Notes under the pieces: model-generated
Told to the model about the DNA's origin: nothing
Databases searched by the model: none
Seen by the model: only the letters and a program-made list of their open reading frames with translations
From: Oscillatoria sp. SIO1A7
GTDB lineage: Bacteria; Cyanobacteriota; Cyanobacteriia; Cyanobacteriales; Laspinemataceae
NCBI GenBank assembly: GCA_010672965.1
Contig: JAAHFN010000029.1
Location: forward strand, 1-64,000
Direction of reading: 5' to 3'
Length of the DNA stretch: 64,000 bases
Made by a program: the position numbers and the translations under genes
Shown: positions 1 through 64,000 of the stretch, one piece after another
Numbering within the stretch: position 1 is the first letter of the stretch
Layout of the letters: each line of letters begins with the position of its first letter

Positions 1-54
1 GGCGATGTTTATTTTTTTTTTTTTTAATGTTTCGGCGTCCTCCGAGATCGACAC
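1..54 (-). CDS. Possible 5' end of a gene running off the window
   Basis: A GTG at 54-52 opens a frame that stays open to base 1 (18 codons, beginning MSISEDAETLKKKK). An AGGA sits about six bases upstream of the GTG on the minus strand. A run of 14 A residues inside the frame encodes lysines. Nothing here identifies a family and the fragment is very short, so it may be chance. It is listed because the start signal is reasonable and the reading frame is unbroken at the edge. Confidence 0.2.
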   Translation of the reverse strand, partial: MSISEDAETLKKKKINIA

Positions 55-149
55 TTTTTCCTTTTTTTATGTTCTACCGTCCGGCGAGCCCGGAGGTCGC
101 GACCTAAACAATCCAAATCGCTCATCGCAAGTGGGCCGAGGTGAGCTGG

Positions 150-330
150 AGTGTGGGGGGTGGGGGGGGGGGGGTTGGGGGTTGGGGGTGTGGGGTGTGG
201 GGTGTGGGGTGTGGGGTGTGGGGTGTGGGGTGTGGGGTGTGGGGTGTGGGGTGTGGGGGAGACTTGGGGACCGGGAGACCGGGGGACATTTTTGGGGTTT
301 AGGGTGTGGGGTGTGGGGGGAGGGGGAGAC
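150..330. repeat. GGGGTGT heptamer tandem array
   Basis: From about 188 to 258 the heptamer GGGGTGT is repeated about ten times without interruption. It is flanked by degenerate G-rich sequence from 150 and by a short further block at 300-325. This is the short tandemly repeated repetitive sequence type common between cyanobacterial genes. Long open frames across it on both strands are products of the 7-bp periodicity, not genes. Confidence 0.9.
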
Positions 331-465
331 TTGGGGACGAGGGCAGAAGACGCACAAGAAGACCAGGGGACATGGGAGTGTGGGAAGAGTGGGAGGCTTT
401 TTTTAGGGTGTGGAGGTGTAGGATGGTTTGGTGTGAGAAGGACTGCTGAAAGTTCTCCCCTCCCT

Positions 466-553
466 TCCCACACCCGACACCCCACACCCGACACCCGACA
501 CCCGACACCCAACACCCAACACCCGACACCCCACACCCGACACCCCACACCCT
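466..553. repeat. CCCGACA/CCCCACA heptamer array
   Basis: About twelve heptamers alternate between ACACCCG and ACACCCC, the complementary orientation of the array at 188-258. The array ends at the stop codon of accD. The two arrays could pair with each other in a single strand over about 200 bases. Confidence 0.85.
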
Positions 554-1484
554 AACTAACCGATCGCTTGATTGCAGAATTCAGCTCTTCCACCTCTGGG
601 ACCAGATGATTATTAGACAGGGGGGACTGGGGTTGATGCAGGCAAATCAATTGTGCCAGGGTTTTCTTAAGCTGCGTGCGAGGTACTATGGCATCTACAA
701 AACCATGCTGTAGTAGGTCTTCTGCGGTTTGGAAATTCTCGGGCAGCTTTTCTCGCAGAGTCTGCTCGATTACTCGTCGCCCTGCAAAACCAATGGTCGC
801 TTTGGGTTCGGCTAAAATAATGTCTCCCAACATGGCGAAGCTGGCAATAACGCCGCCGGTGGTCGGGTGGGTGAGAATGGGAATATAGAGCAGTTTGTTT
901 TCCCGGTGGCGCTCTAAGGCACCGGAGATTTTAGCCATTTGCATTAAGCTCAGCATCCCTTCTTGCATCCTGGCCCCTCCAGAGGCACAGACGATCGCCA
1001 AGGGCAAGCGCTCCCGAGTCGCTCTTTCTATAAGGCGAGTCAGTTTTTCTCCTACTACCGAGCCCATGCTGCCTCCCATGAAGCCGAAGTCCATGACTCC
1101 CAGAGCCAGGGGCAGACCGTCGAGCTTGCCCAGACCCGTTTTGACGGCATCGGTTAGCCCGGTTTTTTTCTGGTAATCTCGCAGGCGATCGCTGTAGGCT
1201 TTGCGATCGCGAAACTCCAGGGCATCTAATGGCTTGAGGTTCTCATCTAGGGGCAGCCATGTTTTGGCATCGATAAGCTGGCGGATTCGTTCGTCGCTAT
1301 CCACCCTAACGTGATGGCCGCACTCCAAGCAGACCATTTGATTGGCCTGTAAGTCTTTCGTGTAAGTTAGAACCCCACATTTTTCACATTTGGTCCACAG
1401 CCCTTCGGCTATTTCGCGCTCCTGTCGCTCCTCGGCGATCGGACCTGATTTCCGTCGATTTGCAAACCAATCTAATAAAGACAT
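552..1484 (-). CDS. accD: Acetyl-CoA carboxylase carboxyltransferase subunit beta
   Basis: This subunit of the acetyl-CoA carboxylase carboxyltransferase complex transfers the carboxyl group from biotin to acetyl-CoA, the first committed step of fatty acid synthesis in the cytoplasm. The 310-residue length is normal. An N-terminal four-cysteine zinc ribbon (KCEKCG and CLECGHH, about residues 33-58) precedes the crotonase-like carboxyltransferase fold, with the acyl-CoA binding segment [11 protein letters not shown] near 165 and HPTTGGV near 206. The protein starts [12 protein letters not shown], typical of cyanobacterial AccD. The gene appears monocistronic; its stop lies at the edge of a heptamer array. 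Confidence 0.97.
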
Positions 1485-1734
1485 GAAAGCTATTTATTCC
1501 TATATCTATTTAGTAATCTTTTGCAGACCCTGCACAAGCGGGTGTGGGGTGTAGGGTGTAGAGTGTAGGGAAACTTCATGCCGTTTTCCCGTATCGCTTT
1601 CGGGAGCAGGGATTGCCCTACAGGAACCGGGTTTCGGGATGTTCGTCGCGATCGCTACCCGTTCATTACCAATTGGCTATGAATTGGCTTCATCACCAAC
1701 ACCCTACCCTACACCCCACACCCTTGACCGGCTT

Positions 1735-1950
1735 TCACCCTGTTTCCTCCTCCTCTGGTTGACTGAGCAATAGCAATGCAGTCCACCTGTCTGGAGAACG
1801 AACCTGTAGAGCCGCAGAACTCCCGCTGCCCAAATAGGACCTTATTCCCAAATCCACAATCCGACTCGGGATGTTATGGGCCTCCAGAAGCTGCTGCATC
1901 AACTCTGCTTCCCAGCGATGGCTGGTGGTTTTTAGTACAATCCAAGACAC
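1735..1950 (-). CDS. DUF2007-like small protein
   Basis: A protein of about 71 residues reading (V)SWIVLKTTSHRWEAELM, with LQVRSPDRWTALLLL in the middle and an acidic end (PEEEETG). It resembles DUF2007 proteins, a small ferredoxin-like fold family called putative signal transducing protein; no function is established. The frame is open to an ATG at 2001, but that would overlap the ycf3 start. The GTG at 1950 fits the usual start of the family. It is divergent from ycf3, with about 45 bp between the starts. Confidence 0.65.
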   Translation of the reverse strand: MSWIVLKTTSHRWEAELMQQLLEAHNIPSRIVDLGIRSYLGSGSSAALQVRSPDRWTALLLLSQPEEEETG

Positions 1951-1994
1951 GGGATAAACTATTACAATAGTAAATTTATAAATTAAAAGGCAAT

Positions 1995-2516
1995 ATGCCA
2001 AGAACCCAACGCAACGATAATTTTATCGACAAATCCTTTACGGTGATGGCGGACATCATCCTGAAGATACTGCCGACCAACAAGCAATCTAAGGAGGCTT
2101 TCGCCTACTATCGCGATGGGATGTCGGCTCAGAGCGATGGCGAATATGCCGAAGCGCTCCAGAACTATGAGGAGGCTTTGCGGCTAGAAGAGGACCCTTA
2201 CGATCGCAGCTATATTCTCTACAACATTGGCCTAATCCATACCAGCAATGGGGAACACGAAAAGGCTTTAGAACGCTATTTCCAAGCTCTGGAACTGAAT
2301 CCGCAGATGCCCCAATCCCTGAACAATATCGCCGTGATCTACCATTACAAGGGGGACCAAGCTCGGGAAGCAGGCAATGGCGAAGACGCAGAAGTCTTGT
2401 TTGACAAGGCGGCGGAATACTGGAAACAGGCGATTCGCATGGCTCCGAATAATTACATTGAAGCCCAAAACTGGCTCAAAACCACTGGCCGCTCTAAGAT
2501 GGATATATTTTTCTAG
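1995..2516 (+). CDS. ycf3: Photosystem I assembly protein Ycf3
   Basis: Ycf3 is a thylakoid-associated TPR chaperone needed to assemble photosystem I. The 173-residue protein begins [15 protein letters not shown], the conserved cyanobacterial and plastid start. It holds three tetratricopeptide repeats at about residues 35-68, 72-105 and 120-155 (for example [20 protein letters not shown] and [19 protein letters not shown]). The conserved end LKTTGRS is present. Length and start agree with the family. It is transcribed alone, divergent from the DUF2007 gene. Confidence 0.96.
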
Positions 2517-2535
2517 GGTAATGGGGACCGAAGAA

Positions 2536-2650
2536 AAGTTTTGAGTTTTGAATTTTGAGTTTTGAGTTGCCAACTCTTAATTAAAAACTTAAAACTTAAA
2601 ACTCAAAATTCCAATGCCCCACACCCCACACCCCACACCCCACACCCTAA
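2536..2650. repeat. Palindromic TTTTGAGTTTTGA / ACTTAAAACT repeats and CCCCACA heptamers
   Basis: Downstream of ycf3, repeats of TTTTGAG on the top strand are followed by complementary AAAACTTAAAACTCAAAA, which can form a hairpin that might end ycf3 transcription. About four CCCCACA heptamers follow, ending just before gatC. The same TTTTGAG motif recurs at 21230, 37865, 40115, 49805 and inside a kinase gene at 53280. Confidence 0.75.
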
Positions 2651-2658
2651 TTTGATTT

Positions 2659-2949
2659 ATGATAGAACGCGAAGAAGTTCGTAAAGTCGCTCATCTGGCT
2701 CGCCTAAAGCTGACGGATGAGGAGGAAAAAGAGTTTACAACCCAGCTCAATAGCATTCTGGAGTATTTCGAGCAGTTGAGCGAGCTGGATACGACTGATG
2801 TTGCGCCGACGACCCGGGCGATCGAAGTTACTAATGTGACGCGACCCGATGAGTTGCAGCCTTTTGGCGAACGAGAAGCGCTCTTGTCTGCAGCTCCAGA
2901 CCAGGATGGAGACTTTTTTAGGGTGCCTAAGATTCTCAGCCAAGAGTAA
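2659..2949 (+). CDS. gatC: Asp-tRNA(Asn)/Glu-tRNA(Gln) amidotransferase subunit C
   Basis: GatC stabilises the GatCAB amidotransferase, which converts misacylated Glu-tRNA(Gln) and Asp-tRNA(Asn) to the correct amide forms. The 96-residue protein starts MIEREEVRKVAHLARLKL and ends with the conserved DFFRVPKIL segment. Length and both ends fit the family. gatA and gatB are not adjacent, as is usual in cyanobacteria. A terminator lies about 120 bp downstream. Confidence 0.96.
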   Translation: MIEREEVRKVAHLARLKLTDEEEKEFTTQLNSILEYFEQLSELDTTDVAPTTRAIEVTNVTRPDELQPFGEREALLSAAPDQDGDFFRVPKILSQE

Positions 2950-3070
2950 GAGCGTCTGTTTGGCGGCGATTAATTTCTATAGCAGTCAGCTCTCAGCCAA
3001 CAGCAGTAAGGCAGATCGAGCTTTGGCTCAGAATTATCCTAACTTTAATGCGTACTGCTATATATAAGGA

Positions 3071-3096
3071 AGCCCGCTTAGGCGGGCTGCTTTTTT
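3071..3096 (+). terminator. Rho-independent terminator after gatC
   Basis: AGCCCGC at 3071-3077 pairs with GCGGGCT at 3082-3088 around a four-base loop, followed by a run of six T at 3091-3096. It ends transcription from gatC and faces the convergent small gene at 3118-3234. Confidence 0.85.
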
Positions 3097-3117
3097 CTAA
3101 ATTTGAGCCGGTGCCGG

Positions 3118-3234
3118 TTATGGGGAGAGAAGTGCTTCATCCAGGTTCTCCGCGTCTAAACGATACTGGTAGGCTTTTATACGATACTCAAGAGCCTCAA
3201 TGATAAATCTAGTTGTTTTTGGTCTTAGTTTCAT
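3118..3234 (-). CDS. Small conserved-looking cyanobacterial protein, 38 residues
   Basis: An ATG at 3234 opens a 38-codon frame beginning MKLRPKTTRFIIEALEYR and ending EALLSP. The start resembles a small cyanobacterial family that I recall as beginning MKLTPKTT followed by an ALEYQI helix; that recollection is not a database result. The family members I recall are somewhat longer, so this copy may be cut short. It lies 37 bp behind the stop of the cyclase gene and could be co-transcribed. The function is unknown; the sequence predicts one amphipathic helix. Confidence 0.5.
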   Translation of the reverse strand: MKLRPKTTRFIIEALEYRIKAYQYRLDAENLDEALLSP

Positions 3235-3271
3235 ATAACGCTTTCTTGTTATTTACAAGCCTTGACACCTT

Positions 3272-5263
3272 TTACTCTTCTAATACCAAGGCAATTTGCT
3301 GGCGATACTGCTCTCTAGTCGCTTTGAGCAGGGATTCATAGGCAGCTTTTTTAATCAAAGCATGCTTGAATTGGTATTTAGTCTTGGGTATTTGGCCAGT
3401 AGCAAATAATAAACCAGCATCTACTAACTTGGCCAATCCTTTTTGCAGAGTCGCTTCTTCCAGTGGGGAAACAGCTTTAATCAGCTCGTAGCTGAATTCC
3501 CGCCCTAGGGTAGCGCCCAATTGCGCCACGTCTAGTCCCTCTTTGAGGCGGTCTAGCCTTGCCATTAGCCAGCTTTGTAATGTAGGAGGAATAGGCAGAG
3601 TTTGTAAGGGGGAAGTTAGCACATAGGCTTCTTCTTTCTCTACGAGTAACCCTGACTCTAAAATCATTTTGGTCATTTCTTCTACAAATAGGGGAACGCC
3701 ATCGGTTTTCGCAACGAGCAGATAGGCCATTTCATCTGGCAATCTCTTGCCGCCAGCTACGTTTTCGATTAAAAGCTCTGTTTCTTTTTGTGATAAGTGG
3801 TTTAGGACAATTGTGCTACTACCATCGCCAGATGACCAAGGGGAGGAAAATCCCGGTCTAGAGGTGCATACTAGCAAGATGCGAGACTGCTGTATGCGAT
3901 CGCTCAATGCACGCAACAGCTCCAGAGTGCAATCGTCGCTCCAGTGCAGGTCTTCTGCAACGACTAACGCTGGCTGCCTAGCTGCCATTTCGCCGACTAT
4001 TAGACTGAGAAGCTTGCCGAGCCTCTGGGTGCGATTTTGAAAAGACAAGTCAATAGCGGTGTAGCGATCGCTCAATGAAATTGACAGCACGGAGGCAAAG
4101 AGCGGTACTGCTTCTGCCAAGTCCAAGTTATAGCCCGACAAAAAATTCTCTAGCTTAGCGAGCTGTTGCTCCGCAGAATCATCGTGACTGAGATCGAGCT
4201 GCACCCGCAGCATAGAGATAGCCGGATAGAGGGGACTATTTTGATACAAAGAAGAGCCGCATAGCCTTATGAGTTTGTATGAGTTTTTGGGAAGCCTTTC
4301 TTTAAAAGTCTGCACTAGCCGCGATTTGCCTAAGCCAGCTTCGCCAACGGTCAATACCACAAGCCCTTTGCCTAGCTTCGCCTGCTCCCAAGATTCAGAA
4401 AGTTGCTCTAATTCTCGATCGCGACCTATATAAGGTGTTAAACCGATCGCTTCGACTTCCAGAGGATCTTGATATTCGCTTTCCTGTATGACCCGATAGA
4501 CTTCCATCGGTTCGGAAATGCCCTTGAGGGTATGAACGCCCAAAGACTGGCAGTCAAAAAGTCCCTGAAGTAATCTATGGGTTGCGGCACCGATGACCGA
4601 TGAATTCTCTGCAGCCCGACCTTGCAGCCTTGCAGCGATGTTTGGAGTTTCGCCAATAGCCAACTGTTCGCGCTTGTTTCCCGCGCCGACTTGTCCGACG
4701 ACGACTTGACCAGTATGAATTCCCAAGCGCACGGCCAGCTCAATGCCTCTGTCTGTCATAAAAGCTTGAGTATTGAGTTCTTTGACGGCGGCTATAATGC
4801 CCAGAGCTGCCCGCACGGCTCTTTGAGCGTCGCGTTCGTGGGCGGCAGGATAGCCAAAATAGACCAAGATTCCGTCGCCGAGATATTGGGCTATGTATCC
4901 GTCAAAACGAGCGATCGCCTCCGCGCAAGCTTCCTGGTAGGCTCGCACTACATTCCAGAGTTCTTCTGGATCGAGTTGCTCCGACAGAGCAGTCGAGCCT
5001 ACCAAGTCGCAAAACATCACTGTTAGCTGACAGCGCATGGGTTTGAGTTGTAAAAAAGAGTCCGGGCTCGCTTCGTTCTGCCGGTTGTCCGATGGGCTAG
5101 GAATTTGTTGTGGACTTAGGAAAGCGCCACATTCGCTACAGAAATTGTTTGAGACAGGATTCAGGAAGCCGCAATCGGGACAAATAAGCTTGAGGGGCGC
5201 GCCACATTGGCCGCAGAAGTTCATCCCCTCTGGGTTGTCAAAGCCACAGTTAGGGCAACGCAT
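3272..5263 (-). CDS. Zinc-ribbon, class III cyclase and AAA ATPase regulator, C-terminally shortened
   Basis: The protein has 663 residues. Two CxxC zinc ribbons lie at about 3-47 (CPNCGFDNPE and CPDCGFLNPV). A class III adenylate/guanylate cyclase domain spans about 78-250, with metal aspartates in FCDLVGST and QYLGDGILVYF. An AAA/STAND ATPase follows from about 275, with P-loop VGEAGLGKS and Walker B VVAEDLHWSD. Family members usually continue beyond this point into long TPR arrays and reach 1000 residues or more. Here a TAA follows QQIALVLEE, exactly where the TPR region should begin, so the sensor half is absent. It may be a functional short form or a decayed gene. The start MRCPNCGFDNPEG is typical. 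Confidence 0.87.
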   Translation of the reverse strand: MRCPNCGFDNPEGMNFCGQCGAPLKLICPDCGFLNPVSNNFCSECGAFLSPQQIPSPSDNRQNEASPDSFLQLKPMRCQLTVMFCDLVGSTALSEQLDPEELWNVVRAYQEACAEAIARFDGYIAQYLGDGILVYFGYPAAHERDAQRAVRAALGIIAAVKELNTQAFMTDRGIELAVRLGIHTGQVVVGQVGAGNKREQLAIGETPNIAARLQGRAAENSSVIGAATHRLLQGLFDCQSLGVHTLKGISEPMEVYRVIQESEYQDPLEVEAIGLTPYIGRDRELEQLSESWEQAKLGKGLVVLTVGEAGLGKSRLVQTFKERLPKNSYKLIRLCGSSLYQNSPLYPAISMLRVQLDLSHDDSAEQQLAKLENFLSGYNLDLAEAVPLFASVLSISLSDRYTAIDLSFQNRTQRLGKLLSLIVGEMAARQPALVVAEDLHWSDDCTLELLRALSDRIQQSRILLVCTSRPGFSSPWSSGDGSSTIVLNHLSQKETELLIENVAGGKRLPDEMAYLLVAKTDGVPLFVEEMTKMILESGLLVEKEEAYVLTSPLQTLPIPPTLQSWLMARLDRLKEGLDVAQLGATLGREFSYELIKAVSPLEEATLQKGLAKLVDAGLLFATGQIPKTKYQFKHALIKKAAYESLLKATREQYRQQIALVLEE

Positions 5264-5282
5264 ATCTACACCTTGAGTTTGA

Positions 5283-5362
5283 GTAAGCAGTCAGCTATCA
5301 GCAGTCAGCACTCAGCAGTCAGCACTCAGCAGTCAGCTATCAGCAGTCAGCTATCAGCAGAA
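5283..5362. repeat. AGTCAGCTATCAGC tandem repeats
   Basis: Interleaved copies of CAGTCAG, CACTCAG and CTATCAG run for about 80 bp upstream of the cyclase gene. The same heptameric words recur at 27290, 46480, 48061, 49000 and 51400, often next to TATAGCACTACGCA ends. The stretch 5363-5560 holds no gene: it carries a palindromic AGGGGCGAACGG..CGCCCCTAC element and a TAGTGCTATGTGGCACTACGCA motif like the ends of element family D. Confidence 0.75.
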
Positions 5363-5571
5363 ACATTGCCGGAGCGTAGGGGCGAACGGCCGTAAGCCCT
5401 CCGGGCAAGCTCAGCGAAGCTCACGCCCCTACAGGCTAGCGTAGTGCTATGTGGCACTACGCATTAAAGTTAAGACAAGTCGATCCGTCGCCAAAGCTAT
5501 AATCGGCAATACTTTTGCTCTTCTGCTGACTGCTGAAAGCTGAACGCTTACTGCTATAAACAAATAACTAA

Positions 5572-5669
5572 GGCCCCTTAAAGACCGTGCATAAGATTGC
5601 TCGATGCTTCCCAAAGGATCTCGAAACCATTACTTGTTTGAGAAGATCCTATGGCTGAGTTAAGGGGCG
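5572..5669. promoter_or_regulatory. Long-range inverted repeat upstream of the kinase-GTPase unit
   Basis: GCCCCTTAA near 5573 is complementary to TTAAGGGGC near 5662, and inside it AGGATC pairs with GATCCT. The outer right arm falls just inside a small open frame starting at 5651, so folding could hide that start. It may be a leader structure or another mobile hairpin. No other copy was seen in the window. Confidence 0.3.
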
Positions 5670-5890
5670 AGATTCTGGAGGAGCCACTAAAAACATTTTT
5701 GCCGCAACTGGATACAAGCAGGCATAGTCCTAAAATAGGTCTGAAAGCAGAAGCGGCCAAGGCAACAAATCCCCGTGGCCATAAATTTGACTTTTCAGTT
5801 ATGACTAATGTAAGGAGAATACAAGCTAATGGGGGGCGGCCAAGATCCCTCCTAAAGGTAGCACGGGCAATTTTTGAGGGGCAAACATGA
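5651..5890 (+). CDS. Possible small protein translationally coupled to the kinase-GTPase
   Basis: The 79-codon frame begins MAELRGEILEEPLKTF and ends with TGA overlapping the ATG of the next gene (ATGA). No family is recognised. The sequence is basic in its second half (RRIQANGGRPRSLLKVAR). The overlap suggests coupling, but the start lies in an inverted repeat and the upstream Shine-Dalgarno is weak, so the frame may be fortuitous. Confidence 0.3.
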   Translation: MAELRGEILEEPLKTFLPQLDTSRHSPKIGLKAEAAKATNPRGHKFDFSVMTNVRRIQANGGRPRSLLKVARAIFEGQT

Positions 5891-7968
5891 TTTATTCAGG
5901 ACTGGTACTGGAAGAGCGCTATCGGGTCGTTCGGATGTTAGGCCGAGGTGGTCTGGCCGAAACCTGGGAGGTGCATGATATCTGTGATGGGGACAAGCCC
6001 AAAGTTCTCAAGGTGCTGCGCCTCAACAGTAGTAAGGTCGTCGAGCTGTTTCAGCGGGAAGCCGAGGTCTTGCTAGAGCTAGATTCTCCCGGAATTCCCA
6101 GAGGAGATGGATACTTTGCCTTCTACCCCGAAGGAGCCAGCGAACCATTGCACTGCCTGGTGATGGAGAAGGTTGAGGGACTGGATCTACAGAAGTGGTT
6201 CGACCAAAGAAACAAGAAACCGATATCGCAAGAGCAAGCAGTTGACTGGTTAAAACAACTGGTGCAAATATTGGCCCTAGTCCACGATCGATACTATTTC
6301 CATCGGGATATTAAACCCTCCAATATCATGCTCCGGCCAAACGGTCAATTGGTGCTGATTGACTTTGGTTTGGTGAGGCAACTGACCGACACTTACTTTC
6401 AGAGGCTTGAAAATAAGGAGGTCACCGCCTTTGGAACGCCAATCTATATGGCACCGGAGCAAATCAGAGGCAAGGCAGTGCCAAAATCCGATTTTTTCTC
6501 TTTAGGGCGCACCTTTCTCTATTTGCTGACGGGTCAATCATCGACCCAATTTGGCGATAATCCTGTAACCGGCGAATTGGAACTAAATTGGCGAGAGAGC
6601 GCGCCACAGGTCTCGAAGCGACTGGCCGATTTGATAGACGATCTGATGGCTCCATTACCAGAACAGCGGCCTCAAAAGGCGCGGGATATTCTGGAGCGTC
6701 TGGCGATCGTATCAATCCAGGTATCTATCGAGCCAGTTCTCAAAGAGCTACCTATGTTCCTGAAGTTCTGGGCAAAGTGGATTCTGGAACGAGAGTCCAA
6801 GCGGTGGGCGCAGCAAATCCGAACTCCCAAAATCGCGCTTTACGGTCGGTCGGGCTCGGGCAAATCATCCTTGATTAATGCCATTCTGGGAAAGCGCGAG
6901 GCTGAGGTGAGCGTTGCCAAACGAGGAACTGTCGTTAACGAGTACCACCAATATTCTCGGGATGGCTGGAAATTAGACTTTGTGGACTCGCGTGGAGCCG
7001 GCGACTCCGGAGGTGACGCTGCTTTTAAACAAGGAATTGAAGATATAGTAGAGCAAAAAGTAGATATTCTTTTATTTGTGATTCCAGCGGACGAGCGCAA
7101 TGTCCAGAGCGATCGCAATTTTCTCACGAACCTCAAAGCAGCACACCGGCAACAGCATGGCACGGAACTACCCACGATTTTGATCTTAAACAAGATTGAC
7201 CGAATTGAGCCCGCATGGTGGGAGCGCTCTAATCTGAACTTGGAGTCGCCTTTATCAAGAAAGCCAAAAAACGCTAAAGAGGCGAAGCAAGCAAACATTC
7301 GAGCCTGCATAACAGAAAGAAGTAGCGAGTATCGGTCGCTTACTGATATTCACGTTCCGGTTTGTTCTAAGTGGAATGACTACGAGGACGAACGGTATAA
7401 CATAGAGGAACTCCTTGTCCAGATTTACAAACGCATTCCTGACGAGGCGGCCAAGAATGGCTTCGGAGGAGCGACTGCAGATAAATCCCTGAAAAAGGCG
7501 ATCGCCGGCCGCTTCACTTCGGCAGCAGCCCGTTTTGCATTCCTTGTTGTTTGGCTGCGTTTTGATGCTAATGCCGTGCTACAGATTCAAAAGTGGTTGG
7601 CGATCGCGATCGCCCAAATTGCTTGCGGTAACGAGGATCAGAGCAGCGTAGCCGAGCGCTTGCTAACCCAATTGGAGGTTCTGCCAACCGACGCCCAGTC
7701 CGCGCTTTCAATGACATTTGCGGTTGGCGAAGCTGCGATTAGTTACTTTATCGATGGGGAGGAAATCGCTCAGGTCAAGCAGGCTTATGATGTAGAGGAA
7801 GGACGTCTGGAGCCGGAATTTCAAGAGGCATTTGCATCTGGCAAGCAAGACGTATTGCGCAAACTCAGGGAAATAGATGCAGATTTACACGCACGTTACG
7901 GCGTCAAGCGTATCTATGACGAAGGAGAAGATAAGAATGACGTTAACTATGTAATGCAACCACTCTAG
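5887..7968 (+). CDS. Serine/threonine protein kinase fused to a P-loop GTPase
   Basis: The protein has 693 residues in three parts. The first is an apparently complete eukaryotic-type kinase at about 12-270: glycine loop GRGGLAETW (19-27), lysine K42, HRDIKPSN (139-146), DFG (159-161) and MAPEQIRG. The second is an Era/septin-like GTPase at about 315-520: P-loop GRSGSGKS (320-327), G3 DSRG (367-370) and G4 NKID (435-438). The third is a helical C-terminus that I do not recognise. All catalytic kinase residues are present. GAGGGG lies seven bases before the ATG, supporting this start. A kinase joined to a GTPase in one chain is unusual; the kinase may act on the GTPase or on partners it recruits. 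The substrate is unknown. It is probably cytoplasmic, as no membrane segment is clear. Confidence 0.9.
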   Translation: MIYSGLVLEERYRVVRMLGRGGLAETWEVHDICDGDKPKVLKVLRLNSSKVVELFQREAEVLLELDSPGIPRGDGYFAFYPEGASEPLHCLVMEKVEGLDLQKWFDQRNKKPISQEQAVDWLKQLVQILALVHDRYYFHRDIKPSNIMLRPNGQLVLIDFGLVRQLTDTYFQRLENKEVTAFGTPIYMAPEQIRGKAVPKSDFFSLGRTFLYLLTGQSSTQFGDNPVTGELELNWRESAPQVSKRLADLIDDLMAPLPEQRPQKARDILERLAIVSIQVSIEPVLKELPMFLKFWAKWILERESKRWAQQIRTPKIALYGRSGSGKSSLINAILGKREAEVSVAKRGTVVNEYHQYSRDGWKLDFVDSRGAGDSGGDAAFKQGIEDIVEQKVDILLFVIPADERNVQSDRNFLTNLKAAHRQQHGTELPTILILNKIDRIEPAWWERSNLNLESPLSRKPKNAKEAKQANIRACITERSSEYRSLTDIHVPVCSKWNDYEDERYNIEELLVQIYKRIPDEAAKNGFGGATADKSLKKAIAGRFTSAAARFAFLVVWLRFDANAVLQIQKWLAIAIAQIACGNEDQSSVAERLLTQLEVLPTDAQSALSMTFAVGEAAISYFIDGEEIAQVKQAYDVEEGRLEPEFQEAFASGKQDVLRKLREIDADLHARYGVKRIYDEGEDKNDVNYVMQPL

Positions 7969-8096
7969 GACGCCAGTCAGCGCGATCGCCGAATATATAG
8001 CAGTGCCGAACCGGAGCCAGAAGCTTAGCCAGAAACCCGGTTTTTTGGAAAAAACCGGGTTTCTCACATAGCCCTAATGACACTATTAGGACTTAC

Positions 8097-8318
8097 GCAA
8101 ATTGTAGAGACGTGCCCTAAGTGTAGCCCTAAGTGTAGGGGTCAACGGCCGTTGGCCCCTACCAGATATAGAGGTCATACCAAATCCGGTATAGATAGGA
8201 TGCAATCGATCGCTGCCGCCTAACGCCTAAAGGCGCGGCTATACAAACAAAGCCCAAGGGGCTCTCTTGGAAGAAAACATCCTTTATAAACCGGATTTAG
8301 TATCATGCGTAAGTCCTG
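8097..8318. mobile_element. Family A MITE interrupted by a family B element
   Basis: The ends read TAGGACTTACGCAA and TGCGTAAGTCCTG, with the direct repeat ACTAT on both sides (8092-8096 and 8319-8323). The interior matches the intact copy at 12626-12717 until 8177, where a second element (8178-8302) intervenes. The rest of the 7969-8449 gap holds a family E hairpin (8038-8063), and nearer amt an inverted repeat GAGTTGC..GCAACTC. Confidence 0.85.
8178..8302. mobile_element. Family B MITE nested in a family A copy
   Basis: The ends are TACCAAATCCGG and CCGGATTTAGTA with TCA on both sides (8175-8177 and 8303-8305), a TNA duplication. The interior carries, in inverse orientation, the AGCCGCGCC and GGGCTTTGTTTGT module also found in family C elements. 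No transposase is encoded. Confidence 0.8.
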
Positions 8319-8449
8319 ACTATATATTCGCCTTACTGGCGGCGTTAAGTCAAGGGTTATATTAATTGACCGAATCTCTAGAGTTGCGTTGGATTACCGA
8401 AGCAACTCTGTCAACAAGACTCGTTTTATTAAAGAGGGACTAGAAATCG

Positions 8450-9898
8450 ATGCGCGGAAAAAAATCAAAAAGGTTATTAAGACCGAAAAAAAGCTGGCTC
8501 TCTCCTAGCTGGCAAGCTTGTCTGTTCTTGGCAGGGACGATCGTGCTAGTTTGGAGTAGCGTTGCCCTGGCGGCTGAAGCTGATTTGTCTAACTCCGAGC
8601 TTAAAACGATACTGGATACTATCTGGGTTATCTTCGCTGCCTGTTTGGTATTCTTCATGAATGCTGGCTTTGCCATGTTAGAGACGGGCTTTTGCCGCCA
8701 GAAGAATGCCGTCAACATTTTGGCCAAAAACCTGATTGTCTTTGGTCTTTCTACTGTAGCCTATTGGGCTCTTGGCTTTGGCCTCATGTTCTCTAACGGT
8801 GCTGGCGGTGTTTCCTTGTGGGGAACCCAGGGATTTTTATTTAGCGGTCGGGAGTCCGATTACCAGGATATATTTACTTCCCTGGATTGGTCTGCTGTAC
8901 CGCTCAATGCTAAGTTCTTTTTTCAACTGGCATTTGCTGGCACCGCTGCAACGATTGTTTCCGGTGCGGTCGCCGAACGGATCAAGTTTAAAGCATTTCT
9001 CATCTTCAGCTTTTTGCTCGTCGCCATTTGCTATCCGATCGCCGGTCACTGGGTATGGGGAGGCGGTTGGCTCTCAGAATTGGGCTTCTATGATTTTGCC
9101 GGTTCCACTGTGGTTCACTCGATGGGAGGCTGGGCAGCGTTGATAGGTTGCGCGTTGCTTGGACCGCGCCTAGGCCGCTACATAGGCGGAAAAATCAAGA
9201 TGATGCCCGCCCATAACTTGGGTATTTCTACCTTGGGCGGCTTGATTCTCTGGCTGGGCTGGTTTGGCTTCAACCCGGGCTCGACAATGGCAGCAGATCC
9301 AAAGCCGATCGCTCATATAATTCTCACCACCAATATGGCTGCTGCCACCGGAGCGATCGCCGCCACCTTTACTTCTTGGTTGCGCTTCAAAAAGCCCGAT
9401 CTTTCTATGATTATCAATGGCGTGCTAGCAGGATTAGTGGGGATTACGGCTTCCTGCGCTTATGTCAATCTTGGCAGCGCAGTGATTATCGGCTCGATCG
9501 CCGGGATTATCGTCGTTTTTTCCGTAGATGTCTTCAACCGTGCAGAAATCGACGATCCGGTGGGGGCGACTTCCGTTCACCTAGTCTGTGGTATCTGGGG
9601 AACCCTAGCTGTAGGTCTCTTTAGTCAAGGTCCAGGGGAGCTATATGCAGAGGGCAGCGGTCCAGCACAAGGATTCTTGGTTGGCGGCGGGCTAGAGGGT
9701 CTCAACCAACTTTTTGTTCAGCTTCTCGGTATCGGTTCCGTTGGTGCTTTTGCAGTGCTATTTAGCGCAATAGTTTGGTCGGCAATCAAGGCAACCGTCA
9801 GCATTCGAGTTTCCAAAGAAGAAGAAGAAATGGGGCTAGATCTCAGCGAGCATGGCATAGGAGCTTACGAGGGTTTTATGTTAGAAGAGGATAATTGA
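8450..9898 (+). CDS. amt: Ammonium transporter
   Basis: Amt/Rh family channel for ammonium uptake in the plasma membrane. The 482-residue protein has an N-terminal signal-like hydrophobic segment (about 22-44, ending ALAAEADLS) followed by the eleven-helix Amt core. Family signatures visible are FMNAGFAMLETGFCR, VHSMGGWAALIG (pore histidine region), LWLGWFGFNPGS and GATSVHLVCGIWGTLAVG (second pore histidine). GAGGGA lies about 11 bases before the ATG. I found no GTAN8TAC NtcA site in the 120 bp upstream, although nitrogen control would be expected. A strong hairpin follows at 10103. Confidence 0.96.
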   Translation: MRGKKSKRLLRPKKSWLSPSWQACLFLAGTIVLVWSSVALAAEADLSNSELKTILDTIWVIFAACLVFFMNAGFAMLETGFCRQKNAVNILAKNLIVFGLSTVAYWALGFGLMFSNGAGGVSLWGTQGFLFSGRESDYQDIFTSLDWSAVPLNAKFFFQLAFAGTAATIVSGAVAERIKFKAFLIFSFLLVAICYPIAGHWVWGGGWLSELGFYDFAGSTVVHSMGGWAALIGCALLGPRLGRYIGGKIKMMPAHNLGISTLGGLILWLGWFGFNPGSTMAADPKPIAHIILTTNMAAATGAIAATFTSWLRFKKPDLSMIINGVLAGLVGITASCAYVNLGSAVIIGSIAGIIVVFSVDVFNRAEIDDPVGATSVHLVCGIWGTLAVGLFSQGPGELYAEGSGPAQGFLVGGGLEGLNQLFVQLLGIGSVGAFAVLFSAIVWSAIKATVSIRVSKEEEEMGLDLSEHGIGAYEGFMLEEDN

Positions 9899-9908
9899 GG
9901 ATAACTAA

Positions 9909-10054
9909 TATCAAATCCGGTTAAGTACCTACAGAAAAAATTTGGAATCTCCCGTAGGACGGGCGTCCCGCCTGGGCGCTTGGGCTCTTTAGGACAGGCG
10001 GGACGCCCGTCCTACGCAGAAGCTTTTTTTGGGGCGAATAGCGCGGATTTGATA
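9909..10054. mobile_element. Family B MITE
   Basis: The ends TATCAAATCCGG and GCGGATTTGATA are flanked by TAA on both sides. The interior is a palindrome around GTAGGACGGGCGTCCCGCCTG and its complement, close to the copy at 33705-33850. Confidence 0.85.
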
Positions 10055-10102
10055 TAAGCATAAGCATAAATAAGCTACCGATTCTTATCGGGCAAGCCAA
10101 AG

Positions 10103-10144
10103 AACGCCTTGTCTCTAAGATCTCCAAGAGACAAGGCGTTTTCC
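10103..10144. terminator. Bidirectional terminator between amt and the roadblock gene
   Basis: The 14-base arms AACGCCTTGTCTCT (10103-10116) and AGAGACAAGGCGTT (10127-10140) form a perfect stem, with TT runs on one side and AA on the other. It sits between two convergent genes and can serve both. Confidence 0.75.
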
Positions 10145-10156
10145 CCGTCCTAAAAC

Positions 10157-10657
10157 TCACTCTTCCGTTACGCCTCGAAAAGTCCGACGCGGTCTTTTTG
10201 GGGATAATTTCTCATAAGCACCGTTATAGGGTTGTAGGGCAGTCTCTCGATGGCCATCGGGTTCTGCGTCAAAACCTTCCTCGTCTTCCAGTGCAGATTC
10301 AAGGGTTTCTACAGCTCGGTTAATTTCCTTCCTGAGCCAGCCGATCTTGCTATCCTTGCTGGCTTTGACTAGCAAGAAAATTTCGCCCCTACAGCGGATA
10401 CCCACCAAATAACCGTCTTCCGTATGGAGCCAAATCTGTTCGATTTCCAGCTTGCGCGGGCGATCGCTAGTCAACTTGTTCAGAGACTCAAACATCCAGG
10501 CAGCTAGAGCTGTCGTCAAGTCTTCGTCCAGTTCTGCCACTGGCTCGCTCAGTAGTTCAAACTCGTCCGATACCAGTACGGCACCTTCAACCCCTGCGGT
10601 TCTTTGGGCAAATCTTGTTAAAATGCTGTTCAGTTCTTGGATATCCATTCCTGCCAC
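10157..10657 (-). CDS. Roadblock/LC7 domain protein
   Basis: A 166-residue protein with an N-terminal Roadblock/LC7 domain at about 5-120: DIQELNSILTRFAQRTAGVEGAVL, then a predicted alternating helix and strand pattern. The domain is a dimer-forming regulator of small GTPases (MglB type) in bacteria. The last 45 residues are acidic then basic and look disordered. No partner GTPase gene is adjacent; the kinase-GTPase at 5887 is the nearest GTPase, but a link is speculation. The ATG at 10657 precedes the domain closely; a second Met (MDIQEL) three codons on is also possible. Confidence 0.75.
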   Translation of the reverse strand: MAGMDIQELNSILTRFAQRTAGVEGAVLVSDEFELLSEPVAELDEDLTTALAAWMFESLNKLTSDRPRKLEIEQIWLHTEDGYLVGIRCRGEIFLLVKASKDSKIGWLRKEINRAVETLESALEDEEGFDAEPDGHRETALQPYNGAYEKLSPKRPRRTFRGVTEE

Positions 10658-10846
10658 CTATATTGCCGACCCCGAAGCCATAAATGCTCCCGATCGATAC
10701 TCTACCAAGTTTTGGAGGTGGACATCAGCGGCAAGGGACTTGCACAGAAGTAAAGTACCAGAGTCAACACCCTACCCCACACCCCACACCGTAGGCGGCC
10801 CCACATACTACTCTACGGGGAAGAAGTCATAGCCACCACCTTCAAG

Positions 10847-12256
10847 CTACTCAATTGTCACTAATTTCACTTGTTGCTGGTCTTGTACCTCGCGATCGCC
10901 AGAGGGCAAAAACTTTACTGTTCCCGTCGCCCCATCCTCCAGGAAAAAATCCTGGTCAGAGAGCGCCCGTTGCAAATCCTCGCGAGAATTTCCCTGCTTC
11001 AAACCGGCAATTATGACCCCAGCCGCATCATAAGCCATAGCGGTCCGCCAGTTGACTTTTGCGTTCCACAACCCAAAAGCCTTAGTCAAAAAATCCTCGG
11101 AATACCCGGGCACCGCCAGCACCATGCCCTTCCCAGCCTCGCCCGCCTCCTTGATTGTCTCGTTGACGTACATATTTCTAGTGGCAAACAATCTTTTTTG
11201 ATTGCCCTTGATAATGCTTATGGCCTTGATAATGCTTATGGCATTATTCCGGTTTTTGTACGAGGCCGCTAATAGTAACCCATCTGCTTCTTGGGCGATC
11301 GCCTCAGAGATGGCATTGGCATCAAAGTTCTTAGACGGAACCGCTAAATCGCACTCTGTACTGGGAACGCTCACGCCTATATCGGCAATAGCTACGATAA
11401 ATTCATCTTTGAAAGATTTGCTATAAGAATCTTGAGAATCGAAGCAAATAGCGATTGTGTTGAGATTCCCGTCTTTGTAGTAAGTCTCGTATATGCCGTT
11501 CGCCAGAGCTTCTGCGTGAACGCGAGCGTTGGGTACCGTGCGAAACACATATTTCTGAAACTGAGACAGCTTCATGGAACCGCTGGTAGCAGAAACCATC
11601 ACCAAGCCCTCGTCGTCGTATATTGGCGCTCCGGCCTCAGAAGCGCTGCTGGAGTTATGCCCGACTACGGCTAAAATCTTGGTATCGGCAACAAATTCGG
11701 CGGCCAGTTCTCTTACGATTTCTGGGTCGTTATCGTCATTGGCAATTTCTACCAGCAATTGTTTACCGTTAATGCCACCCTCGCCGTTGACTTCCTTTTG
11801 AGCCTGAGCCACCCCGCGCAGTACTTCTTGGGCGAAATCTAGGGTTTCGCCAATGGGCACGCTAGCGACTATTTTCAGAGTTTTCCCACTAGCTGCTGCC
11901 TTGGCGTTATGCAAATAAATCAGCGCCTCCGGGTCATTGAGTTTCACCTTTAGGTGTGCTTCCAGTTTGTCAGCAGCAGTTTCAAAATCGCACTCGGCAA
12001 AAGCTTGGACTGCAGCTTTCTTTTCTTCGCTTGTCAGTTTGGCAATTAAAATTTTTTCGCCCAAGCTCCTGCGGGCAGACCTCTCGGAAGTCCCATAATC
12101 AGACAGACACTCTTGGGAATTTTGTACTATATCTTCGTCCGGAATCTCTAAAATCCAATGCAAAAAATTCCAGGCAAGGGCAGATAGGCCCGCGACAACG
12201 AGCAGACCTATAATCAAGCGCCATACCAGAGCAATCGATTGGTTATTTTCAGACAT
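10847..12256 (-). CDS. Membrane-anchored ABC-type branched-chain amino acid binding protein
   Basis: The 469-residue protein has one N-terminal membrane helix at about 11-34, a short helical TPR-like segment at about 70-120 (TSEEKKAAVQAFAECDFETA), then a type I periplasmic binding domain (Peripla_BP_6, LivK-like) from about 127 to the end. VASVPIGETLDFAQEVLRGV and VVGHNSSSASEAGAPIYDD are characteristic. No permease or ATPase genes lie nearby, so it may act as a sensor domain or an orphan receptor. In cyanobacteria similar domains are fused to Ser/Thr kinases. An internal direct repeat (AISIIK twice) marks a small in-frame duplication at 11205-11240. Confidence 0.87.
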   Translation of the reverse strand: MSENNQSIALVWRLIIGLLVVAGLSALAWNFLHWILEIPDEDIVQNSQECLSDYGTSERSARRSLGEKILIAKLTSEEKKAAVQAFAECDFETAADKLEAHLKVKLNDPEALIYLHNAKAAASGKTLKIVASVPIGETLDFAQEVLRGVAQAQKEVNGEGGINGKQLLVEIANDDNDPEIVRELAAEFVADTKILAVVGHNSSSASEAGAPIYDDEGLVMVSATSGSMKLSQFQKYVFRTVPNARVHAEALANGIYETYYKDGNLNTIAICFDSQDSYSKSFKDEFIVAIADIGVSVPSTECDLAVPSKNFDANAISEAIAQEADGLLLAASYKNRNNAISIIKAISIIKGNQKRLFATRNMYVNETIKEAGEAGKGMVLAVPGYSEDFLTKAFGLWNAKVNWRTAMAYDAAGVIIAGLKQGNSREDLQRALSDQDFFLEDGATGTVKFLPSGDREVQDQQQVKLVTIE

Positions 12257-12307
12257 AGGCGCGACCTCCCATAACTAAGGTTAAACCGGATTAGCAACAA
12301 AGCCCAA

Positions 12308-12550
12308 AGAAACCCGGTTTTTTGGACAATACCTTCGCCATTTTACCTCTCCGGTGACGATCCTCCCAACCCCCCTTAAAAAGGGGTGCTAAGCTCTCTC
12401 TGCGCTCTGAAGCCCCCCTTTTTAAGGGGGGTTGGGGGGATCGGGCGTTGAGAAGGAAACAGGTATTTGTTGGGTTTCATGTCCGTATGCAAACTACAAA
12501 TAAGGGTTTTTGCGTTTTGGCGAAGGTATTGTTGGAAAAACCGGGTTTCT
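12308..12550. mobile_element. Family E inverted-repeat element
   Basis: AGAAACCCGGTTTTTTGG..AATACCTTCGCCA at the left is matched by TGGCGAAGGTATTGTTGG..CCGGGTTTCT at the right, about 33 bases with few mismatches. Inside lies a second hairpin of AACCCCCCTTAAAAAGGGG type. The same ends enclose 21263-21603. No coding capacity was seen. Confidence 0.7.
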
Positions 12551-12625
12551 AGCCTCAGCCCCTATGCTCAGCTTTACACAATATTTACCGCTACAAACAC
12601 TGCCGCCTGCAAGTTCTGAATCTCA

Positions 12626-12717
12626 TAGGACTTATGCAAATTGTAGAGATGTGCCCTCAGTGTAGGGGTCAACGGCCGTTGACCCCTACCAGATATAGAG
12701 GTGATGCGTAAGTCCTG
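12626..12717. mobile_element. Family A MITE, intact copy
   Basis: 92 bp with ends TAGGACTTATGCAA and ATGCGTAAGTCCTG and the duplication TCTCA on both sides (12621-12625 and 12718-12722). The core is a perfect palindrome GTAGGGGTCAACGGCC / GGCCGTTGACCCCTAC. Confidence 0.9.
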
Positions 12718-12908
12718 TCTCAAAAAGTCGAGTGGGGATATTTTAACAGGCCCTTTTCTGCATTATCGTGGAGCCGCAACGGGACAAGACGACTGGTGCA
12801 AAGCGCGATCGCCTATCTTCCCGCGATCTTGCAGCGATCGCGCGGGGTCATCTTGCAGGGATGATAATATTGGAAAAAGATCCGAGTCATTTTTTGACAA
12901 CAAAGGCC

Positions 12909-14459
12909 ATGTCGCGATCGCTTAGAGTTTCCTCAAAAAACATAGAAAAAGTCAAGTTCGCCCTCAAGCGCAATAACTATCCCAGCCAAAATGCTTTCGC
13001 CTCAGAAGTGGGACTTTCTCGGGCTACCGTCACCAGTTTCCTCAATGGCAGACCCGTCGATTTCCTCAATTTTACCGAAATATGCGAGAAACTAGGGCTA
13101 AATTGGCAAGAAATAGCCCATCAAGACTTCGAGGAACAAAACGACCCAGCTCCCCCAGAAGCAGTCAAGTCTCAAAATTGGAACGGTGCGCCAGACGCCT
13201 CTATTTTCTACGGCAGAGAAAAGGAAATCGCCGAGCTAAAAGAATGGATTTTGACAGACAACTGCCGTTTGGTCGCAGTGCTGGGGATGAGCGGAATTGG
13301 CAAAACCGCGCTATCGGTGAAGCTAGCCAAAAAAATTCAACCAGAATTCACCTGCCTTATCTGGCGCAGCCTGCGCAATCCACCTTCCGTCGCCGACCTT
13401 CTGGCAGATCTGCTGCAAACTCTATCTCCCCAGTCGGGGCAGCAGCCCTCAGATAGCACCGACGAAAACATATCTCGACTGCTCCAGTATTTCCAAGACC
13501 ATCGCTGCCTGGTGGTTTTGGATAATTGGCAGAGCATTCTCAAAAGCGGCGATTTCGCGGGGCATTATCGAGAAGAATATCGAGACTATGGCGAACTGCT
13601 TCGGCGAGTGGCTGAGGAAAGCCATCAAAGTTGCTTGGTGCTGACCAGCTCGGAAAAACCGCGAGAAATTGCCTTTCTAGAAGGAGAAACCCTGCCGGTT
13701 CGCTCTTTAGTTGTAGGAGATTTAGGGGAAGAAGCTCGCAAAATATTGCAGGCCAAAGGACTCTCGGGAGAAGAGGAATGGGGGAGACTGATTTTCCTCT
13801 ATCGCGGCAATCCCTTAGCTTTGAAGATAATTGCCACAACCATTAAAGACTTGTTTGCCGGCGATGTGGGTCAATTCTTCAAGCACAGTCTGGCCTTGGA
13901 CGTAGGCAATATTAGAGGCATCGTCGAGCAGCAGTTTCTGCGCTTGTCCCCTTTGGAAAGGGACATGATGTACTGGCTGGCCATAGAAGAGCAGCCACTT
14001 TCTCTTAAAGACTTGCGCGGTTTGTTCTCGGGATATAAGTTTTCTCAAGTAGTAAATACTCTGGAATCCCTGGACTTGCGATCGCTCGTTGAGAAAGCCG
14101 AGGAAGAAGTCGGTAGCAAGTTTACCCTCCAGCCTGCGGTTATGCAATACGTTACCAATCATTTGGTAGAAAAAATTTGCCAAGAGATAGCTAGTTTCAG
14201 CAAAAATCAGCAATTTAAACTGCTCGGGAACTATCCCCTGCAGAAACCTCAGAATAGCGATGGGCAGACTGGCCAGCCCCGTCGTATCTTTGTCTGGATT
14301 AAAAACCAACTCTATACAGAAGGGAATTTTAGCAATAACAGCAGCGTGCTAGAAAACCTAGAGGAAATCAAGGCGAGCTTACAAGGAAAACCGGCGATAG
14401 AAGTGGGATATGCAGGGGAAAATGTGGAGATTTTGCTAAAAGCATTGAACGCAGAATAG
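12909..14459 (+). CDS. NB-ARC ATPase with N-terminal helix-turn-helix
   Basis: With the start at the ATG at 12909 ([20 protein letters not shown]) the protein has 516 residues. A helix-turn-helix-like domain at about 5-72 ([18 protein letters not shown]) is followed by a linker [11 protein letters not shown], then an NB-ARC/STAND ATPase with P-loop GMSGIGKT (126-133), Walker B CLVVLDNW and the GNPLALKI motif. The C-terminus is winged-helix-like with no WD40 or TPR sensor, so the effector is short. Earlier ATGs at 12768 and 12861 are open in frame but lie outside the conserved region. STAND proteins of this form are common in cyanobacteria; roles are mostly unknown (regulation or defence). Confidence 0.85.
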
Positions 14460-14552
14460 GGCATGGGGCATTGGGCATTGGGCATTGGGCATTGGGCATT
14501 GGGCATTGGGCATTGGGCATTGGGCATTGGGCATTGGGCATTGGGCATTGGG
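14459..14552. repeat. GGGCATT heptamer tandem array
   Basis: About thirteen near-perfect copies of GGGCATT start right after the stop codon of the NB-ARC gene. The array ends before a GCCCCTACGCCCCGGAGGGCGGG palindrome. Open frames here simply repeat the three phases of the heptamer. Confidence 0.92.
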
Positions 14553-14620
14553 CCCCTACGCCCCGGAGGGCGGGCTACGCCTACGACTTGCCTCGGGATA
14601 AAATTGGGCATGTTCGCATT

Positions 14621-14843
14621 GGGCATTTCACTTTTGCAGGACTTACGCAAATTGCACGATTAATTATAGATATAGGGTTTGGTGCGCGGTGCGGCAGCCT
14701 ACAAATAGTATCTCTGCGTAAGTCCTGTTTTGTAAAAGTAGCCCTCTTTGGGCTTTGTTTGTGTAGCCGCGCCAGCCGCCTGGGAGGCGGGGCTTACGCC
14801 TATAGGCGTTAGGCGGCGTCCGCTTCAAAAGTGAAATGCTCCC
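14621..14843. mobile_element. Family C element split by a family A MITE
   Basis: The left end GGGCATTTCACTTTTG and right end CAAAAGTGAAATGCTCCC enclose the family C interior (GGGCTTTGTTTGTGTAGCCGCGCC and a GCCTATAGGCGTTAGGCGG palindrome). A complete family A MITE sits at 14637-14727. No clear 8-bp duplication flanks this copy, unlike the copy at 22437. Confidence 0.75.
14637..14727. mobile_element. Family A MITE nested in a family C element
   Basis: 91 bp, ends CAGGACTTACGCAA and TGCGTAAGTCCTG, flanked by TTTTG on both sides. Removing it with one TTTTG restores the family C sequence CACTTTTGTAA. Confidence 0.88.
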
Positions 14844-15220
14844 TATCGGAAAAATAGGCGATCGCCTGCGGGTTATCGGAAAAATAGGCGATCGCGCTTG
14901 CGAGTTGCCGGAAGATAAGCGATCGCCTGCGGGTTATCGGGAAAACAAGCGATCGCCAGCCAGAAGCCCGGTTTCTTTAAGAAACCGGGCTTCTCAAGCA
15001 ATAGTCAAATACGGGGCCATTTAGAGGGTTGCCGCGAATACTTGTAGTGCCAGACAATCTGTTGGCCGGGGATGGGGCAATGGCGATCGCGCTCTGTAAC
15101 ATTAGGCTATACGACAGTGGAAAAGCTACAGAAGCTGCAGAAAATAAAAAAAAATTTTTGCAGCCAATGTTGTTTTTCGACAAAAACCGTGCTATTATAC
15201 TTTTAATGCTTCCATGAGGG
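14844..15220. repeat. HIP1-rich repeat field without genes
   Basis: Four near-identical 30-34 bp units containing GGCGATCGCCTGCGGGTTATCGG or variants run from 14850 to 14955. A CCGGTTTCTTTAAGAAACCGG hairpin follows at 14968-14994. The rest up to 15220 shows no convincing gene on either strand; a 62-codon frame at 15029 has no recognisable product. Confidence 0.6.
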
Positions 15221-15223
15221 GGC

Positions 15224-15252
15224 AAAAAAAGGGCCGCTAAGCGCGACCCTTA
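15224..15252 (-). terminator. Strong intrinsic terminator on the minus strand
   Basis: On the minus strand AAGGGTCGC and GCGGCCCTT close a short loop and are followed by seven T. No protein gene lies within 470 bp upstream on that strand, so the terminator needs another transcript; the structured region at 15253-15466 is the candidate. Confidence 0.75.
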
Positions 15253-15466
15253 TGAATGTAAAAAAACGCAAACCTAGTAAAGAGGCGTTGTCAATCGAGG
15301 AAAAAAACTTCTCTCTTAACCGGACTGGCACGGAGTAAGCCAATGGACTAGGGAAATTCGGAAATTGGCTTACTCCAAAGCTAGCCCGGGTGGGAAGACA
15401 GCCCCACCCAAAAACCCGAGGGCGATCTCACAGCAGATCGCCGCAGGGGGTGGGTTTCCTTGAGAG
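15253..15466 (-). ncRNA. Candidate structured non-coding RNA
   Basis: The minus strand shows three hairpins in a row: GGCGATCTGCTGTGAGATCGCC; GGGTGGGGCTGTCTTCCCACCC; and a 13-bp perfect stem GGAGTAAGCCAAT..ATTGGCTTACTCC with an 18-base loop. An intrinsic terminator (15224-15252) ends the unit. An outer pairing of ACCCACCCC with GGGTGGGG is also possible. No open frame of note is present. Structure plus terminator suggests a small RNA of about 210-240 nt. It could instead be a degenerate mobile hairpin cluster, although no second copy was seen. Confidence 0.4.
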
Positions 15467-15722
15467 AAATTCGCCTTTTTTTTTTGCACTGGCAGGGAAC
15501 CAGGGGGGACCTTTTGGGCAGGTAAGCAGGGGGACCGAGAGACCGGGAGACCGGGGAGACAGGACTTATATCAAATCCGCTTAATTAACCTAAAAAACAA
15601 GCGATCGCCAGCCAGAAGCCCGGTTTCTTTGAGAGAAACCGGGCTTCTCAGATATAGCGAACGATTTTTGCACCGAAGTCAGAAGCCCGGTTTCTTTGAG
15701 AACCCGGGCTTCTCAGACTTAC
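15467..15722. repeat. Hairpin repeats upstream of the structured RNA
   Basis: The stretch contains a T11 tract (15476-15486), GACCGGGAGACC repeats, one family B left end (ATATCAAATCCGC at about 15568) and two GAAGCCCGGTTTCTTTGAGA..AAACCGGGCTTCT hairpins at about 15615-15650 and 15678-15716. The last ends near the stop of the AGE-like gene and could terminate it. Confidence 0.55.
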
Positions 15723-15725
15723 AGG

Positions 15726-17306
15726 TTAACGAACATCAACAAACTCAACGATTATCTCAGTTAAACCCGGAATCGGGAGACGAATGCGAGGTTGTTTGAT
15801 GGAGTGAACCTTAGCCCCAAAAAGGTAAGGACGAATTTGAGTATCCTCGGGAATATCATGGAAAGCAAAGTACAAACTTGCGGGCTCGTCGTGAATTGCT
15901 TGTCCGGTTATATAGCCAACCAGATCGTGTTCAAAGGTGTGGAAAGCGTTTTTCCAAGAATGCTGTTTCGGCAAATCATAATTGGGTTGATTGTCCGATC
16001 CTTTTACCAGGTGCCAAACCCCACCGTGTTGCTTGTCGATCATGTAATCGAACCAGTAATCATAGGTAGTAGTCAGATATTTGGCGTAAGAGGGATCGCG
16101 CAAGCTGAAGGTAGCGGCGGTTTGATCTAGTTCCGCTAAAATCCACCACTCTTTATCGGTTTCGATTGAGCCGTTTTTATTTTCTCGCCGTCCCCAACTG
16201 CCATTTGGGAGATAGGCTTTGTCGAGGATTTTGGGTGCTGCCTCTTGAGCAAATGCCGTCAATTCGTAATGCCCGGTTAATTTGCCAATTTCATAAATCA
16301 GCCACAAAGTTTTAATGGAGTGACCGAAGTCAGTATGGTCGGTTTCTAACTGTTGGTCGAGGGGCTTGGTAATCGCACCGAAGAAATAATTCTTGTCTGG
16401 CGAGTAGAACTGCTCGCTCATAATCGTGGCCAGATGCACCAAGTCATCTTCCCATTGCGATCGCAGGGGTTCGCCGTTAAAGGTTTCTGGCAGGGTGGGA
16501 GTCAGCAACAACATATAGCCGTAAACTTGGTCTAGTTGAGCGACTAATTCCCGTTGATTGCTGTAAACGTATTCTATTGTACCGTCGGGATTTTTGTCGT
16601 AATCGACGTAATCCTCGTGCGCCCAACCCAGTAAACCCCATTCCTCGTCGTAATAGGTGTCAAAAATGTAGTTTTTGAGGGCGACGATATCTGCTAATAC
16701 CTCGGGGTCGCGGGTGAGATAGTAGTAAAAGCCCAAGCCAGCAACGGCATAGGCCATGTCTTGACTGATGCGCCGAGCTTCGCTGGGTAGGCCGACTCCA
16801 TCTTCAAAGTAGGTATAGGCTCCACCTTCTGGAGCTAAAGCGTTATAGCGCAAATAGTCAACTCCGGCCTTAGCCAGTAGCAGGTACTTGCTGTTGCCAG
16901 TTAGATGGTAAGCAACACCGTAGGCAAAGATTTGTCGGGACTTGGCGCGGACGTACTCCCGTTCGGGCTTAACGATGTAGGGTATCGGACCGGGAAGTTC
17001 CGGGCAGGGAGCTTGCGGATCGTAAACTGAGCCGTCGTTGCAGCGATAGGTCGGGTAGTTTCCGATTGGATCGCCGAATGCCTCCTCCATGTCCCAGAAG
17101 GGTAGCAAGTCTTCATGGAGGTGCTGAATCCAGCGATCGCCCATAGGAACGTCGTCAATAATTGCCTGGATATTGTCCTCAGCATACGGACTGTAGGAGT
17201 AACCCCGGGCGCAAGCCGGTGCAACTCCAAATGCGAACAAAAGTACAAAGCTCAGCAATGCGCTGGCCGCCATCTTGAACAAGCGATGGCGAGTTATGTC
17301 GTACAT
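15726..17306 (-). CDS. Secreted AGE-family (N-acylglucosamine 2-epimerase-like) protein
   Basis: From the ATG at 17306 (MYDITRHRLFKMAAS) the protein has 526 residues. AAGGAAGGAAAGG lies a few bases upstream, a strong ribosome binding site, so the longer frame to 17396 is not preferred. A signal peptide at about 10-35 ends APACARG. The rest has the alternating helices of an (alpha/alpha)6 barrel, as in N-acylglucosamine 2-epimerase and cellobiose epimerase, with HTDFGHSIKTLWLIYE, DKEWWILAELDQTAAT and KQHGGVWHLV. The likely role is isomerising or hydrolysing a sugar outside the cytoplasm; the substrate is not known. Confidence 0.8.
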   Translation of the reverse strand: MYDITRHRLFKMAASALLSFVLLFAFGVAPACARGYSYSPYAEDNIQAIIDDVPMGDRWIQHLHEDLLPFWDMEEAFGDPIGNYPTYRCNDGSVYDPQAPCPELPGPIPYIVKPEREYVRAKSRQIFAYGVAYHLTGNSKYLLLAKAGVDYLRYNALAPEGGAYTYFEDGVGLPSEARRISQDMAYAVAGLGFYYYLTRDPEVLADIVALKNYIFDTYYDEEWGLLGWAHEDYVDYDKNPDGTIEYVYSNQRELVAQLDQVYGYMLLLTPTLPETFNGEPLRSQWEDDLVHLATIMSEQFYSPDKNYFFGAITKPLDQQLETDHTDFGHSIKTLWLIYEIGKLTGHYELTAFAQEAAPKILDKAYLPNGSWGRRENKNGSIETDKEWWILAELDQTAATFSLRDPSYAKYLTTTYDYWFDYMIDKQHGGVWHLVKGSDNQPNYDLPKQHSWKNAFHTFEHDLVGYITGQAIHDEPASLYFAFHDIPEDTQIRPYLFGAKVHSIKQPRIRLPIPGLTEIIVEFVDVR

Positions 17307-17617
17307 CAGATACCTTTCCTTCCTTTTTAGAACCTTAAAAAAATACAAAGCCTTTTCCCAAGACAAGAGCGATCGCCTGTTTGCACAAATGCACAAAGCA
17401 TAGCAATTGTTAGGGAAAAGCTAGGTTACCGCTTTATCGAGGCCGAGATCTATTTTGGCTTGCCAAGGCAGATCTAGGTCTCTGGGCCTAATGGCCGCTG
17501 TATGTATTTTTCTCCAACATATCTCGCCTTTTTCTCAATGGCAACCCCCAAGACCACTTTTTTGGCCTCCACCACCTATTTTGCTCGACTGCATAAATCA
17601 AAGGATTTGTCAATCGA

Positions 17618-17660
17618 CAGGAATTACGCAAAATGTCCATATCTAGTATAGATATTCCTG
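17618..17660. repeat. Miniature palindrome related to family A ends
   Basis: A 43-bp sequence starts CAGGAATTACGCAA and ends ATATTCCTG, with ATATCTAGTATAGATAT at its centre. It looks like a family A element reduced to its ends. The surrounding gap 17307-17840 carries the divergent start regions of two genes and no further gene. Confidence 0.45.
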
Positions 17661-17840
17661 CGATCGCCCTTGGGGACCAGGGCAAATGGGGACAAGGAAG
17701 AGGCAGAGGCAGGGTGGGGAGGTGTGGGATGCCTTTAATGGCACAATAGAAGCAACTCAATTTTGAGGAAAATCGTTAAGGTGGGGAACATAGCCTGCCC
17801 GGTGCAGGTGCCGATATCCAGCGTTGAGGAAATAAAAGCA

Positions 17841-20800
17841 ATGATTGGAAAGACTTTAAAAGGGCACTACCGAATCCTAGAAAACCTAACAAGAGGAGCA
17901 TTTGGCAAAACTTATCTTGCAGAAAGGACGCAACAGGATACTAGAGGCGAGGCAACTTCTGAGGGTCGGGGGTCGGAATCTGAGTTGCCAGACAGGTGTG
18001 TCGTGCAATCTTTCCAGCCTCCGAGCGACCATCCCTTAATTGGGGAGGAGGCACGAAAGCGCTTTGAAAATGAAATCTCTGTCCTGACTAAATTAGGCGA
18101 ACATTCCCAAATTCCGAGTATATTAGATTATTTCCAAGAAAATAGAGAATTCTATGTATTTGAAGAATTTATAGATGGTCAAAATTTAGAGCGAGAAATG
18201 ACTGCGGGGAAGCGATGGAGCCCCCTAGAGGTTATGGGGCTGCTAAATGACGTTTTGGAAGTGTTGGAGTTCGTCCACCAACATGGGGTTATCCACCGCA
18301 ACATTAAACCCTCAAATTTAATTCGACGTCGCTCCGATCGCAAAATAGCGGTGGTGGATTTTGGCAAAATAAAGGAAATCGAAACTTTGGTGCTTAGCCC
18401 TTCAGGGGAAACATCCACGGCGGCGATCGGTACTTCGGGCTATGTGCCCCTGGAGCAGCTAAACGGAAAACCGAGTACCGGCAGCGATATCTATGCCTTG
18501 GGAATCGTAGCAATCGAAGCTTTAACTGGGGTAAGCCGCCGCGACTTAAAGCGAGATCCAAAAACGGGGCAGGTCATATGGCACGAGTTGGTGGATCGGA
18601 GGCAGGGAAGCTTTGGGTACGACGACATTGGGCAGAGCAATTTATACAGTCTCGATGGCAACCCCTTAGAGGCGATTCTAGATAAAATGGTCTGCGCGGA
18701 CGATAGCAAGCGCTACCAATCAGCAACGGAAGTTTTGGGAGAACTGCGGGGCTTGCACAAAATCGGCCAAGTTCTGGACGGGCGTTACAAGATAATCAGC
18801 GTTTTAGGAGAAGGAGAGTTTGGTACGACTTTCTTGGCGACAGACGAACAGCGGGCTGGAAATCCTAAATGCGCTATAGAGAGGATTAAGACGCACGGGA
18901 AGAAAGAGAGCTGGCCTGGGCATGGGTTAGAGATAGCTGGTAATTTAATTGCTAAAGAAAATAGCGCTTACTCTGCGGAATTTCGTTGGGAAAATTTTGA
19001 AAATTTCACGTCCCGAAGCGATCGCATTGGCCGGGATGATAGCTGGGAGGGCTTGGAGTATGAAGGGCAGATTGGTGCAGAATTAGCTCGGGACTACCGC
19101 TCGGAAAATGGTAGCAATGGCAGCAACGGTTACCGTCGAGAGGAGGAAGGGATAGAACCAATCTTTCCTTTGGTTGATGCCAGAAATTTGTTTGACTGGG
19201 AAGCACAAGTTCTGCATCATTTGGGAGGCCACGATCGCATACCGCGCCTCTTGGACGATTTTGAGGAAAACGACGAATTCTATTTGGTACGAGAATATAT
19301 TGAGGGACAATCCCTGAAGGTGGAAATGATTTCCCGCCCCAAGTGGAGCGAAGCAGAGGCAATAGCTTTTCTAGAGGACGTTTTGGAAACTCTCGCTTTT
19401 ATCCACGAACAAAATGTTACCCATCGCGCCCTGAGCCCCGCTAATTTAATCCGACGGGAGTCCGACAGCAAAATCGAGGTAATTGATTTTGGTTCGGCGA
19501 AACAAATTAGCACTCTGATGTATGACGAGAGCGGGCAACTGACCAGTAGCTGCATTGTTGGCTCTCAGGGCTATATGCCCAAGGAACAATTGCAAGAAAA
19601 TGCGCGGCAAAATAGCGATATCTATGCCCTGGGAGCGATCGCCATCCAAGGGGTGACGGGAATCCACCCGAGCCAACTAGGCACTGACGCCGAAACGGGA
19701 GAGATGGGCTGGAGAGAAAATGCTCCGCAAATCGGCGATAATTTGGCGGCTATCTTAGACAAAATGGTGCTGACCTATTTCCGAGAACGCTACCAATCGG
19801 CGTCGGAAATTTTAGATGACCTACCGCCCCTGCCAGCTCCCCCAGAGATACCAGTAGAGGAACTGAAAATCCAGGAGGCACCACCAGAGGCAGAAACGCC
19901 AGAGCAAGAAGCAGCAGATAAAAAAGTAGCAGATAAAAAAGTAGCAGATAAAAAAGTAGCAGATAAAAAAATATCTCCGGCAGCTTTACCATTGTCGATT
20001 TGGAATGAATGGCGAGGGAAAAAATCCTTTAAGCTTTGGTATGCTTTGGTGGCGGTGGGGACTATGGTGGTGGCGATATCCTTGTACGGCGCTTACAAGT
20101 CGAAGCAGCAAGCCCGAGAAGCCAATCGCTTGACCAACCAAGGGAATGCTTTGCTGGCGTCGGAGGAGGCGGAGGAGGCGAAGGCGGTTTGCGATCGCGC
20201 GATCGCTATTAAAGAAAAAGATTCCCAGGCTTGGAAATGCTATGGAGACGCTCTTTATCAGTTGGGAGACTATCGGGAAGCGCGAGTTTCTTACCAAAAA
20301 GCAAGCCAATTGGATCCGAACAACCCTAAAATACGCGATCGCTCTGGAGAAGCGCTCTATAAATTGGGACTCTATCAGGAAGCCCTGAAAGAGTTTCAAA
20401 AGGCAAACGAACTCGACCCGACTGATGCGAAAATCTGGGAAAATACCGGCCTTACTCTAGAGGCTCTCAAGAAACCCGAACAGGCGCGCCAAACTTACGA
20501 ACAAGCCCTGGCGGCGGTGGAAGAGAAACTGCAAGCAAATCCCCAGTATCCGACAGCCTGGGTGGAGCGAGGACGGATATTGCAGGAAAAACTGGAGCGC
20601 CCAGAAGAAGCACTAGCTGCCTATAACAAGGCGCTGCAATTAGTACCGGACCTGTACATAGCCTGGAATGCTAAAGGCTCTGTTCTCTATGAGCTAGAGC
20701 TATTCGAGGAATCCCTGAATGCTTACAATCGGGCTCTGGATATTAATCCAGAGTACGCTCCGAGCTGGCACGGCCGAGGGGTGTTGTTGAATAAGGCATT

Positions 20801-21218
20801 CTTTGAGCCAGAAGAGGCAATAGCTTCCTACGACAAGGCAATCGCGATCGCGCCGCGTTTTTTCCCCGCTTGGAGAGATCGAGGAATTACCCTCAGCGAC
20901 CTATCCCGCTATTCCGAGGCGCTAGAGTCTTTCGAGAAAGCACTCGATATCCAGCAGCGCGATCGCGAAACTTGGGTCAAAAAAGGCTTGACTCTGATTG
21001 AGTTGCGGCGGGATAAGGAAGCTCTAGAAGCATTCGAGCGAGCAACGGAAATAGAACCTGACTATGCTGATGCCTGGATGCAACGGGGTGTGGTATTAGA
21101 GTATTTGGAACGAGAGCGAGAAGCTCTAGATTCCTATAATAAAGCTCTAGAAATCGAGCCCGACTTTGAAAAGGCGATCGCTGCCCGCAGTCTCTTGGAG
21201 AAGAGTTTGGGGCGTTAG
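17841..21218 (+). CDS. Double degenerate Ser/Thr kinase with membrane segment and TPR repeats
   Basis: Starting at the ATG at 17841 (MIGKTLKGHYRILENL, the usual start of cyanobacterial kinases, with GAGGAA 10 bases upstream) the protein has 1125 residues. Kinase-like domain 1 (about 9-305) has a glycine loop, DFG and KPSN, but the ATP lysine is Q56 and the catalytic Asp is N154 (HRN). Domain 2 (about 312-660) has E347 for the lysine and HRALSPAN at 528-535, losing both Asp and Lys of the catalytic loop. A linker has four VADKK repeats, one membrane helix lies at about 731-753, and about nine TPRs follow (757-1115). Both kinase folds are therefore probably inactive or atypical; a scaffold or sensor role is the simplest reading. 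Orientation suggests TPRs outside the cytoplasm. Confidence 0.88.
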   Translation: MIGKTLKGHYRILENLTRGAFGKTYLAERTQQDTRGEATSEGRGSESELPDRCVVQSFQPPSDHPLIGEEARKRFENEISVLTKLGEHSQIPSILDYFQENREFYVFEEFIDGQNLEREMTAGKRWSPLEVMGLLNDVLEVLEFVHQHGVIHRNIKPSNLIRRRSDRKIAVVDFGKIKEIETLVLSPSGETSTAAIGTSGYVPLEQLNGKPSTGSDIYALGIVAIEALTGVSRRDLKRDPKTGQVIWHELVDRRQGSFGYDDIGQSNLYSLDGNPLEAILDKMVCADDSKRYQSATEVLGELRGLHKIGQVLDGRYKIISVLGEGEFGTTFLATDEQRAGNPKCAIERIKTHGKKESWPGHGLEIAGNLIAKENSAYSAEFRWENFENFTSRSDRIGRDDSWEGLEYEGQIGAELARDYRSENGSNGSNGYRREEEGIEPIFPLVDARNLFDWEAQVLHHLGGHDRIPRLLDDFEENDEFYLVREYIEGQSLKVEMISRPKWSEAEAIAFLEDVLETLAFIHEQNVTHRALSPANLIRRESDSKIEVIDFGSAKQISTLMYDESGQLTSSCIVGSQGYMPKEQLQENARQNSDIYALGAIAIQGVTGIHPSQLGTDAETGEMGWRENAPQIGDNLAAILDKMVLTYFRERYQSASEILDDLPPLPAPPEIPVEELKIQEAPPEAETPEQEAADKKVADKKVADKKVADKKISPAALPLSIWNEWRGKKSFKLWYALVAVGTMVVAISLYGAYKSKQQAREANRLTNQGNALLASEEAEEAKAVCDRAIAIKEKDSQAWKCYGDALYQLGDYREARVSYQKASQLDPNNPKIRDRSGEALYKLGLYQEALKEFQKANELDPTDAKIWENTGLTLEALKKPEQARQTYEQALAAVEEKLQANPQYPTAWVERGRILQEKLERPEEALAAYNKALQLVPDLYIAWNAKGSVLYELELFEESLNAYNRALDINPEYAPSWHGRGVLLNKAFFEPEEAIASYDKAIAIAPRFFPAWRDRGITLSDLSRYSEALESFEKALDIQQRDRETWVKKGLTLIELRRDKEALEAFERATEIEPDYADAWMQRGVVLEYLEREREALDSYNKALEIEPDFEKAIAARSLLEKSLGR

Positions 21219-21262
21219 ACGGTTGAGTTTTAAGTTTTGAGTTTTGAGTTTTGAGTTTTGAG

Positions 21263-21603
21263 AGAAACCCGGTTTTTTTGACAATACCTTCGCCATTTTC
21301 CCGTAGGTTAGGTTGAGCGGAGCGTTGGCGTTGGCATAGGCGTAAGCCTGCCCCTCCGGGGCATAGCCTTCCCGCAGGGTAACCCAACAAATACGTTGGG
21401 TTACCCTGCGGGAAGGCTATGCCAACGTGCCTCAAACCAACCTAGGCGATCCGGGTTTTTTCAGATTGGCGAAGGTATAGCGCTACGCGCAAGTTAAAAG
21501 TCAAAAGTTAAAAGTCAAAAGTAGCCTCTGACTAAGGAACGAGCATTTATAAATGTCCTAACTTATTTGCGTAGTGCTATATTGTTGGAAAAACCGGGTT
21601 TCT
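21263..21603. mobile_element. Family E element carrying a nested family D MITE
   Basis: The ends AGAAACCCGG..ACAATACCTTCGCCA and TTGGCGAAGGTA..TTGTTGG..CCGGGTTTCT match the element at 12308-12550. The right arm is split by a family D copy at 21478-21579. The interior has palindromes of GGGAAGGCTATGCC type. It occupies nearly the whole gap behind the pseudokinase gene. Confidence 0.75.
21478..21579. mobile_element. Family D MITE with TA duplication
   Basis: 102 bp with ends TAGCGCTACGCGCAAG and CTTATTTGCGTAGTGCTA, flanked by TA on both sides. Removing it with one TA restores AAGGTATTGTTGG, exactly as in the uninterrupted element at 12308-12550. A TA target is typical of IS630/Tc1-mariner relatives. 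Confidence 0.85.
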
Positions 21604-21633
21604 TGCTGCAGTGCGGTGCGGCACCCTACTGCA

Positions 21634-21942
21634 TTAAGCTTGCAGTTTCGTGACTCCAAGGCTTATTGAAACCGCTCGGGTCACCCGCTCCATTGTTTCG
21701 GGATTTAAAAGACCAAGGCGCTTCATCAACCGTTGCCTATCGATTGAGCGAATTTGATTCAAGAGAACAACAGAATCGTACTGCAAACCACCCTCCCCGG
21801 CCAGAACCAGGACTTCCGTAGGATACAGGGTTTCTGCAAAGCGAGATGTAATCGCAGCTACAATAGTAATCTTGCTATAGCGGTTTCCAACATCATTTTG
21901 TAAAATTAATGCAGGTCTAGTTTTATTGATTTCAGCTCCCAA
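21634..21942 (-). CDS. MazF/PemK-type mRNA interferase toxin, start codon uncertain
   Basis: The first canonical start is the TTG at 21942 (102 residues, GAEINKTRPALILQND), but homology clearly extends upstream: the frame reads (V)SYPKRGEVYLVNFEPTL before it, the normal beta-1 strand and loop of MazF. At the expected start, 21993-21991, the codon is GTA instead of GTG or ATG. It overlaps the antitoxin stop (GTAAGC). One G-to-A change would turn GTGAGC into GTAAGC, keeping the antitoxin stop but losing the toxin start. The toxin would cleave RNA when free of antitoxin. Whether it is now silent, starts at TTG, or is reached by frameshift cannot be told from sequence. Confidence 0.75.
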   Translation of the reverse strand: MGAEINKTRPALILQNDVGNRYSKITIVAAITSRFAETLYPTEVLVLAGEGGLQYDSVVLLNQIRSIDRQRLMKRLGLLNPETMERVTRAVSISLGVTKLQA

Positions 21943-21989
21943 GGTTGGCTCAAAATTTACTAGATAGACTTCACCGCGTTTGGGGTAGC

Positions 21990-22241
21990 TTACTTTTCGC
22001 TGTTCTGCCTGGCTTCTTCTTCTATATCAAACCACTCTTCTGCTATGGCTAGGTCGCGCTGGGCTCGACGTATAGCTCCTTCTTTTAGCTGATCTCTCAG
22101 ATTTGCTTTGTTTTTTTCGGCAATATAGAATTTGACTGCTTCGTTAATGAAAGCATTCCGATCGCCTTTTGGCATAACCCCTTCTAGTAGTTGAAGGGTC
22201 TCTTCCGGCAAGGTTACTTCAATCTGTCGGTGCATAGGCAT
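21990..22241 (-). CDS. Ribbon-helix-helix antitoxin paired with MazF-like toxin
   Basis: An 83-residue protein beginning MPMHRQIEVTLPEETLQLLEG, a ribbon-helix-helix N-terminus that binds DNA as a dimer. The C-terminus is acidic (IAEEWFDIEEEARQNSEK), as expected for the part that wraps the toxin. It overlaps the toxin frame by the antitoxin stop codon. It probably represses its own operon. Confidence 0.82.
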   Translation of the reverse strand: MPMHRQIEVTLPEETLQLLEGVMPKGDRNAFINEAVKFYIAEKNKANLRDQLKEGAIRRAQRDLAIAEEWFDIEEEARQNSEK

Positions 22242-22351
22242 GTTTGCAGCTCTATTGATTCAGTAAATTACTATTATAGCTTGTTTGCTTTCGATCGCGG
22301 CAGTGCCAGCGCTTCCCTGAAAACCGGTTTTTAAAATTTCCGGGTTTCTAG

Positions 22352-22709
22352 CGTTATCGCTAAATCTGGAAAATCGCGAAGATAGTCTCGCAATCGATAG
22401 AATTGTTCTGATTGGCGAACTACAGAGGGAGCATTTCACTTTTGTAACGGGACAGCCCGGAGGGCGCTTGTTTTGTGTAGCCGCGCCAGCCGCGAGCGGA
22501 GGCGGGCCTAACGCCTATAGGCGTTAGGCGGCTAGATACGAAATTGAAATGCTCCCATTACAGAAAGCAATTATTGACGAATTGCCCCCAGCATAACGAC
22601 CCTTTTTCTGCAATTAAATATTGCAAAAAATAACAATTTCAATACCATATATTAGCGGTTTGCGCCGCAATGCTAGCGACCAAACAGAGGCGTCAACAAT
22701 AACTTTCAT
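22352..22709 (-). pseudogene. vapC: VapC PIN-domain toxin, broken by frameshifts, a stop and a MITE
   Basis: The ATG at 22709 overlaps the VapB stop (ATGA) and gives MKVIVDASVWSLALRRK, a PIN-domain start with the first catalytic Asp. Homology then jumps frames through LIAEKG and RVVMLGAIRQ, meets a TAA where Glu is expected, and is split by a 120-bp element at 22437-22556. Beyond it, RQSEQFYRLRDYLRDFPDL continues in the frame that removal of the element would restore. It ends in a family E hairpin at about 22315-22350. The gene cannot make an active nuclease. Confidence 0.8.
22437..22556. mobile_element. Family C MITE inside the vapC remnant
   Basis: 120 bp, ends GGGAGCATTTCACTTTTG and GAAATTGAAATGCTCCC. 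The flanks ACTACAGA (22429-22436) and ATTACAGA (22557-22564) agree at seven of eight positions, indicating an 8-bp target duplication. The interior contains the GCTTGTTTTGTGTAGCCGCGCC module and a GCCTATAGGCGTTAGGCGG palindrome. Confidence 0.85.
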
Positions 22710-22816
22710 GGCCTTTGTCTTTGTTGCTTATAGTCATAATCTTCCTCGTAGTCAATAGTCCCAAACAAATCCAGCACTTTGAGTTGTTTGCCATTATTAT
22801 ATGTATTCAACCGTAC
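22706..22816 (-). pseudogene. vapB: VapB antitoxin C-terminal remnant
   Basis: The frame reads LNTYNNGKQLKVLDLFG then TIDYEEDYDYKQQRQRP and stops at 22706, matching the C-terminal toxin-wrapping end of VapB antitoxins. The DNA-binding N-terminal half is missing; upstream sequence runs into the start region of the divergent HigA-like gene. The ATGA overlap with vapC is preserved. Confidence 0.65.
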
Positions 22817-22852
22817 TGACCCATACCGAATACGATAAGGAGAAATGGAAAA

Positions 22853-23260
22853 ATGACGACTGGTTTGAAGCAACCTAGCAATTCCTATCTCCAACTAATC
22901 GCAAGTTTCCCTCCGCGACCGATCGCCAATGAAGCAGAATATCGAGCAACCCAAGCACAAATTAATAAAATATTAGAGAGACCGAACCTCACTAAAGGCG
23001 ATCGCGCCTATCTGAATATTTTGGGGCTAACAATCTACGATTACGAAGAACAACAGGAAAAACTGCCTGTCTTGACAGGGGCGAACTTAATCAATGCCTT
23101 GCTTGAGGAATCTAACCTAACCATCGAAGATTTAGTCCCAGTTTTGGGCAGCGAAACCCTGGCCAGAGAAATACTCAATGGAGAAAGGACTGTGACCCCC
23201 GACTGCGCCTTAAAGCTTTCCTTATTTTTTATAATTTCTGGGGAGCGATTTTTGCAATAA
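22853..23260 (+). CDS. HigA-like helix-turn-helix antitoxin
   Basis: A 135-residue protein whose N-terminal half (YLQLIASFPPRPIANEAEYR) and C-terminal helix-turn-helix (NLTIEDLVPVLGSETLAREI then NGERTVTPDCALKLSLFF) match HigA-type antitoxins. AAGGAG lies about 11 bases before the ATG. No intact HigB toxin is found immediately upstream, where only the VapBC remnant lies on the other strand, so this may be an orphan antitoxin or regulator. Confidence 0.75.
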   Translation: MTTGLKQPSNSYLQLIASFPPRPIANEAEYRATQAQINKILERPNLTKGDRAYLNILGLTIYDYEEQQEKLPVLTGANLINALLEESNLTIEDLVPVLGSETLAREILNGERTVTPDCALKLSLFFIISGERFLQ

Positions 23261-23264
23261 ACCG

Positions 23265-23410
23265 AACCGCGATAAGCGAATCAGCAACCTGGGCTCAGAA
23301 ACCCGGTTTTTTCAATTCAAAAAACCGGGTTTCTAGTTTCTCGCATATTTGCGATTTTCCTACACCCTACACCCTACACCCCACACCCTACACCCTACAC
23401 CACCCTAGCT
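23265..23410. repeat. Family E hairpin and ACACCCT/ACACCCC heptamers
   Basis: An AGAAACCCGGTTTTTTCAATTCAAAAAACCGGGTTTCT hairpin pattern lies at 23297-23334 and could terminate the HigA-like gene. About six heptamers follow at 23360-23404. The hflX leader begins after them. Confidence 0.7.
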
Positions 23411-23549
23411 AACCGCGATAAAATAGCGGTATTGGCATATAAAAGTCTATCTATCGGAGGGGCCAGGTTTCTGGTCGGATAAGTTTATCGAGACAATTTA
23501 CGGCAATCTTCAAGGTCTAAAACCCAGTCAAATCAAGCAGCTGCAGCGG

Positions 23550-25196
23550 TTGTATCGCCAGCGGCTGCCGGTCGATTGTATTGCAACCCCAGAATTTGCC
23601 CAGCGGCTAGCGGCCATAAGTACCGATATTGGCGAATCTGTCTGTGCCTACATCAACCGACGGGGACAAGTAATTAGAGTCGGAGTGGGAAACCCATGCC
23701 AGACGCAGATTCCCCCTTTAGAACTACCCCGATACGGGGCCGGTCGTTTGAGTGGCATTCGCTGCATTGCCACCCAGGCAAAACCACAGCCCCCTAACGA
23801 AGCTTCTCTGACTGCAATGGTAATTCAACGGCTGGATGCTTTAGTGGAGCTGACTCTAACGGGAGAGGGATTTGAACGTAGAGGAGGCGGTGCCACGGGC
23901 TATGTCCAAGAAACTTACTTGGCCCATCTGGCTCCCCAGAGTGCGGAGTTAGAAGAGCGGGACGAGGGCAGTCCCCAACCCTGGAGCTATTCCCCGCCAA
24001 TGAGTCTGGATATTCTGAGCAAGCAGGATTTTCTAGATTTGGTCAATAGTCTAGAAGCGGAATTTCAGCGGGAATTTGTAGCTCGGGAGGTCGATGCTAC
24101 CAAAAGCGATCGCGTTTTGCTGGTTGGGGTAATGACTAATGGTACGAGCCCTGAAGAATTTGAAGATAGCTTAGCAGAATTGGCTCGATTGGTAGATACT
24201 GCCGGGGGGCAAGTATTGCAAGAGCTGCGCCAGAAGCGTGCTAAACCCCATAGCCAGACAGTAGTTGGAGCGGGTAAGGTCAGAGAAATTGCTTTGACCG
24301 TTCAGACAATTGGTGCTAATTTAATTGCTTTTTCTCGGGATCTTTCTCCAGCCCAAGTGCGCAACTTAGAAGCCCAAATAGGGGTTCGAGTAGTCGATCG
24401 CACGGAAGTAATTCTGGATATCTTTGCTCAAAGAGCCCGATCCGGTGCCGGTAAATTGCAAGTGGAATTGGCTCAATTAGAATATATGCTCCCCCGCCTT
24501 ACTGGTCGAGGACAAGCTATGTCCCGATTGGGGGGCGGGATTGGCACCCGAGGACCTGGTGAAACCAAGTTGGAAACAGAGCGCCGCGCTATTAATCGTC
24601 GCATTGCTAGACTGCAGCAAGAAGTGAACCAGCTACAAGCTCATAGAGCGCGAATGCGACAGCGCCGGCAAGAACAAGAGGTGCCCTCGGTGAGTATTGT
24701 GGGATACACAAATGCTGGCAAGTCAACTCTCCTCAATGCCTTGACTAATGCCGAAGTTTATATTGCCGACCAGTTGTTTGCCACTCTAGATCCGACAACT
24801 CGTAGGGTGGCGATCGCCGATGCCATAACCGAAGAACTGAGAACGATTGTATTAACAGATACAGTAGGGTTTATTCAGGAACTGCCTCCATCACTGATGG
24901 ATGCTTTTCGAGCCACTTTAGAGGAAGTGACCCAAGCAGATGCTTTACTTCATCTGGTAGATTTATCCCACCCAGCTTGGCAACGTCAAATTCGCTCTGT
25001 CAACCAGATTTTGAGGGAAATGCCAGAAATTACTCAACCTATCTTACTAGGATTTAATAAAATCGACCGAGTTGATGGCGAAACTCTGGAGGAAGCAAAA
25101 GAGCAATTTCCCGAAGCGGTTTTTGTCTCGGCCAGGGACGGTCTAGGTTTGGAAACCCTGCGCAAGCGGCTCGCCCAGTTGATTTGCCATTGCTGA
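23550..25196 (+). CDS. hflX: Ribosome-associated GTPase HflX
   Basis: HflX binds the 50S subunit and splits stalled ribosomes. The Walker A is GYTNAGKST, G3 is DTVGF, G4 is NKID; the glycine-rich signature GRGQAMSRLGGGIGTRGPGE precedes them. The cyanobacterial N-terminal extension (YGAGRLSGIRCIAT and ERRGGGATGYVQETYLAHL) is complete. The first canonical start is the TTG at 23550 (548 residues). Recognisable homology extends 21 codons further, to ATC at 23487 in ATC-GAG-ACA-ATT (IETIYGNLQGLKPSQ), where homologues have Met. No ATG, GTG or TTG lies in frame between the upstream stop and 23550. Confidence 0.93.
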   Translation: MYRQRLPVDCIATPEFAQRLAAISTDIGESVCAYINRRGQVIRVGVGNPCQTQIPPLELPRYGAGRLSGIRCIATQAKPQPPNEASLTAMVIQRLDALVELTLTGEGFERRGGGATGYVQETYLAHLAPQSAELEERDEGSPQPWSYSPPMSLDILSKQDFLDLVNSLEAEFQREFVAREVDATKSDRVLLVGVMTNGTSPEEFEDSLAELARLVDTAGGQVLQELRQKRAKPHSQTVVGAGKVREIALTVQTIGANLIAFSRDLSPAQVRNLEAQIGVRVVDRTEVILDIFAQRARSGAGKLQVELAQLEYMLPRLTGRGQAMSRLGGGIGTRGPGETKLETERRAINRRIARLQQEVNQLQAHRARMRQRRQEQEVPSVSIVGYTNAGKSTLLNALTNAEVYIADQLFATLDPTTRRVAIADAITEELRTIVLTDTVGFIQELPPSLMDAFRATLEEVTQADALLHLVDLSHPAWQRQIRSVNQILREMPEITQPILLGFNKIDRVDGETLEEAKEQFPEAVFVSARDGLGLETLRKRLAQLICHC

Positions 25197-25848
25197 GCCT
25201 CTACTGCCGCTGCGCGGAAGTCATGCATTCAAAAGTCATCCATTCAAAAGTCAAAGTGCCTTTGTACCCTGACTCCCGGCAACAAAAGAGCTGGTGGATT
25301 ATTTCTGCCGCTCTCCACTAGGTAAGCAAGTCTAGTGATTTTACTGAAGACAGTACGGGGTTTCATTGGAGACAATAGATATTGGAATAAAGGAGCGGTG
25401 TATTGGGACCTGTGCAAAAATGCTCGCAACTATCGGGAAATAAAAACCCAGCCAGTAGCAGACAAGGCTGATTCCGACGATAGAGCTACCTTACAAAGAG
25501 CATCTGCATGAAACACCTGCATCAAGCATCTGCATAAAACGATTGCCAGAAGACCAATATATAGTTTGGGTGCGCGAGCTATAGGGGAGTCGAATCCCGC
25601 ATCTAAGCTACTGTCTTAGGCCTTGGGCGTCTTGGGCTGAAGGCCCGGCTGCGGTCAAAGCAAACAGCCTATATGAAGTTTTTGTAAATCTGCCCCAATT
25701 TGTGTGGACAAATGAAGATGGCAGACATACACTATGAGTAAGACCCATGAGGGGTCTGATACCGCCTATTGCCTTTGGGCCGTAGGCTGTCGGGTGATGG
25801 GTGGATTGCAGGGTAAAGCCAAGGCGCGATCGCATTTTTTTTCTTGGG
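25197..25848. other. 652-bp gap without a recognised gene
   Basis: Three ATTCAAAAGTCA-like units lie at 25228-25255 and GCATCTGCAT repeats at 25500-25535. Both strands lack a frame with coding character. A T-arm-like stretch at 25584-25605 was checked and does not extend to a tRNA. The region probably holds the hflX terminator and remnants of older sequence. Confidence 0.5.
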
Positions 25849-25940
25849 CAGGACTTACGCAAAACATCCATATTTGGTTGTTTGTAGGGGCAATCCCCCC
25901 GCGATTGCCCAGATCGCTCTTTGTCGTTGCGTAAGTCCTG
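25849..25940. mobile_element. Family A MITE
   Basis: 92 bp, ends CAGGACTTACGCAA and TTGCGTAAGTCCTG, flanked by TTGGG on both sides (25844-25848 and 25941-25945). The core contains GTAGGGGCAATCCCCCCGCG. It lies in the promoter side of the PEP-CTERM gene, 125 bp from its ATG. Confidence 0.92.
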
Positions 25941-26065
25941 TTGGGGACGCTTGCTAAGAGCGCGTCTTAATGTGCGTCTTGGTTAAAGGTAGATCGCGGT
26001 TGATGGGGCCATTAAGTTCCAAGGTAGTAGAAGAAAAGCAAAACAACTAGACTGGGTGCGTACAT

Positions 26066-26791
26066 ATGCAAAAGCAACCTGCAAAGTTATCTGGTGGAAT
26101 CGCGGTCCTAGCATTGGCTGGTGTTTTGGGGATGGCTCAGGCACCAAGAGCATCTGCATTTACAATTGATGGCGATCGCATTAACGGAATTGGCCAGTTC
26201 GATGTTGGCCAGTCTTTCGAGGTGACCTTTGACGGTAACGTCGAGACAAGTACGGTTGACGGGCTGTCATCCATAGCTCAAATTACTCTCACCTCCTTCA
26301 ACCTAACAGAATTTGGGAAAACAGAGGTCGAACTTGATATCGATCTGAGCAATACCTCTAGTATTGACTCTAGAACGAGTGCTTTCGGGTTTGACATTGA
26401 CAACGCGACTATAGAAAGCGTCGCTATCTATCCGAACGGACTATTTGCAAACGGCCACACCAACGGTATTGAAGTCTGCTTCAACGATGGCAATAACTGC
26501 CAGGAAAACCATAATGGCGGCCTCAGCGCCGGGGAGTCCGGTCAGTTATATGCCAAGCTGACTCTAAGCGAATCGGTGCAAACCTTTGCCATAAGTGATT
26601 TTGGAGTTAGCTACCAAAGTATTGGCGATGGGGAGCTATCGGGAGCCAGCGGTACGGGTAGGGGTACGCTAGCCAGTGCTAAACCGGCTAGGTCAACATC
26701 CATACCAGAACCCAGCACCACTATAGGTATATTCCTGCTTGGGCTGGGCTTTTTAGGAGGAGCTAGAAAAAAGCGTCAAGCTTCTTTATAG
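26066..26791 (+). CDS. PEP-CTERM exported protein
   Basis: The 241-residue protein has an N-terminal signal peptide (about 1-31, ending ASAFTI), a beta-rich body with two cysteines (CFNDGNNC), and a PEP-CTERM sorting tail. The tail has the motif IPEPSTTIG, a hydrophobic helix IFLLGLGFLGGA, and a basic end RKKRQASL. The tail marks it as a substrate of an exosortase, and such an enzyme is encoded at 44010-44891. The body resembles cyanobacterial PEP-CTERM surface proteins sometimes annotated as the cistern family. It is probably attached to or released into the sheath or matrix; no enzymatic motif is visible. Confidence 0.88.
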   Translation: MQKQPAKLSGGIAVLALAGVLGMAQAPRASAFTIDGDRINGIGQFDVGQSFEVTFDGNVETSTVDGLSSIAQITLTSFNLTEFGKTEVELDIDLSNTSSIDSRTSAFGFDIDNATIESVAIYPNGLFANGHTNGIEVCFNDGNNCQENHNGGLSAGESGQLYAKLTLSESVQTFAISDFGVSYQSIGDGELSGASGTGRGTLASAKPARSTSIPEPSTTIGIFLLGLGFLGGARKKRQASL

Positions 26792-26988
26792 AGAAGGGTA
26801 TAGGGGTAATTCAGCTATCTATTTAATTCCGCAATGCCCAACTCTCCCCACCCCAAGGGCACCCCAAGGGGAGTATTTTTTTGCTTATAGGGTCATCAAA
26901 CCATTTGGTTTCGCCATAAACTAGAATGGGATAATTTAAAAAGCATCTAACAAAGACGATTGCATCGCAGTTTTAAAATAAAAACGAA

Positions 26989-27041
26989 AAGCTCAAACCC
27001 AGCCTGGAAGATGCAGGCTGGGTTTTGAGCTTTTAAGTTAA
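26989..27041. terminator. Large hairpin downstream of the PEP-CTERM gene
   Basis: AAAGCTCAAACCCAGCCTG and its complement CAGGCTGGGTTTTGAGCTTTT enclose a seven-base loop. The stem is about 19 bp and ends in TTTT. It is 200 bp after the stop codon and can act as a terminator on either strand. Confidence 0.6.
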
Positions 27042-27049
27042 GCAAGGTA

Positions 27050-27152
27050 TAGCGCTACGCGCAAGTCAAAAGTCAAAAGGTAATAAGTCAAAAGTATAAT
27101 CTGACTAAGGAACGAGCGTTTATAAATGTCTTAACTCATTTGCGTAGTGCTA
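27050..27152. mobile_element. Family D MITE
   Basis: 103 bp with ends TAGCGCTACGCGCAAG and CATTTGCGTAGTGCTA, flanked by TA. The interior repeats GTCAAAAG and includes TATAATCTGACTAAGGAACG. A second, inverted and incomplete copy lies at about 27210-27290, with further D-type ends at 27385 and 27405. This repeat cluster fills most of the gap before grxC. Confidence 0.8.
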
Positions 27153-27538
27153 TATGTATGTATGTAGGGCGATTCTACCGGGAGACACGGAGCGATACGA
27201 GCTATATAGCACTAAGCAAATAAGCGTTTGACGTTTATAAATGCTCGTTCCTTAGTCAGATTATACTTTTGACTTATTATAGCAGTAAGCAATCAGCAAG
27301 AGAGCAGTCATGCGATCGGCACAAGCCTTGCCGTTACTAGCCTTGGCGAGATTTGAACTGTCCGTTCCCTGAGTGCGTAGTGCTATACCTTGAGACTTTT
27401 AACTTGCGCGTAGCGCTATACCTCCTATGGAGGCGCGTGCAAACGCGATATCAAGCCTGCAACTCCTAAATTCGCAGTGCAGCAAAAGTTGCAGTAAAAT
27501 TAGATTAAGAATTGTTACGCAAGCCCGAGCTTTTGAAA

Positions 27539-27805
27539 ATGAATCCTAAAGTTGAAATCTACACTTGGAGTCGCTGCCCGTTCTGCATCCGTGCTAAAGG
27601 CTTGTTGAAGGAAAAGGGTATAGAGTTTATCGAATACGTTATCGACGGCGATGACGAGGCCCGGGAAGCAATGTCGGTTCGGGCTAACGGACGCCGCTCT
27701 CTGCCTCAGATCTTTATTAATGACGAGCATATTGGCGGCTGCGACGATCTTTACGATCTAGAGTATCAAGAGAAGTTGGACGAATATCTCCAACCAGCGG
27801 CTTAA
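27539..27805 (+). CDS. grxC: Glutaredoxin 3 (GrxC type)
   Basis: Glutathione-dependent disulfide reductase of the cytoplasm. The 88-residue protein begins MNPKVEIYTWSRCPFCIRAK with the CPFC active site (residues 14-17). It has the cis-proline and glutathione site RSLPQIFIN and the GGCDDL motif. The ATG at 27539 is preferred over a TTG nine codons earlier. In other cyanobacteria grxC is often directly followed by gshB; here about 700 bp of repeats separate them. Confidence 0.95.
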   Translation: MNPKVEIYTWSRCPFCIRAKGLLKEKGIEFIEYVIDGDDEAREAMSVRANGRRSLPQIFINDEHIGGCDDLYDLEYQEKLDEYLQPAA

Positions 27806-27807
27806 TG

Positions 27808-27970
27808 GAAGAGCGGAAGAGCGGAAGAGCGGAAGAGCGGAATTGAAAATTGGGCATCCTAAATGTAGTTGCGATTCGCGAATCGCAACTACCAGATATA
27901 AGTGCATCCTAAATGTAGTTGCGATTCGCGAATCGCAACTACCAGATATAGGGTTAATGTGTAAGTCCTG
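27808..27970. repeat. AAGAGCGG tandem repeat and duplicated family A-type palindrome
   Basis: Four copies of AAGAGCGG (27808-27841) are followed by two direct copies, about 50 bp each, of GCATCCTAAATGTAGTTGCGATTCGC with its complement and ACCAGATATA. The segment ends TGTGTAAGTCCTG, a degenerate family A right end. It appears to be a family A element that lost its left end and doubled its interior. Confidence 0.75.
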
Positions 27971-27971
27971 G

Positions 27972-28010
27972 AAAAGAGCGATCGCCTGTAGTCTGGGCGA
28001 TCGCTCTTTT
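27972..28010. terminator. HIP1-containing hairpin, possible grxC terminator
   Basis: AAAAGAGCGATCGCC at 27972 pairs with GGGCGATCGCTCTTTT ending at 28010 around an eight-base loop, with a T run at the end. Both arms contain a HIP1 octamer. Confidence 0.6.
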
Positions 28011-28203
28011 CTTGCCTTCTGTCCGGTTCGCGCCTAAATTAGGTCTATTGGATTTCCAACTAAATATCCTTTTCCCAAGCGTAGGGCTTGGGGACCGTTT
28101 TGATGTTGTCGATGGGGTGCATAGCTTTATAGGGCGAAGCATCCGAGTACAATACCTTTTTTTATAGCCAAGGCGATCTCGGGGATGCTGTCGCCCCTAC
28201 TGG

Positions 28204-28318
28204 CTTGGCGACGCTTAAAATTGTGGGTTCGATCCGCGACAGCGCACCTATCCCCCCAAACCCCCCTTAAAAAGGGGGGCTATTGAGGTAGTTGGCCACA
28301 ATTTTAACCGTCGCCAAG
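28204..28318. repeat. Inverted-repeat element with TTGGCGACG ends
   Basis: CTTGGCGACGCTTAAAATTGTGG at the left is matched by CCACAATTTTAACCGTCGCCAAG at the right (two mismatches). Inside is an AACCCCCCTTAAAAAGGGGGG hairpin resembling that in family E. The remaining bases to 28522 hold no gene except the gshB leader. Confidence 0.7.
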
Positions 28319-28522
28319 CTACTACACCCCCTAAACCTTATTGTTGGGGTCGGTCATGGTCTCGAAAACACCAAATCTAAAAAAACATACCCCGAGGTAA
28401 GGGGGGAACCCGCGAATTTGAACCGATCGTGTCGCCCGTCCTACAAAGGAATTGGATAATTTATTTTTGGGAATCCGCTCTTTGCACAAGGCTTGAACTG
28501 GTAATTCAGAGGGGAAACAGGC

Positions 28523-29512
28523 TTGAAATTTGCGTTTATTATCGACCCAATCGAAAAACTAGATCCAACTCACGACAGCAGTGTCGCGCTGATGGAGTCG
28601 GCTCAAATTATGGGCCATGAAGTATTTATAACCTATGCAAACCGGCTGAGCGTGGTGGACACCCGGGCTCATGCTGTCTTAGAGCCAGTTAGACTCGAAC
28701 CAGTGGAACTGGTGGAGGGGCATTGGCAAACAAAATATTCTTGGTATTCAATTGGCGATCGCGCCTTTATGCCCCTCGACGAAATGGATGCAGTCTTTAT
28801 GCGCGTCGATCCGCCGGTTACGGTTCCTTACTTTTACATTACCTACATCCTAGACTATATAGACCCTAAAAAAACCCTAACTATTAACAAACCTTCTGGT
28901 TTGCGTAATGCTAACGAAAAAATGTCTGCCGTACAGTTTCCCGAAGCAATTCCAGAAACTATCGTCAGCTCCGATAACTCAGAAATTCGCCAATTCGTGG
29001 ACAAGAAAGGTCTGGGAGTTCTCAAGCCTCTAGGGGGTAAAGCTGGAGAAGGTATTGTCTTGCTACAGTCAAAAGATCCTAACTTTAACTCGCTGATTGA
29101 AATTAGCACCGATCGAGGTAAAATTCCCGTAATGATTCAGGAATACATTCCAGAAGCAAAGGAAGGGGATAAGCGGATTATCTTACTGGATGGCGAACCC
29201 ATCGGTGCTGTTCTGCGGGTGCCTAGTGGTAATGAATTTCGAGGCAATATGGCTGTAGGCGGTCAGAGCGTTAAAACTGAAATCACCGAGCAAGAGCTTA
29301 AGATTTGTGCTAGCGTAGCACCCAAACTGAGAGAAGAGGGTTTATATTTTGTGGGCATAGACACTATTGGAAACAAATTGACAGAAATCAATGTGACCAG
29401 CCCTACGGGAATACGAGAAATAGATCTATTTCTTCGCTCGGATGAGACAAGGTTGGGAAATATTGTTATTCAATGGGTTGAGGAAAGGGTAAACGCAAAG
29501 TCGAGTTCGTAA
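28523..29512 (+). CDS. gshB: Glutathione synthetase
   Basis: ATP-grasp enzyme joining gamma-glutamylcysteine and glycine to make glutathione. It has 329 residues beginning (M)KFAFIIDPIEKLDPTHDSS, where the start codon is TTG; AGAGGGGAAA lies about ten bases upstream, supporting it. Family signatures include FMRVDPPVTVPYFYITYILD, NKPSGLRNANEK, LKPLGGKAGEGI and RIILLDGEPIGAVLRVP, with the metal-binding end INVTSPTGIREID. It is functionally linked to grxC upstream. Confidence 0.96.
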   Translation: MKFAFIIDPIEKLDPTHDSSVALMESAQIMGHEVFITYANRLSVVDTRAHAVLEPVRLEPVELVEGHWQTKYSWYSIGDRAFMPLDEMDAVFMRVDPPVTVPYFYITYILDYIDPKKTLTINKPSGLRNANEKMSAVQFPEAIPETIVSSDNSEIRQFVDKKGLGVLKPLGGKAGEGIVLLQSKDPNFNSLIEISTDRGKIPVMIQEYIPEAKEGDKRIILLDGEPIGAVLRVPSGNEFRGNMAVGGQSVKTEITEQELKICASVAPKLREEGLYFVGIDTIGNKLTEINVTSPTGIREIDLFLRSDETRLGNIVIQWVEERVNAKSSS

Positions 29513-29519
29513 GCTCTAG

Positions 29520-29604
29520 AGAAACCCGGTTTTTGGGAAAAACCGGGTTTCTGAGTCGAGTATGGTGTATGAGAAACCCGGTTTTTGGGAAAAACCGGGT
29601 TTCT
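29520..29604. repeat. Two identical AGAAACCCGG hairpins in tandem
   Basis: Identical 33-bp palindromes at 29520-29552 and 29572-29604 (AGAAACCCGGTTTTT, GGG, AAAAACCGGGTTTCT), each followed by GAGTCGAG. They are family E hairpins and may terminate gshB. The shared flank shows that hairpin and flank were duplicated together. Confidence 0.85.
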
Positions 29605-29640
29605 GAGTCGAGGTAATAGTAAGTCAGGATTGCTAGAGTT

Positions 29641-30798
29641 ATGACGTATTCCGCAAATATGGAAGGAAATATTGCCGGTTCGGGGGGCGAAGAAAAAAAC
29701 ATTGGAGTGGCAGTGGTAGGAACGGGATTTGGCGGCAAAATCCATATTCCCGGTTTCGAGGAGCATCATCGGACTAAAGTGGTGGCGGTGTACGATCGCA
29801 ATTTAGAAAAAGCAAAAGCAATAGCCGCTAACCATAGCATTCCTTTAGCAAGCGATCGCCTAACCGATATAATAGCTAGTCCAGAAGTTGTGGGAGTCAG
29901 CATTTCGACTCCGCCATTCCTACATTATGAAATGGCCAAAGCAGCTTTGGAAGCGGGCAAGCATCTGCTGCTAGAAAAACCGACAACTATGGCGGCAGAA
30001 GAAGCGCGATCGCTCCTACGCTTAGCCGAGGAGCGAGGGCTAGCAGCAACAATGGATTTTGAATTTCGCTTCGTCCCCGCATGGCAGCGGCTCAAGGAAC
30101 TGTTAGACGAAGGATACTGCGGCAATTTGCGCTTTATAAAAATTGATTGGTTAGTTCCAGGTCGCGCCGACCCTAACCGCTCTTGGAGCTGGTACGCGCA
30201 AAAAGAAAAAGGCGGCGGGATTTTGGGGGCAGTCGGCTCTCATGCCTTCGATTACATTAGCTGGTTGTTTGCTCCAGTGCAAAGCCTGAGCGGGATTATG
30301 AAAACAGCTATTAGCGATCGCCCAGACCCAGATGCTGGCGGCGAACTAAAACCAGTGGATGCCGACGATACCTGCATGGTAACGATGGAGCTAGCAGATG
30401 GCACTCCCTGTCAGTTGAATATGAGTTCGGTTACCTATCAAGGAAGGGGGCATTGGGTCGAAGTATATGGCGATCGGGGCACCCTGGTCCTCGGCAGCGA
30501 CAACCTCAAAGATTACGTTCGCGGTTTTCGACTCCTCGGCGCTGCAGCGGGCGAATCTCTCCAAGAAATAGAAATCCCCAAACGGCTAGAGTTTAAGCGC
30601 ACTTATCCTGATGGGCGGCTGGCACCCTTTATTCGCATAGTCGATCGCTGGGTAGAATCCATTGACGCAGGGCGATCTTTGGTCCCATCTCTACAGGAAG
30701 GAACCTATTCCCAGCTCTTAATGGACTTAACTCATCAATCCAATAACTCTCGCAGTTGGGTTGACGTTCCTAATTTCCAAGCATTCCTCGAAAGATAA
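29641..30798 (+). CDS. Gfo/Idh/MocA family oxidoreductase
   Basis: A 385-residue NAD(P)-dependent dehydrogenase-like protein. The Rossmann motif VAVVGTGFGGKIHIPGF lies at about 22-38; the family EKP motif appears as LLLEKPTTMAAEEA near 116, and the C-terminal alpha/beta domain contains GGGILGAVGSHAFDYISW. The likely substrate is a sugar, inositol or bilin-like ring compound, not predictable from sequence. The first 20 residues are a nonconserved extension. AGGATT lies about 10 bases before the ATG. It is co-directional with gshB and the BCD transporter. Confidence 0.88.
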   Translation: MTYSANMEGNIAGSGGEEKNIGVAVVGTGFGGKIHIPGFEEHHRTKVVAVYDRNLEKAKAIAANHSIPLASDRLTDIIASPEVVGVSISTPPFLHYEMAKAALEAGKHLLLEKPTTMAAEEARSLLRLAEERGLAATMDFEFRFVPAWQRLKELLDEGYCGNLRFIKIDWLVPGRADPNRSWSWYAQKEKGGGILGAVGSHAFDYISWLFAPVQSLSGIMKTAISDRPDPDAGGELKPVDADDTCMVTMELADGTPCQLNMSSVTYQGRGHWVEVYGDRGTLVLGSDNLKDYVRGFRLLGAAAGESLQEIEIPKRLEFKRTYPDGRLAPFIRIVDRWVESIDAGRSLVPSLQEGTYSQLLMDLTHQSNNSRSWVDVPNFQAFLER

Positions 30799-30865
30799 CA
30801 ATTGGGAAGAGCGCAAGAGCGCAAGAGCGGAATTGGGAGATCTCCGAGTCTCCCCCGGTCACCCG

Positions 30866-30977
30866 GTCCCCACACTCCCAACACTCCCAACACTCCCCAC
30901 ACTCCCAACACTCCCAACACTCCCCACACTCCCCAGTCTCCCCACACTCCCCACACTCCCCAGTCTCCCCACACTCT
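30866..30977. repeat. CACTCCCAACACTCCC tandem repeats
   Basis: Heptamers ACTCCCA and ACTCCCC with CCAGTCTC variants repeat from about 30866 to 30977. Frames through the block on both strands are artefacts of the repeat. Confidence 0.85.
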
Positions 30978-31081
30978 CTCGGTCCCCGCTGCCCCCTTGC
31001 CCCCCTCCTCTAGCGCTGAAGCTGCTACCAGGGTTATGTTAGTAAAAGTGCGACCCTGGAGGGATAGATTCTCAAGTAACA

Positions 31082-32569
31082 ATGGAAACTGACAAGTTAT
31101 CCGATTCGCGTGGCGAGCCATCAGAGGGGCAGGAAAGCTCGATTCCCCGAGTAAATTTGTTCGTAATGTTTCGTCTGGGCATATTTCAGTTGGGACTGGG
31201 AATCATGTCCCTCCTGACTTTAGGGGTGATTAACCGAGTGATGATTGACGAGCTGAAAGTTCCGGCTCTGCTGGCTGGGGGAGCGATCGCCATGCACCAG
31301 TTTGTAGCGCCAGCGCGAATTTTGTTTGGCCAGCTCTCCGATAGCCGTCCCCTATTTGGGCTCCACCGCACCGGCTATGTCTGGATTGGTGCGGCTCTAT
31401 TTACCTTCTTATCCTTCTGCGCCCTACAAGCAGTCTGGCAACTGGGCGGCAGTTTGCAAGCAACCGGCTTGAATAGCTGGCCGACATCTACTTGGGCTGT
31501 ATTGCTCGGGATAATTTTCGCTGGCTACGGCTTAGCCCTTAGCTCCAGCTCCACCCCCTTTGCTGCCTTACTGGTGGACATCTCGGACCCAGATAACCGC
31601 TCAAAACTAATCAGTATCGCTTGGTCGATGCTGATGGTCGGCATTGTGATTGGAGCCATTATTAGCTCTAAGCTCCTCAATACGCCAGAAATTTGTGGAG
31701 ACGATTTAGTCTCTTACAATCCTTCACTGGGCGAGCCGATCGCAGACTTGTCGGCGCTGCAAGCATCCATTACTCCTTTATTTATAATAGTTCCTGCTAT
31801 CGTTTTTGTTCTCACCATCCTGGCTACTTTTGGCATAGAAAAAAAATATTCTCGCTTTAACTCGCGCTCTAATATGGCCAACCGAGAAGACAAGATTAGC
31901 CTGGGCAACGCGATAAAAATATTGACCGCTAGTCGCCAAACTGGTATCTTCTTTAGCTTCCTGCTTTTTATGACGATTAGCTTGTTTATGCAGGATGCCG
32001 TGATGGAGCCTTATGGGGGCGAGGTGTTCGGGATGTGCATCTCGGAAACCACTCAGCTCAATGCCTTTTTCGGTATGGGGACATTGGTGGGTATTGCCTC
32101 TACTGGTTTTTTAATTGTACCCCGCTTGGGCAAGCAAAACACGGCCAAAATGGGCTGTATAGCTGCTGCTGCCTGCTTTATATTAATTATTATAGCCGGA
32201 TTTACAGGTCAAGAATCGATGCTCAAGGGAGCCTTGGTCTGCTTCGGTTTGGCATCTGGGGTACTGACTACAGGCGGAATTAGCTTGATGCTGGATTTGA
32301 CAGCAGCGGAAACGGCAGGTACATTTATTGGTGCTTGGGGATTGGCTCAGGCTATGGCCAGAGGACTGGCTACTATTGCTGGTGGGGCAGTTTTGGATCT
32401 CGGTCGAGCCCTATTTACCACTCCGGTGCTAGCTTATGGTTTGGTTTTTGCCACGCAAGCTGCGGGGATGATTCTGTCGATCGCCCTGCTACAGCGGGTG
32501 AATATCCAAGAATTCCGGGATAATACCAAGCAAACCCTGATGACAGCTATCGAAAGTGAATTAGATTGA
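31082..32569 (+). CDS. BCD-family MFS transporter (PucC-like)
   Basis: The 495-residue membrane protein with about 12 helices begins its core at RVNLFVMFRLGIFQLGLGIM and has the family segments VINRVMIDELKVPALLAGG and PARILFGQLSDSRPLFGLHRTGYVW. PucC/LhaA relatives act with chlorophyll or bacteriochlorophyll proteins in photosynthetic membranes; in cyanobacteria the exact cargo is not settled. The N-terminal 24 residues are hydrophilic. It follows the oxidoreductase by a repeat-filled gap of 283 bp. Confidence 0.9.
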   Translation: METDKLSDSRGEPSEGQESSIPRVNLFVMFRLGIFQLGLGIMSLLTLGVINRVMIDELKVPALLAGGAIAMHQFVAPARILFGQLSDSRPLFGLHRTGYVWIGAALFTFLSFCALQAVWQLGGSLQATGLNSWPTSTWAVLLGIIFAGYGLALSSSSTPFAALLVDISDPDNRSKLISIAWSMLMVGIVIGAIISSKLLNTPEICGDDLVSYNPSLGEPIADLSALQASITPLFIIVPAIVFVLTILATFGIEKKYSRFNSRSNMANREDKISLGNAIKILTASRQTGIFFSFLLFMTISLFMQDAVMEPYGGEVFGMCISETTQLNAFFGMGTLVGIASTGFLIVPRLGKQNTAKMGCIAAAACFILIIIAGFTGQESMLKGALVCFGLASGVLTTGGISLMLDLTAAETAGTFIGAWGLAQAMARGLATIAGGAVLDLGRALFTTPVLAYGLVFATQAAGMILSIALLQRVNIQEFRDNTKQTLMTAIESELD

Positions 32570-32701
32570 AAAGTTAATTGTCTAAACAGCAATTAAACTC
32601 TTAAAAGGCGCTTGTTGCCTATTTGTATGTCTATTGTTTTGCTGGCAAGCTATGACCGGGCTTAAATTACTGAGGAAAGATCGCTATCGAAATAATGACC
32701 T

Positions 32702-33514
32702 ATGAAAGACTATTGGGATAAAGTTTTACATTTTGCGAAGACAACTGCTAACAAAGTAGGAAACGAGCTGCAAGCAGATTTTGGCCAAGTAAGACCACAG
32801 GAAAAACCCGATGGCACTTTGATTACGCAATCGGACAAGTGGTCTGATGAGGAAGTGCAAAAGGCGATCGCCGAAGCCTTCCCCGACCACGGCATCCTTA
32901 GCGAAGAGGGAGAACGCATCTTCCCAGAGTCCGAGTGGTGTTGGGTGGTTGACCCCCTCGATGGCACCACTAACTTCGCTCGCCGCATTCCTCTCTGGGC
33001 AGTTTCTCTAGCATTACTCTATAAAGGGACGCCCGTGTTTGGTTATGTCCATGTTCCACCTCTGGGTCAATCTTTTTATGGTTTTTGGTATGGGGATACC
33101 GGACTCAGCGGTCCTAGGGGCGCATTTATGAATAATCGTCTGGTTCGAGGCAGCACCGATAGTCTCACTAGAAATCACTTTTTCAGCTTTTGCTCTCGCA
33201 GCATCCATAAAGCTGCAAATCCTTTCCCCTGTAAAATTCGGATGTTTGGAGTGGCCACCTACAATTTACTAACCGTTGCCTCTGGTTGTACTCTAGGTGC
33301 TGTCGAAGCTACTCCCAAAATTTGGGATATTGCTGCAGTCTATCCGATTATTAGAGCTGCTGGTTCCGTATGGGTGTCTCTAGAACAAAATGAGATTTTT
33401 CCTCTTACTGTCGGCCAGGATTATGCCGATCGCCCTTTCCCCACCCTGGTGGTCGCCAGACCGGAAATGGTGCCAATTTTTAAACCAATGCTCGAATCTT
33501 TAGGCACCAGTTAA
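32702..33514 (+). CDS. Inositol monophosphatase family protein
   Basis: A 270-residue metal-dependent phosphatase fold protein. Metal and catalytic motifs are seen: ILSEEGE (Glu at about 75), WVVDPLDGTTNFARR (about 87-100) and the second motif KIWDIAAVYPIIRAAG near 212. Members hydrolyse inositol phosphate, histidinol phosphate, fructose-1,6-bisphosphate or PAP; this one cannot be assigned. A terminator follows. Confidence 0.92.
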   Translation: MKDYWDKVLHFAKTTANKVGNELQADFGQVRPQEKPDGTLITQSDKWSDEEVQKAIAEAFPDHGILSEEGERIFPESEWCWVVDPLDGTTNFARRIPLWAVSLALLYKGTPVFGYVHVPPLGQSFYGFWYGDTGLSGPRGAFMNNRLVRGSTDSLTRNHFFSFCSRSIHKAANPFPCKIRMFGVATYNLLTVASGCTLGAVEATPKIWDIAAVYPIIRAAGSVWVSLEQNEIFPLTVGQDYADRPFPTLVVARPEMVPIFKPMLESLGTS

Positions 33515-33521
33515 AAAAATG

Positions 33522-33575
33522 AGAATATAGAATTGAGTATTTTCTCGCTAATTTTCAATTCTATATTCTTTTCCT
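33522..33575 (+). terminator. Terminator after the inositol phosphatase-like gene
   Basis: AGAATATAGAATTGA at 33522 pairs with TTCAATTCTATATTCT ending near 33570, followed by TTTTCCTTTCTT. It is eight bases behind the stop codon. Confidence 0.8.
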
Positions 33576-33704
33576 TTCTTATCAAGAGCGATAGAGGTGT
33601 TATAGCACTACGCAAGCAAGGGGAGCGGATAATTCAAAATTATCCAAAGCTAGTGACGACAACGCTTGTGCCGATCGCCTGACTGCCGAGCGCCTGACTG
33701 CTTA

Positions 33705-33850
33705 TATCAAGTCCGGTTAAATACCCACAGAAAAAATTTGGAATATCCCGTAGGAGGGGACTAGCGAAAAGTCCCAGGGAGCCCAAGCGGACAGGCGGGA
33801 CGCCCGTCCTACGCAGAAGCTTTTTTTGGGGCATTCAACTTGACATGATA
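33705..33850. mobile_element. Family B MITE
   Basis: The ends TATCAAGTCCGG and a decayed ACTTGACATGATA are flanked by TTA on both sides (33702-33704 and 33851-33853). The interior GGAATATCCCGTAGGAGGGG and GGCGGGACGCCCGTCCTACG matches the copy at 9909. Confidence 0.82.
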
Positions 33851-33868
33851 TTACTGCTATATTTCCAG

Positions 33869-35275
33869 TTAGGATTCCGAGCGATTGGCAAGCGATCGCC
33901 CCCGCACCAGTTGGCGCACCAATTCAGGATGGCGACCCGTTTGCCCGGTCATTAAGCGCAAGAAATACTGCTTAATAGGAGCAAGGTTTTGCATTGCCGA
34001 CAATCCCAAACGGCGAACGATGGTAGCGGGCAACCAATTATTAGAGAACATCCGGTCGAGGAAGTCGGTAAATCCCAGAATTGTCAGATTTTCCAATTGT
34101 CGCCAGCGTTGGTAGCGTTCGAGTACGGCTTGGGAGCCAATATCTTCTCCTTGCTGATGGGCAATGGTTAGCACTTGGGCGATCGCCCCTGCATCTCGGA
34201 TGCCCAGATTCAGACCTTGGCCGCCGACGGGATGGCAGCAATGCGCCGCATCGCCAATTAGAGCCAGTCTCGGTTTAACATAGCGATCGCTTTGCATCAC
34301 TTGTACAGGAAAAACAAAGCGAGGTCCTAATAGTTCCAGATTTCCCATGCGATCGCCATAGCGCTTTTTCAATTCTTTGAGAAAGCTGGCATCGTCCAAA
34401 CCTGCTAAAGCTTTCGCCTCTGCGTGAGGAGCAGTCCAAACTATATTGCAGCGGTTCCCCGTCAGGGGCAAAATGGCAAAAGGTCCGCTCGGCCAGAATC
34501 GCTCGTAAGCAGTATTTTGGTGGGGTTTTTCCGGCTTGACCTTAGTAGTAATGCAGGATTGCCAGTATTTCCAGCCCTTAGTAGAGATACCTGCTGCTTT
34601 GCGAATTGCCGATTTTTTCCCATCTGCCGCTACTAGCAGTCGAACTCGGAATCGGCGAACTTCTGTCTCAACTTCTGTCCCAACTTCTGTCCCAACTTCT
34701 CTGGCAAATTCTGTCCCAACTTCCCTGGCAACTTCCGTATTTGAAGATTTCCGGGCAAGTCCGGGAGCCGAGGGGATAAATCGCGTCTCTATAACTGCGC
34801 CGTCTTTTTGGTAATCCACATTGGTGACTTCCGCCGGACAAATCCAGGTTATATGGGAGCATTCGTTTAAAAACTCCTGCAATGCCGAGAGCAGGGTTTC
34901 GTGTTCTGCTCCATATCCCAATCTTTCTCGGCCGAGGTCTTTCGGCAAAAACTGGACTATGCCCGGATAGTCAGCATCGGAAAGACGAATTTCCTTGAAA
35001 GCAGTTATTTTCGGCAAAATTTTGTCCCAGACGCCAATTGCCTGGAATATATCTCCCGAAAGTAGGGTAATAGCATAGACCTGCTGTCGGGCGGCGACAA
35101 TGGATTGGGGTTGCGGATCGATAAGAGCCACTTTTAGCCCGGAATCTTTTAGGGCAGCGGCAAGAGTAGCTCCGCTGATTCCAGCTCCGGCGATCGCCAC
35201 GTCATAGTCGAAATCCGAGTCCCGGGAACAAGGGGTATCCGGGATGGATGAGCGATGTTGCTGCTCTATGGGCAT
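33869..35275 (-). CDS. UbiH-family FAD-dependent hydroxylase
   Basis: A 468-residue class A flavoprotein monooxygenase. The dinucleotide motif VAIAGAGISGATLAAALKDS lies at about 26-45, the DG motif LLVAADGKKSAIRK near 210, and the GD motif LIGDAAHCCHPVGGQGLN near 320. It is related to 2-octaprenyl-6-methoxyphenol hydroxylase; cyanobacterial homologues are linked to quinone or carotenoid chemistry without firm assignment. At about 178-208 the usual loop is expanded by a simple repeat (EVAREVGTEF, EVGTEVGTEVETEV). The flavin motifs are intact. Confidence 0.9.
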   Translation of the reverse strand: MPIEQQHRSSIPDTPCSRDSDFDYDVAIAGAGISGATLAAALKDSGLKVALIDPQPQSIVAARQQVYAITLLSGDIFQAIGVWDKILPKITAFKEIRLSDADYPGIVQFLPKDLGRERLGYGAEHETLLSALQEFLNECSHITWICPAEVTNVDYQKDGAVIETRFIPSAPGLARKSSNTEVAREVGTEFAREVGTEVGTEVETEVRRFRVRLLVAADGKKSAIRKAAGISTKGWKYWQSCITTKVKPEKPHQNTAYERFWPSGPFAILPLTGNRCNIVWTAPHAEAKALAGLDDASFLKELKKRYGDRMGNLELLGPRFVFPVQVMQSDRYVKPRLALIGDAAHCCHPVGGQGLNLGIRDAGAIAQVLTIAHQQGEDIGSQAVLERYQRWRQLENLTILGFTDFLDRMFSNNWLPATIVRRLGLSAMQNLAPIKQYFLRLMTGQTGRHPELVRQLVRGRSLANRSES

Positions 35276-35573
35276 TTTTAAAGGATTTTCTCACAAGAGA
35301 CTCATAGTATTATTCATTGTGCCGTAACTGGCAATTTATTGCAAATTCTATCAATCCCTCAATTTTCCCTGGGTTTCCAGATCGGCAGGAAAATCTTCAA
35401 GGTTGTAATTATGAGCAAGTAGGGGTGAACGTCCGTTCACCCCTACCGTTGCTGGCAATTTATGCTGGCAATTTAATGTTCGCGCCTATGCAGGCAATAT
35501 TAATGCGTAGGAACTTATCCACCAAACGGCCAGCAACCGAGAGAGAGGCAAAGTCCCTGGGGCTCCGATCTGC
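35276..35573. other. Intergenic region with an AGGGGTGAACG palindrome
   Basis: The palindrome TAGGGGTGAACGTCCGTTCACCCCTA at about 35420-35446 is of the same build as the cores of family A elements but lacks their ends. No gene is seen. Confidence 0.5.
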
Positions 35574-37424
35574 TTACAGACCCTCGACCATCAATCGTGT
35601 ATCGGGTAATGCACTGAGGTAAGGCAGTAGCCGATCGGAATTTGCCAAACGGCTAATCGCATTGAGAGCTGAGGCAATTGCTCCTTCCTGCCAGCCCGGT
35701 AAAGACGAAACTTGATCGCCGACGATGAAGAAGCGGGGATTTGGGGAGCCGTTGACCCCAGTACCCTGAACGATATTGTTGTAGTGTATGACACTGTCTT
35801 GGACGTTTTGCCACTGAGCCCAACCACCTTTAATGTATGGCATATTTTGCCAAGCGATCGCGACCCCGCATTGGAGACCTTCTGCAAATTCTGTGCCAAA
35901 CAGGGCTGCCCCTTCCCGAGCTTTTTCTAGCCTTTCTTGAACGGACATACGACCATATTCAACAGCATCCGTTCCGAAATTATAGGCTCCAGTTAACACA
36001 CCTTTTCGATCGTGATAGGCATTAGAAGGATACCAAATCTGAGTGATAGGGTTGTCAGTCCATGATATGCCCCCATAGATAGGGACAACACCCACCTCAG
36101 ATTTATCAGCAGTTAGCACGGAGTTACCAACTTCATCCGTGCAAGTCTTGAGGGGTTTCCCTTGCCACAGAGAGCGATCTGCCTGCCAACCGACCTTAGT
36201 GGTGCATGCTAGAAATCGCTTGGTCTCCTCAGGATTTTTCTGGGCTTTATAGACAGCTTGGAGCGCCTGCTTGAAGGGTTCAGAGAAACCTTCGCTTTGG
36301 CTGACGGTTTGCAAATTGGGTGCCAGGATGTTTTCCAAAAAGGGAATGGCAGCATTACAAAAGCAATAGTCCGCCTCAAAGAGCTTACCAGCGGCTTCAA
36401 TTACGAACTTATCGTTCTTATAATCTATACTGCTGACGGGGCTATTGAGATGCACAACACCACCCCGAGCCGCAACTTGCTGAGCAAAGGCGTGCTGAAC
36501 CCGATCCATGCCCCCGACAGGCTGGAAAAGGGTCGGTTGCCAGAGAAAATCAACAGGTTGATAGAAGCGGGTCTTTTTCCAAAATTCCGATGCTAGCAAT
36601 TCCTCCAGTTGAAACGCTGGGGCGATTTTACCAGGACGAACCCCTGGCAACTCAGTAAAACCTGCACGATCGGAAGCATACTCATTGTCGTCTTGCCCAG
36701 GTTTGCTAGTTCCGACAACATACTCTCCCTCTCGCTTCCCCTCTGGGATCAGATCGCCAAAAGTCACCATCAGCGATTTCAGTTGCTCCACCCGCTCTGC
36801 TTGGTTCTCGCAGTGTCCAAGCAATAGCTCCGCGTTTTGGAAAACCATTTGGGAGATCCAGCCCCGCGTGTTATGCTCCAGGTGACGGTAAACAGCCGGG
36901 TTATTCCCCTCAGGACCATCGGACATTTGGACTAGGTTAGCGCCACTGTTCATGACATAAACCTCCACTGGAACTCCGAAGCGCCGCAGGTAATCCAGGA
37001 GGAGTTTGTGGCTGGAAGGGATGCGTCCTGGTCCCGCGTTGAGGTAAGGCTCGCTGTCGCCAAGAGGACGATCGAACCGTACGACTTGCGTCTCGCCAAG
37101 ATGACTACAAAGATTGCTATTCTTGTCTTCGGTCAAGGTATCGCCAGTTCGTAGGGTCAAGCAACGTCCTCCGGTACGATCTCGGGCCTCCAGCACGGTG
37201 ACTTTGACATCACTGTTGCGGTCGAGGATCTCGAAAGCAGTGGTCAGTCCACCAACTCCAGAACCAATGACCACAACATGTTTGCCGTTGAGACTGTTTG
37301 GCTCGAGCGTGTGGGTGTCATAGGTAACCTGCATCTGCTCGTTGGTGGCGCGATCCAGAGCCGCCCAGGTCCGGGCAGAGCGGAAGCGTTGTAAATACTC
37401 GCGACGACTGATAGATTCAGGCAT
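35574..37424 (-). CDS. Flavin amine oxidase, L-amino acid oxidase-like
   Basis: The protein has 616 residues. The FAD motif VVVIGSGVGGLTTAFEIL lies at about 49-66, followed by VTVLEARDRTGGRCLTLR. NAGPGRIPSSHKLLLDYLRR occupies the place of the GGMRIP flavin-contact segment of L-amino acid oxidases. The C-terminal FAD motif FIVGDQVSSLPGWQEGAI is present. The enzyme probably oxidises an amino acid or amine with release of peroxide and ammonia. No signal peptide is evident; SRREYL near residue 5 resembles part of a twin-arginine motif but no hydrophobic segment follows. Two small co-directional frames lie upstream within 330 bp. Confidence 0.85.
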   Translation of the reverse strand: MPESISRREYLQRFRSARTWAALDRATNEQMQVTYDTHTLEPNSLNGKHVVVIGSGVGGLTTAFEILDRNSDVKVTVLEARDRTGGRCLTLRTGDTLTEDKNSNLCSHLGETQVVRFDRPLGDSEPYLNAGPGRIPSSHKLLLDYLRRFGVPVEVYVMNSGANLVQMSDGPEGNNPAVYRHLEHNTRGWISQMVFQNAELLLGHCENQAERVEQLKSLMVTFGDLIPEGKREGEYVVGTSKPGQDDNEYASDRAGFTELPGVRPGKIAPAFQLEELLASEFWKKTRFYQPVDFLWQPTLFQPVGGMDRVQHAFAQQVAARGGVVHLNSPVSSIDYKNDKFVIEAAGKLFEADYCFCNAAIPFLENILAPNLQTVSQSEGFSEPFKQALQAVYKAQKNPEETKRFLACTTKVGWQADRSLWQGKPLKTCTDEVGNSVLTADKSEVGVVPIYGGISWTDNPITQIWYPSNAYHDRKGVLTGAYNFGTDAVEYGRMSVQERLEKAREGAALFGTEFAEGLQCGVAIAWQNMPYIKGGWAQWQNVQDSVIHYNNIVQGTGVNGSPNPRFFIVGDQVSSLPGWQEGAIASALNAISRLANSDRLLPYLSALPDTRLMVEGL

Positions 37425-37445
37425 AGATAACTTATAACTTGATTA

Positions 37446-37541
37446 TTAGACTTCTCCAAAATACCAAATTTCACTAAGGTTTGACAACCTTTTCTGGATA
37501 TATCTATTCGTAAGACGTGCTGAGAGGGATTTTTCTGACAT
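37446..37541 (-). CDS. Possible 31-residue leader peptide
   Basis: An ATG at 37541 gives MSEKSLSARLTNRYIQKRL then SNLSEIWYFGEV and a double stop, 21 bp before the amine oxidase ATG. Only a weak GAGA precedes it. It may be a leader, a remnant or chance. Confidence 0.25.
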   Translation of the reverse strand: MSEKSLSARLTNRYIQKRLSNLSEIWYFGEV

Positions 37542-37560
37542 TTTTTTCTCGGATATGCAC

Positions 37561-37746
37561 TTAGTAACCTGGCTGTAAGGCTTGCAGGGTCAGGGTTGGC
37601 TCTCCGCCGTGACATTTTTTGGAAGAGTCGCTCCAAGCGAAATAGGGGCCAAGGGCAGGGCAGCAACCGTTGCCAGACGGTAGTTCTTGGGTCGGAAAAC
37701 TGTCATAACGAGGCTTACAAGAATTCACTCTCGTTAAGTTACCCAT
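37561..37746 (-). CDS. Small cysteine-containing protein upstream of the amine oxidase
   Basis: A 61-residue frame starts MGNLTRVNSCKPRYD, contains GNGCCPALGPYFAW and SKKCHGGEP, and ends LQALQPGY. Four cysteines lie at 10, 28, 29 and 45. AGGAAG is placed eight bases before the ATG, a good ribosome binding site, and the region is free of the repeats that fill most other gaps here. There is no membrane helix or signal peptide. It could be a metal- or disulfide-stabilised partner of the oxidase or a peptide precursor, but no family is recognised. Confidence 0.5.
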   Translation of the reverse strand: MGNLTRVNSCKPRYDSFPTQELPSGNGCCPALGPYFAWSDSSKKCHGGEPTLTLQALQPGY

Positions 37747-37887
37747 CCAATTCTTCCTAGCCCTACAACTTGCTTGGCTTGCTTTGTTGTTCTAGATCGC
37801 TCCCGCGAAAACCTACTAAACGAGATCGCCTCCCGGTGGACAAAAACTAACGACAGCGACCAAAATTAAAAACTCAAAACTCAAAAC

Positions 37888-40101
37888 TCAAAACTTTCTA
37901 CTAATCCGAGTCGGTAACTCCGCAGAGGAGTTTCGATCGCCAATTTCGCTGGGTTGTAGCTCTGGAGGAATATCCGATCGCGGCACCTCGAAGAAGGCCA
38001 ACTCTTCCTCTTCCTCGTCGGGCTGTTCGACAGAAAGATCTGCGCCGTTGACTACCGCTCCTAAGAGTTGGGTATCTTCGTCCTCTCTCAAAGGCACGAC
38101 ATACTCGGTCAAGAGGCCGCCTTGGGTATAGCCCGGGCGGGTAACAATAATGATGCCATCGCTATAAGGTTCTAGAGCCAAAGCATCATTGCAGCGGCTT
38201 AGGGCTGGACTGTCCACTATTACCAAGTCAAAACGACGAGAAACATTTTCCAGCAAGCGATGCATTTCGCTAGATTCTAGTACAGCAGCGCTGTTTTTCA
38301 GAGGCCCGGGACTGGGCAGAATGTAGAGGTTTTCTACTTGAGGAACCAGGCGAATAGAATGGCTCAATTGGCCGTAATATTGCAAGGGTTCTACAATGGA
38401 TTCTGTATCCGTAGCTAAATTCAGGGAGCGAGCCTCAGAGGGCGATCGCAAATCCGCTTCTAAAATTAAAGCGCGCTTGCCCGCCCTTGCCGCTGCGATC
38501 GCTAAATTATAACTGCAAAAACTCTTCCCTTCCCCGCGCCCAACGCTAGTAAATAGCAAAACTTTCGGCGGCCTTTCCCCCAGGCGAAGCAACCGGGTGC
38601 GCAGCAGTTCGTAATACTCTAGATAGGGCGAGTGCGGGTCTAGGATTAGGGGCATCTTGTCCCTCTCTTCCAAAGAGTTCCACACCTCCGGCAATACACC
38701 GAGGATGCGCACGTCCTGACCCTGGAGCGCGCCTCGCACCTCTTCCATCGTATAGAATTTCCCTTCTAAGAAAGAGAGAATCAATATCAACGCACCGCCC
38801 ACTCCGATTCCGCTCAATCCGCCCAAGACTAAAGTCAGAATTGGGTTTTGGGACTCCGGTACTTGTTCGCTAATATAGCTTGGTGCCCCCGGCCTCAAGC
38901 TGCTAGCAATTTCCGTCCGAGCCAATTTCGCATCTTCTAAGGCTCCTTGTATTTTTTGGGTCAAATCCTGATAAAAGGCCACTCGCTGCTGCAGTTTCTC
39001 CTGCTCCACCTGCAAGTTCGGAGAATCGCGATACTGTTGCATGAGTTCCCGTTCGCTTTTGATGACCGTATTTAATTGCTGTTGCAGGCTATCTCGCTCG
39101 GTTTTTAAAGCAATGAGCGTCTGTGCCATCTGCTGTCGTGCCAAATCTAGATTGCTATCTTGGCGAATTTTGGTACTATTCAACAGCGGTGCCGCAACAT
39201 TATTGCCGCCGATTACCTCGGCAGCTCGCTTCTGGATTAACTCGTCATAAGATTCTTGCTGCTTTCTCAGCTCTATCATCTGGGGGTGCGCGGGGCGAAA
39301 GTCTTTGCTGAGAAATTCTATCTGAGTTTCTACTTGATTGAGAGCCGCTCGCAGTTGGGCAATAATCGGATCGGCACTAAGCGCTTGGGAGACATAGGCT
39401 TCGTCTGCGGTCAATCCCAAGCGCGCTTCCCAACTTCTGATTTGGGCATCTACTCCTTCCAAGCCCAGGCGAATCTGCCTTTGTTGGTTTTGGCTTTCGC
39501 CGATCGCCACCAACAAATTCCCACTCTGGACTGCCACGATCGCCGCTCCATTGTCCAGCAGATATTTTTCTAATTCATCTTGTACCTCTTTAAGTTGCTC
39601 CTGTGCCTGGATCAACCGCTTTTCGTTATTCTCGATCACTAACTTCAATCGAGTCTCGTTGATCAGCTTGCTCTGCTCTATCATCGTTTGTGCTAGCAGA
39701 GCCATCGCCTTCTGGGCCTTCTCTGCCGTTTCTCCGCGATCGTAATAAAGCTTCAACCCCGGCTGCTCCCCTTCCCCAGTCGGTCTCACGGTTACTTGTC
39801 TTGCTACTTCCCTTGGCTGAGAACCGATTTCCTTCGCCAACAATTCAATAACGTTATCCGCCAGCAATACGTCCTTCCCCAGATTCCGTCCCTGCTCTAG
39901 AATCTGACGGCTGGTTTCGGAAAACGTCGCCGGTTGCGATGCGTAATTGAGAAAGCCTCTACTGTTGTAGGTAGTCTTCGGATCTTCTGTGGAAATTGCC
40001 ACGAAGCCCGACGCTCCCAAAATTAGGATGAAAGCAGCCAATCCAAACCATTTATATTTTTCAAAAGCGATCGAATAGCGCTTGACAATAGGAGGAGCCA
40101 T
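37888..40101 (-). CDS. Wzc/GumC-like polysaccharide co-polymerase with C-terminal ATPase
   Basis: The 737-residue inner-membrane protein has a first membrane helix at about 15-34, a long coiled-coil periplasmic part (about 115-400, with RQQMAQTLIALKTERDSLQQ), a second helix near 425-448, and a cytoplasmic BY-kinase-like ATPase domain. Walker A is SVGRGEGKSFCSYNL, Walker A' is LILEADLRSP and Walker B is LVIVDSPALS. The C-terminus is acidic and lacks a tyrosine cluster, so autophosphorylation as in Wzc is uncertain. Together with the SLBB protein upstream it would control chain length and export of an extracellular polysaccharide. Confidence 0.9.
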   Translation of the reverse strand: MAPPIVKRYSIAFEKYKWFGLAAFILILGASGFVAISTEDPKTTYNSRGFLNYASQPATFSETSRQILEQGRNLGKDVLLADNVIELLAKEIGSQPREVARQVTVRPTGEGEQPGLKLYYDRGETAEKAQKAMALLAQTMIEQSKLINETRLKLVIENNEKRLIQAQEQLKEVQDELEKYLLDNGAAIVAVQSGNLLVAIGESQNQQRQIRLGLEGVDAQIRSWEARLGLTADEAYVSQALSADPIIAQLRAALNQVETQIEFLSKDFRPAHPQMIELRKQQESYDELIQKRAAEVIGGNNVAAPLLNSTKIRQDSNLDLARQQMAQTLIALKTERDSLQQQLNTVIKSERELMQQYRDSPNLQVEQEKLQQRVAFYQDLTQKIQGALEDAKLARTEIASSLRPGAPSYISEQVPESQNPILTLVLGGLSGIGVGGALILILSFLEGKFYTMEEVRGALQGQDVRILGVLPEVWNSLEERDKMPLILDPHSPYLEYYELLRTRLLRLGERPPKVLLFTSVGRGEGKSFCSYNLAIAAARAGKRALILEADLRSPSEARSLNLATDTESIVEPLQYYGQLSHSIRLVPQVENLYILPSPGPLKNSAAVLESSEMHRLLENVSRRFDLVIVDSPALSRCNDALALEPYSDGIIIVTRPGYTQGGLLTEYVVPLREDEDTQLLGAVVNGADLSVEQPDEEEEELAFFEVPRSDIPPELQPSEIGDRNSSAELPTRISRKF

Positions 40102-40295
40102 AGGAAATGGGAGAGTTTTGAGTTTTGAGTTTTGAGCTTTGAGCCTTTATTTTTGAGCTTTGAGCCTTTATTTTTGAGCTTTGAGCTTTGAGCCTTTATT
40201 TTTGAGCTTTGTTGTTTTTGACGTTTAGGTTTTAACTTTTGACTTTTGACTTTTGACTCTTTAATTTAAAATTTAAAACTTAAAACTTAAACCTT
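40102..40295. repeat. TTTGAGCTTTGAGCCTTTATT tandem repeats
   Basis: Several copies of TTTGAGCTTTGAG and CCTTTATTTT, with TTTTGACTTTTGAC and AAAACTTAAA, fill the spacer between the SLBB and Wzc-like genes. The pieces can pair to form hairpins in the mRNA. Confidence 0.8.
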
Positions 40296-43151
40296 TCAAG
40301 GGTTGTTTCCCGGGCCAAAGAGAGCGTCAGCACTATCTCTTAATTGATCGAAGAAGAGCAGGAAGCCCAAAATATCCCGGAAAGGCTGAGTAAAGCTACT
40401 CAGAGAATTAGTTATCTTGCTGGTCAGATTCCTTCCTATGATAATAACATCGTTATTTTGGAGAGGGACATTTTGGGAAATATCCCCGAGCATCAGTTCT
40501 TTGGCGTCAATTTTGCGAGAGACTGCTTTCCCTTGCAGGGGGTCGAACCGAACCAGGACAATATCTCGCAGATCTGCTTCACCGATGGGAATGATAGGGA
40601 GAATATCGGCAAAGGTACTCCCGCTTCGCAAGGGCACGGGTCTGACGTTTTGCCCGGGATGGCTCACAATCCTGACTGATATTTCCTGCTGAGCCAGACG
40701 GGAGCGAGCAACTAGCAAGCGATCGTAATCGTCGTCGGTGCCCGGTATTATTTTGGGCACGAATACCACATCCCCATCGCCCAGACGCAGGTCCGGCAGT
40801 CCCGCTCCGGTTTGCAGGGGGGTAAACAAGTCAACGATTTCCTCGCTTACGGTGCCATCTTCCTGAGTTCGGCGCACCCGCACCGATCGCAGGTCTGCTT
40901 CTGAGGTAATTCCACCAGCTATCAGCAAAGAACTAGCTAAAGGACGCGGCGAGGGAGGTAGCTCCTGCAACCCGGGCTGAGCCACTTCTCCGATAACTGA
41001 TATCTGCACTGGTACTTGCGAAGCTAGACTAGAGCGGCTCACCAGAGCGCTATCGTAATTCTCTTCATCCGTTAAACTTAGTTTGGGGACGAACAATACA
41101 TCCCCATTGGCTAGGGTTAAATCTGGCAGTTCGCCATTATTAGTTAGAGGTGTATAGAGATCGACGATTTCTTCGCTCGTCCTACCATCGCTCATTTGGC
41201 GGCGTACTTGCACTCGTCGCAGGTCGGCAGCCGGACCAGCACCCCCGGCACTTAGCAGAGCATCGGCGATCGGTCGCTCCGAGGGCGGCAGGACATAGAA
41301 ACCCGGCCTGGCCACTTGTCCCAGCACAGAGATATTTACGGGTTGCTGAGCCGAAAGGCTAGAGCGGCGAACTATAGTTGTATCGTAATTCTTTTCATCG
41401 ATTGAACTTAATTTGGGGACGAACAGCACATCTCCATTGGCCAAAGTCACATTTGGCAGTTCGCCATTATTAGTTAGAGGCGTATAGAGATCGACGATTT
41501 CTTGGTTGGTCGTGCCATCGCTCATTTGGCGGCGTACCCGTACCCGTCGCAGGTCGGCATCTGGAGCCGCACCCCCGGCACTTCGCAAGGCATCGGCGAT
41601 CGGTCGCTCCGAGGGCGGCAGGTTATAGAAACCGGGCTGAGTTACTTGTCCCAATACCGAGATAGTTACGGGTTCCCGAGCTGAGAGGTTAGAGCGACGA
41701 ACTATAGCGCTATCGTAGTTACCTTGGGGAGTTAGTTCCAGCTCCGGCACGAACACGATATCCCCATTACCGAGGCGGATGTTGGGCAGAGAACTGCCAG
41801 TTTCTAGGGAGGTTACGAGATCGACAATAATCGGCTGGCTAAGAGTTCCATCGCTGTTTAAGCGACAAACCCGAACCCTACGCAGGTCTGCAGAGGAGGT
41901 GGCTCTGCCAGCGATCGCCAGGGCATCGGCAATGGGCTGGGGGGAAGGCTGCAGGTTGTAGAATCCGGGCTGAAGCACTTCTCCCAATACCGAGATGTTC
42001 GCGGGTTGCTGACCAACTAGGGTAGAGCGAGTCACAATGGGATTTTCTTGAGTTAGCGATCGCCTCGGCACGAACAGAACATCCCCATCCTCTAGGGGAA
42101 AATTGGGTAAAGGCGCGCCAGCCACCAGAGGGCTTTGCAGGTCAACCCGCTCCTCCGCGATCGAGCCGTCTTCTCCCCTCCAGCGCACCCGCACGTTGCG
42201 CAGGTCTGCTGTAGAACTAGCTCCACCAGCTATGTTAAGCGCCTCCGAAAAACCATCGGCTTGTCCCGATATAATATAGTATCCCGGCCTTGCCACCTCT
42301 CCGGTAACGGTAATCCTAATCGGTCGCTGTTGCAGCAGTTGGATGCGGACAAATGGATCTTGGACAAATACATTTAAGCGAGACTGGATGAGGACTCGGG
42401 CTTCTTCTAAAGTCAGCCCCTCAATTGTCAATGCTCCCAACAACGGCATGACGATACTGCCTTCTGGGTTAATTGCTCCGTTGAATCCCAGGTTGGGAAA
42501 GCGCTGTACTTCTACAAAAATCCCGTCGCCTGGACCTAGCCGGTAGCGTCTCAACTTGCTGGAACTGCGCCTATTGGAGGCTGGTATCGGACTTATCGAA
42601 GCTTGGGGAGTTCTGGGGATATTGCTGGCGGATTCTCTAGGGAGATTTCTGGGGAAATCGGGTTGCTGGTTGCCAGCGGTACAAGAGAGATCGTCATCTC
42701 GGTTTCGTCTTTGGGTGCGCTCCAAAAAGCGCAACCGTTCGCTTGGCTGTTGCCTCGGCTCCAAAAACCTTAGCTGCTGAGCCTGTTGCCCGGGGAGCAT
42801 TTCACTTTTGTAACGGGGCAGCCCGGAGGGCTTTGTTTGTGTAGCCGCGCCTTTAGGCGTCAGGCGGATAGATACGAAATTGAAATGCTCCCGTTGCCTG
42901 AGTTCTGGTTGCCCGAGTTTTGGTTGCCCGAGTTCTGGTTGCCCGAGTTTTGGTTGCCCGAGTTTTGGTTGCCCGAGTTCTTGTTGCCAAGGCTGCCTAT
43001 TGCTGCTACTGACTATTTCCGGAGCGGCCAGGACAGGTCGAACCACTCCTATATATAAGGGTGTTATATATAGGAGTGACGAGCTATATAGTCCCAGTCG
43101 GGATAGACTTTGGATAATTAGCCCAGTTGTTCGCTTCGGCAGTTTAGACAT
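40296..43151 (-). CDS. Polysaccharide export protein with multiple SLBB domains
   Basis: The 951-residue outer-membrane or periplasmic export protein is of Wza type. An N-terminal signal-like helix (about 18-43, ending VLAAPE) is followed by a low-complexity QPKLGQPELG repeat and a segment derived from a mobile element (about 87-120). A Poly_export domain (YRLGPGDGIFVEVQRFPNLG) at about 205-285 is followed by six SLBB-type domains, each starting like ISVLGQVTQPGFYNLPP. Domains 3 and 4 are nearly identical in protein and DNA. Wza proteins usually have two or three SLBB domains, so this one is long. It lies directly upstream of the Wzc-like gene. Confidence 0.88.
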   Translation of the reverse strand: MSKLPKRTTGLIIQSLSRLGLYSSSLLYITPLYIGVVRPVLAAPEIVSSSNRQPWQQELGQPKLGQPKLGQPELGQPKLGQPELRQREHFNFVSIRLTPKGAATQTKPSGLPRYKSEMLPGQQAQQLRFLEPRQQPSERLRFLERTQRRNRDDDLSCTAGNQQPDFPRNLPRESASNIPRTPQASISPIPASNRRSSSKLRRYRLGPGDGIFVEVQRFPNLGFNGAINPEGSIVMPLLGALTIEGLTLEEARVLIQSRLNVFVQDPFVRIQLLQQRPIRITVTGEVARPGYYIISGQADGFSEALNIAGGASSTADLRNVRVRWRGEDGSIAEERVDLQSPLVAGAPLPNFPLEDGDVLFVPRRSLTQENPIVTRSTLVGQQPANISVLGEVLQPGFYNLQPSPQPIADALAIAGRATSSADLRRVRVCRLNSDGTLSQPIIVDLVTSLETGSSLPNIRLGNGDIVFVPELELTPQGNYDSAIVRRSNLSAREPVTISVLGQVTQPGFYNLPPSERPIADALRSAGGAAPDADLRRVRVRRQMSDGTTNQEIVDLYTPLTNNGELPNVTLANGDVLFVPKLSSIDEKNYDTTIVRRSSLSAQQPVNISVLGQVARPGFYVLPPSERPIADALLSAGGAGPAADLRRVQVRRQMSDGRTSEEIVDLYTPLTNNGELPDLTLANGDVLFVPKLSLTDEENYDSALVSRSSLASQVPVQISVIGEVAQPGLQELPPSPRPLASSLLIAGGITSEADLRSVRVRRTQEDGTVSEEIVDLFTPLQTGAGLPDLRLGDGDVVFVPKIIPGTDDDYDRLLVARSRLAQQEISVRIVSHPGQNVRPVPLRSGSTFADILPIIPIGEADLRDIVLVRFDPLQGKAVSRKIDAKELMLGDISQNVPLQNNDVIIIGRNLTSKITNSLSSFTQPFRDILGFLLFFDQLRDSADALFGPGNNP
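42793..42892. mobile_element. Family C MITE translated within the SLBB export gene
   Basis: 100 bp, ends GGGAGCATTTCACTTTTG and GAAATTGAAATGCTCCC, with interior GGGCTTTGTTTGTGTAGCCGCGCC. The flanks GTTGCCCG and GTTGCCTG fit an 8-bp duplication (seven of eight), though the local sequence is itself repetitive. Insertion plus duplication gives 108 bp, so the reading frame is kept and 36 codons are added. Confidence 0.85.
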
Positions 43152-43227
43152 AACAGCAGTTTATAATTTTCCCCACACCCCCACACCCCACACCGTAGGC
43201 AGCCCCACACCCCTAACTAACTATCGC

Positions 43228-43977
43228 TTACGGGTTTATTTTTAACGGGCCTGCCATTAAAGCTGCTTGAACGCTTTTGGCTAGAGATTCAGCTTCTGGC
43301 CTCATTTTTTCCAAATCCCCCAAAGGTTCCATTGGCATAATGATGCTTGCGGCGACCCAGGGAACGCGATCGCCCCGCAACTGGGATATGCGATCGCTCG
43401 CAAACCAACGACTCGGTGCAGAATGACCCCCATCGGGGAAGGCATACCACTGCAAAACTGCATAAGTTTGTTTGCCAGTCCAGCCGCGAAAGAAACGAGC
43501 TTCTACCCGAGCCGAAAAAGATGCATCCCCCTTTTTCCCAGCTTCATCCCCTTGTATATCGCCCGTCTCTACTATAAACCGAGATTTTCTCATTGAATCT
43601 ACGGTCCAGCGCCAATAGCCATTAATATCCATCCACTCTACCTGCGGTTGTTTCATCGGTCCGGTCTGAGCCAGCAACAGCAGCATCGCTTGAGTAGAGC
43701 CATCCTCTTTCTTCAAATCCTGACGCCACCAGGTATGGCCTCCCGTCGGCATTGGTCTGTCTCTAAGAGTCTTCCATCCCGGAAGGGTCAGCCCCGACTT
43801 CTGTAACTCTTTTAGCTCCTTTAGGGTTTTTAGATCCGGCGGAGCCATCCAAGGCCATTTTCCCGATATATAGCTTGGCATCGCCCCCACCCCCACCAGC
43901 ACTAGGCCGAACAGGAGCAAAAGGACTTGGGGTAGTGGTGGGTACTGCTTTAGTACCTTGTGCAGGGGCATAAGCAT
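43228..43977 (-). CDS. Exosortase-associated accessory protein (EpsI/cyanoexosortase-associated type)
   Basis: A 249-residue protein with one N-terminal membrane helix (about 15-36, PPLPQVLLLLFGLVLVG) and a body facing outward with GHTWWRQDLKK, YWRWTVDSMRKSRFIVETG and YAVLQWYAFPDG. It is encoded 32 bp after the exosortase gene in the same direction. Proteins in this position are the conserved accessory partners of cyanobacterial exosortases, similar in role to EpsI. Its biochemical function is not known. Confidence 0.8.
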   Translation of the reverse strand: MLMPLHKVLKQYPPLPQVLLLLFGLVLVGVGAMPSYISGKWPWMAPPDLKTLKELKELQKSGLTLPGWKTLRDRPMPTGGHTWWRQDLKKEDGSTQAMLLLLAQTGPMKQPQVEWMDINGYWRWTVDSMRKSRFIVETGDIQGDEAGKKGDASFSARVEARFFRGWTGKQTYAVLQWYAFPDGGHSAPSRWFASDRISQLRGDRVPWVAASIIMPMEPLGDLEKMRPEAESLAKSVQAALMAGPLKINP

Positions 43978-44009
43978 GGTTCGTTTTTATTTACTTTAAT
44001 AATCAACAA

Positions 44010-44891
44010 TTAATAATTGTCAATTACTTCTCTTTTAAAATAGCTATATCCTTTCTCTATTATAGGGAGCAACAGTACCAAAGATCCTAATAGGCAAGCG
44101 GAATATACATCTCCACCCCAGCCAGCATGCATCCATTCAAATAGCTCGTCTCTACCCGTTCCATGAAAAAAGGTTAGAATAGTATTGCGGATGATATTGC
44201 CAGTGACGCTAACCACAACGGTACTTACCAAAAACAAAATACTTTTCCCTCGCGAAAATTTGCCACTCCAATACAGAAGCATCAAGGCTACATAAAGACT
44301 GGTTAGCAACATTTTCAGCCCGGAACAGTGAGGAGCGACTTCTACTACAGTCTCGCCGACGTATAGATAAATATTTTCTACAGTTACGTCAATGCCAAAC
44401 TGTAGCAATATCAAGCCAGCGGTGCCGGCGATAAAACTCTGGAGCGGCAAGGTGTAAGGAGAAATTAAGTAGGGAAGTTGGTTAGGAGTAGCCAGCACAA
44501 CCAGTAATAGGGGAAATTTTTGCAGCTTTAATCCGGGAAATCCTTTTAGCCACAAGCAAATGCCAGCTAGTACGATTGGCAAAGAAAGATTGACAAAATC
44601 TGGCACGCCAGTGAGATAAAAGAATCCTGCAAGCAAGAGCAAGGCAGCTCCGAGGGGATGGGCTGTATCTGTCAGCCGCTGCCAGCGCTTTCGTTGTTGC
44701 CAACTTATCCAGGCTGCGAAGGGCAGACCAATCAAACCGTGGCTGAAGTATTCATGCTCTAGGCTGATGCTTTTATACATCCAGCCATGATACCAATGCA
44801 GCATGAGCGGTGCATAGACTGCCGCCAGAACTGCGATAATAATCCAGCCTAAATATTGTTCTACAAAGTTGATTTTATGTTGGATTTGCAT
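44010..44891 (-). CDS. Cyanobacterial exosortase
   Basis: A 293-residue integral membrane cysteine transpeptidase with about eight helices. The three catalytic residues of the exosortase/archaeosortase family are visible: Cys in VEVAPHCSGLKMLL, Arg in TGNIIRNTILTFFHG and His in EWMHAGWGGDVYS. It recognises PEP-CTERM tails, cleaves them and probably attaches the protein to another molecule outside the cell. The accessory gene follows at once. I cannot decide between the A and B types of cyanoexosortase. The PEP-CTERM protein at 26066 is a candidate substrate. Confidence 0.9.
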   Translation of the reverse strand: MQIQHKINFVEQYLGWIIIAVLAAVYAPLMLHWYHGWMYKSISLEHEYFSHGLIGLPFAAWISWQQRKRWQRLTDTAHPLGAALLLLAGFFYLTGVPDFVNLSLPIVLAGICLWLKGFPGLKLQKFPLLLVVLATPNQLPYLISPYTLPLQSFIAGTAGLILLQFGIDVTVENIYLYVGETVVEVAPHCSGLKMLLTSLYVALMLLYWSGKFSRGKSILFLVSTVVVSVTGNIIRNTILTFFHGTGRDELFEWMHAGWGGDVYSACLLGSLVLLLPIIEKGYSYFKREVIDNY

Positions 44892-45142
44892 GGCACAAAA
44901 CTGGGGTGTAGGCTGTAGGGTGTAGGGTGTAGGGGTTTTAATTAAGGTGTAGTGCGTAGTAGGGTGGGCTGTGGCCAGCCTTTTCTGTTGCTGGCTTGGG
45001 ACTTCGCGTCTGATGTCCGCGCTCTCGTATTTAAGTGCGTAATAGCTTATGCGTAAGTCCTATCCAAGTCTCCTTCTTCTCCCTACACCCCACACCCCAC
45101 ACCCTACACCCTAGTTTTTTGCCCAATTCCCCATTCCCTTAT
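44892..45142. repeat. Heptamer arrays and a solitary family A right end
   Basis: TGTAGGG heptamers lie at about 44905-44935 and CCCCACA/CCCTACA heptamers at 45080-45112. TATGCGTAAGTCCTA at 45048-45062 is a family A right end without a left partner. No gene is seen. Confidence 0.7.
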
Positions 45143-46282
45143 CTAAATTAATGACTTAATGGCGTCAACTACTTGCTGTATTTGCTCGTCGCTCAAGCCA
45201 AAATACATGGGTAAAGATAATATCTGCTGGCATAGGGCTTCGGCGTGGGGGAAGTCGCCTTCCTGGTAGCCCAGGTATTTATAAGCCGGTTGGAGGTGAC
45301 AGGGAATCGGGTAGTGAATGCCGTTTTGGATGCCTTTGGCGCGCAGCTCTTCTTGGAGTATTTGGCGATCGACTGGGCATTCATCAGTTACGCGGATGAC
45401 ATAAAGATGATAAACGTGACCCGTGCCGCTTTGGTTTTCAATGGGGATAATTCCTTTGGATCGCAGCGGTTCCAGCGCCGCATCATATTTTTGAGCTACC
45501 TGGTTGCGCCACTGGTTCCAAGTCTGCAAGTGAGGGAGCTTCACATTGAGGATAGCAGCTTGGATGGTGTCGAGGCGGCTGTTCGTGCCCAGTTCTGTAT
45601 GTAGGTATTTTTGAGGGGCTCCGTAATTGCGTAAAGTTCGCATTGTTGTAGCGAGATGGGCATCTTGCGTCAAGATAATGCCGCCATCCCCAAAAGCTCC
45701 TAGATTTTTGCTGGGATAGAGACTAAATGCGGCTACAGTGCCAACAGAACCGGCGCGATCGCCTTCTCGCTCTGCTAGATGGGCTTGAGAGGCATCTTCC
45801 AATATTGTCAAGTTGTATTTGCTGGCTAGCTTCCGGAGTTGGCTCGGGGAAACCATCTGGCCGTAAAGATGGACGGGAAGCAGGGCTTTGGTTTTCGGGG
45901 TTATAGCAGCTTCGACAGCAGCTAGGTCAATTAAGGCCGTGTTTGGGTCGGCATCGACTAAGACTGGAGTTGCCCCAGCACGGATAACGCCGATTAGGGT
46001 AGCGATGAATGTGTTGGCCGGAACGATAACTTCGTCCCCCACCCCAATTCCGCAGGCTCCCAGACTCAGGGCGATCGCATCAGTTCCGCAAGCAACTCCA
46101 ATCCCATAGTCTGCATTACTTGCCATTGCAAAGGCAGACTCAAACTCGGCCACGGCTTTGCCCAAGATAAAATCTCCTCGCTGCAGCACATTCTCAATTG
46201 CTTGCTCTATCTTGTCTTGAAGCAATTCGTGCATCGGCTTGAGGTCAACAAAGGGAACGATCGCAGAAGTGCTAGCAGCCAT
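45143..46282 (-). CDS. DegT/DnrJ/EryC1/StrS family sugar aminotransferase
   Basis: PLP-dependent enzyme that aminates a keto sugar nucleotide. From the ATG at 46282 (MAASTSAIVPFVDLKPM) it has 379 residues; a TTG twelve codons upstream is also open but less likely. The PLP lysine lies in FSLYPSKNLGAFGDGG, preceded by the conserved ILEDASQAHLAE and VPANTFIATLIGVIRAGATP. HYPIPCHLQPAYKYLGY is typical of the C-terminal part. Next to export genes it probably makes an amino sugar for the polysaccharide. Confidence 0.93.
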   Translation of the reverse strand: MAASTSAIVPFVDLKPMHELLQDKIEQAIENVLQRGDFILGKAVAEFESAFAMASNADYGIGVACGTDAIALSLGACGIGVGDEVIVPANTFIATLIGVIRAGATPVLVDADPNTALIDLAAVEAAITPKTKALLPVHLYGQMVSPSQLRKLASKYNLTILEDASQAHLAEREGDRAGSVGTVAAFSLYPSKNLGAFGDGGIILTQDAHLATTMRTLRNYGAPQKYLHTELGTNSRLDTIQAAILNVKLPHLQTWNQWRNQVAQKYDAALEPLRSKGIIPIENQSGTGHVYHLYVIRVTDECPVDRQILQEELRAKGIQNGIHYPIPCHLQPAYKYLGYQEGDFPHAEALCQQILSLPMYFGLSDEQIQQVVDAIKSLI

Positions 46283-46654
46283 AAGCCAAAAAAACCTAAA
46301 GTGATTAATAAGGGACAAACCGGGCGCGCTATGAACCGAGAGGCCGTCAATAAATTAAGTAAAATTTACTCAAATTTTTGGCTCGAATTACATATCGCCT
46401 CTAGTGCGCGCCATAGTTGGTATATAAGTATCTATCTGTAGCATTTATAAATCCAAATGGTATAGCAAGTAAGCAGTTAGCTGTCAGCTTTTAGCACAAG
46501 CATTGCCAGGTGGGTTGCGGCGTTTCGCGCTTAGCGACATGAAAGGCAGAGCCTGCCCTCATATTGCCCTAGCCTTAATGCGTAGTGCTATAAGAAAGCC
46601 CAAGTCCCATACTTCTGTTATGCACCAGATGAGGGCATTTTGAGGTAGCGACCT

Positions 46655-47099
46655 TGTAAAGACCTTGTAAAGAGTCTGTAAAGATCTTGAAATTAATCTA
46701 GTCAGCCGATTCTCCTCGTAGGGAGCGAGAGGGCCTAGGGGCTTTCCGGCCGTAAGCTCTCTGCGCATACACTCCGGTGCCGATCGCGCTGACCGCTGAC
46801 CGCTGACCGCTTATTGCTGTAAAGACCTTGTAAAGAGTCTGTAAAGATCTTGAAATTAACAGGACTTACGCAACGACAAAGAGCGTTCGCGAAGCGTCTC
46901 CGCAGGAGACGCTTCGCGAACGCGGGGGGATTGCCCCTACAAAACTAGATATGGACAGTTTGCGTAAGTCCTGATTAATCTAGTCAGCCGATTCTCCTCG
47001 TAGGGAGCGAGAGGGCCTAGGGGCTTTCCGGCCGTAAGCTCTCTGCGCATACACTCCGGTGCCGATCGCGCTGACCGCTGACCGCTGACCGCTTATTGC
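46655..47099. repeat. 163-bp tandem duplication, second copy carrying a MITE
   Basis: Copy 1 (46655-46817) and copy 2 (46818-47099) are the same from TGTAAAGACCTTGTAAAGAG to GACCGCTTATTGC as far as I can compare. Copy 2 is longer by 119 bp, exactly one 114-bp family A element plus its 5-bp duplication. The unit contains no gene. The preceding stretch 46283-46654 also shows none. Confidence 0.92.
46860..46973. mobile_element. Family A MITE with empty site next to it
   Basis: 114 bp with perfect 14-bp ends CAGGACTTACGCAA and TTGCGTAAGTCCTG and ATTAA on both sides (46855-46859 and 46974-46978). The unoccupied sequence GAAATTAATCTAG is at about 46689-46701. The core is a 40-bp palindrome of GCGTTCGCGAAGCGTCTCC and its complement. 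Confidence 0.95.
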
Positions 47100-47135
47100 T
47101 ATACAATTAGTTACAAAACTTAGCATCTATTTACA

Positions 47136-48059
47136 ATGGCAGCTACTTCCTCCCTACCCACAAGCGAGATTGCCAGGGAAATTACTGGCGAAATAACCGG
47201 CGAGACTTGGCAATGGCGCGGCCATAACATTCACTACGTCCGCAGTCCTGGCTCCCATCCCGGCCGCCCTCCTTTACTATTAGTCCACGGTTTTGGCGCT
47301 TCCACGAACCATTGGCGCAAAAACATCGCTCAATTGCAAAATGATTTCGAGGTTTGGGCTATCGACCTTTTGGGCTTCGGAGCTTCGGACAAAGCAGACT
47401 GCCAGTACAGCGGCGATCTCTGGCGAGACCAATTGCACGACTTTATCCAAGAAGTTGTCGGCGCACCGGTCGTTTTGGCGGGTAACTCTTTGGGAGGTTA
47501 TGCGGCTCTGTGCGTCGCGGCGCAGCGACCGGAATCCGCAGTGGGTCTGGTTTTGCTTAACAGCGCCGGTCCTTTTACTCCCGCCGAACCCCAGCCGGAA
47601 CCGCCTTTCTATCGCAAAGCTCTCGGTAGCGCTATGAAATGGCTGTTCTGGCAAGATTGGTTTAGTTTTCTGGTATTTCAGTGGACTCGCCGGCGATCGC
47701 TCATTCGCAAAACTCTGGAAAAAGTCTATCTGGACAAGAGCGCTGTCACAGACCAACTGGTAGAAGATATTTATCGTCCCTCTTGCGACCCTGGGGCAGC
47801 CCGAGTTTTTGCCTCAGTTTTCAAGACTCCTTCCGGCGAAAAAGTTGATGTCTTGCTTGGGGAGCTGACAAAACCTCTTTTAATGCTCTGGGGAGAAGCA
47901 GATCCTTGGATGAATGTCCCAGAAAGGGCTTTGTCTTTTCGGCAATACTATCCCGAGCTAACAGAATACTATCTGCAAGCAGGCCATTGTCCCCATGATG
48001 AAGTACCCGATCGCGTCAACGAGCTGATTCGCTCCTGGGTGCTGTCGTCCATTATATAG
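47136..48059 (+). CDS. Alpha/beta fold hydrolase
   Basis: A 307-residue alpha/beta hydrolase. The oxyanion region is LLLVHGFGASTNHWRKN, the nucleophile elbow is LAGNSLGGYAAL (Ser at about 117), the acid is in LLMLWGEADPW and the His in QAGHCPHDEVPD. It resembles cyanobacterial and plastid hydrolases related to haloalkane dehalogenases and pheophytinase-like proteins; the substrate is not known. The N-terminus includes a small ITGEITGE repeat. It stands alone, just behind the duplication. Confidence 0.88.
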   Translation: MAATSSLPTSEIAREITGEITGETWQWRGHNIHYVRSPGSHPGRPPLLLVHGFGASTNHWRKNIAQLQNDFEVWAIDLLGFGASDKADCQYSGDLWRDQLHDFIQEVVGAPVVLAGNSLGGYAALCVAAQRPESAVGLVLLNSAGPFTPAEPQPEPPFYRKALGSAMKWLFWQDWFSFLVFQWTRRRSLIRKTLEKVYLDKSAVTDQLVEDIYRPSCDPGAARVFASVFKTPSGEKVDVLLGELTKPLLMLWGEADPWMNVPERALSFRQYYPELTEYYLQAGHCPHDEVPDRVNELIRSWVLSSII

Positions 48060-48060
48060 C

Positions 48061-48095
48061 TCTCAGCTCTCAGCTCTCAGCTCTCAGCTCTCAGC
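48061..48095. repeat. CTCTCAG heptamers after the hydrolase gene
   Basis: Five copies of CTCTCAG begin at the stop codon of the hydrolase gene, followed by a CTTTAAGCC motif. They belong to the TCAGC-type repeats seen throughout the window. Confidence 0.8.
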
Positions 48096-48184
48096 TTTAA
48101 GCCTATTGCCGTTACTAGCTTTGGCGGTTTTTTAATTGTCCTAAACTCTTGGGCGTATTGCCATACAACCAAACATAACGAGCA

Positions 48185-48658
48185 TTAATAATAAAACCGC
48201 AAGTGAATTCTGGGGTTGAGCAGCCTATCGATGGGTTTGCCTCTTTCTAGATGTTCTTCTACGATCGCCTCTACATCACTTGGCTTCACTCGGCAATACC
48301 AGATTCGATCTGGGGATACTCTGACAGTCGGCCCAGAACTGCATTGCCCCATGCAACCGCTGCTTTCGACTCTGGTTCCCGGAGGAAGCTGGGCTTGCCG
48401 AAAAGCCTCCAGAACTTCCGCCGAGCCGCTGCGATCGCAGGATTGGTACTGGCAAACCCAGACTGTTTTTTCTGGCTCTGGGCCGTCTGAAGGGTCTTCT
48501 GGCTCTGGGCTTTGAGAGTTTAGGCTTTGAGAGTTTGTACTTTCTGGCTTTGGGTTTTCTGGCTTTGGGTTTTCTGGCTTTGGGTTTTCTGGCTTTGGGT
48601 TTTCTGGCTTTGGGCTTTCTGATTCGGGAAAGGTCTTCTCGTTTTCCTTTGCTTTCAC
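48185..48658 (-). CDS. Thioredoxin-like [2Fe-2S] ferredoxin domain protein
   Basis: The 157-residue protein has an N-terminal repeat of PKPEN (five units, about 16-40), then a low-complexity SQSLNSQSPEPED stretch, then a thioredoxin-like 2Fe-2S domain at about 66-145. Cluster cysteines are CQYQSC and SGCMGQCSSGP. The domain is like that of NuoE/HoxE and small ferredoxins and probably transfers electrons. The repeat tail is encoded by a 15-bp tandem repeat at 48537-48612 and is likely disordered. Confidence 0.87.
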   Translation of the reverse strand: MKAKENEKTFPESESPKPENPKPENPKPENPKPENPKPESTNSQSLNSQSPEPEDPSDGPEPEKTVWVCQYQSCDRSGSAEVLEAFRQAQLPPGTRVESSGCMGQCSSGPTVRVSPDRIWYCRVKPSDVEAIVEEHLERGKPIDRLLNPRIHLRFYY

Positions 48659-48832
48659 GATATTAGATTGCTATACAAATCTTTACATTACCTCATTTTA
48701 ACTGCACGGATTAACTGCAAGGATAGTGAGGAGCGATCGCGCGGGGACGATAGGCTAATTTGGTGGATTTTTTAGCGCCAGCCTGCACTTGTGACCTAAT
48801 ATCGAGGAGCTAATCGCGTCTTATAGCAGTAA

Positions 48833-48996
48833 TATCTAATCCGGTTAAACAGTCACAGTTTGTAGGGGCGGTGCCCCCGGGAGCGCCCCAGACCAATTGG
48901 GGCAACCGGGGTCGTTCGCAAAGCGTCTCCGCCCCTGAGAATCGCTCTTTGGATTGCCCCTACGGGATTTATGGAACAGCGGAAGCGGATTTGATA
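48833..48996. mobile_element. Family B MITE
   Basis: The ends TATCTAATCCGG and GCGGATTTGATA are flanked by TAA on both sides. The interior holds GGGGCGGTGCCCCCGGGAGCGCCCC and GTTCGCAAAGCGTCTCC. The rest of 48659-49119 shows only HIP1 sites and TCAGC repeats. Confidence 0.85.
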
Positions 48997-49119
48997 TAAG
49001 CAGTCAGCAGTCAGCTTTTAGCACAAGCATTCCCGTTCGCCCCGGAGAGTAAACCTTTAATTGCCCTAACCTTAATGGGTAGTGCTATACAATTTGAGAA
49101 ATGCTATACAAGTAAAAAA

Positions 49120-49791
49120 ATGAGCATTAGTCCTGAATCGGTGCAGCAGCAGTTAAAGTCAGAGGATGTAGGCGATCGCCTGCAAGGATTAAATAATTTG
49201 CGACAACTAGAGCCAAAAATAGCTTTTGAAGCCATACAAGGGGTAATAAAAGATGGTAACGTTCGCGTGCGATATGCCGCTACTAGCCAACTGGCAACTG
49301 TAGGGAATCAGGATCCGCAAGTGGCTTTAACTTTGCTGCGCGATCGCCTGCACGAAGATCCGGAAATTGATGTCCAAGCTGCAGCCGCAGATGCTTTAGG
49401 CGGCCTGAAGTTATCAGAAGCATTTGAAGACCTGGAGCAAAAGTATAAGGGCACTACAGAGTGGATTCTCAAAGTGAGCATTATTGCTGCTTTGGGGGAA
49501 ATGGGAGATTCTCGCGGCTTTGAAATGCTCAAAGATGCCATAGAAAATGGCCAGCCCCTCGTCCAGACCGTGGCCATCAGCAGTTTGGGAGAACTAGGCG
49601 ATCGGCGGGCAGTAGAATTGCTGCTGCCCTTGGCCTCCAATCCCGATTGGCAAATTCGCCATAGAATCGCTGTAGCCCTAGGATTGCTAGGTGGCGAGGA
49701 AGTAATATCCATTTTAGAAGAACTAGCCGAAGACAAAACAGAACTTGTTGCTCTAACAGCTCGTTCTAGCTTAGAGTCAATTAAAGCTTGA
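49120..49791 (+). CDS. HEAT-repeat protein, NblB/phycobilin lyase-like
   Basis: From the ATG at 49120 (MSISPESVQQQLKSEDVGDR) it has 223 residues made of about six HEAT-like helical repeats (VRVRYAATSQLATVGNQD, PLVQTVAISSLGELGDRRAV). This is the family called NblB, involved in phycobilisome degradation, and is related to the CpcE/F bilin lyases. Whether this copy acts in phycobilisome breakdown is inferred. An earlier in-frame ATG at 49075 falls in repeat sequence and is not favoured. Confidence 0.82.
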   Translation: MSISPESVQQQLKSEDVGDRLQGLNNLRQLEPKIAFEAIQGVIKDGNVRVRYAATSQLATVGNQDPQVALTLLRDRLHEDPEIDVQAAAADALGGLKLSEAFEDLEQKYKGTTEWILKVSIIAALGEMGDSRGFEMLKDAIENGQPLVQTVAISSLGELGDRRAVELLLPLASNPDWQIRHRIAVALGLLGGEEVISILEELAEDKTELVALTARSSLESIKA

Positions 49792-49794
49792 GAG

Positions 49795-49905
49795 TTCTGA
49801 GCTTAAGAGTTTTAGTTTTGAGTTTTGAATTTTGAGTTTTGAATTTGAGATTGATAACTTAAAACTTAAAACTCAAAACTAAAAACTAAAAATTTTCCCA
49901 ATTTC
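49795..49905. repeat. TTTTGAG / CTCAAAA hairpin between convergent genes
   Basis: Five TTTTGA units on the top strand are followed by AAAACTTAAAACTCAAAACTAAAAACTAAAAA, giving a long A-T rich hairpin. It lies between the NblB-like and GGDEF genes and can end both transcripts. Confidence 0.65.
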
Positions 49906-49910
49906 CTTTT

Positions 49911-50951
49911 TCATAAAGTTTGCGTGCAGCAAAGATTGCGACCCTGATGCTTGGCCCAATATAGTGCCGTGTCTGCCCCTGCAATCAAATTTTCTGGTGC
50001 AGTTTCCGGGGAAGGAACTATAGTGGCTGCCCCCAAGCTCAGGGTCACATATTGGCTAACCTTTGATTTAGGATGGGGTATCTGCAAATCTCTAATCCGC
50101 AAGCGAATTTGATAGGCAATTCTAACTGCACAGGCTGCATCGGTATTCGGCAAAATAACGGCAAACTCTTCTCCTCCATAGCGCGCCACAAAATCTCCGC
50201 TCCGCTTGAGAGCGCTTTTAAGTGCCATAGCCACCCGCTTGAGACAACTGTCTCCAGCTTGATGGCCGAAAGTGTCGTTGTAAAGTTTAAAAAAATCGAC
50301 ATCACACATAATCATAGATAAAGGGGCACTTTGGCACATCATTCTCCACCATTCACACTCTAGAGTTTCGTCAAATAAGCGGCGATTGGCCAATTGAGTC
50401 AGGCCGTCTCTACAGGCAAGGCTTTGCAACTCTTGAATCGCAGCTTCGAGTTTTTCGCAAAGCTGCGATTGTTGGATGAGACGCTTAACTCTTTGGCGCA
50501 GTACCGGCCAATGAATGGGTTTAGTAACGTAGTCCGTAGCACCTACATCAAAGGCTCTATCTACGGACTCTGCATCCTCCAAAGCTGTAATCATTAATAC
50601 GGGAGTTTGTGCCGAACCGGGTAGCTTTTGCAACTGGCTACAGCAGGCAAAGCCGTCCATGATTGGCATGATGGCATCGAGCAGAACAATATTGGGGCTG
50701 AGGCGAACGTAGGCTTCTATCCCCGCTTCGCCGTCTTCCGCCTCTGCTACTCGATAGCCTTCTTGCTCCATTAGTTCTCGCAGCAGAGTTCTGGTGCTGC
50801 GATCGTCTTCTACTAGCAGAACTAAGGGAGGTTCCTTGTCGGAGGATATGGCAGCAAATCTAGCAAGGACCTCTTCCCTGGAACTTTGCCAGTTGTTTAA
50901 AGGAATTCCTGACGATAGTGCCGAGGCAGAACAAGGCAATAAATAAGTCAT
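49911..50951 (-). CDS. Response regulator with diguanylate cyclase domain
   Basis: A 346-residue protein with a receiver domain at about 42-158 (LLVEDDRSTRTLL, phospho-acceptor Asp in NIVLLDAIMPIMDG, Lys in YVTKPI) and a GGDEF domain at about 175-340. The active site is RYGGEEFAVIL and an inhibitory RxxD motif (RSGD) sits five residues before it, so product inhibition by cyclic di-GMP is likely. The substrate site DVDFFKLYNDTFGHQAGD is intact. No cognate kinase is adjacent on the same transcript; the hybrid kinase at 51630 is the nearest. Confidence 0.93.
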   Translation of the reverse strand: MTYLLPCSASALSSGIPLNNWQSSREEVLARFAAISSDKEPPLVLLVEDDRSTRTLLRELMEQEGYRVAEAEDGEAGIEAYVRLSPNIVLLDAIMPIMDGFACCSQLQKLPGSAQTPVLMITALEDAESVDRAFDVGATDYVTKPIHWPVLRQRVKRLIQQSQLCEKLEAAIQELQSLACRDGLTQLANRRLFDETLECEWWRMMCQSAPLSMIMCDVDFFKLYNDTFGHQAGDSCLKRVAMALKSALKRSGDFVARYGGEEFAVILPNTDAACAVRIAYQIRLRIRDLQIPHPKSKVSQYVTLSLGAATIVPSPETAPENLIAGADTALYWAKHQGRNLCCTQTL

Positions 50952-51629
50952 TTTAATAACATAACTCGATGCTATAGCTATCCTAAATTATTTGTGAAAA
51001 CTGTGGCGCTGGCAACAGTCGTGCTGTCGCCGCGATCGCGCCAACAGATTGGACAAGGAGTTACTATATATAAATAAGATAATGGCTCTATGGGTCGAGA
51101 ATGTCGATCTCTGTTAGTGAAATTTGGCGATCGCTCTGCCTCGATCCCAGTGATGCCAGTCACTCGGGCTTTTTTGCCCCGGGTGAGAATTTACAGAAAT
51201 AAAACCATATTCTAAGGTTTTGGTGGTTTTTGGCCATAGACTTCCCCTGCCACAGCCATACCGAGCATTCCTTCTAGGGTCAGATGGCCGCTTTATCTTC
51301 TTAAATTTAAGATCTAGCATTAAAGATATATTTTATTTATAATTTAATTTTTAAAAAAAATATAGCACTACGAATTCAGGTTAAAACAGCTATATAGCAG
51401 TAAGCGGTCAGCTCTCAGCATTCAGCAGTCAGCTAAAGTCCTGCGATTCTTCGCAATAGAGACATTTGTAACTGTCAAACACCTTAATCGGTAATGCTAT
51501 AAGACTCGGGGCGAATGCCATATGCCCAAGGCGAGGGCAGACAGCCCAGTAGGGGTAGTCTCCGTAGTCTCCCCTGTAGCTGCCGCACAAATCCCGTAGG
51601 GGCAGTCCTCCTGTGGCCGCCCCGAGCCG
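50952..51629. other. 678-bp gap with repeat fragments
   Basis: From 51340 to 51500 there are family D-type ends (TATAGCACTACG, TATAGCAGTAAGC) and TCAGC repeats, then a GTAGGGG..CCCCTA palindrome region to 51625. Between 51100 and 51320 a 68-codon minus-strand frame (MLDLKFKKIKRPSDPRR) has no recognisable homology; within it a 15-codon frame MAVAGEVYGQKPPKP has AAGGA placed nine bases upstream. Neither is claimed as a gene. Confidence 0.45.
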
Positions 51630-54600
51630 CTAAAATTTAGTATCTAAAATTTCTACCCCATTCCAGCGATCGCCGATTTCCTGGTTTTGATACACCTGAC
51701 AGCGTTCGATATAGAAGCGAGCGGCCTTGTCCTGGGGATTGGCCGCTGCGACTTTTTGGAAAAGATCCCGAGCGGCAGCAAATTCTTTTTCCTCGTAGAG
51801 ATGCAGCGCCTTTTCAAAGTCGTTATTGGTTTCCTGCTTGAGACGCTTGAGGTCGGGGGGGTCGGAATTAAAGATTTCAAATATGCCTATGGGCTGTTTT
51901 TTCCCTTTGACTGTAACTTTGCCTAAAAATCGAAAATCATAGGGAATGGGAGAGCTGAGAAGATCGAAAGTGTGAGTGCTAATCAAAACTGACGCGCCAT
52001 AGAGTTTGGTTAGCCCTTCTAAGCGAGAAGCTAGGTTAACGGCATCGGCGATTACAGTGCTTTCCATGCGCTGGGCTTCGCCAATAGTGCCCAGCATAAG
52101 CCTGCCGGTATGCAGGCCAATGCCAATGGCGATCGCCTCCTGACCTCGTTCGAGTCTTTCGACATTAAATAGAGATACCTGCTCTTGCATGGCGATCGCC
52201 GCTCTTACCGCATCGTCCGCAGCCTTGGCAAACAGCGCCATCACTGCATCGCCAATATATTTGTCAATAAACCCGCCATGCTTTCTAATCGTCGGGCCAA
52301 CTCGCTGCAAATACTCGTTGAGAAAATCAAAATTTTCTTTCGGCGTCATTTCCTCGGAGAGAGTAGTAAAGGAGCGAATATCGGAAAATAAAACAGTCAT
52401 TTCCTGTAGCACCTGGTCTCCCAGTTGTACGTCAACTATACTTTCCTTGTTCAGAAATTCCAGAAACTCCTGGGGTACAAAACGACCGTAAGCTACATTA
52501 ATTTTAGATAATTGCAAGTGCGTTTTTATTCGAGCTAGTAGCTCGTGCTTGGAAATGGGTTTGGCTAGATAATCATTAGCACCGGATTCCAATCCTTCGA
52601 CCAAATCGGATACTTGGTTCTTGGCCGTAAGCATTACTACCGGCAGCTCGTAAGCCGGAAACTTTTCCCGGAGCTGCTGGCAAACCTCATAGCCGGTCAT
52701 CCGGGGCATCATCACGTCCAGCAAGATTAAATCCGGTTTAAATCCTTGCTCGATTAATGCCAATGCTTCGGGTCCGTTTGAGGCGCGAGCGATCGCATAA
52801 TTTTCTAAATGTAGCTGATTGGCCAATACCTGAATGTTTGCCAGCTCGTCATCGACTACCAAAATTTTGAAGCGAGGTTTGCTAGAGGCTGTTCTTGCCG
52901 CATAATTGAAGGCGTCTTCTAAGGAAATAAAGCGATCTTCTTCTATATTGTCCCAGCCATTTTTTAAACCAGTCTCTACTACTTTGGAGACTTCCTGGTT
53001 TCTATCCTTAGAGGGTAAAACCGGCTTTTGATTCTCCCCAGCTATGGGCAAGGTGAATGTAAATCGCGAGCCAATCCCAACCTCGGACTCAACCCAAATT
53101 TCTCCTCCGTGCAATTCCACCAACCGCTTCGTCACTGCCAGACCCAATCCGGTACCGCCATATTCTCTGGCTGTAGAGCCATCCCCTTGCTCGAAGTCAC
53201 CAAAAATTCTCGAAAAGCGATCGCTCTTAATACCTATGCCAGTATCGGTAATGGTAATTACTAATTTACCTGGAGAGTTTTGAGTTTTGAGTTTTGAGTT
53301 TTGAGTTTTGATTTTTGAATTGGGCCGGGCGTCCGGCTCAGGAGGGAATTGGGAGTTCTTGGCTTCAACTTGGGCATCCTTATTCTCCGTGTCCCCATGT
53401 CCTCCGCTCTCTTGGTCCCCATTTACCCAATCCCCCAGTCTCCCAGTCCCCATGTGCCACAGTCCTTTGCTTCCCATGTCCCCATGTCCTCTTGTCTCTC
53501 CATTTCCAATTCCCAATTCCCCATTCCCCATTTTATCCTGAGCGAATTCGTAGGCGAAGCCTGCCCGGAGGGCATAGGGTCCCCATTCCCAATTCCCCAT
53601 TCCCAGCTCTGCCGCAATTTCTATCGTCCCGCTGTCGGTGAATTTGATTGCATTGCCGACGAGATTGTAGAGAATCTGCTCCAGTCGATTTTCGTCTGCG
53701 ATCGCCGGAGGCAGTTCCGGGCTTATTTTATTCACTAATTGCAACTCTTTTTTGCCCACCAGGTGCTGGCAGAGCTTCAATACCACATCGGCAACTTCTC
53801 GCGTCCCTACTGGTTTCGGCTCTAGGGCAACCTTATTTTGTTTTAGTTTGGAAAAATCTAGCAAGTCATTAACCAGTTTAGCCAGACGCCTGCCGCTCTT
53901 AGAAATAATTCCTAAATTGGCCGATTGCTGGTTGCTTATTTTGCCCGTTGCCCCATCTATCATCGATTCGGCAATACCAATAATGCCATTGAGAGGAGTG
54001 CGCAGTTCGTGGGAAGTGTTGGCGAGAAACTCGTCTTTGAGTTTGTGCATTCTCTGTAGTTCTGCATTTTGCCCTTCTAGCTGTTGCGAGTAAGCTTGCA
54101 ACTGTTTGCGGGCTTCGACGAAGCGCAGCTCGACAATTAAGGCCAAACAGAGAATTAAACCGAAGATGCCCCAGTAATATAAAGAAAGATTGCCAACAAA
54201 AATTAGCCCAAAGTCTCGCAGGATGTCATGGATAGCTCCCGCCGCACTAATTCCCAAACCCCAAGCTAATATCTTGGCTTCTTTGTTCCCTCGAACCGCT
54301 CGATGGATGGCGATCGCTAATGCAATCCCCATGCTAATTCCAGTCAGCCCATAAAAATACGGCCTCACCGCCATCTCATTCGCCCAATCGGTTAAATTTA
54401 AAATCAAGCCAACCCCAGCAAATACCATATGTACTTTCCAGAGCCATTGGACTGTTCGCCGATATTTTGCCTCCAAGACTCCCTCGGCACATTTATAGAT
54501 AAAAACCGGAATCAGATAAAGGCTAACTCGGCAAGCGTACCAAAACAAAGGTCGATTGAACGTCAAAAAAGCAAAGGCAGAATAAGAAAAGATATGGATG

Positions 54601-55442
54601 CCGACGCAAATAGCTGCTAGCCCAAACCATAATGGTTCTTTCAGATTTTTTCTAAAATAAAATCTTAATACTGAGAATAATCCCAGACTTAGGAAGAAAA
54701 ATCCTAAAATCCGGTAAGTCTCTCGGGCAATAAACTTTTGCAGCATTCTACCGTGGGAACCAACTTCGGTAATTCCATAATCCCCTAGAGCCACTGTCTT
54801 TGCCCCGCTAATATCCAGCCTCAATAACAAAGGATTGTCTTCAAAGCCCGCTTCCAAAGGTAGAATTGGCAATTGATATCGCTCGAACTTGTTATAAGCC
54901 AATGCTACTAGGGGGGTTAATTGGTGGACTTTTCGGCTATTAATGTAGATGTCTGTTGGATAGGGTAAGCCCTGAAAATAAATGCTGGGATGCTGCCATT
55001 CTCTAGCGGGCAAAGCTGCACGCAACCAAAGCAGTTTAGCTCCTGCTGGTTTGGTCAGCTTGGCAGGAAACTCTAAGTTTTGCCACTGGCGATCGCCGGA
55101 GGCGTTTTTTGCCGCTTCTATTTTTTCTAATTCTTCTATTCCTTCTAGTCGATCGCTCCAGCGACTTTGCCATCCCTCGGCCATAACCACTGACGTCGGT
55201 TCCTCGATCGCCTGCATTCCTTGGGCGGGACTTAGATTGCTCGACACCAGCACCGTCAATACCGCGATCGCAAAAGCTCCTATATATAGGAGTCGATTAT
55301 ATAGAAGGCGATCGCGCAGAAGACGATTATATAGAAAGCGATTATGCAGAAAGCGATTATGCAGAAAGCGATTGTGTATAAGGCGATCGATGCTAACGCC
55401 CAGGCTTTCGCGAATTACCCTGAAATCAAAAATCAGCCTCAT
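51630..55442 (-). CDS. Hybrid sensor kinase with 7TM sensor, receiver and class III cyclase
   Basis: The 1270-residue protein has, in order: a short repeat-encoded HNRFL tract (about 23-47) before a signal-like helix; an extracellular 7TMR-DISM-like sensor region (about 75-235); seven membrane helices (about 245-440); a coiled coil; HisKA with [13 protein letters not shown]; HATPase with [25 protein letters not shown] and GTGLGLAV; a receiver ([16 protein letters not shown]); and a class III cyclase ([35 protein letters not shown]). All catalytic boxes are present. About 110 residues of repeat-derived sequence are inserted within the HATPase domain. It couples a membrane signal to phosphotransfer and probably cAMP production. 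Confidence 0.93.
53273..53605. repeat. Intergenic-type repeats inserted in frame inside the HATPase domain
   Basis: The 333-bp block contains TTTTGAG repeats (53278-53316), GTCCCCATGTCC and CCCAATTCCCCATTCCC words and a CGTAGGCGAAGCCTGCCCGGAGGG palindrome, all known from gaps elsewhere in the window. It has no stop in the coding frame and separates beta strands TIEIAAE and [13 protein letters not shown]. Confidence 0.85.
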
Positions 55443-55971
55443 TTATTTCACCCTGGTAGTCTGACTTTTAAGGTTTTAAATTTTACGTTTTCAGTTTTAA
55501 ATCAAACAAAAGCAAGCTCTCCAGCAACAAATCCCAACTGTCGGTCTGAATTTTTGGGACAGCCGAGACGCCCGTCCTACGGTGTCGGTCGTGTCGATCT
55601 AAATTTTTGGGAAAGGCGAGACGCCCGTCCTACAGTGTCAGTATAAATTTTTGGGACAGGCCAATTTTCAATTGCTCATTATAATACATATCATTTTTTT
55701 ATGCTCCCGTAGGCCATCCCGCCTGCTTCTATCCTAGGTAGGAATGCTACCCTATGAGAGGTTACAAATTTTTCTTGTGGGTATTTAAGCGGATTTGGTA
55801 TAAATTAATTTCTGAGAATTCCCAGATGTTTCTCTCCTTACCAAAGGTAAAACCCCTATTCTCTTGTATAGTCCGTCTAAATTTACTGGGAAATTCCCGT
55901 AGAGGCAGTCCCGTAGAACGGGCGAGACACCCGTTCCAAAACAAGGGCGGAGGTACAGGGGGAAGCCTGCC
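55443..55971. repeat. Family B-type fragments between the sensor kinase and mazG
   Basis: Three copies of TAAATTTTTGGGA with GACGCCCGTCCTACGGTGTC lie at 55549-55660, and GTAGAACGGGCGAGACACCCG-type sequence at 55905-55935. They match interiors of family B elements without complete ends. No gene is seen in this 529-bp gap. Confidence 0.65.
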
Positions 55972-56814
55972 CTACGGGATGATATGAGAATTATGAGACT
56001 GCTGGGCTAACTGAGCCTTGGCTCGCTCCCAAAGCCGATCGAGTTCTTCTGCACTGTATTCGTTTAGGGGGCGATCGGCGAATTCTTCTACTTTTGCTAA
56101 GCGGTGGATAAACCTATGATTAGTTTGCTGTAGGGCAGCCGACGGATCTAGGCCGTACCAGCGAGCAAGATTAATGACTACAAAGAGCAAATCCCCTAAT
56201 TCTGCTTCTTGCCGCTCCTTATCTTCATGGTCTATAGCATATTGAAATTCTGCTAGTTCTTCCTGAAACTTTTCCCAGACTCCCTCGACGCTATCCCACT
56301 CGAAACTGGCAGCAGCAGCTTTTTGAGAAATTTTCATTCCTGCCATCAGAGGCGGTAAGCTGCGGGCGTAGCGGTCTAGCTTGCGAGTAAGTCTTTGGGC
56401 TTCTGCCTGAGTTTCTCCTTTTTCCGCCGCTTTGATTTCCTCCCAATTTTGGCGCACGTCATCTATGCCATTTATTTTGAGATTGTCAAAAATATGGGGA
56501 TGCCGCCGAATCATCTTGTCAGCAATACCGTTGGCTACTTTGGCTATGGTGAATTGATGCCGATCGCTAGCTATCTGTGCTTGCAAAACTACTTGTAATA
56601 ATAAGTCGCCCAACTCTTCGGCGATCGCCTCTTTATCTCCGCTGCGAATAGCATCGACAGTTTCATAAGCTTCTTCGATAACATGGGGAATCAAAGTTTC
56701 TGGGGTTTGGGCTAAATCCCAAGGGCAACCGCCATCGGGCGATCGCAATTTAGCCACTATTTCAATCAGCCGTTGCAGGGCAACCAGTTCTGGGGAGAGA
56801 GAGGGATTGGACAT
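55972..56814 (-). CDS. mazG: Nucleoside triphosphate pyrophosphohydrolase MazG
   Basis: All-alpha NTP pyrophosphatase that hydrolyses (d)NTPs to monophosphates and limits damaged nucleotides or ppGpp-related signals. The 280-residue length and the two MazG domains are typical. The metal motif is EEAYETVDAIRSGD followed by EELGDLLLQVVLQAQI, and the second domain has EELAEFQYAI and ELGDLLFVVINLARW. The start MSNPSLSPELVALQRLIEIV is well placed. The spacer behind it (56820-56980) is filled with GTCAAAAGT repeats. Confidence 0.95.
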   Translation of the reverse strand: MSNPSLSPELVALQRLIEIVAKLRSPDGGCPWDLAQTPETLIPHVIEEAYETVDAIRSGDKEAIAEELGDLLLQVVLQAQIASDRHQFTIAKVANGIADKMIRRHPHIFDNLKINGIDDVRQNWEEIKAAEKGETQAEAQRLTRKLDRYARSLPPLMAGMKISQKAAAASFEWDSVEGVWEKFQEELAEFQYAIDHEDKERQEAELGDLLFVVINLARWYGLDPSAALQQTNHRFIHRLAKVEEFADRPLNEYSAEELDRLWERAKAQLAQQSHNSHIIP

Positions 56815-56981
56815 GGGCTCTAAGTCAAAAGTTAAAAGTCAAAAGTTAAAAGTCAAAGTCAAAGTTGAAAAGTGACGGGTCAAAGTCAAAGGTCAAAAGT
56901 CACGGGTCAAAGTCAAAGGTCAAAAGTCAAAGTCAAAGGTTAACAGTGAATGCGCTCGCGGCGAACGGAGGAAGTGTTTGT

Positions 56982-57605
56982 TCACTTTTGACTTTTGACT
57001 TTTGACTTTTGACTTTTCCCTTGTCTCTCTTTTGCAGTCCGCTTGCTGGCAGAGGTCCGCTCTTTATTAGAGGTCTGCTTGTTGGCAGCAAAACGCTTGT
57101 AGGCCGACCCCAGCCAGTCGCTTAGGTAATGGCTCATCGCTCCTAGTTCCATTCCTATAAATAGAGACAGCCATTCGGGATAGCGCTCCAGGAGCGATCG
57201 CTTGACCGAGCGAGCCATATCGAGGGCCACGTTTAGAGCCAGGTTTGATAGCTCGCTGCCTCCAGCAATGAGGCGATGGGCTACTAATGTCAAAAATGCC
57301 AGCATCCCAATCCAAGTTGCCAGATAAAGTACCCGCAGAGCCGTACCAATTATGGGTCCGTGAGAAAAGAGCGATCGATGTCTTATGCTTTTTTGGTAGG
57401 GTAACCATAGGTAGCGCAGCCAGCCCCAGCGCAGGAATTGCAGGGAATAGATATCCAGGTCGGGACCAAACATCAGCCCGCTGAATAAAAAACTTCCGGC
57501 AATTAGTAGTGTAAAATGGCTGTTGCCGGTTATAATATGGCTAGTGCCCGCAACTACCGGCAAGGTCCATAGGGTAATTCTGTCATGGGTGCGACCAGAT
57601 GGCAT
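56982..57605 (-). CDS. DUF2227 metal-binding membrane protein
   Basis: A 207-residue protein beginning MPSGRTHDRITLWTLP, with histidine- and aspartate-rich motifs (SGLMFGPDLDIYS, IRHRSLFSHGPIIG) between membrane helices at about 16-45, 88-112 and 145-165. This is the pattern of the cyanobacterial DUF2227 family, called putative metal-binding protein. Function is unknown. The last 11 residues (KSQKSKVKSQK) are encoded by a GACTTTT repeat of the adjoining spacer, so the C-terminus has run into intergenic repeat DNA. Confidence 0.83.
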   Translation of the reverse strand: MPSGRTHDRITLWTLPVVAGTSHIITGNSHFTLLIAGSFLFSGLMFGPDLDIYSLQFLRWGWLRYLWLPYQKSIRHRSLFSHGPIIGTALRVLYLATWIGMLAFLTLVAHRLIAGGSELSNLALNVALDMARSVKRSLLERYPEWLSLFIGMELGAMSHYLSDWLGSAYKRFAANKQTSNKERTSASKRTAKERQGKSQKSKVKSQK

Positions 57606-57725
57606 TATTTTCCCAAGCGTGCTATGCTAGTATTGTAGGGTTGATTATATAGACTAGATCCTATAAACTAGATCCTGTCAACGCGATCGCGCTATGTTGC
57701 GATATAATAATACCGATCGCATTTC

Positions 57726-57797
57726 GGGCGGTTAGCTCAGCGGTAGAGCGCTTGCCTTACAAGCAAGATGTCACTGGTTCGATCCCAGTACCGCCCA
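57726..57797 (+). tRNA. tRNA-Val(UAC)
   Basis: The cloverleaf is complete: acceptor GGGCGGT with ACCGCCC and discriminator A, D arm GCTC..GAGC, anticodon arm CTTGC CTTACAA GCAAG with anticodon TAC, T arm CTGG TTCGATC CCAG. CCA is not encoded. The length is 72 nt. Confidence 0.97.
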
Positions 57798-57808
57798 TTT
57801 ATTTTTCG

Positions 57809-57892
57809 GGTGTGGGGTGTAGGGTGTAAAGTGTAGGGAAATAGATAAATACAAGATTTATCCCACACCCCACACCCCACACCCCACACCCG
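57809..57892. repeat. Inverted heptamer arrays after the tRNA
   Basis: GGGTGTGGGGTGTAGGGTGTA at 57808-57834 faces CCCACACCCCACACCCC at 57861-57891. The two blocks are complementary and would form a hairpin between the tRNA and the next terminator. Confidence 0.75.
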
Positions 57893-57919
57893 AAAAAAAT
57901 GGGCTCCCGAAGGAGCCCA
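57893..57919 (-). terminator. Terminator of the 78-residue protein gene
   Basis: On the minus strand TGGGCTCC, TTCG, GGAGCCCA form a perfect stem with a stable tetraloop followed by seven T. It is 27 bases behind the stop codon at 57946. Confidence 0.92.
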
Positions 57920-57945
57920 GTCTTGGTTATTCTGTTTTTGGCGTT

Positions 57946-58182
57946 TTAGCGCCGACGCAGCACCCCAAGCTGCAAGAGGTCTATGATGACCTCATAGCCT
58001 TCCTGAGTAGTAATCTGACATTCCCGGGCTAGGCTTTCGTAGGTCCGCTCTTTGGGGTGACTTACAAACCAGCCGAGGACGAATAGTTCCTTACGGCTAA
58101 AGCCCCGATGTGATTGAGGGCTGTACTCTGGATCCACCTCCAAGGTGTCTAGGGGTAGATTGATGTTGTAATGATTTGTCAT
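57946..58182 (-). CDS. Conserved cyanobacterial small protein, winged-helix-like
   Basis: A 78-residue protein starting MTNHYNINLPLDTLEVD. It continues with GFSRKELFVLGWFVSH, ERTYESLARECQITTQEG and YEVIIDLLQLGVLRRR. The helix pattern resembles a small winged helix, and the family occurs in cyanobacteria without a known role. It has its own strong terminator, which supports a real, well expressed gene. An A-T rich leader with T runs precedes it. Confidence 0.75.
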   Translation of the reverse strand: MTNHYNINLPLDTLEVDPEYSPQSHRGFSRKELFVLGWFVSHPKERTYESLARECQITTQEGYEVIIDLLQLGVLRRR

Positions 58183-58287
58183 TTTCTTTGTTTAGTTACA
58201 CAGAGGGGCTGTAAAGTCCCTCTTTTTCTTTGCTTACCTTCACTATAGCATCATTTTTTAGATTGTCAACCCTTTTTTAATTTTTTT

Positions 58288-59562
58288 TTGATATTTTTTT
58301 CTTTTGTTGGGGGTAAGCTACAGGGACTATGTATGGCCTTTTGTGAGTTAATTGATTTGGCGATGCGATTTAGTAACAGCAGAATAATGACCGTGTTTAT
58401 TGCGATCGCTAATCTAAAATATGCAATCAATAGAGGGTCAGCGCTTTTTGACTCACGACGAATTGGAGCAACAAGCCAAGCAGGCCGAGCAACGAGCCAC
58501 TCAGGCACAAGCCCAAGCCACCCAGGCACAAGCCCGAATGATAACTTTGGCGGCACTTCCGCAGCGGCTCCCTTTGTTTCTGGGGTTATTGCCCTAATGT
58601 TAGATGCCAATCCCAATCTCGCAGCTCGCGACATTCAGCATATTTTCGCCGAGACGGCGAAACAAGTCGATGGGGCGCACGAGGGTTGGACAACTAATGG
58701 AGGCGGCTATAGCTTCAATCCTCAATATGGCTTCGGAGCGGTAGATCCGGTAGCGGCAGTAGAGGCAGCTCTAGATTGGACGCCGGTGGCAGAGGAAGTG
58801 TCTGTCGTCTCCAATTTGGAAAACGTCCTCAGCCCCATCCGCGACGGGCAAGCGCTAACCTCGCAGATTCGCATCCAGGACGACATTAATATCGAGCATA
58901 TCGAGGTGCAGTTCGACGCAGACCACGGCGACTGGGGCGATTTAACTATTAAATTGATTTCTCCAGATGGCACCGAGTCCCTGTTAGCAAAAGCCGTGCC
59001 GGATAATCCCAACGATACGAGCCTTCCTCAGCTATATTCCGGATCGAACGAGTGGCTATTTTCTTCGGCGGCTCATTGGGGCGAGTCTTCCTTGGGAGAC
59101 TGGAGCCTGGAGGTTCTCGACGAAAACGGCAACCAAGTCGAAGGGGACGAGTGGCAATCCTGGAAACTGAATCTTTACGGAACTAAACCCGCAGCTACGT
59201 TGGCGGCAGCGGAAGCGCAACCGAGTGCCTCGGGATTGTTTCAACCTACTGCCGCTGTTAGTCTGAGTTCTCTGGCTCGGGCAGATCGCGAAGACGACGA
59301 CAAGGGTATCCCGGCAACGCGCAAGGATGGGTTATCGAGCCCCGCTCTCAAAGGCTACCAAGACGCCAATACTAGCACTCAGGCGCTACCAGAATCGCCG
59401 CAACTTCTCATGCTGCCACTTGAAAATCTACCCGCAGAGCCGCCAATTCCGGCATATTCTGAATTTCTGCCAGGACTAGCTCTACCGAGCGAGGCATTAA
59501 GCGGAGATTCAGAAGAATTGCCGGGTATCTTGCCTGTTGACGAGACCGGCGATAATGCCTAA
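58288..59562 (+). pseudogene. C-terminal part of a subtilase with P-domain, N-terminal part missing
   Basis: From about 58538 the frame reads DNFGGTSAAAPFVSGVIALML, the segment with the catalytic Ser of S8 proteases, then AARDIQHIFAETAKQVD and GFGAVDPVAAVEAAL. A proprotein convertase P-domain (about 150-300) and a Pro/Ala/Leu-rich tail follow. The parts with catalytic Asp and His are absent. The bases before 58540 belong in another frame to a Uma2-type remnant, so the frame upstream is accidental. A protein could still be made from the ATG at 58288 but would not be a protease. Confidence 0.8.
58421..58540 (+). pseudogene. Uma2-family endonuclease C-terminal remnant
   Basis: A frame starting at the ATG at 58421 reads MQSIEGQRFLTHDELEQQAK followed by repeats of QAEQRATQAQAQ. 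This is the usual coiled end of cyanobacterial Uma2 (DUF820) proteins. After about 58540 the frame enters the subtilase sequence out of phase and stops. The nuclease domain is not present. Confidence 0.65.
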
Positions 59563-59626
59563 TTAATTATATCAAATCCGGTTAATCGCCCTAAAATAAG
59601 TCTGGGTAGGACGGGCGATTCCAACT

Positions 59627-60556
59627 CTAACAAGCTCGCGCAATAACCGTTCGGTGGCGGGGGCTATTTTTGACCGTAGCCTCGGTCTCGAAACCAGCTT
59701 CGGTCAGGGCGGACTCTATATCTAAGCTAAAATATTGGTCCAAATAGGGCTCGGTACTTTTGAGCAAGGTAAGGACATAAGCGGGCATTTTGGCGAACAA
59801 TTCTGACTGGGGATTCATATCCATAATTGCCAAATGACCTTTGGGGCGCAAAAGTCGCCGCGCCTCTCGGAAGATTTGCCGGGAAGCTGCTTGGGGTAGT
59901 TCGTGACAAACCAAGCAAATGGAGACTAAATCGAAAGAGGCATCGGGCAAGGCGGTGGCTTCCGCTGCAGCATGAACCCAGTTAATATTGATGTTGCGCT
60001 GCTCCGAGCGATATTGAGCGATCGCCAAAAAATAAGGAGACAAGTCTAAACCCGTTAGCTGTGCCTCGGGGTAAAGCTCCTGCATAGTAAAGGTACTCAT
60101 GCCCACGGCGCAACCGATATCGAGAATATCTTTTGGAGCTTCCGGCGAACTAGGGGCAACAACATCGGCAATAACATCGTGATAAGACTGGCGCAATTTG
60201 GCATCCCCCCGGACTCCCGCATCGGGCCAAATCGGGGCGTGGACTGCTCTAGCGGCCACTTCCACTTCGCTCGCCGCGAGCCAGCTCAGGTTGCCAGTTT
60301 CGTAGGCATGGAAAGAAACTCGATAATAATCGGGATAAGTCAGCTCGGGATTTTCGACCCGAGCCAGTTCCGCATCGCCGACGCAATTTCTGAGAGTTTC
60401 TGACTCCTGCCGCCAGGGCACCCCTATTTTTTCAGCTCGATTGATTATCTTCTGGCGGGCTTGTCCCTTGATAAAGTCAGCCAAAGGTTTAACGGCCAGC
60501 ACTCTATTAATTAAGCGGGAAGCCAATCCCGGAGAAGTTGCTACAGTTGCAGTCAT
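59627..60556 (-). CDS. Class I SAM-dependent methyltransferase
   Basis: The 309-residue protein has a nonconserved N-terminal part to about 135, then a Rossmann methyltransferase domain. Motif I is DILDIGCAVGMSTFTMQELY, motif II TGLDLSPYFLAIAQYRS, motif IV DLVSICLVCHELPQ and motif VI RRLLRPKGHLAIMDMNP. The layout resembles UbiE/sterol-type enzymes; cyanobacterial relatives are poorly characterised. The substrate is unknown. A partial family B end lies at 59571, just downstream. Confidence 0.88.
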   Translation of the reverse strand: MTATVATSPGLASRLINRVLAVKPLADFIKGQARQKIINRAEKIGVPWRQESETLRNCVGDAELARVENPELTYPDYYRVSFHAYETGNLSWLAASEVEVAARAVHAPIWPDAGVRGDAKLRQSYHDVIADVVAPSSPEAPKDILDIGCAVGMSTFTMQELYPEAQLTGLDLSPYFLAIAQYRSEQRNININWVHAAAEATALPDASFDLVSICLVCHELPQAASRQIFREARRLLRPKGHLAIMDMNPQSELFAKMPAYVLTLLKSTEPYLDQYFSLDIESALTEAGFETEATVKNSPRHRTVIARAC

Positions 60557-60596
60557 GGGCGTTGGAATGGTTTTGGGTCAGTTTCCCAGCCTATCA

Positions 60597-60739
60597 TTTA
60601 GGGTGTGGGGTGTAGGGTGTAGGGTGTGGGGAGAGGATGGGCAGAGGGGGAGATAAGGGGACAAGGGGACCTGGAGATAAGGGGACAAGGGGACCTAAAG
60701 ACAAGGGGACAAGGGGACAAGCAAGACAAAAATTTTCAA
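60597..60739. repeat. TGTAGGG heptamers and GGGGACAAGG repeats
   Basis: GGTGTAGGG heptamers at 60600-60630 are followed by GGGGACAAGGGGACC and AGATAAGGGGACAAG repeats to 60720. The gap to 60886 then contains a family A MITE and CCCCATG repeats at 60850-60883. Confidence 0.75.
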
Positions 60740-60828
60740 CAGGACTTACGCAAATTGGACGATTAAGTTATATAGATAGCTTTTGGTGCGCGGTGCGGCA
60801 CCCTACAAATAGCATCTCTGCGTTCCTG
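60740..60828. mobile_element. Family A MITE with a decayed right end
   Basis: The left end CAGGACTTACGCAA is intact; the right end reads TGCGTTCCTG, lacking AAG. TTCAA occurs on both sides (60735-60739 and 60829-60833). The interior AAATTGGACGATTAAGTTATATAG and GGTGCGCGGTGCGGCACCCTAC matches the copy at 14637. Confidence 0.85.
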
Positions 60829-60886
60829 TTCAACTCAAAACTCTCCCAATGCCCCATGCCCCATGCCCCATGCCCCATGCCCCCAT

Positions 60887-62521
60887 TTAAGACCCCGTCT
60901 TTTTCAGCGCCAATAACATATCCATCTCTGTGGTGTAATTGGCAGCAGTTGCGGCGATGCCAATCCCTTGAATAGAGTAGAGGATGGCCTGAGTTTCTGG
61001 GGGGAACTGACCGCCGCCTTGCAACAACAGAGGGCCGGCTAAAACCATCAGTCTTTCCATATCTAGATAGAAATAGCTGTAGTTGGATTGGGGTAGGGAA
61101 CCGGCGATCGCTTGATAATTAGGGCTGGCGTCGAGAGGATTGGCTGCTGGAACGGCGATCGCATCCAAAAAAGGACCGCCTAATACCATAAAAACAGAAT
61201 TATCATCCAACCATCCATATCCCCCTAAAGGCTGGTTTTGGATGGGAATTGTCCATTCGGTTACTTCAACTCCTTGGATATCTTTTTGCTTAACTTCCAA
61301 TTTAATTGGCAAGTTTTTTTGCACATAAGCCTCTAGTTTTTGCAAAGCTACTTCTGCAGTGCCGCGATCGCTCGTTTCAAAAATCATCGCCCCAGCCGGG
61401 ATACCCTGCGGAGGGACAAATACCCCTGCGGCAAATTCGCCATCCATCCAACCAAAAACTTCGCTATCTACATCTAAATCCGCCTCCTGTTTGAAAGAAG
61501 TCCTTAACTCATCAACAAGCTCTTGGACTTCTGGTTGGCTGGCGGCTCCTGCAACTAAACCCGACCAAGCCCAAGCGAGACCTCGTCCGCCGACCAGGGC
61601 TAAGGTCTCGGCGGGAAATCGGCTGGTAAATTTATTTTTGCCTTGCTCTGGATTCTCAAAACCTGCTGGATCGACTTCGGCGAAAGCCTTTACCCGCACA
61701 CCCGCATCATTCAAGCCAACAACAATTGCCCCGCTTTTTACATATTTAATTTCTTCGGGAAGCTCTCCTGCTTCGGGAACCAGCTCGATAAATTTTTCCA
61801 TAGCGCCAGCATAATCTGGCATATAAAACCGAGCGATGGGATTTTGCACCTTGTCAATTGAGGAGGAAATAGACTTTGCAGATCCCAGTTTGTTGGCTAG
61901 AGACGGCTCTCCTTTAACAGTGTCGATCGCATTTTCGAGCATTCCTTGGTCAATAGCGATCGCCACATAGTCGTCCAGCAAAGCTATATAGGTCGTCTTG
62001 TTCTCCTTGCTGTCTGTTTTAGTTATCTTGACTCCCTTATAGGATATCTCTTCTGTTTTTACGTCGTCTCTAGACTCTAGTTTGCGAGCAAAATTGAGAG
62101 CAGCTATCTTATCCTTGATACCCACCACTATCAACAAATTAGCTTCTTGCTCTGGGAGATCGGGAGTTGGCGATGCCGGCAGTAGCGAGACCATCACGCC
62201 ATCAACCCAGGGTTTTAAGTCTTGGTCGTAATTGATATTTTTCTCATCAAGGAGATTGGTTTTAAATTCTTCTAGACCTTTTGCGATCGCCCCTTGAGCC
62301 TCAGTTGTACCAAACTCCTGCAATTTCGACCAAGCTTCAGGGTCTGTATCGATATAAGCAGCAACGAGGGCCTCATCTGGCACTATTTGGGCGCTTTCTA
62401 GCGGCCCTAACTTGGTAAAACTGCCCTTAAAGTACAAATAGGCACCGGCAGCGGCACCTGTCAAGACAACGGCGACAGTCGCTAGCGGCAAAAAAGAAAA
62501 GGACGTTTTTTTCTCAGGCAT
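60887..62521 (-). CDS. DUF3352 domain membrane-anchored protein
   Basis: From the ATG at 62521 (MPEKKTSFSFLPLATV) it has 544 residues. A single membrane helix lies at about 11-34; the rest is outside the cytoplasm and carries the DUF3352 pattern (VPDEALVAAYIDTDPEAW, FPAETLALVGGRGLAW, and PIQNQPLGGYGWLDDNSVFM near the end). The family is widespread in cyanobacteria and has no assigned function. A longer frame to 62611 runs through repeat sequence and is not favoured. Confidence 0.85.
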   Translation of the reverse strand: MPEKKTSFSFLPLATVAVVLTGAAAGAYLYFKGSFTKLGPLESAQIVPDEALVAAYIDTDPEAWSKLQEFGTTEAQGAIAKGLEEFKTNLLDEKNINYDQDLKPWVDGVMVSLLPASPTPDLPEQEANLLIVVGIKDKIAALNFARKLESRDDVKTEEISYKGVKITKTDSKENKTTYIALLDDYVAIAIDQGMLENAIDTVKGEPSLANKLGSAKSISSSIDKVQNPIARFYMPDYAGAMEKFIELVPEAGELPEEIKYVKSGAIVVGLNDAGVRVKAFAEVDPAGFENPEQGKNKFTSRFPAETLALVGGRGLAWAWSGLVAGAASQPEVQELVDELRTSFKQEADLDVDSEVFGWMDGEFAAGVFVPPQGIPAGAMIFETSDRGTAEVALQKLEAYVQKNLPIKLEVKQKDIQGVEVTEWTIPIQNQPLGGYGWLDDNSVFMVLGGPFLDAIAVPAANPLDASPNYQAIAGSLPQSNYSYFYLDMERLMVLAGPLLLQGGGQFPPETQAILYSIQGIGIAATAANYTTEMDMLLALKKTGS

Positions 62522-62579
62522 TGAATTCCTCTGCTGCTTTGGGCGCGGGTTATCTATACAGCCTATCCAAAAAAACGGA

Positions 62580-62815
62580 AAACCGCCGTCAGGGGAGAGA
62601 CCCGGGGACAAGGGGACTGGGGGACTGGGGGACTGGGGGACTTGGGGGCTTGGGGGCCAGCCAGAAAAGGGCCAGTGGACAAGGGGACAAAGGGAGATGC
62701 GCCCTAAATGTAGGGGCGATTCGCGCTCTTCGCGCTCTCGCCCCTACACATATAGAGAAAATGCGTAAGTTCTGGGGTTAATGCGTAAGTCCTGGGGTTA
62801 ATTAATTATTGCTCT
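62580..62815. repeat. GACTGGGG repeats and a rearranged family A element
   Basis: GGGGACTGGGGGACTGG repeats lie at 62605-62660. From 62696 a palindrome GTAGGGGCGATTCGCGCTC..CGCCCCTAC is followed by two successive family A right ends (ATGCGTAAGTTCTGGGGTTA and ATGCGTAAGTCCTGGGGTTA), while the left end is missing. Confidence 0.7.
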
Positions 62816-62854
62816 AAAGCTAATCGCTAACCGCTAAAAGCTAATCGCTAAAAG

Positions 62855-63376
62855 CTAATAAATCCAAGGAATTAACTTTTTCACTTTTTGCCGATAATCC
62901 ACATATTCCAGATGCTTTTGGCTCAGCCAAGCTTCTTCCCGGCTCGCCTTAGCATCGAGAAAAGCAAATAACAGCGCTCCAAGTAGTAAGTGAGATACGC
63001 TCAATTGCCAAATGCTATAACTAGCAGCCGCCAAAATCAGTCCGCTATAGAGGGGATGACGAACTACTCCATAAATTCCGGTTTGCACCAATTGACCATC
63101 TTCTTTGGGATAAGGCAACGGCGTCAGGTTTTGCCCTAAGTCCAGCAAGCCTTTGCCTATCAGCATTAAAGCTCCAACAGCTAGTACCGAGGCTAATGCC
63201 CAAGTCAAATAGATGGCTATAGGGGAATCAATGCTCAACCAGTCTGGGCGATAAATAGGCACGATCGTAAGACCAATAATAAGGATAACCTGCCCTAAAA
63301 ACCAGTATTCGCCCTTGCGACCGCGCCAGGTTTCAGATGTAAAGCCCCAATTCTGTAATGTTTGCAATATCTTCAT
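62855..63376 (-). CDS. Isoprenylcysteine carboxyl methyltransferase-like membrane protein
   Basis: A 173-residue protein with four or five membrane helices and the conserved ICMT/PEMT C-terminal signature: LVQTGIYGVVRHPLYSGLIL, then EEAWLSQKHLEYVDYRQKVKKLIPWIY. Such enzymes methylate lipids or small hydrophobic acceptors using SAM; the acceptor is unknown. Length and both ends agree with the bacterial family. Confidence 0.88.
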   Translation of the reverse strand: MKILQTLQNWGFTSETWRGRKGEYWFLGQVILIIGLTIVPIYRPDWLSIDSPIAIYLTWALASVLAVGALMLIGKGLLDLGQNLTPLPYPKEDGQLVQTGIYGVVRHPLYSGLILAAASYSIWQLSVSHLLLGALLFAFLDAKASREEAWLSQKHLEYVDYRQKVKKLIPWIY

Positions 63377-63397
63377 AGTTTATTTGCTGACTTAAAT

Positions 63398-63586
63398 TTA
63401 AATTGCATCTTGGTTAATCTTGGTGGGTCTGTCCCGGTTCCAGAACATTTTCAAATCGTCTGGCGGGAGAGACAAAAAACCTGTGAAGCCCGTGTCGATC
63501 GCGGCGTCAACCATTTGCTTAGGGTATCTATCATAACCTACAGCAATTTTAATGATGGCCTCACAATTATCGCGCTCCGATACCAA
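63398..63586 (-). pseudogene. Clan AA aspartic protease fragment
   Basis: The frame reads VSERDNCEAIIKIAVGYDR, then QMVDAAIDTGFTGFLSLPPD and soon ends. DTGFTGFLxLPP is the active-site segment of bacterial retropepsin-like (clan AA) proteases of about 120 residues. Roughly the second half is lost and the only start is a TTG, so it is probably not functional. Confidence 0.6.
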
Positions 63587-63653
63587 ACATCATAAAGCTT
63601 TCTTAAGGCTCCGGTAGAAGTCCCTTTTTCTCTCAATCTAAATGCGCGACAGC

Positions 63654-64000
63654 TTACAGATTAAACTTACGTTGAGTATCGTGGTATAGGGCGATCGCTA
63701 GCTCTCGGACAACGTCTTCATTATCAAAGCGATCGCCGAATTTTTGCTTAGCGGTCTCGACGCAGATTTTCATCACTTCTCCCGATTCCTCTATATAGTT
63801 GGCGATCGCCTGTTTTTGCTCCGAGTTCAGCGGCTTTTCTAACTTAGCTTGTATTTGCTTTTTTATTTCTTGTCTTTTTCTCTCAATTTCTTCGGAAAAA
63901 CCAGAAGCAATTATCCCTGCTGGCATGGCAAACAGCCCAATGCCCAAAAAGGCCAAAGCCGCTCCCAAAAACTTGCCCAAAGCAGTAACCGGATAAAGAT
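63654..64000 (-). CDS. Voltage-gated potassium channel family protein, C-terminal part
   Basis: The frame is open to the window edge. Before the TTG at 63980 it reads LYPVTALGKFLG, the sequence that follows the GYGD selectivity filter of ion channels. The last pore helix GAALAFLGIGLFAMPAGIIASGF (about 23 residues) and a cytoplasmic tail with EEIERKRQEIKKQIQAK follow. The gene therefore starts beyond base 64000 and this is its last 115 codons. The C-terminal helix-rich tail is unusually long for simple Kv relatives. Confidence 0.82.
   Translation of the reverse strand, partial: LYPVTALGKFLGAALAFLGIGLFAMPAGIIASGFSEEIERKRQEIKKQIQAKLEKPLNSEQKQAIANYIEESGEVMKICVETAKQKFGDRFDNEDVVRELAIALYHDTQRKFNL

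Follow-up and report, generated by a model that had tools for sequence, protein, structure and literature searches.

An empty and a filled insertion site of a miniature inverted-repeat transposable element (MITE) lie side by side in the window, the whole stretch of 64,000 nucleotides of Oscillatoria sp. SIO1A7 DNA analysed here. A 163-bp unit is present twice in tandem, and its second copy carries a 114-bp MITE and a 5-bp duplication of the target ATTAA (Table 1). With both states preserved in one genome, the pair records a transposition event cleanly, although the event is an ordinary one. Judging by the sequences compared, the YAGGACTTACGCA ends of the MITE are the ends of elements of the ISAba11 group of the IS701 family. 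The history that probably led to this arrangement begins with a tandem duplication of the 163-bp intergenic stretch without long homology at the junction. The MITE would then have entered ATTAA of copy 2, duplicating the target by 5 bp, in a cut-and-paste reaction. The activity would have come in trans from a DDE transposase that recognises the 13-bp YAGGACTTACGCA and belongs to the ISAba11-like branch (NCBIfam IS701_2) of the IS701 family. The assignment would tie MITEs that abound in cyanobacteria, and that also occur in records labelled Poribacteria, Burkholderiales, Desulfobacteraceae and others, to the transposase group of the Acinetobacter element ISAba11, and it offers a testable helper enzyme for otherwise orphan-looking elements.

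The evidence for the pair is a scripted string test. When positions 46860-46978 (the 114-bp element and the second ATTAA) are removed from copy 2, the remainder equals copy 1 in 163 of 163 letters. The earlier note had described this tandem, with a second copy longer by a 114-bp element and ATTAA, and the description is exact: there is no difference outside the insert, the duplication measures 5 bp, and the 14-bp ends that it called perfect are complementary in 14 of 14 positions. The borders of the MITE in one of the two units, and the length of the target duplication, are observed directly. A repeat search returned the tandem as two repeated blocks, one of 42 bp at 100% and one of 130 bp at 99%, the latter extending beyond the unit border. 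A MAFFT alignment of both units set the gap elsewhere, within a stretch of 11-bp repeats. This position was taken for a gap-placement artefact, and the string test of both units is decisive.

A 111-bp query from the unit (46690-46800) had long matches only at both units, together with six partial own-genome matches of 27-32 bp (40 of 240 own-genome candidates scored). In 18 other genomes it matched nothing. Since the own-genome candidates scored yielded no further long match, the unit gives no sign of being a dispersed repeat. On these comparisons, the empty/filled pair is not a product of chance.

Table 1. Features of the tandem units, the MITE, the neighbouring genes and further family members in the window.
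Feature	Position	Strand	Basis
Tandem unit copy 1, empty site, 163 bp	46655..46817		equals copy 2 minus insert
Tandem unit copy 2, filled site, 282 bp	46818..47099		string comparison
Unoccupied target ATTAA, copy 1	46692..46696		string comparison
Left target duplication ATTAA	46855..46859		string comparison
Right target duplication ATTAA	46974..46978		string comparison
MITE, 114 bp, ends CAGGACTTACGCAA / TTGCGTAAGTCCTG, ISAba11-like (IS701 family) ends	46860..46973		string test, alignments
Left terminal inverted repeat, 14 bp	46860..46873	+	14/14 complementary
Right terminal inverted repeat, 14 bp	46960..46973	-	14/14 complementary
Perfect palindrome in MITE, 41 bases, 19-bp arms, 3-nt loop	46883..46923		repeat/fold analyses
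Left neighbour gene, DegT/DnrJ/EryC1/StrS aminotransferase family	45143..46318	-	PF01041
Right neighbour gene, alpha/beta hydrolase	47136..48059	+	PF12697
Family member, 232 bp, 5-bp duplication	8087..8318
Family member, 92 bp, 5-bp duplication	12626..12717
Family member, 91 bp, 5-bp duplication	14637..14727
Family member, 92 bp, 5-bp duplication	25849..25940

The inserted element has the properties of a MITE. It is short and multicopy, has terminal inverted repeats whose perfect part ends at 14 bp, and duplicates its target on insertion, as seen both against the empty copy and across the family (below). Its 114 bp leave no room for a transposase gene and code for nothing. When the focal MITE is aligned with 10 chosen copies, conservation is high in the right half (GGGATTGCCCCTACAAA...TGCGTAAG.TCCTG) and the middle is variable; further copies outside these 11 sequences are not all of the focal type. 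Aligned siblings show an arm, an imperfect partner or nothing of the kind at the position of the palindrome; in several, the arm is followed by the imperfect partner. With up to 3 substitutions allowed, the full palindrome occurs once in a 1.53-Mb sample of the genome, in which 16 half-palindromes were also found, 9 of them inside pairs of terminal inverted repeats. Hairpin-templated repair of a quasi-palindrome would be a plausible source of the perfect one.

The family is large in the host, whose 9.08-Mb draft genome (9,081,372 bases in 182 contigs) contains 842 exact occurrences of the 13-bp end YAGGACTTACGCA, against 0 for a reversed-pattern control; the same end with C first occurs 510 times. 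Pairs were collected in a 2.26-Mb sample (2,262,822 bases in 119 stretches, window included) as nearest ends 61-300 bp apart with at most one mismatch per end. This gave 108 MITE pairs. An exact 5-bp flank match is found at 66 of these, the longest flank match is 6 bp at 7, and at the remaining 35 no exact flank match reaches 5 bp. When flanks of different copies were drawn as a control, 88 of 20,000 draws matched. Targets are 77% A+T, against 52% for the sample, and the confirmed copies fall into length clusters around 90 bp and 115 bp. These family-wide duplications are directly observed, and together with the four other copies in the window they give the 5-bp length independently of the empty site. 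The earlier note had regarded this length and the borders as otherwise hard to prove from a single genome, which is contradicted by the 66 paired copies and the four window copies that show the duplication themselves. The empty site is its most direct display.

Elements with the same ends and a transposase gene were found in other genomes. In Sphaerospermopsis kisseleviana NIES-73 (locus L543, 371-1515) an element of 1145 bp interrupts an IS1380 transposase gene; it has 19-bp perfect ends (TAGGACTTACGCATTGACA) and a 5-bp duplication, ATAAC. Its transposase is split into two reading frames near an A7 run, through either decay or programmed frameshifting, and the pieces score 232 and 123 bits against NF049921 (transpos_IS701_2), each below the cut-off of 250, which applies to the whole protein. 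A tblastn search with the larger piece matched 389 plasmid records, and the annotations under the best 40 of these include ISCysp21, ISCysp20, ISPna6 and ISAba11. Seven elements picked from the same 40 (L568-L574; from cyanobacteria, Polaromonas and non-clinical Acinetobacter) were examined along with the first. Exact YAGGACTTACGCA stands at both ends of six of the eight, which are 1101-1162 bp long. Five of the eight are flanked by a 5-bp duplication, among them the Acinetobacter element examined (1101 bp, exact ends). None was found at the other three, namely a Rippkaea element with exact ends and both Gloeothece elements, whose ends are altered (TAGGAGATACGCA twice in one, TAGGAGATACGCA and TAGGAGTTACGCA in the other). 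Four of the proteins (L569, L571, L572 and L574) reach 384-399 bits against NF049921 (cut-off 250). An annotated transposase of the group or an intact tested reading frame is present in five of the eight elements; that of L543 is the split one.

The MITE and the ISAba11-like elements (ISAba11, ISCysp20, ISCysp21, ISPna6; NF049921) therefore have the same terminal sequence and the same length of target duplication, and this match is a plain observation. ISAba11 itself has ends of about 13 bp and makes AT-rich duplications of 5 bp. The two differ in size and content, the six exact-ended elements measuring 1101-1162 bp and the MITE 114 bp without a transposase, and beyond the 13 bp most MITE ends differ from those of the larger elements. 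At MITE ends of the host genome at least four of the five letters of TTGAC are found at positions 14-18 in 20 of 84 cases and all five in 3 of 84, versus 0.47 in column shuffles. At MITE ends outside the host genome TTGAC occurs at these positions in 0 of 162, not even with four letters of the five, and the match stops at 13 bp.

No autonomous partner was found in the host, with PF01609 and PF13546 searched over the draft assembly and tblastn run over its fetched part. The whole-genome PF01609 search returned 13 places, down to 21.7 bits, and the four ISAba11-like proteins score 35-61 bits against this profile, so an intact ISAba11-like copy should have surfaced. With five transposase sequences as tblastn queries against the PF01609 loci and the sample, the matches were confined to distant relatives, one locus (L069) at 28-36% identity and another (L587) at 31% over 100 residues. 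An ISAba11-like transposase is probably absent from the host assembly; draft assemblies tend to lose repeats. Long pairs of ends were also sought. At up to one mismatch per end with a 5-bp duplication, the 2.26-Mb sample, examined for lengths up to 6 kb, held a single long pair, of 340 bp, and at up to two mismatches no pair over 330 bp was present in 1.53 Mb. Raising the limit to four mismatches and adding other loci produced 13 candidates, the best with 9 of 14 letters common between its ends, which were taken as chance. Among 111 genome-contig loci only one pair over 600 bp (L130) has a matching flank of at least 5 bp, and inspection of the open reading frames in the long pairs at L085, L130, L156 and L167 revealed none that read as a transposase. 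For solitary ends in two genomes (G039 and G043) short mates or none were found.

Under these results the MITE was most likely moved in trans by an ISAba11-like transposase. The source of the enzyme would then be external, or a copy that has since been lost or was left out of the assembly. An unrelated transposase that shares the ends by accident might have moved it instead, as no ISAba11-like transposase was found in the host genome and the subterminal sequence is mostly different. That reading is unlikely in view of the 13 identical bases at both ends in six of the eight elements and the 5-bp duplication in five. Other transposase families were also searched, the full set being PF01609, PF13546, NF033559, PF13701 and NF033541. 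Around the fetched IS1634, IS1380 and ISH3 loci (matches to NF033559, PF13701 and NF033541), to which this comparison applies, no YAGGACTTACGCA pair occurs except that of the nested ISAba11-like element, and an origin from these families was rejected. One IS1634 element has the ends CCTACATTCCGCAGGT / CCCACATTCCGCAGGT and a 6-bp duplication.

The same end is widespread outside the host. Thirteen other genomes of Laspinemataceae, none of the host's genus, contain it 2 to 116 times each. Public genome contigs contain two ends 60-90 bp apart in at least 111 stretches, and in 80 of the 111 listed a pair is flanked by an exact 5-bp duplication. Among the matches listed, record titles are mostly cyanobacterial (Nostoc, Okeania, Trichodesmium, Microcoleus, Oscillatoria and others). 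The exact duplication was also detected in records titled Poribacteria, Undibacterium and other Burkholderiales, Gammaproteobacteria, Desulfobacteraceae and Litorilinea; those titled Daviesbacteria, Anaerolineales, Chloroflexi and Caenarcanales matched, but the pair tested there lacks an exact 5-bp duplication. Many of the matched records are metagenome bins and single ones may be mis-binned, as the record titled Klebsiella pneumoniae probably is. Undibacterium hunanense, whose record title carries a strain name and no metagenome-bin label, contains 65 exact 12-bp ends; this speaks for a real spread. Among 225 viral-contig loci there were four short pairs with a duplication and no long one, and a plasmid BLAST search with two MITEs gave no match. 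In Sphaerospermopsis kisseleviana NIES-73 a 94-bp MITE (L121) with the same ends and a 5-bp duplication accompanies the ISAba11-like element L543 in one host. It is possible, and proposed here only tentatively, that the YAGGACTTACGCA MITEs form one population in records of several phyla, mostly in genomes that lack an autonomous partner, and that transient ISAba11-like transposases, such as plasmid-borne ones, mobilise them in trans and need only the 13-bp end.

The earlier note held that the duplication must predate the insertion. This order fits the sequence and is its best reading; "must" is too strong, since excision, or exchange between a filled and an empty copy, gives the same sequence. 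Outside the units the left flanks differ immediately and the right flanks share one base, and these outer flanks are unlike the inner junction. The junction of the tandem thus lacks long homology, and the unit duplication looks illegitimate under any model.

If the insertion came first, the filled unit would have been duplicated and the MITE with one ATTAA precisely excised from copy 1, by slippage over a hairpin or by transposase. The insert does form a strong hairpin between 5-bp direct repeats (single-stranded DNA fold of -42.5 kcal/mol, z -10.4), an arrangement known from work on Tn5 and Tn10 to favour precise deletion, and the leftover sequence is identical under either model; this course requires one extra event and is improbable. 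Cyanobacteria are commonly polyploid, and the MITE might also have entered one chromosome copy, with a subsequent illegitimate unequal exchange between filled and empty copies creating the duplication and the pair in one step. Such an exchange yields exactly the observed order and agrees with the near absence of shared sequence beyond the units; it is rated as rather improbable. A chimeric join of filled and empty alleles from a mixed culture is very improbable: the assembly is a draft of 182 contigs and allele-joining errors yield identical units, but the outer flanks differ from the inner junction, and the assembly has a rated completeness of 100% and a contamination of 0.32%.

There are 0 differences over 158 sites between the units, which puts their divergence at about 1.9% at most. 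The bound dates from the duplication or from the last gene conversion. The earlier note called the insertion recent as it saw no differences in the arms; the exact inverted ends stop at 14 bp, and "recent" is fair only in the sense of this bound. Nothing shows the focal MITE to come from a fresh burst. Its closest near-full-length sibling among those compared has 80-81% identity (40 of 614 candidates scored; best 80% among the 66 confirmed copies), and other confirmed copies reach up to 98.9% identity among themselves. Within the part of the family compared, the focal MITE bears no sign of an origin in the latest burst.

MITEs and empty-site proofs have long been known. The transposition event itself is ordinary, and what is new here is the assignment of the ends to the ISAba11 group. 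The 12-base end is absent from the literature searched, and shorter pieces of it had matches that are unrelated by title or abstract, among those listed. No text in that literature combines "Poribacteria" with "miniature inverted-repeat". By title and start of abstract, the matches listed contain no link between ISAba11-like elements and cyanobacterial MITEs; the paper defining the ISAba11 family lies outside this scope and may report it. ISAba11 is called a member of the IS701 family in a passage of PMC7326120, which also cites a work titled as placing ISAba11 in a novel family with an HHEK motif. For Anabaena sp. 90, a passage of PMC3542288 describes "Type II" MITEs of 77-541 bp that do not evidently resemble the inverted repeats of insertion sequences from the same genome. 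The Nezha MITEs, mentioned or referenced in PMC10969869 and PMC3733652, are likewise cyanobacterial. No link between the present family and either group is claimed. The papers drawn on also include PMC7760358 and PMC6382973.

The 163-bp units are intergenic, between two divergently oriented genes, the aminotransferase on the minus and the hydrolase on the plus strand. Rfam at gathering thresholds detected a single tRNA and nothing else. A promoter scan gave 2 sites where shuffled sequence averaged 0.8, and a terminator scan gave 1 (the MITE palindrome) against 0.9; neither was given weight. Short repeats accompany the unit borders, with 11-bp repeats (GACCTTGTAAA-like) at the start of the tandem unit (46650-46689) and heptad CGCTGAC repeats near its end (46787-46811); both may have aided the duplication. 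Many heptanucleotide tandem repeats are scattered over the window (for example at 147-258, 470-552 and 14459-14553). At 62762-62794 two right MITE ends follow each other as a direct repeat at a distance of 20 bp. No left end is near, and the nearest one upstream is at 60740. This double end may be what remains of nested or truncated copies.
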